A DNA stretch of 41,218 nucleotides from assembly GCA_028275505.1 (NCBI GenBank), contig JAPWUP010000014.1, positions 1-41,218 of the forward strand, given 5' to 3'. The notes beneath the pieces are model-generated. The model was not told the origin of the DNA, did not search any database, and saw nothing but the letters and a program-made list of their open reading frames with translations. The translations under genes and the position numbers were made by a program. Origin of the DNA: Bryobacteraceae bacterium. Its GTDB lineage: Bacteria > Acidobacteriota > Terriglobia > Bryobacterales > Bryobacteraceae. Shown one piece after another: positions 1 through 41,218 of the stretch (positions within the stretch are counted from its first letter, which is position 1; each line of letters starts with the position of its first letter).

Positions 1-367
1 CGGTGCGCAAACCGTTGGGATATTCGAACTGCCACAACCACCGTTTGGCAAGAACCTTGATTTCGAGGGCGTCGGCCGGCGGCACCGCCGCGCTGATATA
101 GCCGTGAAAGCCCCAGAAGAAGATCACAATCACCAGCGCCAGAGGGATCAGGCTCCAGACCAACTCCAGCGCCGTATTGTGGGTGGGCGCCACGCCGCGC
201 CGGACGGCGCGCCCACGGCGGTACCGGAGAATGAACCAGCCGCTAAGGCCGGCAATCAGCAGGAAAAAGAAAGCCGTGAGACCGACCAGGAACCAGAAGA
301 GAGGATCCACCTGGTCGGCAAACGTACTGCCCCGAGGGGGCATCAAGAGGTTGCGGAGCCAGTCCAT
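1..367 (-). CDS. coxB: Cytochrome c oxidase subunit II, N-terminal part (truncated by window edge)
   Basis: The minus strand from 367 encodes about 122 residues starting MDWLRNLLMPP and stays open to the left edge, so the C-terminal CuA domain lies outside the window. Two hydrophobic segments are visible (about residues 24-46 and 68-88). They are separated by an arginine-rich loop and an HNTALELVWSLIP stretch that is typical of subunit II, followed by VLAKRWLWQFEYP, where the periplasmic cupredoxin domain begins. In the family this subunit accepts electrons from cytochrome c through CuA. Its ATG overlaps the stop of the upstream SCO gene by one base (TGATG), so it is probably translationally coupled to it. 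Confidence in the family is high; the oxidase type cannot be told from this fragment. Confidence 0.9.
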   Translation of the reverse strand, partial: MDWLRNLLMPPRGSTFADQVDPLFWFLVGLTAFFFLLIAGLSGWFILRYRRGRAVRRGVAPTHNTALELVWSLIPLALVIVIFFWGFHGYISAAVPPADALEIKVLAKRWLWQFEYPNGLRT

Positions 368-1173
368 CAGGCAGCGCTCTCCCCCGCGACGGCCGCGTGG
401 CGCTCACGCCGCCACAGCCGGTACAAAACCACCCCCAAAACGAGAACGCTCAGCGCACCTCCGGCCCGCATGAAGTTCGTGGCGAACAACACGTAAGAGC
501 GGGCCTGCGGGTCGTAATGGTAGCAGAACAGCAGCAATCGGTCTACGCTGAACGTACCGTGCCCGCGCGCTGCTTCGGCCAGCGCAAGGCGCAGGTCGCG
601 CGCCTTGAAATGAACGCCGTAGAGATAACGAGCCACCACGCCGTCCGGGCTGAGCAACATGATCGCGGCCGCATGGGCGTACTGGCGCGACTGCTCGTCG
701 TAGCGGTAATGAAAACCCACCTGCTCAGCCAGCTGCTTGACGTTACCTCGATAATCCGTCAGGAAGTGCCACCCAGGCGCCGGCCTGCCATAACTCTCGA
801 CATAGGCGGCCCGTTTCTGGCGCGCCAGGTCAAAGGTTTCCGTGGGATCAATGCTGATGGTGACAATCTCGAAGTCGGTCCCGGGTTGTCCTGGGATCTC
901 GCGCAGGGCTTCGGTCTGGCCGTTTAGCAATAAATTGCAGAGCATCGGGCAGGAATAGTAGACCAGGTTCAGAATGACCGGCCGCCCCTTGTGAAAGTAT
1001 TCCTTCAAACGAACGGGATAACCATTTTCGGCTACGAATTCGAGATCGAGGTCTATTTTCTGGCCGATCTTTTCTACGATGCCCACTCCCTCGAGCTCCG
1101 CAGGGAGCTTGGATTCGGCGAGCAGGCCGGAGGCGACCAGGCCAGCCAGCAGGACGTACCTTTTAACGCGCAT
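367..1173 (-). CDS. SCO1/SenC-family copper chaperone
   Basis: The 268-residue protein has an N-terminal hydrophobic signal or anchor (residues 5-19), a thioredoxin-like SCO domain and a C-terminal membrane span (about 235-256). The copper ligands of the family are present: CPMLC (C75, C79) and the distal histidine H167 in QYAHAAA. SCO proteins deliver copper to, or reduce, the CuA site of oxidase subunit II, which is the next gene downstream. The C-terminal membrane anchor after a short linker is a variant seen in acidobacterial-type oxidase operons (family knowledge). The start at 1173 lies inside the end of the preceding small gene, with an 11-base overlap that fits the compact operon. Confidence 0.93.
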   Translation of the reverse strand: MRVKRYVLLAGLVASGLLAESKLPAELEGVGIVEKIGQKIDLDLEFVAENGYPVRLKEYFHKGRPVILNLVYYSCPMLCNLLLNGQTEALREIPGQPGTDFEIVTISIDPTETFDLARQKRAAYVESYGRPAPGWHFLTDYRGNVKQLAEQVGFHYRYDEQSRQYAHAAAIMLLSPDGVVARYLYGVHFKARDLRLALAEAARGHGTFSVDRLLLFCYHYDPQARSYVLFATNFMRAGGALSVLVLGVVLYRLWRRERHAAVAGESAA

Positions 1174-1495
1174 TTTTGAGCTCCTTTTCGCGAATGAGTA
1201 ACTCCATGGCTCGACGGACGGGAAGTCGCACGATTCCTTTTTCGCGATCGAGGTAGCCGTAGGAGTTCAGTTCCGCATCCTCGCGGGCGCGCAACTGGCG
1301 CAGGTCTTCGGAAACCGGCTCCAGTTGCTTGACGAAGATCTGTTTCTCCCGGGCGTAGTCCACATAGGCTTGGAGGCCGAGGATGACAATCACAAGGACT
1401 ACCAGCGTGGCGGCGCCGAACAGGGCGATGGTACGAGCACGCGGTTCGCTGGTGTCATAACCGGGCGACTGGGCAGGCTTGGGCGCTTCAGACAT
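1163..1495 (-). CDS. Small single-span membrane protein of the ACIII/oxidase operon, function unknown
   Basis: The longer open frame begins upstream, but the ATG at 1495 (MSEAPKPAQS) overlaps the actF stop by 8 bases and gives a sensible 110-residue protein. It has a short polar N-terminus, one membrane span (about residues 23-42), then a long charged helix containing REKQIFVKQLEP, and a C-terminal part ending in a lysine- and glutamate-rich helix. No cofactor motif is visible. Its position between actF and the SCO gene suggests an accessory subunit of Alternative Complex III or an assembly factor. Some ACIII enzymes have an extra small subunit called ActG, but I cannot show homology from sequence alone. 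It is probably a real gene because both junctions overlap neighbours in the operon manner. Confidence 0.75.
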   Translation of the reverse strand: MSEAPKPAQSPGYDTSEPRARTIALFGAATLVVLVIVILGLQAYVDYAREKQIFVKQLEPVSEDLRQLRAREDAELNSYGYLDREKGIVRLPVRRAMELLIREKELKNAR

Positions 1496-2684
1496 TGTGA
1501 AACTCCACGGAACGACTGAAACGTGGATCAGCCACGGGCGCCAGCGGAACGTCCTTGAGCTGGCGCCAGAAGGCCAGGCCGAGCGAGGCGCCCACGGCAA
1601 CTAGAGTGGCGGCGTCCAGCCAGTGCCAGGCCGGAGCCTCGCGGTGGAACGCCGGCATCACCTGCCAGTAAAGGTCGAGGTAGTGCGCCAGCAACACCCA
1701 CACGCTCACGGCCCCCAGCCACGGCAGGCTTCGTTTCGCGGCCCGCGAAATGAGCGCGAAGAAGGGGACGAAAAAGTGGCCGGCCGCCAGCGCCAAAGCC
1801 CACACGGTCCAGCCGCCTTGCGTGCGCGTGCGGAACCACTGCGTCTCTTCGGGCAGATTGGCGTACCAGATCAGCATGTACTGGGAGAACGCAATGTAGG
1901 CCCAGAAAACGATCAGGCCGAATAACCACTTTCCGTAATCGTGATAGTGTTCCACGTGGACCTGCCCGGTGAGCCAGCCGGACCTGCGCAGCGTGAGCAG
2001 CAGGAGAATCACCGCGGCCACTGCAGCCGCCGCTCCTCCCGCGTAGAGATAGACGCCGAAGACGGTCGAATACCAATGCGGCTCCAGTGACATGACCCAG
2101 TCGAAGGCAGCCACGGTGACCGTCAGGATCGTCAGGGGCAACCCGGCCGCGCTCCAGACGACGGCCTTGCGGGAGGACGCCTCGCCGGTGCGATCCTGGG
2201 CTACCGACCAGCCCCGGAGCACCAGGCTCAGCAAAGACCACACCACGAGGCAGAAGGCGGCGCGAACCAAGAAAAAGTGCGGATTCAGATAGACCTGCTT
2301 GCCTCGCAAGACCGGATCCGCGGCCACGATTTCTGCGTGCGTCCACTCGTACAACCGGTGCAGACTCAAGGCCACGGGAAGATACAAAACAGCAGCCACC
2401 GGCAGCACGCCGCTCACAGCCTCGACAATCCGGCGCGAACTCACGCTCCAGACCGCGCCGCTCAAATGCTGCACCATGAGGAAGAACAGCGCTCCCAAAG
2501 GCAGGGTGAGCCAGAACAGATAAGCAACCAGGTAGGACTGTGCGAAGCGTCCGGGGTCGGCGAAGAATCCCGGCAAACTCGCAACCCAGCCCGCCAGCGC
2601 CAGCGCAGCGAGCCGATTGCGGCCACGCGCCCAGACCTCGGAAGGCAGAACCAGGCTTTCCACGCTCGTTGCCACCGTGCTCAC
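1488..2684 (-). CDS. actF: Alternative Complex III subunit ActF (NrfD-like quinol-binding membrane subunit)
   Basis: The 398-residue integral membrane protein has about ten hydrophobic segments. It resembles ActF, the second polysulfide-reductase/NrfD-like subunit of the quinol:cytochrome c oxidoreductase called Alternative Complex III. In the family, ActC and ActF carry the proton path and quinol chemistry. The start is a GTG at 2684 that overlaps the actE stop by four bases (GTGA), which argues for this start over internal methionines. It sits in the canonical order actA-B-C-D-E-F. It is shorter and less motif-rich than ActC, so the assignment leans on operon position as well as the hydrophobic profile. 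Confidence 0.88.
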   Translation of the reverse strand: MSTVATSVESLVLPSEVWARGRNRLAALALAGWVASLPGFFADPGRFAQSYLVAYLFWLTLPLGALFFLMVQHLSGAVWSVSSRRIVEAVSGVLPVAAVLYLPVALSLHRLYEWTHAEIVAADPVLRGKQVYLNPHFFLVRAAFCLVVWSLLSLVLRGWSVAQDRTGEASSRKAVVWSAAGLPLTILTVTVAAFDWVMSLEPHWYSTVFGVYLYAGGAAAAVAAVILLLLTLRRSGWLTGQVHVEHYHDYGKWLFGLIVFWAYIAFSQYMLIWYANLPEETQWFRTRTQGGWTVWALALAAGHFFVPFFALISRAAKRSLPWLGAVSVWVLLAHYLDLYWQVMPAFHREAPAWHWLDAATLVAVGASLGLAFWRQLKDVPLAPVADPRFSRSVEFHNV

Positions 2685-3235
2685 CGCAGCTCTCCTCTGA
2701 GTTCGGGGGGAACGTCGTCGAGCGTTCCCCGCGCAGCCCGTTGCAGAACGCGCACGTAGGCCACGATCGCCCAGCGATCCTGCTCCTCGATCTGGAACCG
2801 GTACGGCGGCATGGTTCTTACACCATTAGTGATGACTTCAAAAATCTCGCGGTCGCTGAGTTGCTGGATCCGGGCCTCCCGTAGATCTCCCGCCGGCCAT
2901 TTTCCGCGGAGCGCGACGATGCCCCGGCCGGCCCCGGTGCGTCCGTGGCAGGGAGCGCAGTAAATTTCGAAGCGCTGACGCCCGCGCTCCAGCGTTTGCA
3001 GATTCCAGGGCAGGGGACTCGAGGCAGGCACCAGGCGCGAAGGCAACTGGCCGCGCGCAACGGTCCCCGGCACGGGCGGACGGCTCATGCGGCGATCCGC
3101 AAAGAAACTGGTCTCACCCTGCACGCGGAAACGGGGCTGGCGATCCATGTCCGGAATGAACTCCAGCGGCGGCTTTCGCGAGGTGCGACTGCAACCGGCC
3201 GCCAGCAACACCAGAACGAGCGCAACCCTCCGCAT
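2681..3235 (-). CDS. actE: Alternative Complex III subunit ActE, monoheme cytochrome c lipoprotein
   Basis: From the ATG at 3235 the protein has 184 residues. It begins with a lipoprotein signal ending in the lipobox LAAGC (C15), so it is likely lipid-anchored on the outer face of the cytoplasmic membrane. A single heme-binding CAPCH motif (C93-H97) lies in a class I cytochrome c fold, and TMPPY (M142) supplies the likely axial methionine. A much longer open frame extends upstream but only overlaps actD. The chosen ATG overlaps the actD stop by one base (TGATG). In Alternative Complex III this subunit passes electrons toward the terminal oxidase. Confidence 0.93.
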   Translation of the reverse strand: MRRVALVLVLLAAGCSRTSRKPPLEFIPDMDRQPRFRVQGETSFFADRRMSRPPVPGTVARGQLPSRLVPASSPLPWNLQTLERGRQRFEIYCAPCHGRTGAGRGIVALRGKWPAGDLREARIQQLSDREIFEVITNGVRTMPPYRFQIEEQDRWAIVAYVRVLQRAARGTLDDVPPELRGELR

Positions 3236-3792
3236 CAGTCCTCCAGAACCTCCACGTGCTGCCCGCCCACCGCGCGCAGAGCTTCGGCGGCCCGGGCGGC
3301 ATCGAAGGCGGGACCGTCGTTCTCCACGATGAGCAGGAACCCATCGTCGCTGACCCGCGGGTAACGCTTGTGATTGGAAGCGGGATGATAAAAACGCGGC
3401 AGGCCGTTCAAAGCGAGCATGCCCAGCACCGCGGCGAAAGAGGCCAGCAGCACGGCCAGTTCGAAGGTCACCGGCACCGAGGGCTGCCATGCAAAGTAAG
3501 GCTTGCCACCCACCACCAGCGGATAGGCCACCGCGCCGGTCCACCACTGCAACAGGAGAGCGCCCGAAGCTCCGGTCAGACCGGCGGCCAGCGCCGCCCA
3601 CCCCAGCGGCGATCGCCGCAAGCCGAGCGCCTCATCCAGACCATGTACCGGAAACGGGGTGAGGGCGTCGAGCCGTTGATAGCCGCGCTGGCGGAGCTTG
3701 CGAACCGCTTCGAGTAACTCTGCCGGGCTTTGAAACTCTGCGGCCACCCCGTAAACGCGAGGCGCCATGGTAGCGGTCTGCTCGACGCTCAT
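3235..3792 (-). CDS. actD: Alternative Complex III subunit ActD (DUF3341 family)
   Basis: The ATG at 3792 overlaps the actC stop by four bases (ATGA) and gives a 185-residue protein. An N-terminal soluble part of about 80 residues with alternating helices and strands ([20 protein letters not shown]) is followed by two membrane spans (about residues 62-82 and 105-128) separated by a [10 protein letters not shown] loop. A C-terminal soluble region carries LLIVEND. This layout is characteristic of the DUF3341/ActD subunit, which has no cofactor and helps hold the complex together. The reading frame can be extended upstream by about 107 codons, but that part is antisense-like noise inside actC. 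Confidence 0.93.
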
Positions 3793-5147
3793 GCCGCCTC
3801 CTCGGAGGCCATCATGGCCTTCACCTCGCTCATGGAAATCATGGGCAGAAAACGGACGAACAACAGGAAGAGCGTCAGGAACAATCCGAAGCTTCCCGCC
3901 AGAGTGAGCAGGTCCACCCAAGTCGGACGGAACATGCCCCAAGCCGCAGGCAGGAAGTCGCGGTGCAGGGAAGTCACGATGATGACGAACCGCTCGAACC
4001 ACATGCCTACGTTCACGAGCAGAGAGATGACGAACATGGCCGGCACGCTGGTGCGCACCTTGCGGAACCAGAACAGTTGGGGCACGAGCACGTTGCACGC
4101 CACCATAGTCCAATAGGCCCAGGCGTAAGGCCCGAGCGCGCGGTTCATGAACGCGAAGCGCTCATAAGGATTGCCGCTGTACCAGGCGATGAAAAACTCG
4201 ACCGCGTAAGCGTAGCCCACAATCAGGCCCGTGGCCAGCATCACCTTGTTCATGTTCTCGAGGTGTTTCATGGTCACCAGATGTTCCAGTCCGAAGAACC
4301 ACCGGGCGATGACCATCAAGGACACCACCATGGCGAAGCCGGAAAAGATGGCGCCGGCCACGAAATACGGCGGAAAGATGGTGGTGTGCCAACCGGGCAG
4401 GATCGAGACCGCGAAGTCGAAGCTCACGATGGAGTGTACCGAGAGCACCAGCGGAGTAGACAGCCCGGCCAGCAGCAGGTAAGCCATCTCGTAGTGCCTC
4501 CAGTGACGGGCCGACCCTCGCCAGCCAAGACTCAGCACCCCATACACGATCTGGCGGATGCGGCTGCGGGCGCGATCCCGAAGCGTCGCCAGATCAGGCA
4601 GCAGGCCCAGATACCAGAACAGCAGGGACACAGTGAAGTAAGTGCTGACTGCAAAGACGTCCCAGATGAGCGGGCTGCGGAAGTTAGGCCACATCCCGGA
4701 CCACTGGTTGGGAACGGGAAACAGCCAGTAGGCGCGCCACGGCCGCCCCACGTGAAACAGCGGAAACATCGCCGCGCAGGTGACGGCGAAGATCGTCATG
4801 GCTTCGGCGAAGCGGTTGATCGAGGTGCGCCAGCGTTGCCGGAACAGGTAGAGAATCGCGGAAATCAGCGTGCCCGCGTGGCCGATGCCGATCCAGAAAA
4901 CGAAGTTCGTAATGTCGAACGCCCACCCGACCGGCGAGTTGTTGCCCCAAACGCCAATGCCGGTGGTGACGAGGTAGGTCAGCATGGCGATGAGGACCAG
5001 CGTCAGCGTGCCGGTGAAAGCGAATGCTGCCCACCACGCGCGCGGAGTCTTGGCTTCGACGATGCCGGCCACGCTCCGGGTCACGTCGGCCAGCGTGACC
5101 TCGCCGAGCACCAGAGGCGTTTCCGCAGGTCGGGAAACCGTCGCCAT
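3789..5147 (-). CDS. actC: Alternative Complex III subunit ActC (NrfD/polysulfide reductase-like membrane subunit)
   Basis: The 452-residue membrane protein has roughly ten hydrophobic helices. It follows actB after a gap of three bases and overlaps actD by four. Recognisable family features include the [11 protein letters not shown] segment in an early helix, the histidine-rich [14 protein letters not shown] region and a long C-terminal pair of helices. NrfD-like subunits bind quinol and couple electron transfer to proton movement. The first methionine, MATVSRP, is used because it fits the tight spacing after actB. Length and order both match known ActC subunits, so the assignment is firm. 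Confidence 0.94.
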
Positions 5148-5150
5148 CTC

Positions 5151-8069
5151 TCAGCTACCCTCCTGTCCTGCCAGTTCGGGATTGGGATTGCGCAACCGCG
5201 CCAGGTACGTGGTGCGCGGACGCGTATTGAGTTCCGCCAGCAGGGAGTAATTGCGCGGATCGCGTCGCAGTTGCGAAACGCGGCTACCGGGATCGTTAAT
5301 ATCCCCGAAGACAATGGCCTGCGCCGGGCAGACTTGCTGGCAGGCCGTCAGGATCTCGCCATCGCGCAGCTTGCGGCCTTCCGCTTTGGCCTGGATTTTC
5401 TTTTCCTCGATCCGCTGCACGCAGTACGTGCACTTCTCCATGACGCCGCGCATGCGCACGGTGACGTCAGGGTTGTAGACCATCTTCTGGACCTCTTCCA
5501 GGCCCTTGTGGTAGTCGAGGAAGTTGAACCGCCGGACTTTGTAGGGGCAGTTATTCGCGCAGTAGCGGGTCCCCACGCAGCGGTTGTAAGTCATGTCGTT
5601 CAGGCCTTCGGGGCTGTGATTGGTGGCCGCCACCGGGCAAACCGTCTCGCAGGGCGCCATTTCGCACTGCTGGCAGGCCACGGGCTGCCAGGCGATCTGC
5701 GGATCCTCAGGATCGCCTTCGAAGTAGCGATCCAGCCGGACCCAGTGCATCTCGCGCCCGCGGCGCACCTGATCCTTGCCGACGATGGGGATATTGTTTT
5801 CCGCCTGACAAGCCAGGATGCAGGCATTGCATCCGATGCAGGCATTCAGGTCAATGGCCATGCCCCACTGATATCCCTGGCTGTAGTCGTGCTCCTTGAA
5901 CAGCGAGAACAGCTCGGCCTTGGGACCCTGCTTGTGGATCAGGTCGGGTTGCGCACGGAACTCCTCGAGCGTTGCCTCGCGCACGAGCGGGCGTCCTTCC
6001 ATGCTGTGGTGTTCCTGCGTGGTGACGAGCCTGTAGCGCCGCCCCGTGCGGCGGATCGTTACGTCAACGACAAAACCGTGAGCTGCGCTCGTGCGCAACG
6101 GATAGGGATCATGGCCGACGCGTCGTCCCACGCGGCCGCAGCGCGTGCGACCATATCCCAGGGGCAAGGAAACTGCACCGTCGGCATGGCCCGGCAGGAT
6201 CCAGACCGGCATCTCGATGCGGCGGCCCTGGGCCTGGATCTCCACCATGTCCCCCTCCGCCACTCCGAGGCGGCGCGCCGTGGCCGGACTGAGGCAGGCG
6301 GCGTTGTCCCAAGTCAGCTTGGTGATGGGATCGGGCGCTTCCTGCAACCAGCCGTTGTTGGCGAACCGGCCATCGTAAGTGGCCCAACTGGGCACGAAGA
6401 CAGCTTCTAGCTCGCTGGTCGCTGGGGTCGGCTCGTTGAGCAAGCTCTGGAGACGCCGCGGATCGGGCGAAACCGTCACCGGCGGCAAAGCGGTCCCCGG
6501 GATGACTCCATCGTGCAGGCAGCGCTCCCACTGACGCTCGCCCTCGGGACTGTTCCAGCGGCGGAGCCAGTAGTTCCGAACGATGTCGTAGGCGCGACGC
6601 TGCTCGTAGCCCGCCAGCAGCGCCACCAGCTCGCTGGCCGTGCGTCCGCCGAACAGCGGCGCTATGGTTGGCTGCTGGATGGATGCGGTTCCGTCCAGCG
6701 CGCGACCGTCGCCCCAAGATTCCAGGTAATGGGCCTCGGGCACGTGCCAGGTCGCCAGCGCAGCGGTCTCATCCACTTCCTGGCCGAGATGGATGGTGAC
6801 GGGCACGCGCTTCATGGCTGCTGCGAAGTCGGCATCGGCGGGCGCGTTGTAGACCGGATTGGCGCCGAGAATGACGAGCGTACCCACCTGTCCGGCGCGC
6901 GCTTCCTCTGCCACGCGCGTGAGCGCAGCCAGGTCCGTGCGTACAACTGGCTCGGTGTAGTAGACCGAGCGGCCCGTGTTCCCCAGATAATGATTCATCC
7001 AGTGCACGAGCGCGTGCACGGCAGCGGGCTGGCGCGGTCCGGCGAGAATCAGGCTGCGACCGCGGTGGCGCAACAGGTCGCGTGCCAGCGCCGATAGCCA
7101 CGGATAGGGACCACCCTGCCCGAGAACTTTCAATCCGCCCACGCCGAGCTCAGTGGCGAGCGCGCGAGCGACGGCGCTAACCTCGCTGGGCCGAACCCTC
7201 CAGCGATGGTCGGCGTTGGCGCCGGTCAGACTCAAGCTGGGCTCGATCACGTAGAGCCGGCTCATCGAATCCTGCGGACCCGTCGGGGGGCGGCGGCGCG
7301 AGGCATAGTCGCGGATCCATGCCGGCGCCAGGTTGTCGAGACCCAAAAAGTCAGCGTCCAAGGCGACGATGACTTCGGCCTGATCGAAGCGATAGACCGC
7401 TTGCAGGGGCTGCCCGAAAGCCGTCTGGAGTCCCGCCAGTTCGTTGTCGCGTCCGAGCGGTTCGTACTCGACCCACTGCGCGCGGGGGTAGCGGTCGAGC
7501 AGGTATGCCTTGAGCGCGAGCAGAGACGGCGAGCTCACGGCCCCGCTCACCACGCGGAGTCCCTCGCCTTTCCCTGCGCGTTGCATGTGCTCACGTATGA
7601 ATGCTTCCAGCTCCTCCCAGCTCGCGCGGCGGCCTTGGCGCAGCACGGTTCGCGAGCGATCCGGGTCATAGAGGCTCAGGATCGAAGCCTGAGCAAACGC
7701 GTTCGTAGCGCCCCGGCTGGAAGGGTGGTCGGGATTTCCTTCGATCTTGGTGGGGCGCCCTTCGTGACACTCGACCAGCACGCCCGTCGCCAGCCCGCCC
7801 AGCGTCATGATGCTGGCGTAGTAAAGCGCACGACCGGGGACGTAGCCTTCCACACCCTTGCTGAAGGGCAGAATCTTTTCTTCGGGGCGACGGCACCCCG
7901 TGAGGCCGGCCAGGGCGAAAGAGGCCGCCATCAACTTCAGCAGCGCCCGCCGTGAGCCGACCCACTCCGAGGCGCCCTCGGGGAACTCCCGTTCCAGCCA
8001 CTCCCGGAACTCGGGCTTCCCGGCGAGCTCGTTCAAGCTGCGCCAATAACGTTTCGCTTTCTCGCTCAT
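5151..8069 (-). CDS. actB: Alternative Complex III subunit ActB (molybdopterin-oxidoreductase-like domain fused to iron-sulfur domain)
   Basis: The protein has 972 residues from the ATG at 8069, which overlaps the actA stop by four bases. A start 18 bases upstream is possible but less well supported. A Tat-type motif (SRRALLK, R40-R41) precedes a hydrophobic stretch ending in LTGC (C59), suggesting Tat export and perhaps lipid anchoring. Residues of about 80-690 resemble the molybdopterin oxidoreductase large-subunit fold, which lacks the cofactor in this family. The C-terminal part is ferredoxin-like, with cysteine groups near 742-752 (CIGCNAC), 796-808 (CQQC), about 830-840 (RYCANNC), 878 (CTYC) and 909-914 (CQQVC). 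That pattern fits three 4Fe-4S clusters and one 3Fe-4S cluster. These clusters would relay electrons from quinol to the hemes. Confidence 0.95.
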   Translation of the reverse strand: MSEKAKRYWRSLNELAGKPEFREWLEREFPEGASEWVGSRRALLKLMAASFALAGLTGCRRPEEKILPFSKGVEGYVPGRALYYASIMTLGGLATGVLVECHEGRPTKIEGNPDHPSSRGATNAFAQASILSLYDPDRSRTVLRQGRRASWEELEAFIREHMQRAGKGEGLRVVSGAVSSPSLLALKAYLLDRYPRAQWVEYEPLGRDNELAGLQTAFGQPLQAVYRFDQAEVIVALDADFLGLDNLAPAWIRDYASRRRPPTGPQDSMSRLYVIEPSLSLTGANADHRWRVRPSEVSAVARALATELGVGGLKVLGQGGPYPWLSALARDLLRHRGRSLILAGPRQPAAVHALVHWMNHYLGNTGRSVYYTEPVVRTDLAALTRVAEEARAGQVGTLVILGANPVYNAPADADFAAAMKRVPVTIHLGQEVDETAALATWHVPEAHYLESWGDGRALDGTASIQQPTIAPLFGGRTASELVALLAGYEQRRAYDIVRNYWLRRWNSPEGERQWERCLHDGVIPGTALPPVTVSPDPRRLQSLLNEPTPATSELEAVFVPSWATYDGRFANNGWLQEAPDPITKLTWDNAACLSPATARRLGVAEGDMVEIQAQGRRIEMPVWILPGHADGAVSLPLGYGRTRCGRVGRRVGHDPYPLRTSAAHGFVVDVTIRRTGRRYRLVTTQEHHSMEGRPLVREATLEEFRAQPDLIHKQGPKAELFSLFKEHDYSQGYQWGMAIDLNACIGCNACILACQAENNIPIVGKDQVRRGREMHWVRLDRYFEGDPEDPQIAWQPVACQQCEMAPCETVCPVAATNHSPEGLNDMTYNRCVGTRYCANNCPYKVRRFNFLDYHKGLEEVQKMVYNPDVTVRMRGVMEKCTYCVQRIEEKKIQAKAEGRKLRDGEILTACQQVCPAQAIVFGDINDPGSRVSQLRRDPRNYSLLAELNTRPRTTYLARLRNPNPELAGQEGS

Positions 8070-8710
8070 CGGTGACAGGCAGAACAATTCTGAGGCGGAT
8101 GGATCCCGCGGGCCGCGATCAGCTCGCGACCGAGTTCGGCCGGGTCTCGGTCAGGTTGCCAGTCCAGCCGCGTCACCAGTTCCGGCGGGCGTATGTAAGG
8201 GGCCGGGTTCCGGTGACAATCCAGGCACCAACTCATGCTCAGGGGCTGAACCTGCCGCACCTCGACCATCTGGTCCACCCTGCCATGGCAACTTACGCAA
8301 CTGACGCCGGCCGCCACATGAGCCTGGTGATTGAAATGGACATAGTCGGGCAGCCGATGGATGCGCACCCAGGGTATGGGCTGGCCGCTTTCGTAACTCT
8401 CCCGCACCCTGGCCAGCAGCGGACTGTCCTTCTTGACGCGGGCATGGCAGTTCATGCAGACCTCGGCCGGAGGGATGCCTGCGTTCGGGCCGCGCTCCAC
8501 GCCGACATGGCAGTAACGGCAGTCCATGCCGAGGTTGCCCGCATGCAACTTGTGACTGTAAGGCACGGGCTGCACCGGCGAGTAACCTACCTCAGTGAAC
8601 TGAGGTCGCGAGACAAAGGAAAAAAGAGTAACAGAACCTAAAATTACGGCGACGACAGCGGTCAAAAAGATCCTGAAATATCTGTCTGTTTGCTTACTGA
8701 ATACCTGCAT
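8066..8710 (-). CDS. actA: Alternative Complex III subunit ActA, pentaheme cytochrome c
   Basis: The 214-residue protein has one N-terminal membrane span (residues 12-33) and five CxxCH heme sites: C64-H68, C85-H89, C138-H142, C162-H166 and C209-H213. The last one ends two residues from the C-terminus. Extra histidines (for example in YSHKLHAG and VHFNHQAH) are candidate distal ligands. This is the pentaheme subunit of Alternative Complex III and the first gene of the operon. The ATG at 8710 is preceded by a GGGG stretch that sits very close, so the ribosome binding site is not ideal. The AAGAG further upstream may help. Confidence 0.95.
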   Translation of the reverse strand: MQVFSKQTDRYFRIFLTAVVAVILGSVTLFSFVSRPQFTEVGYSPVQPVPYSHKLHAGNLGMDCRYCHVGVERGPNAGIPPAEVCMNCHARVKKDSPLLARVRESYESGQPIPWVRIHRLPDYVHFNHQAHVAAGVSCVSCHGRVDQMVEVRQVQPLSMSWCLDCHRNPAPYIRPPELVTRLDWQPDRDPAELGRELIAARGIHPPQNCSACHR

Positions 8711-8773
8711 CCCCGGCCGTTGCTCTTAGTCCCATTCTGATGGATAAATCCTGCGTGGGCAACTCCTAGCGCC

Positions 8774-8801
8774 AGCTTACTAGATGATGCAGGGACGTCA
8801 A
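8774..8801 (-). promoter_or_regulatory. Candidate sigma70-type promoter of the act operon
   Basis: On the minus strand a TTGACG hexamer (8801-8796) is followed after 16 bases by TAAGCT (8779-8774). This would give a leader of about 55-60 bases before actA. It lies in the 193-base divergent gap between actA and the GH42-like gene. On the plus strand of the same gap a lone TATAGT (8842-8847) could be a -10 for the other direction, but I see no matching -35 for it. This is prediction only, based on consensus similarity. Confidence 0.35.
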
Positions 8802-8903
8802 GGTCGCAAAATTGGTTTCCCGCCGCCCCCCTCTGTTTTGCTATAGTGGCTGCCCTTGCTGCCGGGCATCCCTCGCTAGCCCGGAAGCCTGGAGGCGAGC
8901 GCA

Positions 8904-11144
8904 GTGAAACGGATCATCGTGTTGGTGGCGACGACAGCACTCAGCGCCGGAGAGCTGGCCCGTTGGGAAGCGACGGGCGTCTCGCGTGGGCTGGAACTGG
9001 TTCCCGGGCTGCACGCACAGTACCGGTGGGAGGGCGAGGGCGCAGAACGGGTAGCGGTCGTGCTCCCCGTAGCCGATTACTTTCACCGGGCGGCGTTCCT
9101 GATCCGCTGCCCGAAAGCCGTGGCGGGCCCCGTCTGGCTGACCCTCGAGCACCCCGATCAGGGCTACGGCTGGATCAGCGTGAGCGGGCGTGGCGTACGA
9201 GTGCGCGATCAGTTCAACGCGGCGCGGCTGAACACGCGGAAAGTTCGCCGTGCGGTCTTCGAGCTTGAGAGCTTGCCCGCGGGGACCGAGCTGCGCATCG
9301 AAGGACTGGACCGCCTGCGTGCCGCCTGGCTAAGCGATACGGCTCCTGCTGTGGAACGCCCACCGTTGGTGGAACCCGCCATCCGTCTGACCCGTCCCGT
9401 CCAGCTCGTGATCAGCGCCGGAGCAGACGCCACGCGACCCGAGGAGCTGCCGCAAGCGCTGGCGCGGTTGCGCGAGTTACTTCCCCTGGCCCGCGCCCTC
9501 GGGTTCAACGGCATCGAAAGTTACGTCAAGTGGGACTTTGTGGAGCGCCAGCCGGGCGTGTTCGACTGGAGCTTTTATGATGCGGTCGTGGCCGAAATCG
9601 AACGGCACGGTTTGCGCTGGTTCCCGCTGTTGATCGTGGGTTCCGCATACACGCTGCCGGAATGGTTCTATCGTTCCCCGGAAAATCGCGGCTTTGTTTG
9701 CCTGGAGCATGGCCTGCGCAACGACATCCAGACCATTTTCTGCGGCCACCAGGATAAATATGTTCAGCGTTTTCTGGCTGAGTTTGGCAAACACTACGGT
9801 TCCCGCAAGGTGCTTCTGGGCATCCGGCTGGGACCAAGTGGCAACTATGGTGAAGCGCAGTATCCCGCGCGCGGGGAGTTGGGGTGGCGGGGACAGCCCA
9901 TCCACACCCACATCGGGTATTGGGCGGGCGACCCGTGCGCCCGCACACACTTTCAGGCCTGGCTGAAAAACCGTTACGCCAGCATCGAAGAGTTGACCCG
10001 AAGTTGGGGCGAGCGGTTCACCTCATTCGAGCAGATCGCGCCGTTCCTGCCGGTGACCGCCCTGGCGCGACGCAAACGGCTGGACTTCGCCCAATGGTAC
10101 ATGGACTCGATGAGCGAGTGGTGCCAGAAGTGGGCCGAGTGGGCGCGCGCTGCGCTGCCGCAAGCCGTCATCCACCAGTCTTCGGGCGGCTGGGGTCCGG
10201 TAGAGATCGGTACGGATTACACCCATCAGGCGCGAACCATGGCGCGGCTGAACGGCGGCATCCGGCTGACGAACGAAAGCGACAATTATCCGCAGAACTT
10301 CGCCATCACGCGAATGGCTTCCTCGGCGGCGCGCTTTTATGGGGCTGCGCTCGGCTATGAGCCCGGTGGATTCGGCAGCGCACGGGGCGTGGTCGCGCGG
10401 TTATTCAACATGATCACCAACGGCGGGGAGCATCTTTTCTATTACCACTCGAACCTGTACGGTAACGATCAGGCGATCGAGGCATGGCTGCGTCACGCCC
10501 CGCTGTTGGACCGGCGGGCTCCGCCCCTGGTGGACGTGGCGGCGTTCTATCCGGACACTTCGATCAAGCTGGACGATGAGGTCATCCGATACCTTTGGGC
10601 CTCGGCTTTCCTGAGTCGCGCCGAAGCGATGCGCTCCACGGTGGATTTCGACTATGTCAGCGAGCCGATGATCGAGGACGGGGCCCTGGAGCGTTATCGG
10701 GTGCTGATTTTCTTGTGGGGTCACGTTACCGAAAAACGCGTGCTGGAGAGGATTGCGCAGTGGGTGGAACGTGGTGGGGTTGTCATCTATCCGGTGCGCC
10801 CCCGCGGCTTGCTGGAAACGGTGGAAGGCGACCTCTCCGTATCGCGCCGCTGGCAAGAGGGCGAAACAGGACGCGGGCGGGTCATTTTCTTTTCGGGCGA
10901 TCCCGAGCCCGGCGAACCCTACGCGCGCTTCGTGCGCGACCAGTTGCGGGCTCTGGATTCCTTGCGAGCGCCTGTGCGCCGCGCGCTGCGCATGGAAAAA
11001 CCCCATTGGGTTTACTGGAGCGTGCTCGAAAACGGGCTGCTGGCGCTGCTGAACTTCGGCGACGACCCGGCCACCGTTCGCCTTTCTGACGGGCGGACGG
11101 TCGAGCTGGAACCCTACACGTTCCGGTTGGAAGAATCCTGGTGA
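8904..11144 (+). CDS. Putative secreted GH42-like glycoside hydrolase (beta-galactosidase-like), specificity unknown
   Basis: A GTG start at 8904 with a GGAGG eight bases upstream gives 746 residues beginning with a short signal-like hydrophobic stretch. An N-terminal beta-rich region of about 150 residues precedes a TIM-barrel-like domain. In it, GFNGIESYVKWDFVE (about 199) and the F-W containing GVFDWSFYD are typical of the clan with GH14, GH35 and GH42. RLGPSGNYGEAQYP (about 309-321) may hold the acid/base glutamate E317 and recalls the LGPxGE signature of beta-amylases. YEPGG (E486) is a candidate nucleophile region. Residues of about 580-690 look like the GH42 trimerisation fold, and the end like the C-terminal beta domain. 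The substrate cannot be deduced; a polysaccharide or oligosaccharide is likely. Confidence 0.7.
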   Translation: MKRIIVLVATTALSAGELARWEATGVSRGLELVPGLHAQYRWEGEGAERVAVVLPVADYFHRAAFLIRCPKAVAGPVWLTLEHPDQGYGWISVSGRGVRVRDQFNAARLNTRKVRRAVFELESLPAGTELRIEGLDRLRAAWLSDTAPAVERPPLVEPAIRLTRPVQLVISAGADATRPEELPQALARLRELLPLARALGFNGIESYVKWDFVERQPGVFDWSFYDAVVAEIERHGLRWFPLLIVGSAYTLPEWFYRSPENRGFVCLEHGLRNDIQTIFCGHQDKYVQRFLAEFGKHYGSRKVLLGIRLGPSGNYGEAQYPARGELGWRGQPIHTHIGYWAGDPCARTHFQAWLKNRYASIEELTRSWGERFTSFEQIAPFLPVTALARRKRLDFAQWYMDSMSEWCQKWAEWARAALPQAVIHQSSGGWGPVEIGTDYTHQARTMARLNGGIRLTNESDNYPQNFAITRMASSAARFYGAALGYEPGGFGSARGVVARLFNMITNGGEHLFYYHSNLYGNDQAIEAWLRHAPLLDRRAPPLVDVAAFYPDTSIKLDDEVIRYLWASAFLSRAEAMRSTVDFDYVSEPMIEDGALERYRVLIFLWGHVTEKRVLERIAQWVERGGVVIYPVRPRGLLETVEGDLSVSRRWQEGETGRGRVIFFSGDPEPGEPYARFVRDQLRALDSLRAPVRRALRMEKPHWVYWSVLENGLLALLNFGDDPATVRLSDGRTVELEPYTFRLEESW

Positions 11145-11192
11145 GCCGCGCCGGTTGCAGGCGCCCAAGGGAATCTGCGACACTCGGGTTTC

Positions 11193-12020
11193 ATGCCGGC
11201 AGGCGCCCGCGTCCTTTGGCTGGCTTTGGCATGGCTGGTGGCCCGCACGGCTGTGCCCGGGCCGTGTCAGCCGGAACCGGTGGGCCCCGCTGCGGCCCCG
11301 GTCCAGGGCGTGCCCAGCCACGAGGAGCTTTTTTATCGCGCGGAATGGCGACTGGTGCACGCCGGCAACGTACGTCTGGTCTGGAGCGCGAGGCCGCAGG
11401 AGGGCGGATGGTCCGCGCAGATGAAATTGCAATCGGCCGGAATCGTTTCCCGCCTGTATCGCGTGGATAACGAATACTCGGTCCTGCTCGACGCCGGTCT
11501 GTGCGCCGTGGAGTCGGCTCTCAGGGCGCACGAGGGCCGCAAACGGCGTCAAATCCTGGTCCGCTTCGACGGCGCCAGCCGGAAGGCCAGTTATCTCGAG
11601 CGCGATCTAGCGCGCGACACGGTGGTGGCGACCCATGAAATAGATATTCCGGAGTGCGTGCACGACGTCATCGGCGGGCTCTATCGGTTGCGCGCCATGC
11701 GCGTCGAACCGGGCCAGGTCGTTTACCTGCCGATCAGCGACGGCAAGAAGAGTGTCTCGGCGCGTGTCGAAGCGCAGGCCCGGGAAACGCTGCGCATCGA
11801 AGACCGGACGTACCAGACCATTCGCTACGAGGCTTTCCTGTTCAATAACGTGCTTTACCGCCGTTCTGGCCGGCTGTTTGTCTGGCTGACCGATGACGAA
11901 GCGCGGCTCCCGGTGCGGGTCCGCGTGCGTCTGCCGTTCTACATCGGGACGGTAACGCTCGATTTGCAGCCCGCGCGAGCCGCCAATTCGCGAAAGGCAT
12001 CGAGCGAGGAGAATCCATGA
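11193..12020 (+). CDS. Secreted DUF3108-family protein
   Basis: The 275-residue protein starts with a signal peptide (about residues 6-24). The rest is rich in beta strands and resembles DUF3108 proteins: an early ELFYRAEWRLVHAGNVRL segment, a middle DVIGGLYRLRAM segment, and the late FLFNNVLYRRSGRLFVWLTDDEARLPVRV pattern. The function of that family is not established; the fold is related to lipoprotein-binding or lipid-carrier-like barrels. It lies 48 bases after the hydrolase gene, and its stop overlaps the ATG of the next gene by four bases, so these two are likely co-translated. The ATG at 11193 is chosen because it opens directly into the signal peptide. Confidence 0.75.
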   Translation: MPAGARVLWLALAWLVARTAVPGPCQPEPVGPAAAPVQGVPSHEELFYRAEWRLVHAGNVRLVWSARPQEGGWSAQMKLQSAGIVSRLYRVDNEYSVLLDAGLCAVESALRAHEGRKRRQILVRFDGASRKASYLERDLARDTVVATHEIDIPECVHDVIGGLYRLRAMRVEPGQVVYLPISDGKKSVSARVEAQARETLRIEDRTYQTIRYEAFLFNNVLYRRSGRLFVWLTDDEARLPVRVRVRLPFYIGTVTLDLQPARAANSRKASSEENP

Positions 12021-13075
12021 AACGCTTTGTTCGCTTCCTGTGGATCTGGTGCTCGCTGGGAGTGTTGGGAGCCCAGCAGAGCGGTCTGTTGCCGAACAAG
12101 GAAATTGTGGCGACCTGCGAGCGGGTAGCCAACCTGATGGAGTCCACGGCCACGGTGGCGCCCGACCTGCCTCGCGCGGCCGCGCCCCTGATCGAAAATG
12201 CGCGCCAGGCCTGCCTGAATCTGCGCACGCTGTCGCCGCAGCACGGCCTTCTCAATTACATCCTGCTCACCAACTTGCGCGCCTACCTGGCGCTGGCGCA
12301 GGCGTTGCCCAAACCCCAGCCTCTGACAGCGGAAGCGCACAAGCAGCTTGCCGAGCTCGGCCAGCTGGCCGACCGCTGGGACACGCATTTTCGCGCCCTA
12401 CTCGAACAAAAGGAATTCGCCCTCCGTCATCCCGATCGCGACAACCTGCGCCGTTACGCGGAAGCGAACCGCAAGCTGCCGCCTCCGCAGCCCGGCTCGC
12501 CGCGCGTCGTCTTCCTCGGCGATTCGATCACCGACGGCTGGCCTCTGAACGAGTACTTCCCGGGACGCGACTTCGTCAACCGCGGGATCAGCGGCCAGAT
12601 CACCGGCGAGATGCTGGGACGCATGAAAGCCGATGTGATTGACCTGAAGCCGGCAGCTGTGCTCGTGCTGGCCGGAACCAACGACATCGCGCGCGGCGTG
12701 GAGTTGACCACGATCCAGAACAATCTGACCATGATCGCGGATCTGGCGGAGTTTCACGGCATCCGTCCGCTCTTTGCCTCCCTGCTGCCGGTCAGCGATT
12801 ATCACAAGGACAAGAATCCGGCCTTCGAGCAAACGCGTCGCCGGCCTCCGGAACTCATCCGGCGTTTGAACGAGTGGATCCAGAACTTCTGCCGTCAGCG
12901 GAACTTTGTTTACGTGGACTATTACTCGCAATTGGTAGACTCGGCCGGTTTCCTGCGAGCCGAGCTCTCCGACGATGGGCTGCACCCCAATGCGGCGGGC
13001 TATCGGGTGATGGCGCCTGTGGCTCTTGCCGCCATCGAGAAGGCGTTGGCGCAACCCTCGAAGCGGCGGCGCTGA
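12017..13075 (+). CDS. Secreted SGNH/GDSL hydrolase
   Basis: The 352-residue protein has a signal peptide (about residues 1-20), an alpha-helical N-terminal domain of about 130 residues (20-155) and a C-terminal SGNH hydrolase. All four family blocks are visible: GDSITDG with catalytic S170, the glycine in RGISGQ (G193), GTNDIARG with N222, and DGLHPNA with D320 and H323. Members are esterases or lipases acting on acyl or acetyl groups of lipids, polysaccharides or peptidoglycan. The placement after a GH42-like enzyme makes carbohydrate acetyl esterase a reasonable guess (inference). The start overlaps the previous stop (ATGA). Confidence 0.88.
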   Translation: MKRFVRFLWIWCSLGVLGAQQSGLLPNKEIVATCERVANLMESTATVAPDLPRAAAPLIENARQACLNLRTLSPQHGLLNYILLTNLRAYLALAQALPKPQPLTAEAHKQLAELGQLADRWDTHFRALLEQKEFALRHPDRDNLRRYAEANRKLPPPQPGSPRVVFLGDSITDGWPLNEYFPGRDFVNRGISGQITGEMLGRMKADVIDLKPAAVLVLAGTNDIARGVELTTIQNNLTMIADLAEFHGIRPLFASLLPVSDYHKDKNPAFEQTRRRPPELIRRLNEWIQNFCRQRNFVYVDYYSQLVDSAGFLRAELSDDGLHPNAAGYRVMAPVALAAIEKALAQPSKRRR

Positions 13076-13123
13076 CTTGCGGGGAATCAGCCCGTTCGCC
13101 GGCGTCTGCGCGACAATGAAAGT

Positions 13124-14185
13124 ATGCGGCGCCTGGCAGCCGCCTTCTGGCTGGCGACCCTGCTCGGTCTCGCCCAGCAGCGGCTCAGCGTACAGGAACT
13201 GATTTCTTTCGTTCGATCCTCAATCCAACTGCGTCATCCCGACCGTCAGGTGGCCGACTATCTCAAGAAGGTCGAGCTGACCGAGCGGCTGGATGACTCG
13301 GTGATCGAACAGCTTCGTGCCCTCGGCGCAGGTCCGCGTACACTGGATGCCCTGAAGGCCCTTGCCCAGGCATCGCGCGAGCTGCCCGCTCCGGCGCCTC
13401 CCCCGCCCAAGCCCCCGCAACCTGCCTTGCCTCCGCCATCCCCGGCGGAGCAGCAGCGCATTATCGAGCAGGTTCGCGAATACGCACTTCATTACACACG
13501 CAGCCTGCCCGACTTTATCTGCACGCAGGTTACTCGCCGTTACGTGGATCCCACGGGCCTGGAGTTCTGGAGCCAGCAGGACGTCATTACCGCGCGGCTG
13601 ACCTATTTCGAACAGCGCGAAGATTACAAAGTAATCCTGATCAATAACCGGCCCGCCAACGTCGACTACGATCGTCTGGAAGGCGCGACCTCGACCGGAG
13701 AATTCGGCTCCATGATGCGGGAGCTTTTCGCGCCCGAGACGCAGGCCCGCTTCCGCTGGGAACGTTGGGCCACGCTGCGAGGTCGCCGCACGCATGTTTT
13801 CTCCTACTTCGTCGAGCAGCCGCGCTCGCGCTGGCGCATCAGCTACCAGAAAACTTTGGAGATCAACCCTGCCTATCGCGGCCTGATTTACGTGGATAGC
13901 GAGACGCTGGCGGTGGCGCGCATCACGCTCGAGGCCGTGGGCATACCGCCCGACTTCCCCATCCAGGAAGCTTCGACCGTGCTCGATTACGATTACGTGG
14001 ATATCGCGGGCCGCAAGTTCTGGCTGCCGCTGCGGGCTGTGGTTCGCATGCGCGAGGGCAAGCTGCTGCTGCGCAACGAAGTCGAGTTCCGCATGTACCG
14101 CAAGTTCGCGGCCGAAGCGACGATTACCTTCGAAACGCCCGAGCCGTTGCCAGAAGAGAAAATCAAGGAACAGCCGCCGCAATAA
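13124..14185 (+). CDS. Secreted proline-rich protein of unknown function
   Basis: I do not recognise the family. The 353 residues start with a signal peptide (about 1-18). A small helical region of about 70 residues (LSVQELISFVRSSIQL) follows, which resembles a short repeat or adaptor helix. A proline-rich linker sits at about 86-110 and contains PPPPKPPQP. The rest is a beta-rich domain of about 240 residues. Tyrosine and tryptophan pairs such as FWSQQDVITARLTYFEQRED and the repeated LDYDYVDIAGRKFWLPLRAVV give it the look of an outer-membrane lipoprotein-sorting or LolA-like barrel. Such proteins are common in Acidobacteriota (general knowledge). It is in the same direction as the SGNH gene, 48 bases after it. 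Confidence 0.7.
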   Translation: MRRLAAAFWLATLLGLAQQRLSVQELISFVRSSIQLRHPDRQVADYLKKVELTERLDDSVIEQLRALGAGPRTLDALKALAQASRELPAPAPPPPKPPQPALPPPSPAEQQRIIEQVREYALHYTRSLPDFICTQVTRRYVDPTGLEFWSQQDVITARLTYFEQREDYKVILINNRPANVDYDRLEGATSTGEFGSMMRELFAPETQARFRWERWATLRGRRTHVFSYFVEQPRSRWRISYQKTLEINPAYRGLIYVDSETLAVARITLEAVGIPPDFPIQEASTVLDYDYVDIAGRKFWLPLRAVVRMREGKLLLRNEVEFRMYRKFAAEATITFETPEPLPEEKIKEQPPQ

Positions 14186-14201
14186 CCCTCAACGCGAAGC
14201 C

Positions 14202-14351
14202 TCAATCACGGCGCGGTTGTTTTCTTAGGCTCTCGCGCACGTGCGGCAGGCGCTGTTCCACGTGCGCGCGCCGCGCGGATTCTTCCTCCGAGGCAAGGAG
14301 CCGATCTTGCACGCCAGTGATGCTTTCAGCCGGAGAGGCGATCAGGAGCAC
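14202..14351 (-). CDS. Doubtful small ORF in-frame after the RraA-family gene
   Basis: A GTG at 14351 opens a 49-codon frame ending at TGA 14202-14204. It is in the same frame as, and directly downstream of, the stop of the RraA-like gene at 14355-14357. The predicted peptide is charged and helix-prone (RLLASEEESARRAH), unlike random GC-rich translation, but no ribosome binding site is evident. It could be a free small protein, a readthrough tail of the RraA gene or chance. The gap between that gene and the convergent neighbour (14186-14354) holds nothing else I can identify. Confidence 0.2.
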   Translation of the reverse strand: MLLIASPAESITGVQDRLLASEEESARRAHVEQRLPHVRESLRKQPRRD

Positions 14352-14354
14352 AAG

Positions 14355-15173
14355 TTACTCAGGGAGCACGGTGCGGTCCGGCTGCATGCCCAGCTTCTCG
14401 TAAAGTTTGCGCCGACCCGCTTTGTCGGACTCGAGGATTTGCCGCGCGGCGCGCGCCACCTCTTCGGCGTGTTCCCGTGGCACGACGATCACCCCGTCGC
14501 CATCCGCCACCACCACATCGCCCGGGCGCACAAGCACCCCGCCGCACATGATCGGACGGTTCACGGACTCGATTTCGTTCCGCCCCGGGCGGATGCCCCG
14601 TCCCGGCCGGCGATAGTACAGCGGAACCCGCTGCTTGATGATCTCATCGGTATCCCGCGCGCCGCCGCTGGTGACCACCCCGACCATCCCGCGCAGCTTC
14701 CAGGCAAGGATATTGTTGGACCCGATCGTACCCGTGTCGCCGTCCTCGCCCCCATCTATGACGAGCACCGAGCCCGGTCGCAGCAGATTTACGAACGGCT
14801 CTGGCGAGATGTCCCGATACCAGGCTGCCTCCCATTTGCGGAATTCCTCGGGCGTCATTTTCGAGGCTCGCTTGTTAGTGGGGACATAGCGCGCGGTGAC
14901 GGCGATGCCGGCAATGCGGTGTGTGAAATTTTCCGTATCCCGCCACAAGGGGCGGATCTCGGGATTCATCAAGCCGACGTCCTGCAAGCCCGCCATGTCC
15001 ATGCCATCGCTGACGTCGGCCACTCGCAGGCCCTCATAAAGCTTCAGGATGCGCAGATCGTCTTCCGCTGAAGAAGTGGGAATTCGGATGAACTCTTTCT
15101 GCGCGATTCCCTGGCCCTGGGCGGCTAACGCAAGCCAGAGGCCGAGTCCCAGCGAAGTTACTAACTTGCTCAT
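14355..15173 (-). CDS. RraA-family protein with a signal peptide (dimethylmenaquinone methyltransferase-like fold)
   Basis: The 272-residue protein has an apparent signal peptide (about residues 5-21) and then the RraA fold. Conserved motifs are GSNNILAWK (151-159, the position of the GENAAxxA loop), GGARDTDEI (170-178) with R173 and D174, which bind a divalent metal and oxo-acid in aldolase members, and ADGDGVIVVP (223-232). An extra segment at about 98-128 rich in charged residues is not part of minimal RraA. Family members are 4-hydroxy-4-methyl-2-oxoglutarate aldolases, oxaloacetate decarboxylases or RNase E regulators. Export argues against the RNase role. AGGAGG lies 9 bases before the ATG. 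The true substrate is unknown. Confidence 0.85.
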   Translation of the reverse strand: MSKLVTSLGLGLWLALAAQGQGIAQKEFIRIPTSSAEDDLRILKLYEGLRVADVSDGMDMAGLQDVGLMNPEIRPLWRDTENFTHRIAGIAVTARYVPTNKRASKMTPEEFRKWEAAWYRDISPEPFVNLLRPGSVLVIDGGEDGDTGTIGSNNILAWKLRGMVGVVTSGGARDTDEIIKQRVPLYYRRPGRGIRPGRNEIESVNRPIMCGGVLVRPGDVVVADGDGVIVVPREHAEEVARAARQILESDKAGRRKLYEKLGMQPDRTVLPE

Positions 15174-15212
15174 CTCCGATTCCTCCTGCCGGCAATTCCG
15201 ATAGTCTTGGCT

Positions 15213-17816
15213 TCACTCGGCGCGGTCCAGCACTTCGCGCACCTTGCGCGCCAGCGTGTCCGGCAAGAAAGGTTTTTGCAGACAGACCACGCCGGCCGTG
15301 CTGACGCCGTGCCGGACTACCGCGTCCTCCGTGTAACCCGTCATATAGATCAGCTTGATGCCCGGACGCAAGGCCTGCAACTGCTCGGCCAGCTCGCGCC
15401 CATTGAGCTGCGGCATGACCACATCGGTAAGCAACAGATGGATCGGCCCGGGGTGTCGTTGCGCCAGGGCTAGGGCCTCAGGGCCGCTGCCGGCCTCCAG
15501 CACCTGATAGCCCTGCTGAACCAGCATCTGCCGAACCAGCTTGCGCACGCCCGGCTCGTCTTCTACTAAAAGAATAGTCTCCCCGGCGCCCGACACGCTC
15601 TCGACAACGGGCTCCTCGACCGGAGTCTCCACGGGCAGCGCAGCGCCAGCGTGTGGCAGATAAATCGTGAACTCCGTTCCTTTGCCCACCTCGCTCTGCA
15701 CCGTGATTTCACCGCCGTTCTGTTTGACGATGCCGTAGACGATGGAGAGGCCCAGCCCGGTCCCCTTGCCCGGCGCTTTGGTGGTGAAGAACGGCTCGAA
15801 AATATGGCTCAGGGTTTCAGCATCCATGCCGTGACCCGTATCGCGCACTCGCAGTACGGTCCAGTTCCCCGGGGGCGGGCCGCCGGGCTGGAAACGCTCC
15901 ACGGTCACGTTGGCGGTCTCGAGCGTTACCTGGCCGCCGCCGGGCATGGCGTCGCGCGAGTTGATGACCAGGTTCATGATGACCTGTTCCAGTTGCGTAG
16001 GATCGGCGCGCACCTTGCCCAAATCGGGCGCCAGGTGGGTGACCAGCTCAATGTCCTCGCCCACCATCCGGCGCAGCAGCCCCACCATATTGCGAATGAC
16101 ATCGTTCAGATCCACCAGCACTGGCTGTACGACCTGACGACGGCTGAACGCGAGCAGGCGGTCAGTCAGCGCGGACGCTCGTTCGGCAGCGGCGAGAATC
16201 TCCTGGGCATAGGCGCGCACAGGATGCTCCGGTGGCAGGTCCGCCAGCATCATGTGACTGTAAGCGCCAATGATGGTCAGCAGGTTGTTGAAATCGTGCG
16301 CGATGCCGCCGGCCAGCCGGCCGATCGCTTCGATTTTCTGGGACTGCCGCAGTTGCTCTTCCAGTCGCTTGCGTTCCGTGATTTCGCGGGCAATGCCCAG
16401 CACACCCACGGGTTTGCCGTCCTCGAAGATCAGGTGACTGCTCACCTCCACCAGCAACCGCCGCCCGTCCTTGGTGCGAATCGCCAGCTCGTAAATGGTG
16501 GAACCTTCGCCACCCAGTTTGCGGACGATCATCTGGCGCGCCAGTTCCAGGTGCTCAGGCGCCACGATATCCGCAATCGTCATCCCGAGCGCCTCTTCCC
16601 GCGTGTAGCCGGTGATCCGCTCCGCCGCCCGGTTGACGGAGGTGAACCGGCCTTGCAGGTCGTGCGTATAGACCATGTCGGTGGCGCTGTCGAACAGGTT
16701 GCGGTAGCGTTCCTCGCTGGAGCGCAGCGACTCCTCGGTTTTCTGGCGCTCCAGAATTTCAGCGCGCAGCGCCTCGTTGACGCGCGCCAGTTCTGCCGTG
16801 CGCTCGCGCACGCGCTCTTCCAGCAACTCATGGGCTCGCGCCAGTTCCTCCTGCGCCTGCTTGCGCTCGCGAATTTCACGCTCCAGTTCCCGGTTGATCG
16901 CCTCGGCCTCCAATGCGCGGCGCCTTGCCGCCTCGGCCCAGTGAATGGAGAGGCCGAGAAGCGTGGCCACCGCCAGGCCCAGGGCGGCCACGATGTAAGG
17001 CAGGACCAGCCAACGCTGAGTTAGCCAGTTCCGTTGCGGCCACACGCGAACCTTCCAAAGCCTTCCTCCTACCGGAACGGTAGCCTCGCTGACCCAGGCT
17101 TCCTCCTTCGCCCTGAGATCGCCCGGGCTGTGGTAAACGATGCGGTCTTGCTCGGTGATCTCGATCACGAAGCCCGCGGAGAGGCTTGGGGCCAGCACCT
17201 CGTTCAGGAGCAGTGCAGGATCAATCGCTGCCACGATCCATGCGCTTTGCCTGTCCTGCAACCTCACGGGGGCTGCAGTGAGGATCAACTGGGTTCCCGA
17301 CGGCAGGCTCACCACCCTGCTCAGGGAAGGCTTGCCGCTCAAAGTAGCGGACCGGATCACGTTTTCGAGCGGGTCCCGCAGCTGGCCGGCGAATTCTGCG
17401 AGCGGGTTGCCCGTCTTCGGCGTCATCCAGAGAGGTTTGCGCTCGCTGCCCACCCAGGCAAGCCAGGCAAGACTGACGAGGCCCGTGAGGTCCCGGAGAT
17501 ACAACTCGCTCTCCGTCTCCCAATCCCTGTAACTCAGAGTTCCTCGAGCCTGGATGAGACGCGCCAGTCGGTCCAACGCGGTGAGCCGGTCCTGCACCGC
17601 TGAGCTTGCATCCGCGGAAATCCGGTTAGCGGCAAGGTTCAGGTGACGGCGAAGCTGGCCCCGCTCAGTGACGTAGAGCTCATAAGCCACCCAGAGCGTG
17701 ATCAGAAAGACGAGGGATCCCACACCCCAAGGCATAAAGCGGCCGCCTCGGCGCATCGTGTTTTCTGCCCTCGGCCGCTCGCGTATTCGACGCCATGTCT
17801 CAACGAGCCAGCGCAT
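15213..17816 (-). CDS. Membrane hybrid sensor histidine kinase with PAS and C-terminal receiver domain
   Basis: The 867-residue protein has a first membrane span at about 30-50, an extracytoplasmic sensor region of about 210 residues, a second span at about 268-292, and a helical linker with [17 protein letters not shown] coiled coil. A PAS domain covers about 366-488, then the HisKA dimer with H507 in the GGIAHDFNN box, and the HATPase with N619 (NLVINSRDA), GHGMD and GTGLGLS glycine boxes. The C-terminal receiver domain (about 746-863) has D752/E751 and phosphoacceptor D798 in LLLTDVVMP, plus K848. So it phosphorylates itself and its own receiver; no separate regulator is adjacent. Methionines at 21 and 28 are alternative starts. 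Confidence 0.93.
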
Positions 17817-17875
17817 TGCAGTGGGTCGGGCCCTCGTTGCCTCAAGCAGGCTGGATCAGGGCAAGCAAGATGGCA

Positions 17876-17881
17876 AGTATA
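17876..17881 (-). promoter_or_regulatory. Candidate -10 element upstream of the histidine kinase gene
   Basis: TATACT on the minus strand at 17881-17876 lies about 60 bases upstream of the kinase start, in the 164-base gap to the sulfatase gene. No convincing -35 is seen at 16-18 bases upstream, so this could be a different sigma type or chance. The rest of the gap shows nothing recognisable. Confidence 0.25.
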
Positions 17882-17980
17882 CCGCAGCCACCTCCGGGAT
17901 CGGCGAGGCCGTGGCCTGCATGAGTCCAACGAACCGCGCTTTTGATGAATCTGCGTTATTCCCGTGCTGGGTGCCTCTTG

Positions 17981-19381
17981 TTACTCCACGGCAGCTTTGG
18001 CCCAGTCCCTGGGTGGTACCCAGCCGGGGTGGGGACCCAGCGTGGTGAAGATTTCGCAGCGCGGGTGCAGGGCCTGCCAGCGCTCCAGCTCGTCCCCTAA
18101 TTCGCGCACGAGCTGGGGATTCTTGGCGGCAAGGTCGGTAGTTTCGCGCGGGTCCTCGTCGAGATGGAACAACAGATCCGTACGCTGCCCGGTGGACTTT
18201 TCGATCCGCCGGATGAGCTTCCAGGGGCCGCGACGCACGGCCAACTGACGGGTTTGATTCCCCGGCTCCACGGCGAAAAACAGGTCGCCACGCTTCACGG
18301 AACGCCCCGTCAGGATGGCCGACCACAAGTCCTCGCCATCCAGCGGCTTGGTAGCCAGGGGCTTGCCGCCCGCGACAGAAGCGAGGGTGGGGAAGACGTC
18401 CTGGACGGTCATGACCTGGTCGGAAACGCGACCCGCCGGCACACGTCCCGGCCACCACATAAGAGCGGGCACGCGGATGCCGCCCTCGAACACGGTCGCC
18501 TTGCCTGCGCGCAGTGGATCGTTGCGGGCTCCCGCGTTCACAGGTCCCCCGTTATCGCTGAGGAACATGATCAGGGTGTCCCGCGCGATACCCTCCTGCT
18601 CGAGCGTACGCAGGATCGTGCCGATGGCCCGGTCCATGACTTCCACCATCGCCGCATAGATACGACGCTTGGGATCGGAAATGTGGGAACAGGCGGCAAT
18701 GGCCTCCTGCGGCGCTTGCAGCGGAGTGTGGGGAGCGTTGAAGGCCAGGTAAAGAAACAGCGGACGGGAACGATCCCGCCCAGTGATGAAGCGAACCGCC
18801 TCGCGAGCCAGCAGATCGGTCGTGTAGCCCTCTTCGCGAACGGTCTCGCCGTTGCGCTGCCAGTCTATGGCGCCCTCGCGCTCGTGCGTGAAATAGTCAA
18901 TGTTGCCGTTGACGTGCCCGTAGAAAAGATCGAAGCCACGGGCGTGAGGCAGCAGACGGCGATTCGCGTGGCCGAGGTGCCACTTGCCGAGCAGCGCGGT
19001 TTGATAGCCCAGACCCTTGAGGGTCTGCGGAATGATGTGTTCATCCAGCGGGAGGCCGTACGGCGACCATGGGCGAACCACCGAATAGGCGAGGCCGTAG
19101 CGCATCGGGGACCGCCCGGTGAGCAACGCAGCGCGGGTGGGAGAGCACAAAGGGAACGAGTAAAACTGCGTAAAGCGCACTCCTTCGCTGGCCAACCGAT
19201 CAATGGTGGGGGTGCGGATCTCGCTCCCGTGGTAGCCGACGTCTTTCCAGCCCAGATCGTCGGCCAGGATGAGCAGGATATTGGGACGTGTGGCGGCGCC
19301 TCGTCCCGGCTGCGCGGCGGCCAGACCTAGCCCCGCTTTCAACCATTCGCGACGCGACACGGAGTCGAGATCGGCGCTCAT
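17981..19381 (-). CDS. Sulfatase (FGly-type arylsulfatase family), Tat-exported
   Basis: The 466-residue protein has a Tat-like signal (SRREWLKAGLGL). The sulfatase core begins at NILLILADDLGW, where D41 and D42 are metal ligands. The FGly signature CSPTRAALLTGR has C79 as the residue oxidised to formylglycine, P81 and R83. Further family motifs are GKWHLGH (about 134-140), the DNGG metal site (about 275) and the EGGIRVP motif (about 299). The enzyme hydrolyses sulfate esters of carbohydrates or other organosulfates in the periplasm; the substrate is not evident. A formylglycine-generating enzyme would be needed and is not in this window. Confidence 0.93.
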   Translation of the reverse strand: MSADLDSVSRREWLKAGLGLAAAQPGRGAATRPNILLILADDLGWKDVGYHGSEIRTPTIDRLASEGVRFTQFYSFPLCSPTRAALLTGRSPMRYGLAYSVVRPWSPYGLPLDEHIIPQTLKGLGYQTALLGKWHLGHANRRLLPHARGFDLFYGHVNGNIDYFTHEREGAIDWQRNGETVREEGYTTDLLAREAVRFITGRDRSRPLFLYLAFNAPHTPLQAPQEAIAACSHISDPKRRIYAAMVEVMDRAIGTILRTLEQEGIARDTLIMFLSDNGGPVNAGARNDPLRAGKATVFEGGIRVPALMWWPGRVPAGRVSDQVMTVQDVFPTLASVAGGKPLATKPLDGEDLWSAILTGRSVKRGDLFFAVEPGNQTRQLAVRRGPWKLIRRIEKSTGQRTDLLFHLDEDPRETTDLAAKNPQLVRELGDELERWQALHPRCEIFTTLGPHPGWVPPRDWAKAAVE

Positions 19382-19553
19382 ACTCCGAATTATCTAACGA
19401 GCCGATTTTACCGAGTGGGCTGGTGGAAAGCTACTTGAAGTTGTGGCGCACACCTCGTTTGGAGGGGGCCCCGCGCGCGAAATCCGGATTGACCGGCTGG
19501 GCCGTCACCGACGGCAGAGCTATCCTGCGTCGAGCCTGATCCACCGGGAAATC

Positions 19554-19640
19554 TGGTGCGGATGAGAGGACTTGAACCTCCACGGCCTTACGGCCACCAG
19601 CTCCTAAGGCTGGCGCGTCTGCCAGTTCCGCCACATCCGC
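19554..19640 (-). tRNA. tRNA-Leu (anticodon UAG)
   Basis: The acceptor GCGGATG pairs with CATCCGC, and the anticodon stem-loop is CCAGC-CTTAGGA-GCTGG, giving anticodon TAG. A long variable arm (GGTGGCCGTAAGGCCGT) marks a class II tRNA. The T-arm has the standard TTCAAGT loop. CCA is encoded at the 3' end (positions 19554-19556). It lies 66 bases after the selenocysteine tRNA and 172 bases before the sulfatase start at 19381. That 172-base gap shows nothing else. Confidence 0.97.
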
Positions 19641-19706
19641 GGGGAGGGTTATCCGTTCCTAAGATTACCACAGCGATCGCCACCGGATGCAGCGCCGCCC
19701 CGGCTC

Positions 19707-19805
19707 TGGCGGAAGCCAGTGGGAGTCGAACCCACCCGAGCCGCGTCGCCCGCGACTCGCGCCGGGTTTGAAGCCCGGGCCCGGCACCGGCCAGGACTGG
19801 CCTCC
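19707..19805 (-). tRNA. selC: tRNA-Sec (selenocysteine, anticodon UCA)
   Basis: The 99-base gene has all the marks of a bacterial selenocysteine tRNA. The acceptor stem has 8 base pairs (GGAGGCCA with TGGCTTCC), and the D stem has 6 base pairs (CCTGGC with GCCGGG, loop CGGT). The anticodon loop CTTCAAA gives TCA. A very long variable arm follows, then a 5-pair T stem (GTGGG/CCCAC) around TTCGACT, and an encoded CCA preceded by G. The 8+5 stem pattern is the bacterial type. This predicts selenocysteine decoding at UGA, so selA, selB and at least one selenoprotein should exist elsewhere in the genome; none is visible here. It is immediately downstream of the PLP-enzyme gene. Confidence 0.96.
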
Positions 19806-19841
19806 ACACGGGATTGTACCACCAGGCTCGCCGGGCGCCGC

Positions 19842-21020
19842 TCAGCTCAACGCCTGCTCGAGATCTTCCAGGATGTCCTCGGGCGCTTCGATCCCCACGG
19901 ACAGACGCACGAGATTGTCGCCAATGCCCATGCGCTGCCTCTGACGGGGCGACAGCTCCCGGTGCGAGCTCATGGCAGGGTAAAGAATCATCGTGTGCAC
20001 GTCGCCCAGCGACGTCGCTCGCACGATCAGACGCAGCCGGTCCATGAACGCAAAGACCTCTTCGCGTCCGGCATCGCGGATCTCGAAGCTGATCATGCCC
20101 CCATACAGCCCCTCGGGTAGCAGACGCGATACGGTGGCTGCATCGGGATGGTCCGGATCCCCCGGATAGTGGACCCGTTCGACGCGCGGATGCCGTTTGA
20201 GCCAGGCCGCCACCGTCCGGGCATTGGCGCACTGCCGCTCCACGCGCAAGGGGAACGTCTTGATCCCGCGCATGGTCAGGTAACTTTCGAAAGCGCCCAG
20301 CACGGGGCCGCAGGTTCGCCCGAGCGCCCGCAACGTTTCCAGAAACTCACCCCGGCACACGACCAAGCCACCCAGGACGTCGCCGTGGCCCGCCAGATAC
20401 TTCGTCGCGCTGTGAACGACGAAATCGGCGCCCAGCTCGATCGGGCGGACCAACAGGGGCGTAGCGAACGTGTTGTCCACGATGAAGCAGGCATCGAAGC
20501 GGCGTGCCAGCTCGCCCAGACGATCCAGCGCCGGGACCCGGAGAAGGGGATTGGAAATGGTTTCCACCAGCAGGCAACCCGGGCGGTGCTCCGCCATCGC
20601 CTGCTCGACAGCGGCCAGATCGCAAGGATCCACGAAGCGAGTCTGCACGCCCAGCGGTTCCAGCACCGAGTTGAGCAGGGTGACCGTGGCGCCGTACAGG
20701 GCCTCGGCGGCCACCACGCGTTTGGGACGGTCCGCCAGGGCGCAAAGCAAGGCCGTCTGCAACGCCATCATCCCCGAGCAGCAGGCCAGCGCCCCGGCGC
20801 CGTTTTCCAGGGCGGCGATCAGCTCCTCCAACGCGGCGCTGGTCGGATTGCCATAGCGCGCGTAGCAGTAGCCTTCCTCCTCGCGCGCAAAAATGCGATC
20901 GAGTTTTTCCAGGCGCTCGTAAAAGTAACTCGCCGCGGTGTAAATCGGCGTAGTTACGGGAATGAAATCGCCGGGCTTTTTGCGGTCACCGGCATGAACG
21001 GCCTTGGTGTGAATTCTCAC
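19842..21020 (-). CDS. PLP-dependent Cys/Met metabolism transsulfuration-family enzyme
   Basis: The 392-residue protein belongs to the cystathionine gamma-synthase/beta-lyase/gamma-lyase and O-acetylhomoserine sulfhydrylase family. Visible signatures are the YARYGNPT motif, a CSGMMALQ region (81-88), DNTFATP with D182 stacking on the cofactor ring, and HSATKYLAGHGD with K207 as the PLP Schiff-base lysine. Family members cannot be told apart reliably from sequence; the C-terminal VRLSVGIE motif is common to all. The start is a GTG at 21020, preceded by GGGG. It lies 18 bases after cysS, so a sulfur amino acid supply role fits. The next gene on the strand is selC. Confidence 0.9.
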   Translation of the reverse strand: MRIHTKAVHAGDRKKPGDFIPVTTPIYTAASYFYERLEKLDRIFAREEEGYCYARYGNPTSAALEELIAALENGAGALACCSGMMALQTALLCALADRPKRVVAAEALYGATVTLLNSVLEPLGVQTRFVDPCDLAAVEQAMAEHRPGCLLVETISNPLLRVPALDRLGELARRFDACFIVDNTFATPLLVRPIELGADFVVHSATKYLAGHGDVLGGLVVCRGEFLETLRALGRTCGPVLGAFESYLTMRGIKTFPLRVERQCANARTVAAWLKRHPRVERVHYPGDPDHPDAATVSRLLPEGLYGGMISFEIRDAGREEVFAFMDRLRLIVRATSLGDVHTMILYPAMSSHRELSPRQRQRMGIGDNLVRLSVGIEAPEDILEDLEQALS

Positions 21021-21038
21021 GTTGCAGGCCCCGTACCG

Positions 21039-22436
21039 TCAGCGCCGTTTCCAGCGCGTTCCTTCCTTGGTATCTTCCAGGATAATGCCGCGCTCGAACA
21101 GTTCGGCGCGGATGCGATCGGCGCGCGCAAAGTCCCGCGCCTTGCGAGCAGCATTCCTTTCGGCGATGAGAGCCTCGATCTCGGCTTCGGAAATGGGCGG
21201 CGGCGCCGAGGGCTTCAGCACGTCGAACACGGAATCGAAGCGATTCAGCAGATCCCGCGCGGAGGCGACGTTATCGGTCCGGAATTCCCCGGCATCCATG
21301 GCCGCGTTGGCCTCGCGGAGGTATTCGAAGACCGCCGCCAGTGCCTCGGCCGTGTTCAAATCGTCATCCATGGCCTCCTCGAATTCCTTCAACGCCTGAC
21401 GGGTGCGGTCTTCCATTTTGTCCGAGCGTCCGGGCGGGAACTTCTCGGTATCCAGCCGTAACTGGAAATTGCGCAGGCGCTCGATAGCCGTGCCCGCTGC
21501 TCTCAGACTGTCGAAAGTAAAATTCAGTTGCTTGCGGTAGGGAACGGAAGCCAGCAGGTAACGCACGGCCTCCGGCGAGTAGCCGCGCGCCAGCACGTCC
21601 CGGAGCGTGTAGAAATTGCCCAGCGACTTGGACATGGTCTGCCCGTCCACGATCAGATGCTCGACGTGCAGCCAGTAACGGACGAACGGCTTGCCGGTGA
21701 GAGCCTCCGACTGGGCGATTTCATTTTCGTGGTGCGGGAAAACCAGGTCAATGCCTCCCACGTGGATATCCAGCGTGGGCCCCAGATACTCGAGGGCCAT
21801 GGTCGAGCATTCGATGTGCCAGCCCGGCCGTCCGGGCCCGATCTCGGTTTCCCAGAACGGCTCGCCCGGCTTGGGGGCCTTCCACAGGGCAAAGTCACGC
21901 GCACTGTCCTTGTCATAGCGATCGCTGTCAATGCGGGACTCGCTGCGCACGCGGGAAAAATCGAGATGGGACAGCTTTCCGTACTCCGGGAAACTCGCGA
22001 TGCGGAAATAGATCGAACCGCCGCTCGAGTAAGTGTAGCCTTTCTCGCCCAGCTTGCGAATATCCCGCGCCATCTGGTGGATATGTTCGGTGGCGCGCAC
22101 CAGTCGTTCGGGACGCTCCAGCCGCAAGGTCGCCGTGTCCTCGAGAAACGCCTGGGTGTAAATCGCGGTGTATTCCTCGATGGTTTTGCCGGCCGCGGCC
22201 GATTCCTTGATGATGCGGTCGTCCACGTCCGTGATGTTCATGACGTGGTCGAGCTGGTAGCCGCGATAGCGGAGCCAGCGCCTCAGAATGTCAATGAACG
22301 TGAAGGTGCGCAGGTTCCCGATATGCACATAGTTCCAGACCGTGGGACCGCAGGTGTACATGCGCACCCGATTTCCTTCCAGCGGCTGAAACTCCTCGAT
22401 CTGCCGACTCAGAGTGTTGAAAAAGCGAAGCGCCAT
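21039..22436 (-). CDS. cysS: Cysteinyl-tRNA synthetase
   Basis: The 465-residue class I aminoacyl-tRNA synthetase has CGPTV with C29, a HIGN version of the HIGH motif (38-41), and TMSKS (267-271). The zinc ligands are C29, C210 in HIECSTM, H235 and E239 in FPHHENE. A four-helix anticodon-binding region lies at the C-terminus. The length is slightly short, matching compact bacterial enzymes. AAGGAG lies 4 bases before the ATG. It is the fourth gene of a minus-strand set running from pta to selC. Confidence 0.97.
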   Translation of the reverse strand: MALRFFNTLSRQIEEFQPLEGNRVRMYTCGPTVWNYVHIGNLRTFTFIDILRRWLRYRGYQLDHVMNITDVDDRIIKESAAAGKTIEEYTAIYTQAFLEDTATLRLERPERLVRATEHIHQMARDIRKLGEKGYTYSSGGSIYFRIASFPEYGKLSHLDFSRVRSESRIDSDRYDKDSARDFALWKAPKPGEPFWETEIGPGRPGWHIECSTMALEYLGPTLDIHVGGIDLVFPHHENEIAQSEALTGKPFVRYWLHVEHLIVDGQTMSKSLGNFYTLRDVLARGYSPEAVRYLLASVPYRKQLNFTFDSLRAAGTAIERLRNFQLRLDTEKFPPGRSDKMEDRTRQALKEFEEAMDDDLNTAEALAAVFEYLREANAAMDAGEFRTDNVASARDLLNRFDSVFDVLKPSAPPPISEAEIEALIAERNAARKARDFARADRIRAELFERGIILEDTKEGTRWKRR

Positions 22437-22479
22437 TCTGCTCCTTGTAATGTCTATCCTAGCAAGGCCGGTGCGCGAG

Positions 22480-24675
22480 CTACGTCCGCGGCCCCTCCCG
22501 GCTCCGCGTCACTTCCATGGCCAGAGCGAGCAGCCGGCGCAGGTCCAGCTTGCCGGAGGGCAGCGGCGGCGGCATTTCTTCCACCAGATAAAAATTCTCC
22601 TTCTTGGGAATCCACAGCTTGGGCAGATCGGTACGCTGCAACCTGCGCCACAGCTCGGCCGGGGCGACATCGCGGCGCGTGTAGAGCACCACGAGCCGCT
22701 CGCCTCGCATCGGGTCCGGCGTGGCCATCACCACGCAGGGCGCCCCGTCCAGCGCTTCGCTGACGGCCTGTTCAATGCGCACGTGCGGCACCATCTCGCC
22801 GCCGATCTTGCTGAAGCGCGACAGGCGGTCCGCAATGCTCAGAAAGCCTTCTTCGTCCAGCGAGGCAATGTCGCCCGTCACATACCAGCCCTCGCGGAAG
22901 GCATCCCGCGTTCGCTCCGGCTGGTTCAGGTAACCCACCATGCAGCATGGGCCTTTCACCAGCAACAGACCCTCGCATCCCGCGGGCAGCGGCTCTCCGC
23001 TGGACGCGTCCACGATGCGCACGGCCACCCCGGGGATCGGTCGCCCGACCGTCCCGGGCTTGTATGTGCGCGTGCGCCGTTCCCCGGGCCGCAGGTCCGG
23101 CACGTTCACCGTCACCACCGGCGAGGTCTCGGTGACTCCGTAGCCCTCCAGGAGCGGCATGCCGAACTTCTCCTGAAAAGCCCGCGCCAGGGCCGGAGGC
23201 AGCTTCTCGCCGCCGGCGATCACGTAGCGCAGCGTGCGAAACTCCTCCGGTTCCACGCGCTTCAGGTAGTGCCCGAAGAACGTCGGCGTCGCCATCAGCA
23301 GCGTGCCCCGGTACCGCGCCGTCAGCTCGCCGATCGTTCGTGCATCCGTGGGATTGGGATGATAGACCGCCGGGTACCCATGCATGAGCGGGAAGCAGAG
23401 CGTACAGGTGAAGCCGAAAACGTGGAAAAACGGCAGCACGCCGATTACCCGGTCGTCTTCTTGCAGCCGGAAGATGCCGCGCAGCGACTCGATGTTGGAG
23501 ACGATATTGCGATGGGACAGCACGACGCCTTTCGGCTCGCCCGTGCTCCCGCTGGAGAAAACCACCGTGGCAACGTCATCCACGGACCGTCCTGCGTAGC
23601 GCAGAGCCAGCGCCCAACAGGGCGCCAGCCGGGCCATGAGGGCCACCGCAGCCTTGCGAAGGGCGCTGAATTCCGCGGTCACGTCCTCCAGCAGCACCGT
23701 TCCCGCGGGTGGCGCCAGCCCGGTCCTTTCCAGGAAGGCACGCGAACTGAGGATCGTCTTCAATCCGCACTGACGAATGGCCGCATCCACCGCCTCGCGC
23801 CCCGCGCTGAAGTTGAGGTTGACGGGCGCCTTTCCCGCGAGCAGAATGCCGAAGTTGGCCAGCGCCGCCCCCGCTGTGGCCGGCAGCATTATCCCAATCA
23901 TGGGTTCGGATCGCGCGTGCCGGCGCAGCCAGCCCGCCAGCAAGATCGCAGCGACCAGACAGCGGCCGAAGCTCAGCTCCCGTCCCGTGGAATCCGCGAT
24001 GCCGAGCCGCCCCCAGTTCCGTTTCGCGGACGAGAGGAACCGTCGTTCGATCCGATCTCGTGGACCGAAACGCAGGGCGGCCGTTTCAGCACCCAGCTCG
24101 AGGATCGCCTCCCGCACCTGGGTCGCAGTCACCGAAGGCGGCAGTGGGCGCCCGAAACGGATCGTGATCGGGATTCGCAACCGGGGCGGGCGCTCCACCA
24201 GGTGACCGTCCCGATAGCTCCACCAGGCGCCGCTCAGACCGTCCAGATAGACCGGCGTGACGCTGGCCCTGGCCGCCTCAGCCACCGCTTCCCAGCCGGA
24301 CCGAAACGCCAGCACGTGGCCGGTCGGCGTGATGTCGCCTTCGGGAAATAGTCCGACGATGCCGCCCGCACGCAGCTCCGCGAGCAGTTCCGCGAGCACC
24401 TGATCGTCGTTGTCGCCGGAGGCCACGATGGGCCTGAGCAGCCGAGCGGCGGCGCCCAGGCGCTCCACGCAATCGCGGCTCAGGACGAACCGCGTGCCAC
24501 CCGGCGCGCATAGCTTCAGCAGCAAGGGATCCAGATAGGAAACATGATTCGCAAGGAGAAGCGCGGGGCCGCGCGACGGGACGTTCTCCGCTCCCACTAC
24601 CCGCACGCGGTACAGCACACGCAAAAGCGATCTGAGCGCCAGTCGTCCGGCGCGGTCTGCAACGCCCCAGCCCAT
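22480..24675 (-). CDS. Bifunctional 1-acylglycerophosphate acyltransferase / acyl-ACP synthetase (Aas-like, lacking MFS domain)
   Basis: The 731-residue fusion has an N-terminal PlsC-type acyltransferase with NHVSYLD (N43, H44, D49) and FPEG (110-113). A C-terminal AMP-binding domain has the P-loop SSGSTGEPKG (374-383), GYGVTETSP (about 515), the STGD-like YVTGD and a C-terminal SGKLD with catalytic lysine near 716. This is the organisation of E. coli Aas, a 2-acylglycerophosphoethanolamine acyltransferase with acyl-ACP synthetase activity. The lysophospholipid transporter domain sometimes fused in other phyla is missing here. It would recycle fatty acids into membrane phospholipids at the inner membrane. 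It follows the deacetylase gene by 7 bases. Confidence 0.85.
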   Translation of the reverse strand: MGWGVADRAGRLALRSLLRVLYRVRVVGAENVPSRGPALLLANHVSYLDPLLLKLCAPGGTRFVLSRDCVERLGAAARLLRPIVASGDNDDQVLAELLAELRAGGIVGLFPEGDITPTGHVLAFRSGWEAVAEAARASVTPVYLDGLSGAWWSYRDGHLVERPPRLRIPITIRFGRPLPPSVTATQVREAILELGAETAALRFGPRDRIERRFLSSAKRNWGRLGIADSTGRELSFGRCLVAAILLAGWLRRHARSEPMIGIMLPATAGAALANFGILLAGKAPVNLNFSAGREAVDAAIRQCGLKTILSSRAFLERTGLAPPAGTVLLEDVTAEFSALRKAAVALMARLAPCWALALRYAGRSVDDVATVVFSSGSTGEPKGVVLSHRNIVSNIESLRGIFRLQEDDRVIGVLPFFHVFGFTCTLCFPLMHGYPAVYHPNPTDARTIGELTARYRGTLLMATPTFFGHYLKRVEPEEFRTLRYVIAGGEKLPPALARAFQEKFGMPLLEGYGVTETSPVVTVNVPDLRPGERRTRTYKPGTVGRPIPGVAVRIVDASSGEPLPAGCEGLLLVKGPCCMVGYLNQPERTRDAFREGWYVTGDIASLDEEGFLSIADRLSRFSKIGGEMVPHVRIEQAVSEALDGAPCVVMATPDPMRGERLVVLYTRRDVAPAELWRRLQRTDLPKLWIPKKENFYLVEEMPPPLPSGKLDLRRLLALAMEVTRSREGPRT

Positions 24676-24682
24676 AGACTGG

Positions 24683-25609
24683 TCAGCTCCGGCGGACCCG
24701 GTGCGCCGCGAGCACCTCCTGCCCGGCCTTGACGGTGTTGACGTGAATCGTAACGGTGTCGTCTACGTTCACCGCGTAGCCGCCCGCCAGGGTCACGAAC
24801 ACCGCGGCGCCATGATCCAGCGCTGCCTGGAAGACCAGCCGATCCCGCTCCTTCAATCCCTCCAAGGTCAGCGACAGCCCGCCCAGTTGGTCCAGCTCAT
24901 AAGGATCAGCGCCGGCGACATAGGCTACTAAGTCCGGACGGAAATCATCCAGAGCCTTCAGGTAAGCCTGGCTCAGCAACTCCAGGTATTCTTCATCGCC
25001 CGTCTCATCGGGCAGGTGGATATCAATGTCGGAGGGCGGCTTCAGGCTCGGGTAGTTATTGTACTGGTGAATCGAGATAGTAAACACGGACGGGTCGGCC
25101 CGGAAGATATAAGCCGTCCCGTTGCCTTGATGGACATCGCAATCCACCACCATGGCCCGGCGGATCAAACCGTCACGCTGCAACCGGCGCAGCGCCACCG
25201 CCACGTCGTGGATGGCGCAGAAGCCCTCGCCGTGATCCGGAAAGGCGTGATGAAATCCGCCGCTCAGATTGAACGCCACGCCGTCCTCTAAAGCAAGCCG
25301 GGCAGCCAGGATGCTCCCTCCCGTCGCCAGAAACACTGCCCGCACCATCTTGCGCGAGTAGGGAATCTCGAGCCGGAGGAGTTCCTGAAAGTCGAGAGTG
25401 CCCGTCTTGAGTCGCTGAATCCAGCCGGATTCGTGAACCAGCAGCACGTCTTCATCGCTGGCGGGCTCGGGCTGCACGAAGTCGTCCGGCGTGGCCAGTC
25501 CCTCCGCCAGCAGTCTTTCGCGCACCAGCCGGTATTTCTGCGAAGGGAAGACATGATCGCCCAGGTGCAAATCGTAATCGGGGTGATAGACGAGCTTGAA
25601 TCCCAGCAT
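24683..25609 (-). CDS. Histone deacetylase-family (AcuC-like, class IV-like) protein
   Basis: The 308-residue protein has the metal site of the deacetylase superfamily: the double histidine GGFHHAF (H120, H121), DCDVHQGNG (D158, H160) and GADPYE (D235). The catalytic tyrosine Y278 is in LAGGYAV. The overall motif spacing looks like class IV/HDAC11-like and AcuC-type proteins. They remove acetyl or other acyl groups from lysines or small amines; several bacterial members act on acetoin or polyamine pathways or on acetyl-CoA synthetase. The gene sits between phosphate acetyltransferase (8-base gap) and the acyltransferase fusion. Its stop-start spacing suggests cotranscription. Substrate unknown. 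Confidence 0.88.
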   Translation of the reverse strand: MLGFKLVYHPDYDLHLGDHVFPSQKYRLVRERLLAEGLATPDDFVQPEPASDEDVLLVHESGWIQRLKTGTLDFQELLRLEIPYSRKMVRAVFLATGGSILAARLALEDGVAFNLSGGFHHAFPDHGEGFCAIHDVAVALRRLQRDGLIRRAMVVDCDVHQGNGTAYIFRADPSVFTISIHQYNNYPSLKPPSDIDIHLPDETGDEEYLELLSQAYLKALDDFRPDLVAYVAGADPYELDQLGGLSLTLEGLKERDRLVFQAALDHGAAVFVTLAGGYAVNVDDTVTIHVNTVKAGQEVLAAHRVRRS

Positions 25610-25617
25610 GAGCCGCC

Positions 25618-26628
25618 TCAGGCCCTCGCCTGGCGCGCACGAGCGGCCTGGACGGCAGTGACCAGGGCCGTGTGCACGATGTCCTCGGTCGAGCAGCCCC
25701 TCGAAACGATATTAGCCGGACGGCTCGGGCCGTGCAGCACCACCGCCAGCAAGGCCGCTTCGCCCAGCCGCTCAACCAGCTTGTACCCGATGTTGGCCGA
25801 GTTCAGGTCGGGAAAAACCAGCGTGTTGGCCTGTCCCGCTACCAATGATCCCGGAGCCTTGGAAGCGCCTACCGCAGGCACGAGGGCGGCATCGGCCTGA
25901 AGCTCCCCGTCGACCAGGAGGTCGGGCGCCCGGACTTTCACGTAACGCAGGGCTTCCAGAACGCGGTCTACCTCGGGGTGGCGCGCGCTGCCCTTGGTCG
26001 AGAACGACAGCAGGGCCACGCGCGGTTCGGTCTCCAGAAGTTCGCGCGCAATCTCCGCGGCGGCGATCGCGATGTCGGCCAGCTCGCTCGCGCTGGGGCG
26101 GATGATGACGGCCGCGTCGGCGAACACCAACAAGCCCTGACGCCCATACGCGGGGTTCCGCACCGCCATCAGGTGCGCGCTGGTCAGCCGGCGCACGCCT
26201 TCACGCAACCCCAACGTGTGCAGGATGGCGCGCAGCGATTCCGCGGTCGTGTGTACGGCGCTGACCACCATGGCGTCTGCATCGCCCGCAGCCACCATGA
26301 GACCGGCAAAATACAGGCGGTGCGCCGCCTGCTCCCGGGCCTCCATTTCGAGCATGCCGTGCGAGCGGCGCCGTTCCCATAGCAGCCGGGCGTAGTGGTC
26401 CAGCCGCAGCGACTGGGCGGGATCAACGAAGTTAGCCGCCCCGCCTCCCGGTGCCGGCCGCCCGATCAGAACGGGTTCCACCAACCCCTCCGCCGCCAAA
26501 CGCGTCGCAGCGGCCTGTACCCGCGGATCGTCGCCCTCGGGAAAAACGATGCGCGGCCGCACGCCCAGCTCCCGCAGGCGCTCGCGCTGGCGTTTTAGGA
26601 AAGCCTCCGCGGATTCGGGGATCGGCAT
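25618..26628 (-). CDS. pta: Phosphate acetyl/butyryltransferase
   Basis: The sequence encodes a Pta-type enzyme with the N-terminal [11 protein letters not shown] motif, the middle [11 protein letters not shown] region, and the C-terminal [16 protein letters not shown] and [10 protein letters not shown]. It converts acetyl-CoA and phosphate to acetyl phosphate, or a related acyl group; the family member (acetyl versus butyryl) cannot be fixed here. The start is uncertain: ATG 26628 has AGAAGG 4 bases upstream and gives 336 residues; ATG 26649 gives 343 residues and lacks a good ribosome site. A still longer frame to 26745 is unlikely. The gene begins divergently from the flavoprotein gene at 26708, with a gap of 79 bases. 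A neighbouring acetate kinase gene is not visible. Confidence 0.9.
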
Positions 26629-26707
26629 GAAGCCTTCTATTGTACTCATGGCCGGCATACGCCCCCACTCGCATGCTCGCGCAAGCGCCTGCGTTATGCT
26701 TGGGCTG

Positions 26708-28009
26708 ATGCGTCTCGTGGTCATCGGAGGGGTGGCAGCGGGCATGAGCGCGGCTGCGCGCGCCCGCCGCGTGGATCGCTCCCTCGAAATCCTCGTGCTA
26801 GAGCGCGGACAGCATGTCTCCTGGGCGGCCTGCGGGTTGCCGTTCTACGTCAGCGGACGCGTGGCCTCGCTGGACGAACTCATCCTCCACACGCCGGACT
26901 ATTTCCGTCGCGAGCGCAACATTGACGTGCGCACAGGCGCGGAGGTCGTCGCGATTCAGCCGGCGCGGCGCCAGGTTGTCCTGCGGGGCGGCGAGCGGAT
27001 CAGCTACGACAAACTCGTGATCGCTTGCGGCGCCCGTCCCGTCCGCGAGCTGCCGGGCGCGGATCTGCCGCATGTGTTCACGCTGCACACCCTGGAGGAT
27101 GCCCGCCGTCTGCGCGAGTTCATCGAACAACGGCGTCCGCAGCGTGCCGTGGTTGTGGGCGCCGGTTACATCGGGTTGGAAGTTGCCGATGGGCTGGCCG
27201 AGCGCGGCCTATGCGTTACCGTTCTCGATGCGTCGCCGTACATTCTCGGCCGCCAGGGTCGCGAGCTGACCGAGATCGTCACGCGTCATCTGGGGGCGCG
27301 AGGGATTCAATTCCGTCTGGGAACGCGCGTCTCGGCGATCCAGGCCGAGGGAGTGGAAGGAACGCCCGCCGATTTAATCGTGCTGGCGACCGGGGTCCGC
27401 CCCAACGTCGAGCTGGCCGCCGAGGCAGGCATCGAGCTGGGACGTCACGGCGCGATTCGCGTGAACGAACGCATGGAAACCAACCTCGCCGGTGTTTACG
27501 CTGCCGGTGATTGCGCCGAGACCGTTCACGTCGTGACGGGTGCGCCCGTCTACATTCCTCTCGGAACCACGGCGAACAAGATGGGACGCGTGGCAGGCGC
27601 CAACGCGGCGGGCCGCCGCGAACGCTTCCCGGGCGTCGCCGGCACGCTCATTGTCGCCTTGCGAGACCTCGCGGTGGCCATGACCGGCTTGTCCTCGACC
27701 GAGGCGCGCCAGGCCGGCTTTTCCCCCGTTTCCGTACGCATCGAAGCGCCGGATCGCTCGCGTTACATGGGCAGCGATCCCACTTGGGTCGAACTGGTGG
27801 CGGACCGCAACACGACTCGTCTTCTCGGCGGCAGCGTGATCGGCAAGCGCGGCGTGCCCGGCCGCATCAACGTCCTCGCCGCCGCAATCACCGCAGGAAT
27901 GACGACCGAACAGTTTGCCCAGTTGGATCTCGCTTACACTCCACCGGTGGCGCCGGTGTGGGACCCTCTGTTGGTCGCCGCCAACCAGTTACGCCGCGCG
28001 CTGGAATGA
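26708..28009 (+). CDS. CoA-disulfide reductase-like FAD/NAD(P)-dependent oxidoreductase
   Basis: The 433-residue flavoprotein has an FAD-binding motif at the N-terminus ([13 protein letters not shown]) and a single active-site cysteine in [10 protein letters not shown], typical of CoA-disulfide reductases, water-forming NADH oxidases and NADH peroxidases. An NAD-binding [11 protein letters not shown] segment is present, and the FAD-contacting [10 protein letters not shown] follows. There is no C-terminal rhodanese domain, which some relatives have. The ATG at 26708 is used because the glycine motif follows it directly; an in-frame ATG at 26696 is an alternative. It probably keeps low-molecular thiols or NADH oxidised/reduced state balanced. 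Confidence 0.87.
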
Positions 28010-28055
28010 GAGCGCTGGCCGGACTTGCATCGCGACAGTTGCTACACTGGAGGCG

Positions 28056-28550
28056 ATGGGCGCCTGGAAACCTCGCCGCATGCTCGCAACCGGGGAAAAA
28101 GCTCCGGAATTCGAACTGAAGGACTTGACCGGGCGGACCTTCCGTCTCAGCGACGAGCTCGCGCACGGCCCAGTGGTGCTGGCCTTTTTCAAGGTGGACT
28201 GTCCCATTTGCCAGTTCACCTTCCCGTTCCTCGAACGCCTTCATCGCAACGGCAGCGGAACCATCCGTTTCTTCGGCGTTTCGCAGGACGGGGCGCGCAG
28301 CACTGAGGAGTTCAATCGCGAGTACGGCGTCAGCTTTCCCACCTTGTTGGACGAGGCGCGTCAGGGGTATCCCGTCAGCAATGCCTTCGGGATCTCGGTG
28401 GTTCCCTCGGTATTCCTGATCGAGCCGGACGGGACGATCTCCTGGGCCATGGAAAGTTTCCGCAAGAAGGAGTTGGAAGAACTGGGGACTCGCGCCGGGA
28501 CCAAAACGTTCCTGCCGGACGAGCGTGTGCCCGACTACCGTCCCGGTTGA
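28056..28550 (+). CDS. Thioredoxin-fold protein (TlpA/AhpC-type, CPIC motif)
   Basis: From ATG 28056 the protein has 164 residues. The motifs GEKAPEFELKDLTG and VVLAFFKVDCPICQ mark a thiol-disulfide fold with a CPIC redox pair. The C-terminal region has VVPSVFLIEPDGTI, typical of TlpA-like and peroxiredoxin-like proteins. No signal peptide is evident, so it is likely cytoplasmic, unlike classical TlpA. GGAGG lies only 2 bases before the ATG; the ATG at 28080 is an alternative. It lies 46 bases after the CoA-disulfide reductase-like gene, and together they may handle disulfide stress. Confidence 0.85.
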   Translation: MGAWKPRRMLATGEKAPEFELKDLTGRTFRLSDELAHGPVVLAFFKVDCPICQFTFPFLERLHRNGSGTIRFFGVSQDGARSTEEFNREYGVSFPTLLDEARQGYPVSNAFGISVVPSVFLIEPDGTISWAMESFRKKELEELGTRAGTKTFLPDERVPDYRPG

Positions 28551-28600
28551 GGCTCCAAAAACTAGGCTCCCGGTGGGAGTCAGGCAAACAAGGGGGTTGG

Positions 28601-29095
28601 ATGGCCGAAATCAAGGAGATTCTCGAGTCGGCGGCCGCCATCGCCAAAGGGATGCGGGTCACCCTCAAGGAGATGTTCTCTCCTACGGTGACCGAGATCT
28701 ATCCCGACGAGCCGCCGCGCTTCCAAGAACGTTACCGCGGACGCCACGTACTGGAGCGCGACGAGAACGGCCTGGAGAAGTGCGTGGCGTGCTTTTTGTG
28801 CGCCGCCGCCTGCCCGGCCAACTGCATCTACATCGAAGCCGCCGAAAACACGGACGAGGTCCGGATCAGCGGCGCCGAGCGATACGCCAAGGTCTACAAC
28901 ATTGATTACAGCCGCTGCATCTTTTGCGGCTACTGCGTGGAAGCCTGTCCGACCGACGCCATCACCCACGGTCACGAATTCGAGCTGGCCAGCTACAACA
29001 CCTCGAGCCTGATTTATCGCAAGGAGCAGCTCTTGCGTCCCTGGCCGGCTGCCAAAACGGCAGCGCAGCCGGCGGCCTCCGCCGCGGCGGATTGA
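28601..29095 (+). CDS. nuoI: NADH-quinone oxidoreductase subunit I-like ferredoxin subunit, solitary copy
   Basis: The 164-residue protein has two 4Fe-4S motifs, CVACFLCAAACPANC and CIFCGYCVEACPT, and the YRGRHVL N-terminal part found in the NuoI/TYKY subunit of Complex I. AGGGGG precedes the ATG. It ends in an alanine-rich tail. In Complex I the subunit carries the clusters N6a and N6b. Here it stands alone, without other nuo genes in this window. It could serve a partial or second Complex I, or another ferredoxin-linked enzyme. Confidence 0.9.
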   Translation: MAEIKEILESAAAIAKGMRVTLKEMFSPTVTEIYPDEPPRFQERYRGRHVLERDENGLEKCVACFLCAAACPANCIYIEAAENTDEVRISGAERYAKVYNIDYSRCIFCGYCVEACPTDAITHGHEFELASYNTSSLIYRKEQLLRPWPAAKTAAQPAASAAAD

Positions 29096-29288
29096 CAACG
29101 CTCGGCGGGTTTGCCTCGCGGAGACGCAGCGGCGGCCGCAGCTCGGGGCGAGCCGGTGGCCTCTGCCGCATGTCGGGATTCTATTGGGGAGTTGCCCGGC
29201 CGGAGCGCGGGATGCTAACATGAAATTCGCCCCGTTGAGGAGGGGACCAGGACAGTATCAATTCAGGGTCAAATCATTTCGACGCGGC

Positions 29289-29316
29289 GAAAAGGGGCGC
29301 GCAAGCGCCCCTTTTC
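29289..29316. terminator. Bidirectional rho-independent terminator with GNRA tetraloop
   Basis: AAAAGGGGCGC pairs with GCGCCCCTTTT (29290-29300 with 29305-29315) around a GCAA tetraloop (29301-29304). The 3' run of T on the plus strand is complemented by the A run at the 5' side, so both the plus-strand nuoI and the minus-strand AAA+ gene could end here. It lies in the 256-base convergent gap (29096-29351), which shows no other element. Confidence 0.8.
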
Positions 29317-29351
29317 ATTTGCTCCGATCGGGGGTACGTTCTGCCGCGTCC

Positions 29352-30782
29352 TCAGGCGCAGGCCTCGCAAGGCTGATTCAGGCGGGCGCGCAGCAGGCTG
29401 ACCATGTCGGCTGCGCGGAAGGGCTTGCGCAGAACCGCGAAGTCGTACTCTTCGCAAACCGCCTCTTCCTCGGGCGCCAGTTCCATCCCGGTCATGATAA
29501 TGATCGGCGCGTGCGCATCGCGGCGCCGTAGCTCGACCGCCAGCTCGAGGCCGTTGCCGTCGGGCAGCCGGTAATCCAGCAAAGCCGCGTCCGGCATGCG
29601 TTCACCTATTTCCTTGTAAGCCTGCCGGGCCGATTCCGCCGCCAGCAGTTGCCAGCCCGCTTGCCCCATACACGTCTCCAGGTAGCGGAGCAACTCGCGG
29701 TTATCTTCCACCAGCAAGACGACCGGCGCCTGCGCAGGCGTCTCTTCGGCCGCGCTGGCCCGCAAGGCAAGACCCTGGCCGTCGTCGCCCACCAACACAT
29801 GCACCTGACCGCCACGAGGAACGCCGCCTTCGGCCACCAGCGCCGCCAAAGGCTGGGTCAGGTACCGGTGAACCGTCCGGCGCAACTCCCGTGCCCCGTA
29901 CTCTGCACTGGTGCCCACGCGTAACAGGAATTCGCGGGCCTGCTCGGAAACCTGGATGCGAAAGCGGTTCTCGCCCAGCCGCGTGTCCACGAGCCTTTGC
30001 AAGTCCGCAATCTGTTGGTCGAGAATAGCGGCCAGCGAGGCCGCATCCAGGGGCCGGTATGTGATGACGGCGTCAATGCGGTTGACGAACTCCGGCGAGA
30101 AGCGACGCCGCACCGCGTGCAACCCGATCGCTTCGAGCTTGCCGGCCAGATCCGTGCGCGGCGCGTCCGCGCGGAAACCGAAATCCGGCCGCAGCTCCTT
30201 CATCATTTCCCGCGCCCCGAGATTGCTGGTCAGGAAGATCAGGCTGTTCTCGAAATTGACCGTCGTGTTGTCTCCCAGGCGCAGGGTGGCGCGATCCAGA
30301 ACGCCCAGCAGCAGGCGCGTCAACGAGGGCGCCGCCTTTTCGATTTCGTCGAAGAGCACGAGCGAAAGAGCGCAACGCTCGCTGGTGACGGCGTTCAGCT
30401 TCTGCTGCGTGAGCATGGGGACCGTTTCACGGTGGCCGAGGTAACCGGGCGGAGCCCCGATCAGCTTGGCCACCTCGTGGTCCATCTGGTATTCCCCGCA
30501 GTCAATTTTGAGCAGGCATTTCTCCGAGCCGTGCAGCACCTCGGCCAGCGCTTCGACCGTGCGGGTCTTGCCCGTGCCCGTCGGCCCGAGCAACAGGAAT
30601 ACCCCGGCGGGACGCCCCTCCGGGGCAAGTCCGGCCTGGAACATCTGCACGTAGGGAATGATCTGTCGGATCGCATCCGGCTGACCGACGAGGCGCCGCC
30701 CCAGTTGCGCGGCCAGTTCGGTTGCCGGCTCCACGGCGGGTTTCCGCGATCGCGTGGCGCTCCCCGCGCTTTTCAAAACCAC
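29352..30782 (-). CDS. ClpB/ClpA-type AAA+ ATPase fused to a C-terminal response-regulator receiver domain
   Basis: From GTG 30782 the protein has 476 residues. Residues of about 20-340 form one AAA+ module like the second ring of ClpB: Walker A GPTGTGKT (66-73), a pore-loop-like GAPPGYLGH (109-117, histidine where ClpB usually has tyrosine), Walker B LVLFDE (141-146), sensor 1 TSN (185-187), an RFSPEFVNRID arginine-finger region and GARELRR sensor 2 (296-302). There is no Clp N-domain, first ring or middle domain. A complete receiver domain follows (about 354-465) with ED at 359-360, D403 in LLDYRLPDG, and K453 in LRKPF. The GTG has GAGGGGA upstream; the TTG at 30803 falls in a TATAAT element and is rejected. 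A phospho-controlled unfoldase is the obvious model. Confidence 0.9.
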   Translation of the reverse strand: MVLKSAGSATRSRKPAVEPATELAAQLGRRLVGQPDAIRQIIPYVQMFQAGLAPEGRPAGVFLLLGPTGTGKTRTVEALAEVLHGSEKCLLKIDCGEYQMDHEVAKLIGAPPGYLGHRETVPMLTQQKLNAVTSERCALSLVLFDEIEKAAPSLTRLLLGVLDRATLRLGDNTTVNFENSLIFLTSNLGAREMMKELRPDFGFRADAPRTDLAGKLEAIGLHAVRRRFSPEFVNRIDAVITYRPLDAASLAAILDQQIADLQRLVDTRLGENRFRIQVSEQAREFLLRVGTSAEYGARELRRTVHRYLTQPLAALVAEGGVPRGGQVHVLVGDDGQGLALRASAAEETPAQAPVVLLVEDNRELLRYLETCMGQAGWQLLAAESARQAYKEIGERMPDAALLDYRLPDGNGLELAVELRRRDAHAPIIIMTGMELAPEEEAVCEEYDFAVLRKPFRAADMVSLLRARLNQPCEACA

Positions 30783-30802
30783 GGATATTCCCCTCGCTGG
30801 CA

Positions 30803-30808
30803 ATTATA
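30803..30808 (-). promoter_or_regulatory. Candidate -10 element (TATAAT) for the AAA+-receiver gene
   Basis: A perfect TATAAT on the minus strand (30808-30803) lies 21 bases upstream of the GTG at 30782, so the leader would be only about 14 bases and would contain the GAGGGGA ribosome site. No good -35 hexamer is visible 16-18 bases upstream, so an activator or an alternative factor may be involved. The rest of the 96-base gap to wecB shows nothing else. Confidence 0.45.
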
Positions 30809-30878
30809 TCGGCGGCGGTTTCAGGCTCCCCTTGGAGACGGGCGGCAAGGCGGGCCGTACGCGCGCCCCTTAATTTCA

Positions 30879-32006
30879 TTATCCGACGAAAAATGAGCGG
30901 ATTGCATCCGCAATGCGGCGGCTGGCATGACCATCACCGTACGGATTGTGAACGCGGGCCATGCGTTCGTACTCCTGCCGGTCTTCCAGCAGCCGCACCG
31001 CTTCCTCCACGATGCGCCGCGTCTGGGTGCCCACCAGCTTCACCGAGCCTGCCTCCACGCCCTCGGGCCGCTCCGTATTCTCGCGCAGCACCAGAATCGG
31101 CTTGCCCAGCGACGGGCCTTCCTCCTGAATCCCGCCGGAGTCGGTCAGCACCAGCCACGCCCGACGCATCAAATCCACAAAAGGCACGTATTCGAGCGGC
31201 TCGATCAGGTGGATGTTCGGGATCCGGGCCAGCAATTGTCTCACCGGGGCCTGCACGTTGGGGTTGGGATGCACCGGATAAACGATTTCCACGTCATCCC
31301 GCGCCGCCAGTTCAGCCAGCGCCGCGCAAATCCGCCGGAAACCTTCGCCGAAGCTCTCCCGCCGGTGCGCGGTCACCAGGATCAGTTTGCGCGAGCCATC
31401 CAACTGCGGCCAGGGGCGGCTGGGAAGGAGGCCTTGTTCCAGGCGATCCCTTACCCACAGCACAGCGTCAATGCCCGGATTGCCGGTCACGGCGATACGG
31501 GCTTCCGGTACCCCCTCGCGCAACAGGTTCTCGGCCGCCCATCGGGTCGCAGCGAAATGCAGGGTCGCCAGCCGGCTCGTCAGCACCCGGTTCATCTCCT
31601 CGGGGAAGGGCTGTTGGGGATCCCAAGTACGCAACCCCGCCTCCACGTGCCCCACGGGAATTCGGTGGTAGAAAGCCGCCAGTGCACCGCAAAGCGTGGT
31701 TGTGGTGTCGCCTTGGACGAGGACCATGTCGGGACGGGCATCCTGCAGAACCGCCTCCAGGCCTGCGATCACACGCGCGGTCGTCTCAGCCAGGGTCTGA
31801 CCCGGTCGCATCAGGTCCAGATCCCAGTCTGGAGCGACCCCGAACACGTCTAGCACCTGATCGAGCAGTTCGCGATGCTGCGCCGTCGCGCACAGTTGGA
31901 CTGCAAACTCGGAACGTCGTTGCAGTTCGAGGAAGACAGGGCAGAGCTTGATGGCCTCCGGTCGCGTGCCTACGACCACGAGGAGGCGTCTGCGGCGGGT
32001 CGGCAC
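30879..32006 (-). CDS. wecB: UDP-N-acetylglucosamine 2-epimerase (non-hydrolysing)
   Basis: The 375-residue protein has the family start VVVGTRPEAIKL and the central VQGDTTTTL, GHVEAGLRT and FPEEMNR motifs. Later come VTAHRRES, VYPVHPNPNV and TDSGGIQEE, which bind UDP-GlcNAc in the non-hydrolysing epimerase. It interconverts UDP-GlcNAc and UDP-ManNAc for surface polysaccharides. The start is a GTG at 32006, with GAGGG about 9 bases upstream. It stands alone here, with no other polysaccharide gene around it. Confidence 0.95.
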   Translation of the reverse strand: MPTRRRRLLVVVGTRPEAIKLCPVFLELQRRSEFAVQLCATAQHRELLDQVLDVFGVAPDWDLDLMRPGQTLAETTARVIAGLEAVLQDARPDMVLVQGDTTTTLCGALAAFYHRIPVGHVEAGLRTWDPQQPFPEEMNRVLTSRLATLHFAATRWAAENLLREGVPEARIAVTGNPGIDAVLWVRDRLEQGLLPSRPWPQLDGSRKLILVTAHRRESFGEGFRRICAALAELAARDDVEIVYPVHPNPNVQAPVRQLLARIPNIHLIEPLEYVPFVDLMRRAWLVLTDSGGIQEEGPSLGKPILVLRENTERPEGVEAGSVKLVGTQTRRIVEEAVRLLEDRQEYERMARVHNPYGDGHASRRIADAIRSFFVG

Positions 32007-32065
32007 TGAGAGTCTGCCCTCGCCTACCGGGCGGCCACTTGCCGGTAGGGACCTAACTCAGGGAT

Positions 32066-32284
32066 TCACTTGTGCCGGTAAACGATGCGGCCCTTGGTGA
32101 GGTCGTAGGGCGACAGCTCTACGGTGACGCGGTCGCCCGCCAGGACGCGGATGCGGTTGCGCCGCAGCTTGCCGGCCAGGTGGGCCAGCACCTTCCGGTC
32201 CTCGTCAATTTGGACACTGAAAAGGCCGCTCGGGAATTTCTCGACGACTACGCCTTGTACCTCGATCGAATCCTCTTTGCTCAT
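32066..32284 (-). CDS. infA: Translation initiation factor IF-1
   Basis: The 72-residue OB-fold protein matches IF-1 from end to end, including [20 protein letters not shown] and [13 protein letters not shown]. It binds the 30S A site during initiation. AGGAGG lies 3 bases before the ATG. The usual ribosomal protein operon partners (secY, rpmJ, rpsM) are absent, so this is a separate transcription unit with its own promoter, and possibly a second infA copy in the genome. Confidence 0.97.
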
Positions 32285-32317
32285 TCGCCTCCTGTTCGAA
32301 AAGTCTGTATTGGGGTT

Positions 32318-32335
32318 GCGGGGCTTAGGCCCCGC
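32318..32335 (-). promoter_or_regulatory. Perfect hairpin near the predicted 5' end of the infA mRNA
   Basis: GCGGGGC and GCCCCGC form a 7-pair stem closed by a 4-base loop. Given the promoter at 32345-32373, the stem would begin about three bases after the transcription start, which makes it a 5'-terminal hairpin rather than a terminator; no T run follows. Such hairpins can protect mRNA from decay or act as a regulatory leader. The rest of the 188-base infA to GGDEF gap shows two copies of the nonamer GATAGCCGG near 32424-32465 and nothing else recognisable. Confidence 0.55.
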
Positions 32336-32344
32336 CCGACATTC

Positions 32345-32373
32345 AGCATAGAGGATGCCGCGGGCAAAATCAA
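32345..32373 (-). promoter_or_regulatory. infA: Sigma70-like promoter for infA
   Basis: On the minus strand TTGATT (32373-32368) and TATGCT (32350-32345) are separated by 17 bases, close to the sigma70 consensus. The predicted start lies near 32338, giving a leader of about 54 bases. This is one of the better promoter matches in the window. Confidence 0.55.
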
Positions 32374-32472
32374 TCCCACCCCCGCCGCGAACGGGCGGCG
32401 CCCGGCGTGCTAAGGTTTTTGCCCGATAGCCGGAAACCCTACGCTGACCGATACTCCTGATAGCCGGGCGCG

Positions 32473-33498
32473 ATGATTTCGCTTAAAAAAACGCTGGACG
32501 AAATCGAGCAGCGCGAACGGTTGTTCCAGGCCTCTCTCGAAGCGTACCGGGCAGCGCTGGCCGGCATGGCCCGTGATCTCCCCGCGGCCTTGAAAGAGGA
32601 TGCCGATTCGGTCCGAGAGCTTTTCATCGCTCTGGGCAAGCGTCTGGCCGATGAACCCAGCCTGGACACCATCGAGCAGACCCGCCAGCAACTGGAAGTG
32701 TACCTGCGCGAATACAGGGGTCGAGTGGAAGCCCAGTGCCTGAAACAGCGCCGCGAAGTCAAGGAAATCCTTGCCACTCTGGCGGACGCCGCCGCCATGC
32801 TGGAGCGGCAGAATACCACCTACTCGGACAATTTCCGCAGTTTCGCGCGTCGGTTGGAGACGCTTTCGCGCCTGGATAGCCTCGCCGAAATCCGTCGGCA
32901 GCTCACGCTGCAAGTCGCTGAAATGAAGACCAGCGTGGACCGCGCGACTCGCGAATACGAGGAATCTCTCAACCAGCTCCGCAGGGAGTTGCAAGCTTTC
33001 CAAAGCCGCCTGGAGCATGCTGAACAATTGGCCGCCACCGACAGCCTCACCGGCCTGGCCAACCGGCGCGAATGCGAGCGCCAACTGAGGGAACGGATCA
33101 CTGCCGGCCGGCAGTTCTCGATCCTCCTGCTCGACTTGGACCAGTTCAAGGCGCTCAACGATCGCTACGGCCACCACGTGGGAGATCAGGTCCTTGTGCA
33201 CTTCGCGCAGCGCCTCCGTGAGCAGTTCCGCCACACCGATGTGGTCGGGCGCTGGGGCGGTGACGAGTTTCTGGCGATCATGGATAGCCCGCTCGAACAG
33301 GCACAACGCAAAAGCGTGGAGATCCGCGAGCGTGTGAGTGGCTGGTACAGCGTGACCGCCGCGGGTCGCCCGCTGCGTGTCCTCGTGCGCGTCTCTGTGG
33401 GCGTAGCTGAATATCAGCCAGGGGAAACCCTGGAGGAGCTATACCACCGGGCGGACCAGGAACTTTACGCTAAAAAAGCGCTGCGCACAGCCACGTGA
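32473..33498 (+). CDS. Diguanylate cyclase (GGDEF) with long N-terminal coiled coil
   Basis: The 341-residue protein is soluble by appearance. Residues of about 1-185 are almost entirely helical and charged, with heptad-like leucines, so a long coiled coil or helical bundle is likely. The GGDEF domain starts at [10 protein letters not shown] (190-199). The catalytic GGDEF is at 262-266 and the inhibitory I-site RHTD at 253-256, so product feedback inhibition should be intact. It makes the second messenger c-di-GMP. No sensory domain such as PAS or GAF is obvious. Its input is probably through the helical part. The start at 32473 is the only ATG near the domain start. Confidence 0.93.
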
Positions 33499-33516
33499 TA
33501 AGTTCCGGGCAGTTGG

Positions 33517-33593
33517 TGGTAGGGACGGGCAGATTCGAACTGCCGACCTGCCGCTTAGGAGGCGGCCGCTCTATCCAACTGAGCTACGTCCCC
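33517..33593 (-). tRNA. tRNA-Arg (anticodon CCU)
   Basis: The acceptor GGGGACG pairs with CGTCCCT (first pair is G-T), the anticodon stem-loop is GCCGC-CTCCTAA-GCGGC, and the T-arm is GGCAG-TTCGAAT-CTGCC. Encoded CCA is at 33517-33519. It is 18 bases after the diguanylate cyclase gene, on the opposite strand. Confidence 0.96.
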
Positions 33594-33678
33594 AATTCTC
33601 TTCCATTCTACCCTGTATAAGCGGCCCACCGCCCGGCCCGGCTTGCCCCGCGCGCAGCCCTGCGGCAAACTGGGCTCG

Positions 33679-34284
33679 ATGGAGGAGTTCTGCACCTGCG
33701 GAGCGCGCCTGGTCCCGGACGCGCGGTTCTGCCATAAATGCGGTCGCCCCGTGCGCGAAAGTGAGGAACCATTGCCTCCCGTTGCCGCCGAGGCGCCGCC
33801 GGAGTCCCCTCCGCCCCCGCCCATCGTGGAGATCGGCTTCCAGAACCGCGCTGCGGTGCGCATTGCGTTGTTCGCCGGGGCGCTCGCGCTGGCCCTCAGC
33901 TCCATCCCCATCTCACCGTGGTTGCCAGTGGTGACCTTGTTGGGCGGCGGCGCTCTTGCCGTCTATCTCTACAACCGCCGTACCGAGCAATCGCTGCCTG
34001 CCCGTTCCGGCCTCAAGCTCGGTTGGATGACGGGATTGTTCGCCTTCCTCATCAGCATGGTGCTGATGACCATCGCGGTGGCGCTGCTGTCGGCACGCCA
34101 GGATGCGCTCGAACGCGCTCTGCGAGATCAGTCAGGACTGCCGCCCGACATGGCGGCACGCGTCCTCGAGATCATCCGCAACCCGGTCGAACTGACGCTC
34201 TCGTTGTTGTTCGGTTTCCTGACCTTCTCCGTCACGGCGGCGCTGGGCGGTGCGCTGGGGGCGCGCGTGTTCCGCAAGCATTGA
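33679..34284 (+). CDS. Zinc-ribbon membrane protein of unknown function
   Basis: From the ATG at 33679 (MEEFCTCGARL) the protein has 201 residues. A longer frame to 33643 is less likely. The N-terminus is a zinc ribbon (CTC...CHKC). A proline-rich segment (PPESPPPPP) leads to three or four hydrophobic helices (about residues 52-76, 81-98, 114-138 and 170-195). No enzymatic motif is visible. Many bacterial proteins combine a cytoplasmic zinc ribbon with membrane helices as scaffolds or sensors, but I cannot assign a role. It is convergent with the EamA gene and overlaps its coding region by 153 bases. Confidence 0.75.
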   Translation: MEEFCTCGARLVPDARFCHKCGRPVRESEEPLPPVAAEAPPESPPPPPIVEIGFQNRAAVRIALFAGALALALSSIPISPWLPVVTLLGGGALAVYLYNRRTEQSLPARSGLKLGWMTGLFAFLISMVLMTIAVALLSARQDALERALRDQSGLPPDMAARVLEIIRNPVELTLSLLFGFLTFSVTAALGGALGARVFRKH

Positions 34285-35178
34285 CGCACGATCGCGCGGG
34301 CTGGACAGCTTGACCAGCGCGACGCCGGCGAAGATGATCAGCATGGCGCCTGCCTCCCGCAGTCCGAACGGCTCGCGATAGAAAATCCAGCCCAGGGTTA
34401 CTGCGACCACCGGATTCACGTAGGAGTAAATGGAAACCAGAGCGACGGGCAGGCGCCGCAGGGCGTACAAATAGGCGCTGTAACCCACGATCGAGCCGAA
34501 AAGCACCAGGTAGGCCACCGCCACGAGACCCGAGGCCGTCCAGCGTACAGGGCCGTGAGGAACCAGCAGGGCAAGCGGCAGGAAAAACAATCCGGCGGCG
34601 AATTGTTGCAGCGCGCTGCTCATGAGCGGATGCTCCGGCGCACTCCTGCGACGTTGATAAATGGAGCCGAAAGACCAGGATGCGCAACCCACTTGCAACA
34701 ACAGGAATCCCTTGATCAAACCCCGGCTTTCGACCGCCCCCGTCAGCTCCGGCGCCAGCAATAATGCGCTGCCCAGCAGTCCGACCAGCATACCCGCCAC
34801 CGTGGCGCCGCGCAAACGTTCCCCGCCGGGCATCAGCGCTTCGATGCCCACCATCCAGAAGGGCGAAACCGTGATCATGAGCGCCGCCAGCCCGCTGGGT
34901 ACCCACAGTTCGGCAATGGTGAGGCAACAATTGCCAACGCCCAGGATGAGCACGCCGGCCATCGCTGCATCCAGAAGCTGGCGGCCGCGGGGCACAGGGA
35001 TGCCTCGGCAACGCGCGAACAGCAGGAGCAAGCCTCCCGAAAGGAGAAACCGGCTACTGACCAGCACTAAGGGCGGCAGCGACTCGAGGGCCACTCGGAT
35101 GCCGAGATAGGTCGTGCCCCAGAAAAAGCAGACTGCCGCCAGCGAAAGGTAGGCGATTGCCAGCGGATCGCGTCTCAA
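34132..35178 (-). CDS. EamA/DMT-family transporter
   Basis: The 348-residue frame from TTG 35178 codes for a ten-helix EamA (drug/metabolite) transporter with two EamA repeats, recognised by the WGTTYLGIRVALE start and the later FGSIVGYSAYLYALR and SYVNPVVAVTLGWIFYRE. Such proteins are exporters or permeases for small metabolites; the substrate is unknown. The start is not certain: the longer frame to 35328 carries a poor N-terminal extension, and only a TTG is available just before the first helix. The last 50 or so residues (after LVKLSSPRD) are charged and lie antisense to the end of the zinc-ribbon gene. Confidence 0.85.
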   Translation of the reverse strand: MRRDPLAIAYLSLAAVCFFWGTTYLGIRVALESLPPLVLVSSRFLLSGGLLLLFARCRGIPVPRGRQLLDAAMAGVLILGVGNCCLTIAELWVPSGLAALMITVSPFWMVGIEALMPGGERLRGATVAGMLVGLLGSALLLAPELTGAVESRGLIKGFLLLQVGCASWSFGSIYQRRRSAPEHPLMSSALQQFAAGLFFLPLALLVPHGPVRWTASGLVAVAYLVLFGSIVGYSAYLYALRRLPVALVSIYSYVNPVVAVTLGWIFYREPFGLREAGAMLIIFAGVALVKLSSPRDRASMLAEHARPQRTAQRRRDGEGQETEQQRERQFDRVADDLEDACRHVGRQS

Positions 35179-35311
35179 TCTTTCAGAGTAGCACTGACCG
35201 CCAGACTGACGCCGGCGGCGAGTCGGTCGAGCGCGCCGCAAACCGGGGTAAATGGGGCCGGGCGCGCATCCGAGACGACGCGAGCGCTGCGGATTCGCCC
35301 AATTTTCGCCC

Positions 35312-35341
35312 TTGTCCTCCACACACAATGAGTGCTAGTAT
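35312..35341 (+). promoter_or_regulatory. Candidate promoter of the TonB-dependent receptor gene
   Basis: TTGTCC (35312-35317) and TAGTAT (35336-35341) are 18 bases apart, giving a predicted start near 35348 and a 70-base leader. A second -10-like TATAGA lies at 35350-35355 with no matching -35. It sits in the 238-base gap after the EamA gene, which otherwise holds nothing recognisable. Confidence 0.35.
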
Positions 35342-35416
35342 TAAACGGGTATAGAAGTGGTGCGGGAACCTCAGGGGTCTTCCCACGCCACAACAAGAAT
35401 TGAGGTGAAAGGGTCC

Positions 35417-38400
35417 ATGATCGAAACGCGTAGATGGTTCCCTCTTTTGGCGGGTCTGGCTCTGGCTACAGGCCTGCTCTGGGCTCAAACCTATACCGCG
35501 GCGATTCGCGGCACGGTGACGGACGCCACCGGCGCAAGCGTGCCCCGCGCCACCGTGACCGTGACCGAAGCCGACCGCAACGTGGCTCACAAGACGATCA
35601 CCGACGAGGCGGGGCGCTACGTGGTGACCGCCCTGCCGCCCGGCAACTACACCCTGACCGTGGAAGCGACGGGTTTCCGGAAGTACGTCCGCGGCCCCTT
35701 CCCCCTCTCCGTGCAGCAGCAGGCTACCGTGGACGTGCAACTGGAAGTGGGCGAAGTGACGGCCACGGTCGAAGTACAAGCCGAAGCACCTCTGCTGAAC
35801 ACGACGATCGCCAACCTCGGCCAGGTGATCGAAAACAAGTACATCATTTCGCTGCCCAACATTGCCCGATCGCCCATGGCCTTGACCTACCTCACGCCAG
35901 GCGTTGTTGGCTCCGGCGGACGGCGTGGGGACAACAACACGAACTTCGTGGCCAACGGCGCGCGTAACTCGACCTCCGACGTACTGCTGGATGGCGTCAG
36001 CGTCGTCACCGTCGAGCAGAACTCCGGAATCACGGACCTCAAGTACGCCCCCTCGGTGGATGCCGTCCAGGAGTTCAAAATTCAGACCAACTTCTTCTCC
36101 GCCGAGTACGGCCAGACCGGCGGGGCGGTGATCAACATGGTGACCCGTTCAGGAACCAACGAGTTCCATGGCACCGGGTATTACTTCCTGCGCCATTCGG
36201 ACCTCAACGCCAACAACTGGTTCTCGAATCGGGCAGGCCGGACCCGGCCCTACTATCGCCGCGACCAGCTCGGTGGCGTTCTGGGCGGCCCCGTCATCAA
36301 GAACAAAACGTTCTTCTTCGCTACCTATGAGCACACGCGCTCCAAGAGTCCCCTCAGCGCGACGGCGACTTTCCCCACCTTGCTCCAGCGCGAAGGTAAC
36401 TTCACGGAAACCCGCAATACCGCCGGCCAGCTCATGATCATTTACAACCCCTTCGACACGTTCATCAATGCCCAGGGCAACCTCGAGCGCCGGCCTTTTC
36501 CGGGCAATATCATTCCCAAGTCCATGATGGACCCTGTGGCTCTCAAGGCTCTGGCCTACTTCCCCAAGCCGAACCAGCCCGGGGCGCCCTTCACGGAAAC
36601 CAACAATTGGTTCGAGGAAGGCATCAATCGCAGTATCGGTCACCAGACCAACCTCAAGGGCGACCACCACTTCACCCCCAACAGCCGCCTGACAGGACGC
36701 TACAGCTACGGCCGCGGGCGCGGTAACCCGCCCAACCTCTTCGGCAAGGAGCTTGCCCCGGCCTTTACCTTCAATTATGGCCCGAGCCTGAGCACCTCCA
36801 CTTCGACCGTCGTGGAATTCACCAAGGTTCAGAGTCCCACCGCATTGTGGAGCGTGCGTTACGGCCTCACTTACTCGACATACTGGCGCAAGCCGATGGA
36901 GGAATTCGATCTGACCGCCCTCGGCTTCCCCAAGTACATGAAGGACAACGCCACCCACCTTGTGTTCCCGACCATCGCGCCGGAGGGCTACACCGACATC
37001 GGGACCGAGGGCTGGCTGATCATGGATCGCCAGGAAGGAGTCCACCACTTCTCGGGGTTTTACACCAAGACCAGCGGCGGGCATAACATGAAGATGGGCG
37101 CCGAGACCCGTCGTTTCTTCCTGGATTACGCCCAGCCGGGTTATCCGTCAGGCCAGTTCAGCTTCGGTCGGGGCGTCACTTGCCGTGACCGTTTCTCTTG
37201 TCCTGGCAATGAGGGCAACGGACTGGCGGCCATGCTCATCGGCTGGGCCACCGGCGGTCAGTTCCACATTGACCCCAAAGTGTTCACCCGCTCGGCTTAC
37301 TGGGGCTTTTATTTCCAGGATGACTGGAAGATCACGCCGAAACTCACTTTGAACCTCGGTATCCGCTACGAATTCGACGTGCCCCGCTGGGAAAAGTACG
37401 ACCGGCAAAGCTACTGGGACCTGAACGCCCAGTCGCCCGTCAAGGTGCCCGGTTACGACACGCGCGGCGTGATGAAGTTTGTGGACAAGAACCGGCGCTC
37501 GCCTTTCGATGGTGATTACAACAACTGGTCCCCGCGGGTCGGCTTCGCCTGGGCGGCGACACGCAAGCTGGCTGTGCGCGGCGGTTACGGCTTGCTCTAC
37601 CAGTTGAGCCGGGCGACCGTCTACGGGCACACCGGCGCGGGCTTCAACGTCAACGCTACGCCGACCTTTACGCTGGATTCCAACGCCACCTTGCGCGCGC
37701 GCTTGAGCAACCCGTACCCCGAGGGAATGCTGTTGCCTCCGGGCCGCTCCCTCGGCGATTGGACCTTCATCGGGCTCGGCGTCGGCACCATCGTACCCAA
37801 CTGGAACCGCAATCCCGAGTATCATTCGTGGAACCTTTCCATCCAGCGCGAGCTGCCATTCCAGTCCGTGCTCGAGGTCAACTATACCGGCAGCCGCGGC
37901 ACTCACCTGTTCCTGCCCTACACTTCCTTGACGCCGCTGGATCCGCAGTATTGGAGCTGGGGCCGCACGGTGCTCACGAGCGCGGTGCCCAACCCGTTCT
38001 ATGGGATCATCACCGATCCCAAGGCTACCAACCTCAACGGGCGCACAGTCCAACTATTCCGGTTGCTGCGGCCCATGCCCCACTTCGATGGCGCCAGCTC
38101 AGGCACGGCCGAGCCGCCGCGGGCCGACTCCTACTATCACGGCCTGCAAGTGAAGTGGGAAAAACGTTACTCGCGCGGGCTGACCACTCTGGTGCACTAT
38201 ACGTGGTCCAAGATGATTGACGACGCCTCCCATGGTTCCGGCAACCTCGCTTGGCTGGGCGGCTCTACGAGCCTCCAATACCCGCTGAACCTTCGGCTGG
38301 AGCGATCGCTTTCGGCGCATGACGTGGCGCACCGCGTGGTGCTGACTGGCGCCTGGGAAATGCCCTTCGGCAAGGGCCGCAAGTGGGGTTCTACCTGGAG

Positions 38401-38866
38401 CTTGCCGCTCGACTGGGCCCTTGGGGGCTGGGAACTGAGCGGAATGGCGATCCTGCAAAGCGGCATGCCTTTGCAGGTGACCCAAAGCGGCGGCAATATC
38501 TGGAACGGAACGCAGCGGCCCAACCTGATCGGCGATCCGAGCACGTCGGGCTCGGTGACCAGTCGGCTGAATCGCTGGTTCAACGAAGCGGCGTTCTCGA
38601 AGCCTCCCATTGACGTGCCCGGCACTGCGCCGCGCACCTTGAATTACCGTGGACCGGCCATCAAGACCTTTGACGCGGCCTTGCTGAAGAGCTTCCGCGT
38701 CAAAGAGGGACAGCGATTCGAGTTCCGCATCGAAGCCCAGAATGTCCTCAACTCGCCGGTGTTTGGCGATCCCGCCAGCACCTATGGCGCAACCAACTTC
38801 GGCCAGATCACCGGCACCAAGGTGGGTCCGCGGGAAATCCAGCTCGGCATGAAATACTACTTCTGA
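35417..38866 (+). CDS. TonB-dependent receptor with N-terminal carboxypeptidase-regulatory-like domain (Oar-like)
   Basis: From ATG 35417, with AAAGGG upstream, the outer-membrane protein has 1149 residues. A signal peptide (about residues 1-23) is followed by a CarboxypepD_reg-like beta-sandwich (about 27-112), with a typical GTVTDATGASVPRATVTV. A plug region at about 120-230 carries GARNSTSDVLLDGVSV. The remaining residues are a long, aromatic-rich beta-barrel with many YG, FN and TGRYSY strands. It ends with KYYF, the C-terminal aromatic needed for barrel insertion. Such receptors move large or rare substrates such as oligosaccharides using the TonB system; a partner SusD-like lipoprotein is not adjacent. 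They are strongly expanded in Acidobacteriota. Confidence 0.95.
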   Translation: MIETRRWFPLLAGLALATGLLWAQTYTAAIRGTVTDATGASVPRATVTVTEADRNVAHKTITDEAGRYVVTALPPGNYTLTVEATGFRKYVRGPFPLSVQQQATVDVQLEVGEVTATVEVQAEAPLLNTTIANLGQVIENKYIISLPNIARSPMALTYLTPGVVGSGGRRGDNNTNFVANGARNSTSDVLLDGVSVVTVEQNSGITDLKYAPSVDAVQEFKIQTNFFSAEYGQTGGAVINMVTRSGTNEFHGTGYYFLRHSDLNANNWFSNRAGRTRPYYRRDQLGGVLGGPVIKNKTFFFATYEHTRSKSPLSATATFPTLLQREGNFTETRNTAGQLMIIYNPFDTFINAQGNLERRPFPGNIIPKSMMDPVALKALAYFPKPNQPGAPFTETNNWFEEGINRSIGHQTNLKGDHHFTPNSRLTGRYSYGRGRGNPPNLFGKELAPAFTFNYGPSLSTSTSTVVEFTKVQSPTALWSVRYGLTYSTYWRKPMEEFDLTALGFPKYMKDNATHLVFPTIAPEGYTDIGTEGWLIMDRQEGVHHFSGFYTKTSGGHNMKMGAETRRFFLDYAQPGYPSGQFSFGRGVTCRDRFSCPGNEGNGLAAMLIGWATGGQFHIDPKVFTRSAYWGFYFQDDWKITPKLTLNLGIRYEFDVPRWEKYDRQSYWDLNAQSPVKVPGYDTRGVMKFVDKNRRSPFDGDYNNWSPRVGFAWAATRKLAVRGGYGLLYQLSRATVYGHTGAGFNVNATPTFTLDSNATLRARLSNPYPEGMLLPPGRSLGDWTFIGLGVGTIVPNWNRNPEYHSWNLSIQRELPFQSVLEVNYTGSRGTHLFLPYTSLTPLDPQYWSWGRTVLTSAVPNPFYGIITDPKATNLNGRTVQLFRLLRPMPHFDGASSGTAEPPRADSYYHGLQVKWEKRYSRGLTTLVHYTWSKMIDDASHGSGNLAWLGGSTSLQYPLNLRLERSLSAHDVAHRVVLTGAWEMPFGKGRKWGSTWSLPLDWALGGWELSGMAILQSGMPLQVTQSGGNIWNGTQRPNLIGDPSTSGSVTSRLNRWFNEAAFSKPPIDVPGTAPRTLNYRGPAIKTFDAALLKSFRVKEGQRFEFRIEAQNVLNSPVFGDPASTYGATNFGQITGTKVGPREIQLGMKYYF

Positions 38867-38919
38867 ACTTCACGCGTTGCGGAGGCGGCGGAGCAGGGAA
38901 CCACCAGCCCCGTCGCCTC

Positions 38920-39432
38920 CTATCGCACCGTCAGCCAGTCCCAGATCACGCCCTCGGCCCCGTCGCGATTCGCGGGCGTCAGCTCGAAGAGACGGATATC
39001 GGGCCTGCGCTTGATGGTGTCCGTGAAGGGATGCGGGTGGGCGTGGATCGTCGCAAGAACCGGCGAAGGCGAATCGAGTGCTCGCGCGACGATCTCGCAA
39101 AAAGCGGGCGAAGCCATTTCCATTTTCCCGATCTCGTCAATGACTACGACGCGACCTGCCTCCAGCGCCCGGCGCACCGCCTCCAGCCCCACGCGCTCCA
39201 GCGCCTCCACATCAACGCCGTAGCGCCCCACCCGCACGCGACTGGCAAGTCCGACGCGCGCCAGCGTGACTCTAGGGCCATCCAGCGTGATCAGCTCGAA
39301 ACCCTGCCGAATCCCACGCTCGCGGATCTCGCGCGTTATGAAACCGCCGGCCCGCTCTCCGAGGCGCGCCGCGATCTTCCCGATGAGCGTGGTCTTGCCG
39401 CAGCCCGGCCTTCCGGTGATCAGGATGTTCAT
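38920..39432 (-). CDS. Nucleoside-triphosphatase (THEP1 family)
   Basis: The 170-residue P-loop protein has Walker A GRPGCGKTT (7-15) and a Walker B-like VVVIDEIGKME (about 95-104), the layout of the THEP1-type nucleotide triphosphatase. A role in nucleotide pool clean-up or RNA metabolism is described for the family. It is convergent with the TonB receptor gene. A 7-11 pair hairpin in 38881-38920 lies in the gap between them; it lacks a T run. Confidence 0.9.
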   Translation of the reverse strand: MNILITGRPGCGKTTLIGKIAARLGERAGGFITREIRERGIRQGFELITLDGPRVTLARVGLASRVRVGRYGVDVEALERVGLEAVRRALEAGRVVVIDEIGKMEMASPAFCEIVARALDSPSPVLATIHAHPHPFTDTIKRRPDIRLFELTPANRDGAEGVIWDWLTVR

Positions 39433-39565
39433 GTTCCTTTAGCAACAGGCGAAATGCCGTCAGCCCCCGTTACCGGCGCGCGGCGCGGGAATGGAATCGG
39501 GTAGTATCTTTTGATGCGAACGCCAGGCGAATTCGCTCAACGCATGAAGGAAGGAACCAAGATCA

Positions 39566-40966
39566 ATGCACAGGCGTAACTTCTTGCTCGCAGCGGCCGG
39601 CGGTCTGGCAGCCGGCCTGAGCCGGGTAGCGACGGAGTCGCGACCTCCCAACATCGTTTTCATCCTGACGGACGACCTCGGCTGGGGTGATCTGAGCTGT
39701 TACGGCAATCAGCGTCTGAAAACACCCAACCTGGATCGCCTCGCTGCCCAAGGTACGCTCTTCACCCAGTTCTATGTGAACGGGCCGGTGTGTTCCCCCA
39801 GCCGGGCGGCTTTCATGACAGGCCACTTCCCCGCGCGCCATCGCATCCACGGACACCTGGCCACGCCGGAGGAAAACCAGCGGCGGGGCATGCCCAATTT
39901 CCTGGATCCGAGCATTCCTACCGTGGCCAGTTTGCTCAAGAAAGCCGGTTATCGCACAGCTCATTTCGGCAAGTGGCATTTGGGATCAGGCCCGGGCGCG
40001 CCCTTGCCGGAGGCTTATGGCTTCGACGTAGTCAAGGCGGTCAACTCGAATAACCCGCACTGGCGCGAAGACAAGATACCTTACTTCCGCGCCCACTCAA
40101 CCGGCCTGATAGTGGACGAAGCCTTGCAGTTCATCAAGCAAGACTTGAGCCGTCCGTTTTATGTGAATGTCTGGACCTTGTTGCCGCACGCCACGCTGGA
40201 TCCGACTAAAGAACAGCTCGAGCCATTCATGAAACTGTCTCCGCAGACGGCGTCCGGGCACCTTGGCGCTCACTAGATTTATTTCGCTTCGCTGCGCGAC
40301 CTGGACACCCAGCTCGGCCGTCTGATTGACGAGCTCGACAAACTGGGTTTGAGAGAGAACACCCTCATTTTGTTTTCGAGCGATAACGGACCGGAGGACA
40401 TACACATCCGCAACGCCAGCCACAGCGCTTTTGGGTCTCCGGGGCCGTTCCGTGGCCGCAAGCGCAGTCTTTACGAGGGCGGCATTCGCGTCCCGTTCAT
40501 CGTGCGGTGGCCTGGAAGGGTTCCCGCGGGCCGCGTGGAAACGCGCTCGGTACTCTCGGGCGTAGACCTGTTGCCGACTTTGTTGAAGATTGCCGGTCTG
40601 CCCCAAGATGACGCCCTCGGCCTGGACGGCGAAGACGTCAGCGACATTTTGTTCGGCGCCTCGCGGCCTCGCCGCAAGCCGTTGTTTTGGGAGTGGCGGT
40701 TTGCGATCGCGGGCTATAACATCAATCGCAGCCCCATGCTCGCCATCCGGGAAGGCGATTGGAAGCTCTTGCTCAACCCGGACTTCAGCCGCGTGGAGCT
40801 TTATGACATTCCGCGCGACCCCATGGAGCTCAACAATCTCGCCGACCGGCGGCCTGAGATCGTGAAGGACCTGGCAGCCAAGGCGCTGGCCTGGCAGAAG
40901 ACGCTCCCGCTGGGCCCCATCGAGCCCACGGCAGGCAAGAACGATTACCCTTGGCCGCGGGATTAG
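39566..40966 (+). pseudogene. Sulfatase gene interrupted by an in-frame TAG stop
   Basis: One reading frame runs from ATG 39566 to TGA/TAG at 40966 for 466 codons with a single stop, TAG at 40274-40276 (codon 237). The same 466-codon length is seen in the intact sulfatase at 17981-19381. The upstream half has a Tat-like signal (HRRNFLLAAAGG), NIVFILTDDLGWGD and the FGly signature CSPSRAAFMTGH (C76 to R80). The downstream half starts IYFASLRDLDTQLGRL and has DNGPED, EGGIRVP and DWKLLLNPD. CAG to TAG is the simplest change. Both halves keep family motifs, so the mutation looks recent, or a sequencing error. A stop suppressor or restart at ATG 40349 cannot be ruled out. Confidence 0.85.
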
Positions 40967-41175
40967 CGGCGCCAATTCGCAGCCGCGTGCACGCACCATA
41001 CCGCCGCTGGCGAACATGGGCACGCGATCGCACAGGGTGTCAAAGCCCCCGCAGCTCGCGCGCTGCGTCTTGCGTGGAGTCCGGGCAGGCAGCGCTGGTG
41101 GTGCGCTCCGTGGGTTCGCCTCCGGATCGCGCGATATCACGGGGACCATGAGGCGCCGGCCGCTGCGTGCCGGCA

Positions 41176-41218
41176 TCATAATTTTGCCTGTCGTCGCAGT
41201 TTTTCCAACTCCGCCTGC
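41176..41218 (-). CDS. C-terminal fragment of a minus-strand gene at the window edge (uncertain)
   Basis: The last 43 bases on the minus strand contain an open frame coding QAELEKLRRQAKL followed by TGA (41178-41176). The heptad-like charged sequence looks like the end of a coiled-coil protein. Thirteen codons are too few for identification. The 209 bases between it and the interrupted sulfatase (40967-41175) show no other gene; a short plus-strand signal-peptide-like frame from ATG 41148 is possible but unsupported. Confidence 0.3.
   Translation of the reverse strand, partial: QAELEKLRRQAKL

Follow-up and report, generated by a model that had tools for sequence, protein, structure and literature searches.

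The fusion gene and its product

The window, a stretch of 41,218 nucleotides from the genome of a soil bacterium of the Bryobacteraceae, encodes on its reverse strand a protein of 476 residues in which a Clp-type AAA+ ATPase and a response-regulator receiver domain (REC) share one chain. The features that matter here are the following.

29352..30782 (-): AAA+-REC fusion gene, 476 aa, GTG start, one uninterrupted frame
30789..30795 (-): Shine-Dalgarno-like GAGGGGA, read from the sequence, its GAGGGG 7 bases 5' of the GTG
29763..30725 (-): single ClpA/B/C-type AAA+ module with D2-small domain, residues 20-340 (Pfam AAA_2, ClpB_D2-small; PDB matches)
30564..30587 (-): Walker A, GPTGTGKT, residues 66-73 (alignment)
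30432..30446 (-): pore loop GYLGH, residues 113-117, tyrosine kept (alignment)
30345..30362 (-): Walker B, LVLFDE, residues 141-146 (alignment)
30174..30182 (-): FGF, residues 201-203, tripeptide of the ClpP-docking type in a variable loop (alignment of 81 sequences)
30078..30080 (-): arginine finger R235 (conservation; role by homology)
29889..29891 (-): sensor 2 arginine R298 (conservation; role by homology)
29727..29762 (-): variable inter-domain linker, residues ~341-352 (pairwise divergence)
29373..29723 (-): receiver domain, residues 354-470 (Pfam Response_reg)
29574..29576 (-): phosphoacceptor D403, numbered from the GTG (35 of 35 REC-bearing sequences)
29290..29311 (-): hairpin and T run resembling an intrinsic terminator, 3' of the fusion gene, read from sequence only
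30879..32006 (-): wecB (UDP-GlcNAc 2-epimerase), upstream neighbour common to relatives (Pfam Epimerase_2; synteny)
32066..32284 (-): infA (IF-1), upstream neighbour common to relatives (Pfam eIF-1a / IF-1; synteny)

An alternative TTG start is also open at 30803. Three Pfam domains score above their curated cut-offs: AAA_2 (7.6e-35), ClpB_D2-small (5.6e-15) and Response_reg (2.8e-17). With 476 residues and one AAA+ module, the protein differs from ClpC in having no Clp N-domain, D1 ring or middle domain; Clp_N and a second AAA+ module were not found by Pfam at E values up to 1. Assignment to ClpX is not supported either: Pfam detects no zinc domain, and TIGR00382 is absent from the best 25 NCBIfam matches. 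The NCBIfam models for ClpB, ClpA and ClpV match only by their C-terminal parts and far below cut-off; the ClpB model TIGR03346 reaches 222 bits over its last third against a cut-off of 1232, and the protein carries a tripeptide loop. The nearest solved sequences are ClpB D2 domains, with ClpC next. A Foldseek search with the predicted model likewise places ClpB D2 at the top, and ClpC from ClpC-ClpP complexes (9a66, 9rai, 8xon) follows close behind. The AlphaFold model, built from 33 sequences, is a monomer and carries no information on a hexamer; its mean pLDDT is 84.1 and its pTM 0.66, with both domains confident. Most ten-residue blocks of the AAA+ module have pLDDT values of 79-97, and the block holding the pore loop (111-120) has 60.

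Conservation was assessed in a set of 35 REC-bearing sequences (window included), 25 receiver-less relatives and 21 paralogous sequences, obtained after removal of duplicates and short matches. Sequences with identical AAA+ segments and matches below 200 residues were dropped, which removes a fragment reaching the receiver in genome G017. Eight duplicates, the double-ring sequences L003, L004 and L043 and the truncated L038 were left out of the first alignment, and the tree was computed without L038 and L004. Because 35 distinct sequences share the same domain order, a frameshift between the domains, or a chimeric assembly, is excluded. A reading of the window from its letters alone (the sequence-only reading) had named such a frameshift as its refutation and a database search for the domain order as its check. 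The fusion is thus confirmed as real: a Clp-type AAA+ module, a short variable linker and a complete receiver in a single chain lacking N-domain, first ring and middle domain, as that reading had it.

The AAA+ motor

The residues expected of unfoldases that partner ClpP are present: Walker, sensor, arginine-finger and pore-tyrosine positions are all of the Clp type. K72 of Walker A, D145 and E146 of Walker B, N187, R235, R298 and the pore tyrosine Y114 are invariant in all 35 REC-bearing sequences, that of the window included. We take R235 to be the arginine finger and R298 the sensor 2 residue, by homology. The one deviation found is T73, which is alanine in L015 (GPTGTGKA for GPTGTGKT). The Walker and sensor motifs had been described as intact, and so they are. 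The same reading held that GYLGH replaces the usual pore tyrosine, which is incorrect: GYLG corresponds to the GYVG loop. The pentapeptide aligns with the GYVGY of ClpB and ClpC from the same genome and differs from it only by L for V and H for the second Y. All receiver-less (25) and paralogous (21) sequences have GYLGH, as do 33 of the 35 REC-bearing ones; the other two have GYVGH. To judge from the alignment, the pore-loop histidine marks the whole single-ring group.

The receiver domain and linker

The receiver is complete as a response regulator: the acidic pair, the phosphoacceptor aspartate, the T/S position and the lysine are all there. All 35 REC-bearing sequences keep D360, D403, K453 and P454 and have D or E at position 359; at position 431, 32 of them have T or S and the other three A, C or V. 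The earlier assignment of the phosphoacceptor to D403 is correct when numbered from the GTG. Both domains are much better conserved than the segment that joins them. Between the window and the same-genus relative L046, identity is 82% in the AAA+ module and 77% in the receiver, as against 27% in the linker (15 codons). For the AAA+ module dN is 0.123 and dS 1.134 (dN/dS ~0.11), and for the receiver dN is 0.144 and dS 1.017 (dN/dS ~0.14); synonymous changes are near saturation, so that both ratios are rough. The receiver half has 22 other matches in the window's genome.

A conserved tripeptide in a variable loop

At residues 201-203 a hydrophobic residue is followed by G and then F or L in 81 of 81 single-ring sequences (35 REC-bearing, 25 receiver-less, 21 paralogous). 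G202 never varies; at position 203, 80 sequences have F and one has L. The columns beside it, 204-214, have entropies of 2.6 to 3.6 bits in the same alignment. In the model pLDDT falls below 50 at residues 201-206; such low values here and in the pore loop would be as expected of mobile loops.

According to extracts of PMC10149685, LGF loops dock into ClpP, are missing from ClpB and discriminate ClpB from ClpC. At the same alignment place MGF stands in the ClpC of the window's genome, while neither ClpB nor ClpV (TssH) of that genome shows an equivalent triplet. These three proteins were named independently of the loop: contig C90 encodes ClpB (1428 bits against an NCBIfam cut-off of 1232) and C223 ClpV (1303 against 885), and the C88 protein, although above no NCBIfam cut-off, has solved ClpC as its best match and possesses Clp_N and two AAA+ modules.

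The triplet is less orthodox in its first residue. REC-bearing sequences have FGF in 31 cases, LGF in two, and VGF and IGF in one each; receiver-less relatives have FGF (16), MGF (6), IGF, LGF and FGL (1 each); and paralogues have LGF (15), MGF (4) and IGF (2). Phenylalanine thus comes first in 31 of 35 and 17 of 25 sequences of the former two groups. The ClpP-loop motif is given in PMC8745299 as (L/I/V)-G-(F/L). A strict L, I or V opens the triplet in only four of the 35 REC-bearing sequences, and the protein of the window has F. Among 23 ClpX proteins, taken from the window's genome and from related genomes, the corresponding stretch reads VGF (12), IGF (7), MGF (3) or LGF (1), and F comes first in none. 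As far as these alignments indicate, F in first place is unusual relative both to the published motif and to every ClpX control.

Relatives, distribution and history

The window's genome (G000; 4.66 Mb, 392 contigs) holds one copy of the fusion and, on contig C36, a receiver-less paralogue at 50% identity. Its other Clp ATPases are the ClpC, ClpB and ClpV/TssH proteins described above and a ClpX on C347. The ClpV/TssH gene (L167:394-3255, G000:C223), being above its NCBIfam cut-off, hints at a type VI secretion system. A scan of genome contigs for the fusion gene returned 36 loci; it used exact peptide patterns, and so finds close relatives only. At E 1e-60, full REC-bearing matches occur in 15 of the 37 genomes of the window's family, its own included, and the G017 fragment represents a sixteenth; the 24 genomes sampled from the order and class outside this family have none. 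Sampling the phylum evenly (396 genomes) gave six matches at E 1e-98. One is the window's own genome, two are family members without a receiver, and three, each with the receiver, represent genera of other families. Carriage on plasmids was considered and rejected, as 72,556 plasmid records gave no match at E 1e-60.

The 25 receiver-less relatives belong to the same clade as the fusion, mostly occupy the same infA-wecB locus and keep the motor motifs; therefore the core function does not need the receiver. At least five genomes (G005, G010, G016, G029 and G032) encode both forms. The tree requires three changes of REC label, which may reflect gain or loss of the receiver, and a single origin is still conceivable. 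Recent loss was rejected: behind the stops of 26 receiver-less sequences, L038 included, a receiver profile run over same-strand frames found no remnant (best E 2) within up to 900 bases, of which L036 and L112 offered only 94 and 280.

Two records lie outside the expected taxonomy. L018, from a record titled Nevskia soli (Pseudomonadota), falls inside the Bryobacterales clade with infA-wecB upstream and is probably a contaminant contig. In a Gemmatimonadetes metagenome-assembled genome, the fusion at L029:5833-7371 groups with the REC-bearing sequences of Acidobacteriota, by transfer or mis-binning.

The paralogues (L088-L107, L114) form a second single-ring Clp-type family with a GYLGH pore and an LGF, MGF or IGF loop. 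It occurs in most genomes of the window's family and also, within the order and class, in some other families; none of the 21 sequences compared has a receiver. A short-chain-dehydrogenase-like gene, named from sequence alone, adjoins it at nine of 21 loci. In L096 (G005:C157) the paralogue closes an open frame of 1015 aa, which may be a longer fusion or just a long open frame. This second clade suggests that Acidobacteriota have a broader set of single-ring Clp-type unfoldases, for which none of the NCBIfam models listed comes up to its cut-off.

Genomic context and possible partners

The genes infA and/or wecB lie upstream in at least 16 of 35 REC-bearing, at least 24 of 25 receiver-less and 0 of 21 paralogous cases, many of the stretches being short. 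Neither is present in 11 of the 19 REC-bearing cases that have 1.5 kb or more upstream. The two forms are therefore often, not always, at the same locus. Neither gene suggests a function for the fusion protein. Elsewhere in the window (22480-26745, -), an acyltransferase/AMP-binding protein, a histone-deacetylase-family protein and a phosphate acetyl/butyryltransferase are encoded in a row, a possible acyl-group module.

Among ten window proteins scanned with Pfam, the sole two-component protein is a hybrid kinase (15213-17816, -) some 11.5 kb from the fusion, in keeping with the earlier remark that such a kinase is present and not adjacent. A REC domain is encoded within 3 kb of 4 of 35 REC-bearing, 0 of 25 receiver-less and 2 of 21 paralogous loci, so that such neighbours are not enriched; the test is weak, with 3 kb present on both sides at only 14, 7 and 0 loci, respectively. 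This count misses kinases without a REC domain, and it also missed a response regulator beside L019. In relatives, kinases adjoin the gene in L110/L030 and L023, which serve as leads only, and other response regulators adjoin it in L028 and L019. With the window's kinase so distant and REC-domain neighbours not enriched, an adjacent kinase as partner was rejected.

A single ClpP of the window's genome matches strongly (275 bits); the other match, in a 732-aa frame, scores only 29 bits. ClpP is encoded in 22 of 23 genomes tested. No clpP was noticed beside the fusion gene in the loci inspected, an inspection that was unsystematic. ClpX is below its family cut-off or missing in seven of 25 family genomes (G003, G005, G007, G008, G011, G017 and G036). 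Replacement of ClpX by the fusion was considered and set aside: these seven assemblies all consist of ~250 or more contigs, not all carry the fusion, and assembly gaps are the likely cause.

A proposed receiver-gated unfoldase

The best explanation, which we place at close to an even chance, is a single-ring unfoldase resembling ClpC and ClpX that hands substrates to the cell's ClpP and is switched through phosphorylation of its C-terminal receiver. The steps would be as follows. (i) Fusion chains would assemble into a hexamer. (ii) The six FGF loops of the ring would dock into ClpP. (iii) An unlinked histidine kinase would phosphorylate D403. (iv) The phosphorylated receiver would alter assembly of the ring, or access of ClpP or substrate to it. 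By analogy with NtrC-type receivers, which gate the assembly of AAA+ rings, ring assembly would be the step most likely to be controlled. ClpC of ClpC-ClpP complexes among the fold matches and the ClpP gene in the genome speak for a ClpP partner; the F-first triplet and the first rank of ClpB D2 in both sequence and fold searches speak against it. The lack of an adjacent kinase in the window, two-component neighbours that are not enriched, and the 25 relatives without a receiver also count against the explanation, as does the fact that no clpP was noticed beside the gene in the loci inspected.

The ClpB D2 matches, together with a triplet unlike the textbook motif and unlike any of the 23 ClpX loops, would also fit an unfoldase or disassembly machine that works independently of ClpP under phosphorylation control, its FGF loop having another partner or role. 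This alternative is a serious one, if doubtful. The N-domain, first ring and middle domain are tied to disaggregation of the DnaK type, and the fusion has none of the three; moreover, all 81 sequences retain the tripeptide although the rest of the loop varies freely, and neither ClpB nor ClpV of the genome has it. A ClpP partner is favoured over a ClpB-like role because the hydrophobic-G-F/L loop is conserved, as in ClpC, and missing from ClpB. The comparison with a ClpB ring made in the sequence-only reading is for this reason probably wrong. Its prediction of an unfoldase or disassembly machine switched by phosphorylation holds in part: the switch remains a natural prediction from the conserved fusion, and disassembly in the style of ClpB is weakened by the loop.

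The receiver might instead serve for docking or delivery, as a fused adaptor that brings substrates or a partner to the ring and not as an allosteric switch. CpdR is a receiver protein that serves as a ClpXP adaptor. RssB is another receiver-bearing adaptor of ClpXP, on the evidence of extracts from PMC7226468. The short, variable linker and the retention of motor motifs in the receiver-less relatives, mostly at the same locus, would suit such a module. Pure docking would not need a phosphorylation site, however, and D360, D403 and K453 are conserved in 35 of 35 sequences; this alternative is improbable. Least credible of all is a receiver that acts as a sink or relay for phosphate, carried along by a housekeeping unfoldase. 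The orphan position of the gene and the 22 other receiver-half matches in the genome are compatible with it, but unlinked receivers could do the same job, and the fusion is to one specific AAA+ family and is conserved over many genera.

Taken further, the preferred reading of a receiver-switched ClpP partner would describe a response regulator with a protease motor as its output: the phosphorylated receiver would directly gate the assembly of a single-ring unfoldase, or its docking to ClpP. We put this forward tentatively, as a possibility that falls somewhat short of even. If true, it would mean two-component control of protein degradation with neither a separate adaptor nor transcription. 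Relatives with and without the receiver at the same locus offer a ready comparison of what the receiver contributes.

Comparison with known systems

The fusion resembles ClpC and ClpX in its AAA+ motifs, in its pore loop of the GYVG type (ClpC) and in a hydrophobic-G-F loop placed as in the ClpC of its own genome. It differs in being single-ringed, without N-domain, zinc domain or middle domain, and in having a C-terminal receiver and an F-first loop. The D2 ring of ClpB and Hsp104 provides its nearest solved sequences and folds; unlike those proteins, it has no N-domain, D1 or middle domain, and it possesses a receiver and the tripeptide loop that ClpB lacks. ClpI of Actinomycetota is likewise a non-standard Clp class with an LGF-bearing subtype, but has N-terminal and middle domains, as described in extracts of PMC10149685; the term 'response regulator' is absent from the main text of that paper. 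The main text of PMC4558063 contains none of the words AAA, Clp, ATPase and chaperone. Among the papers listed in searches of the open literature, no title or abstract opening describes the fusion of a receiver with a Clp-type unfoldase.

Control by receivers is established for AAA+ rings that open promoters and, with the receiver as a separate adaptor, for ClpXP. NtrC-type proteins carry an N-terminal receiver, a sigma-54-type AAA+ domain with GAFTGA, and a DNA-binding domain. In NtrC1 and LuxO, as in the fusion, receiver and AAA+ ring belong to one chain; phosphorylation gates the ring, and NtrC-type receivers block or drive AAA+ oligomerisation, according to PMC4878744. The fusion differs from them in its C-terminal receiver and Clp-type AAA+ module. 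It has no GAFTGA; Pfam Sigma54_activat does exceed its cut-off, but scores only 28.4 bits against 120.8 for AAA_2. RssB-ClpXP and CpdR-ClpXP are similar in that a receiver protein controls an AAA+ protease. Their receiver is a separate adaptor protein, whereas that of the fusion is part of the motor chain. Between them, the NtrC-type and RssB cases are precedents for each part of the proposal, but not within a single Clp chain. Were a receiver built into a Clp-type motor, signal-gated proteolysis would become a one-protein device.
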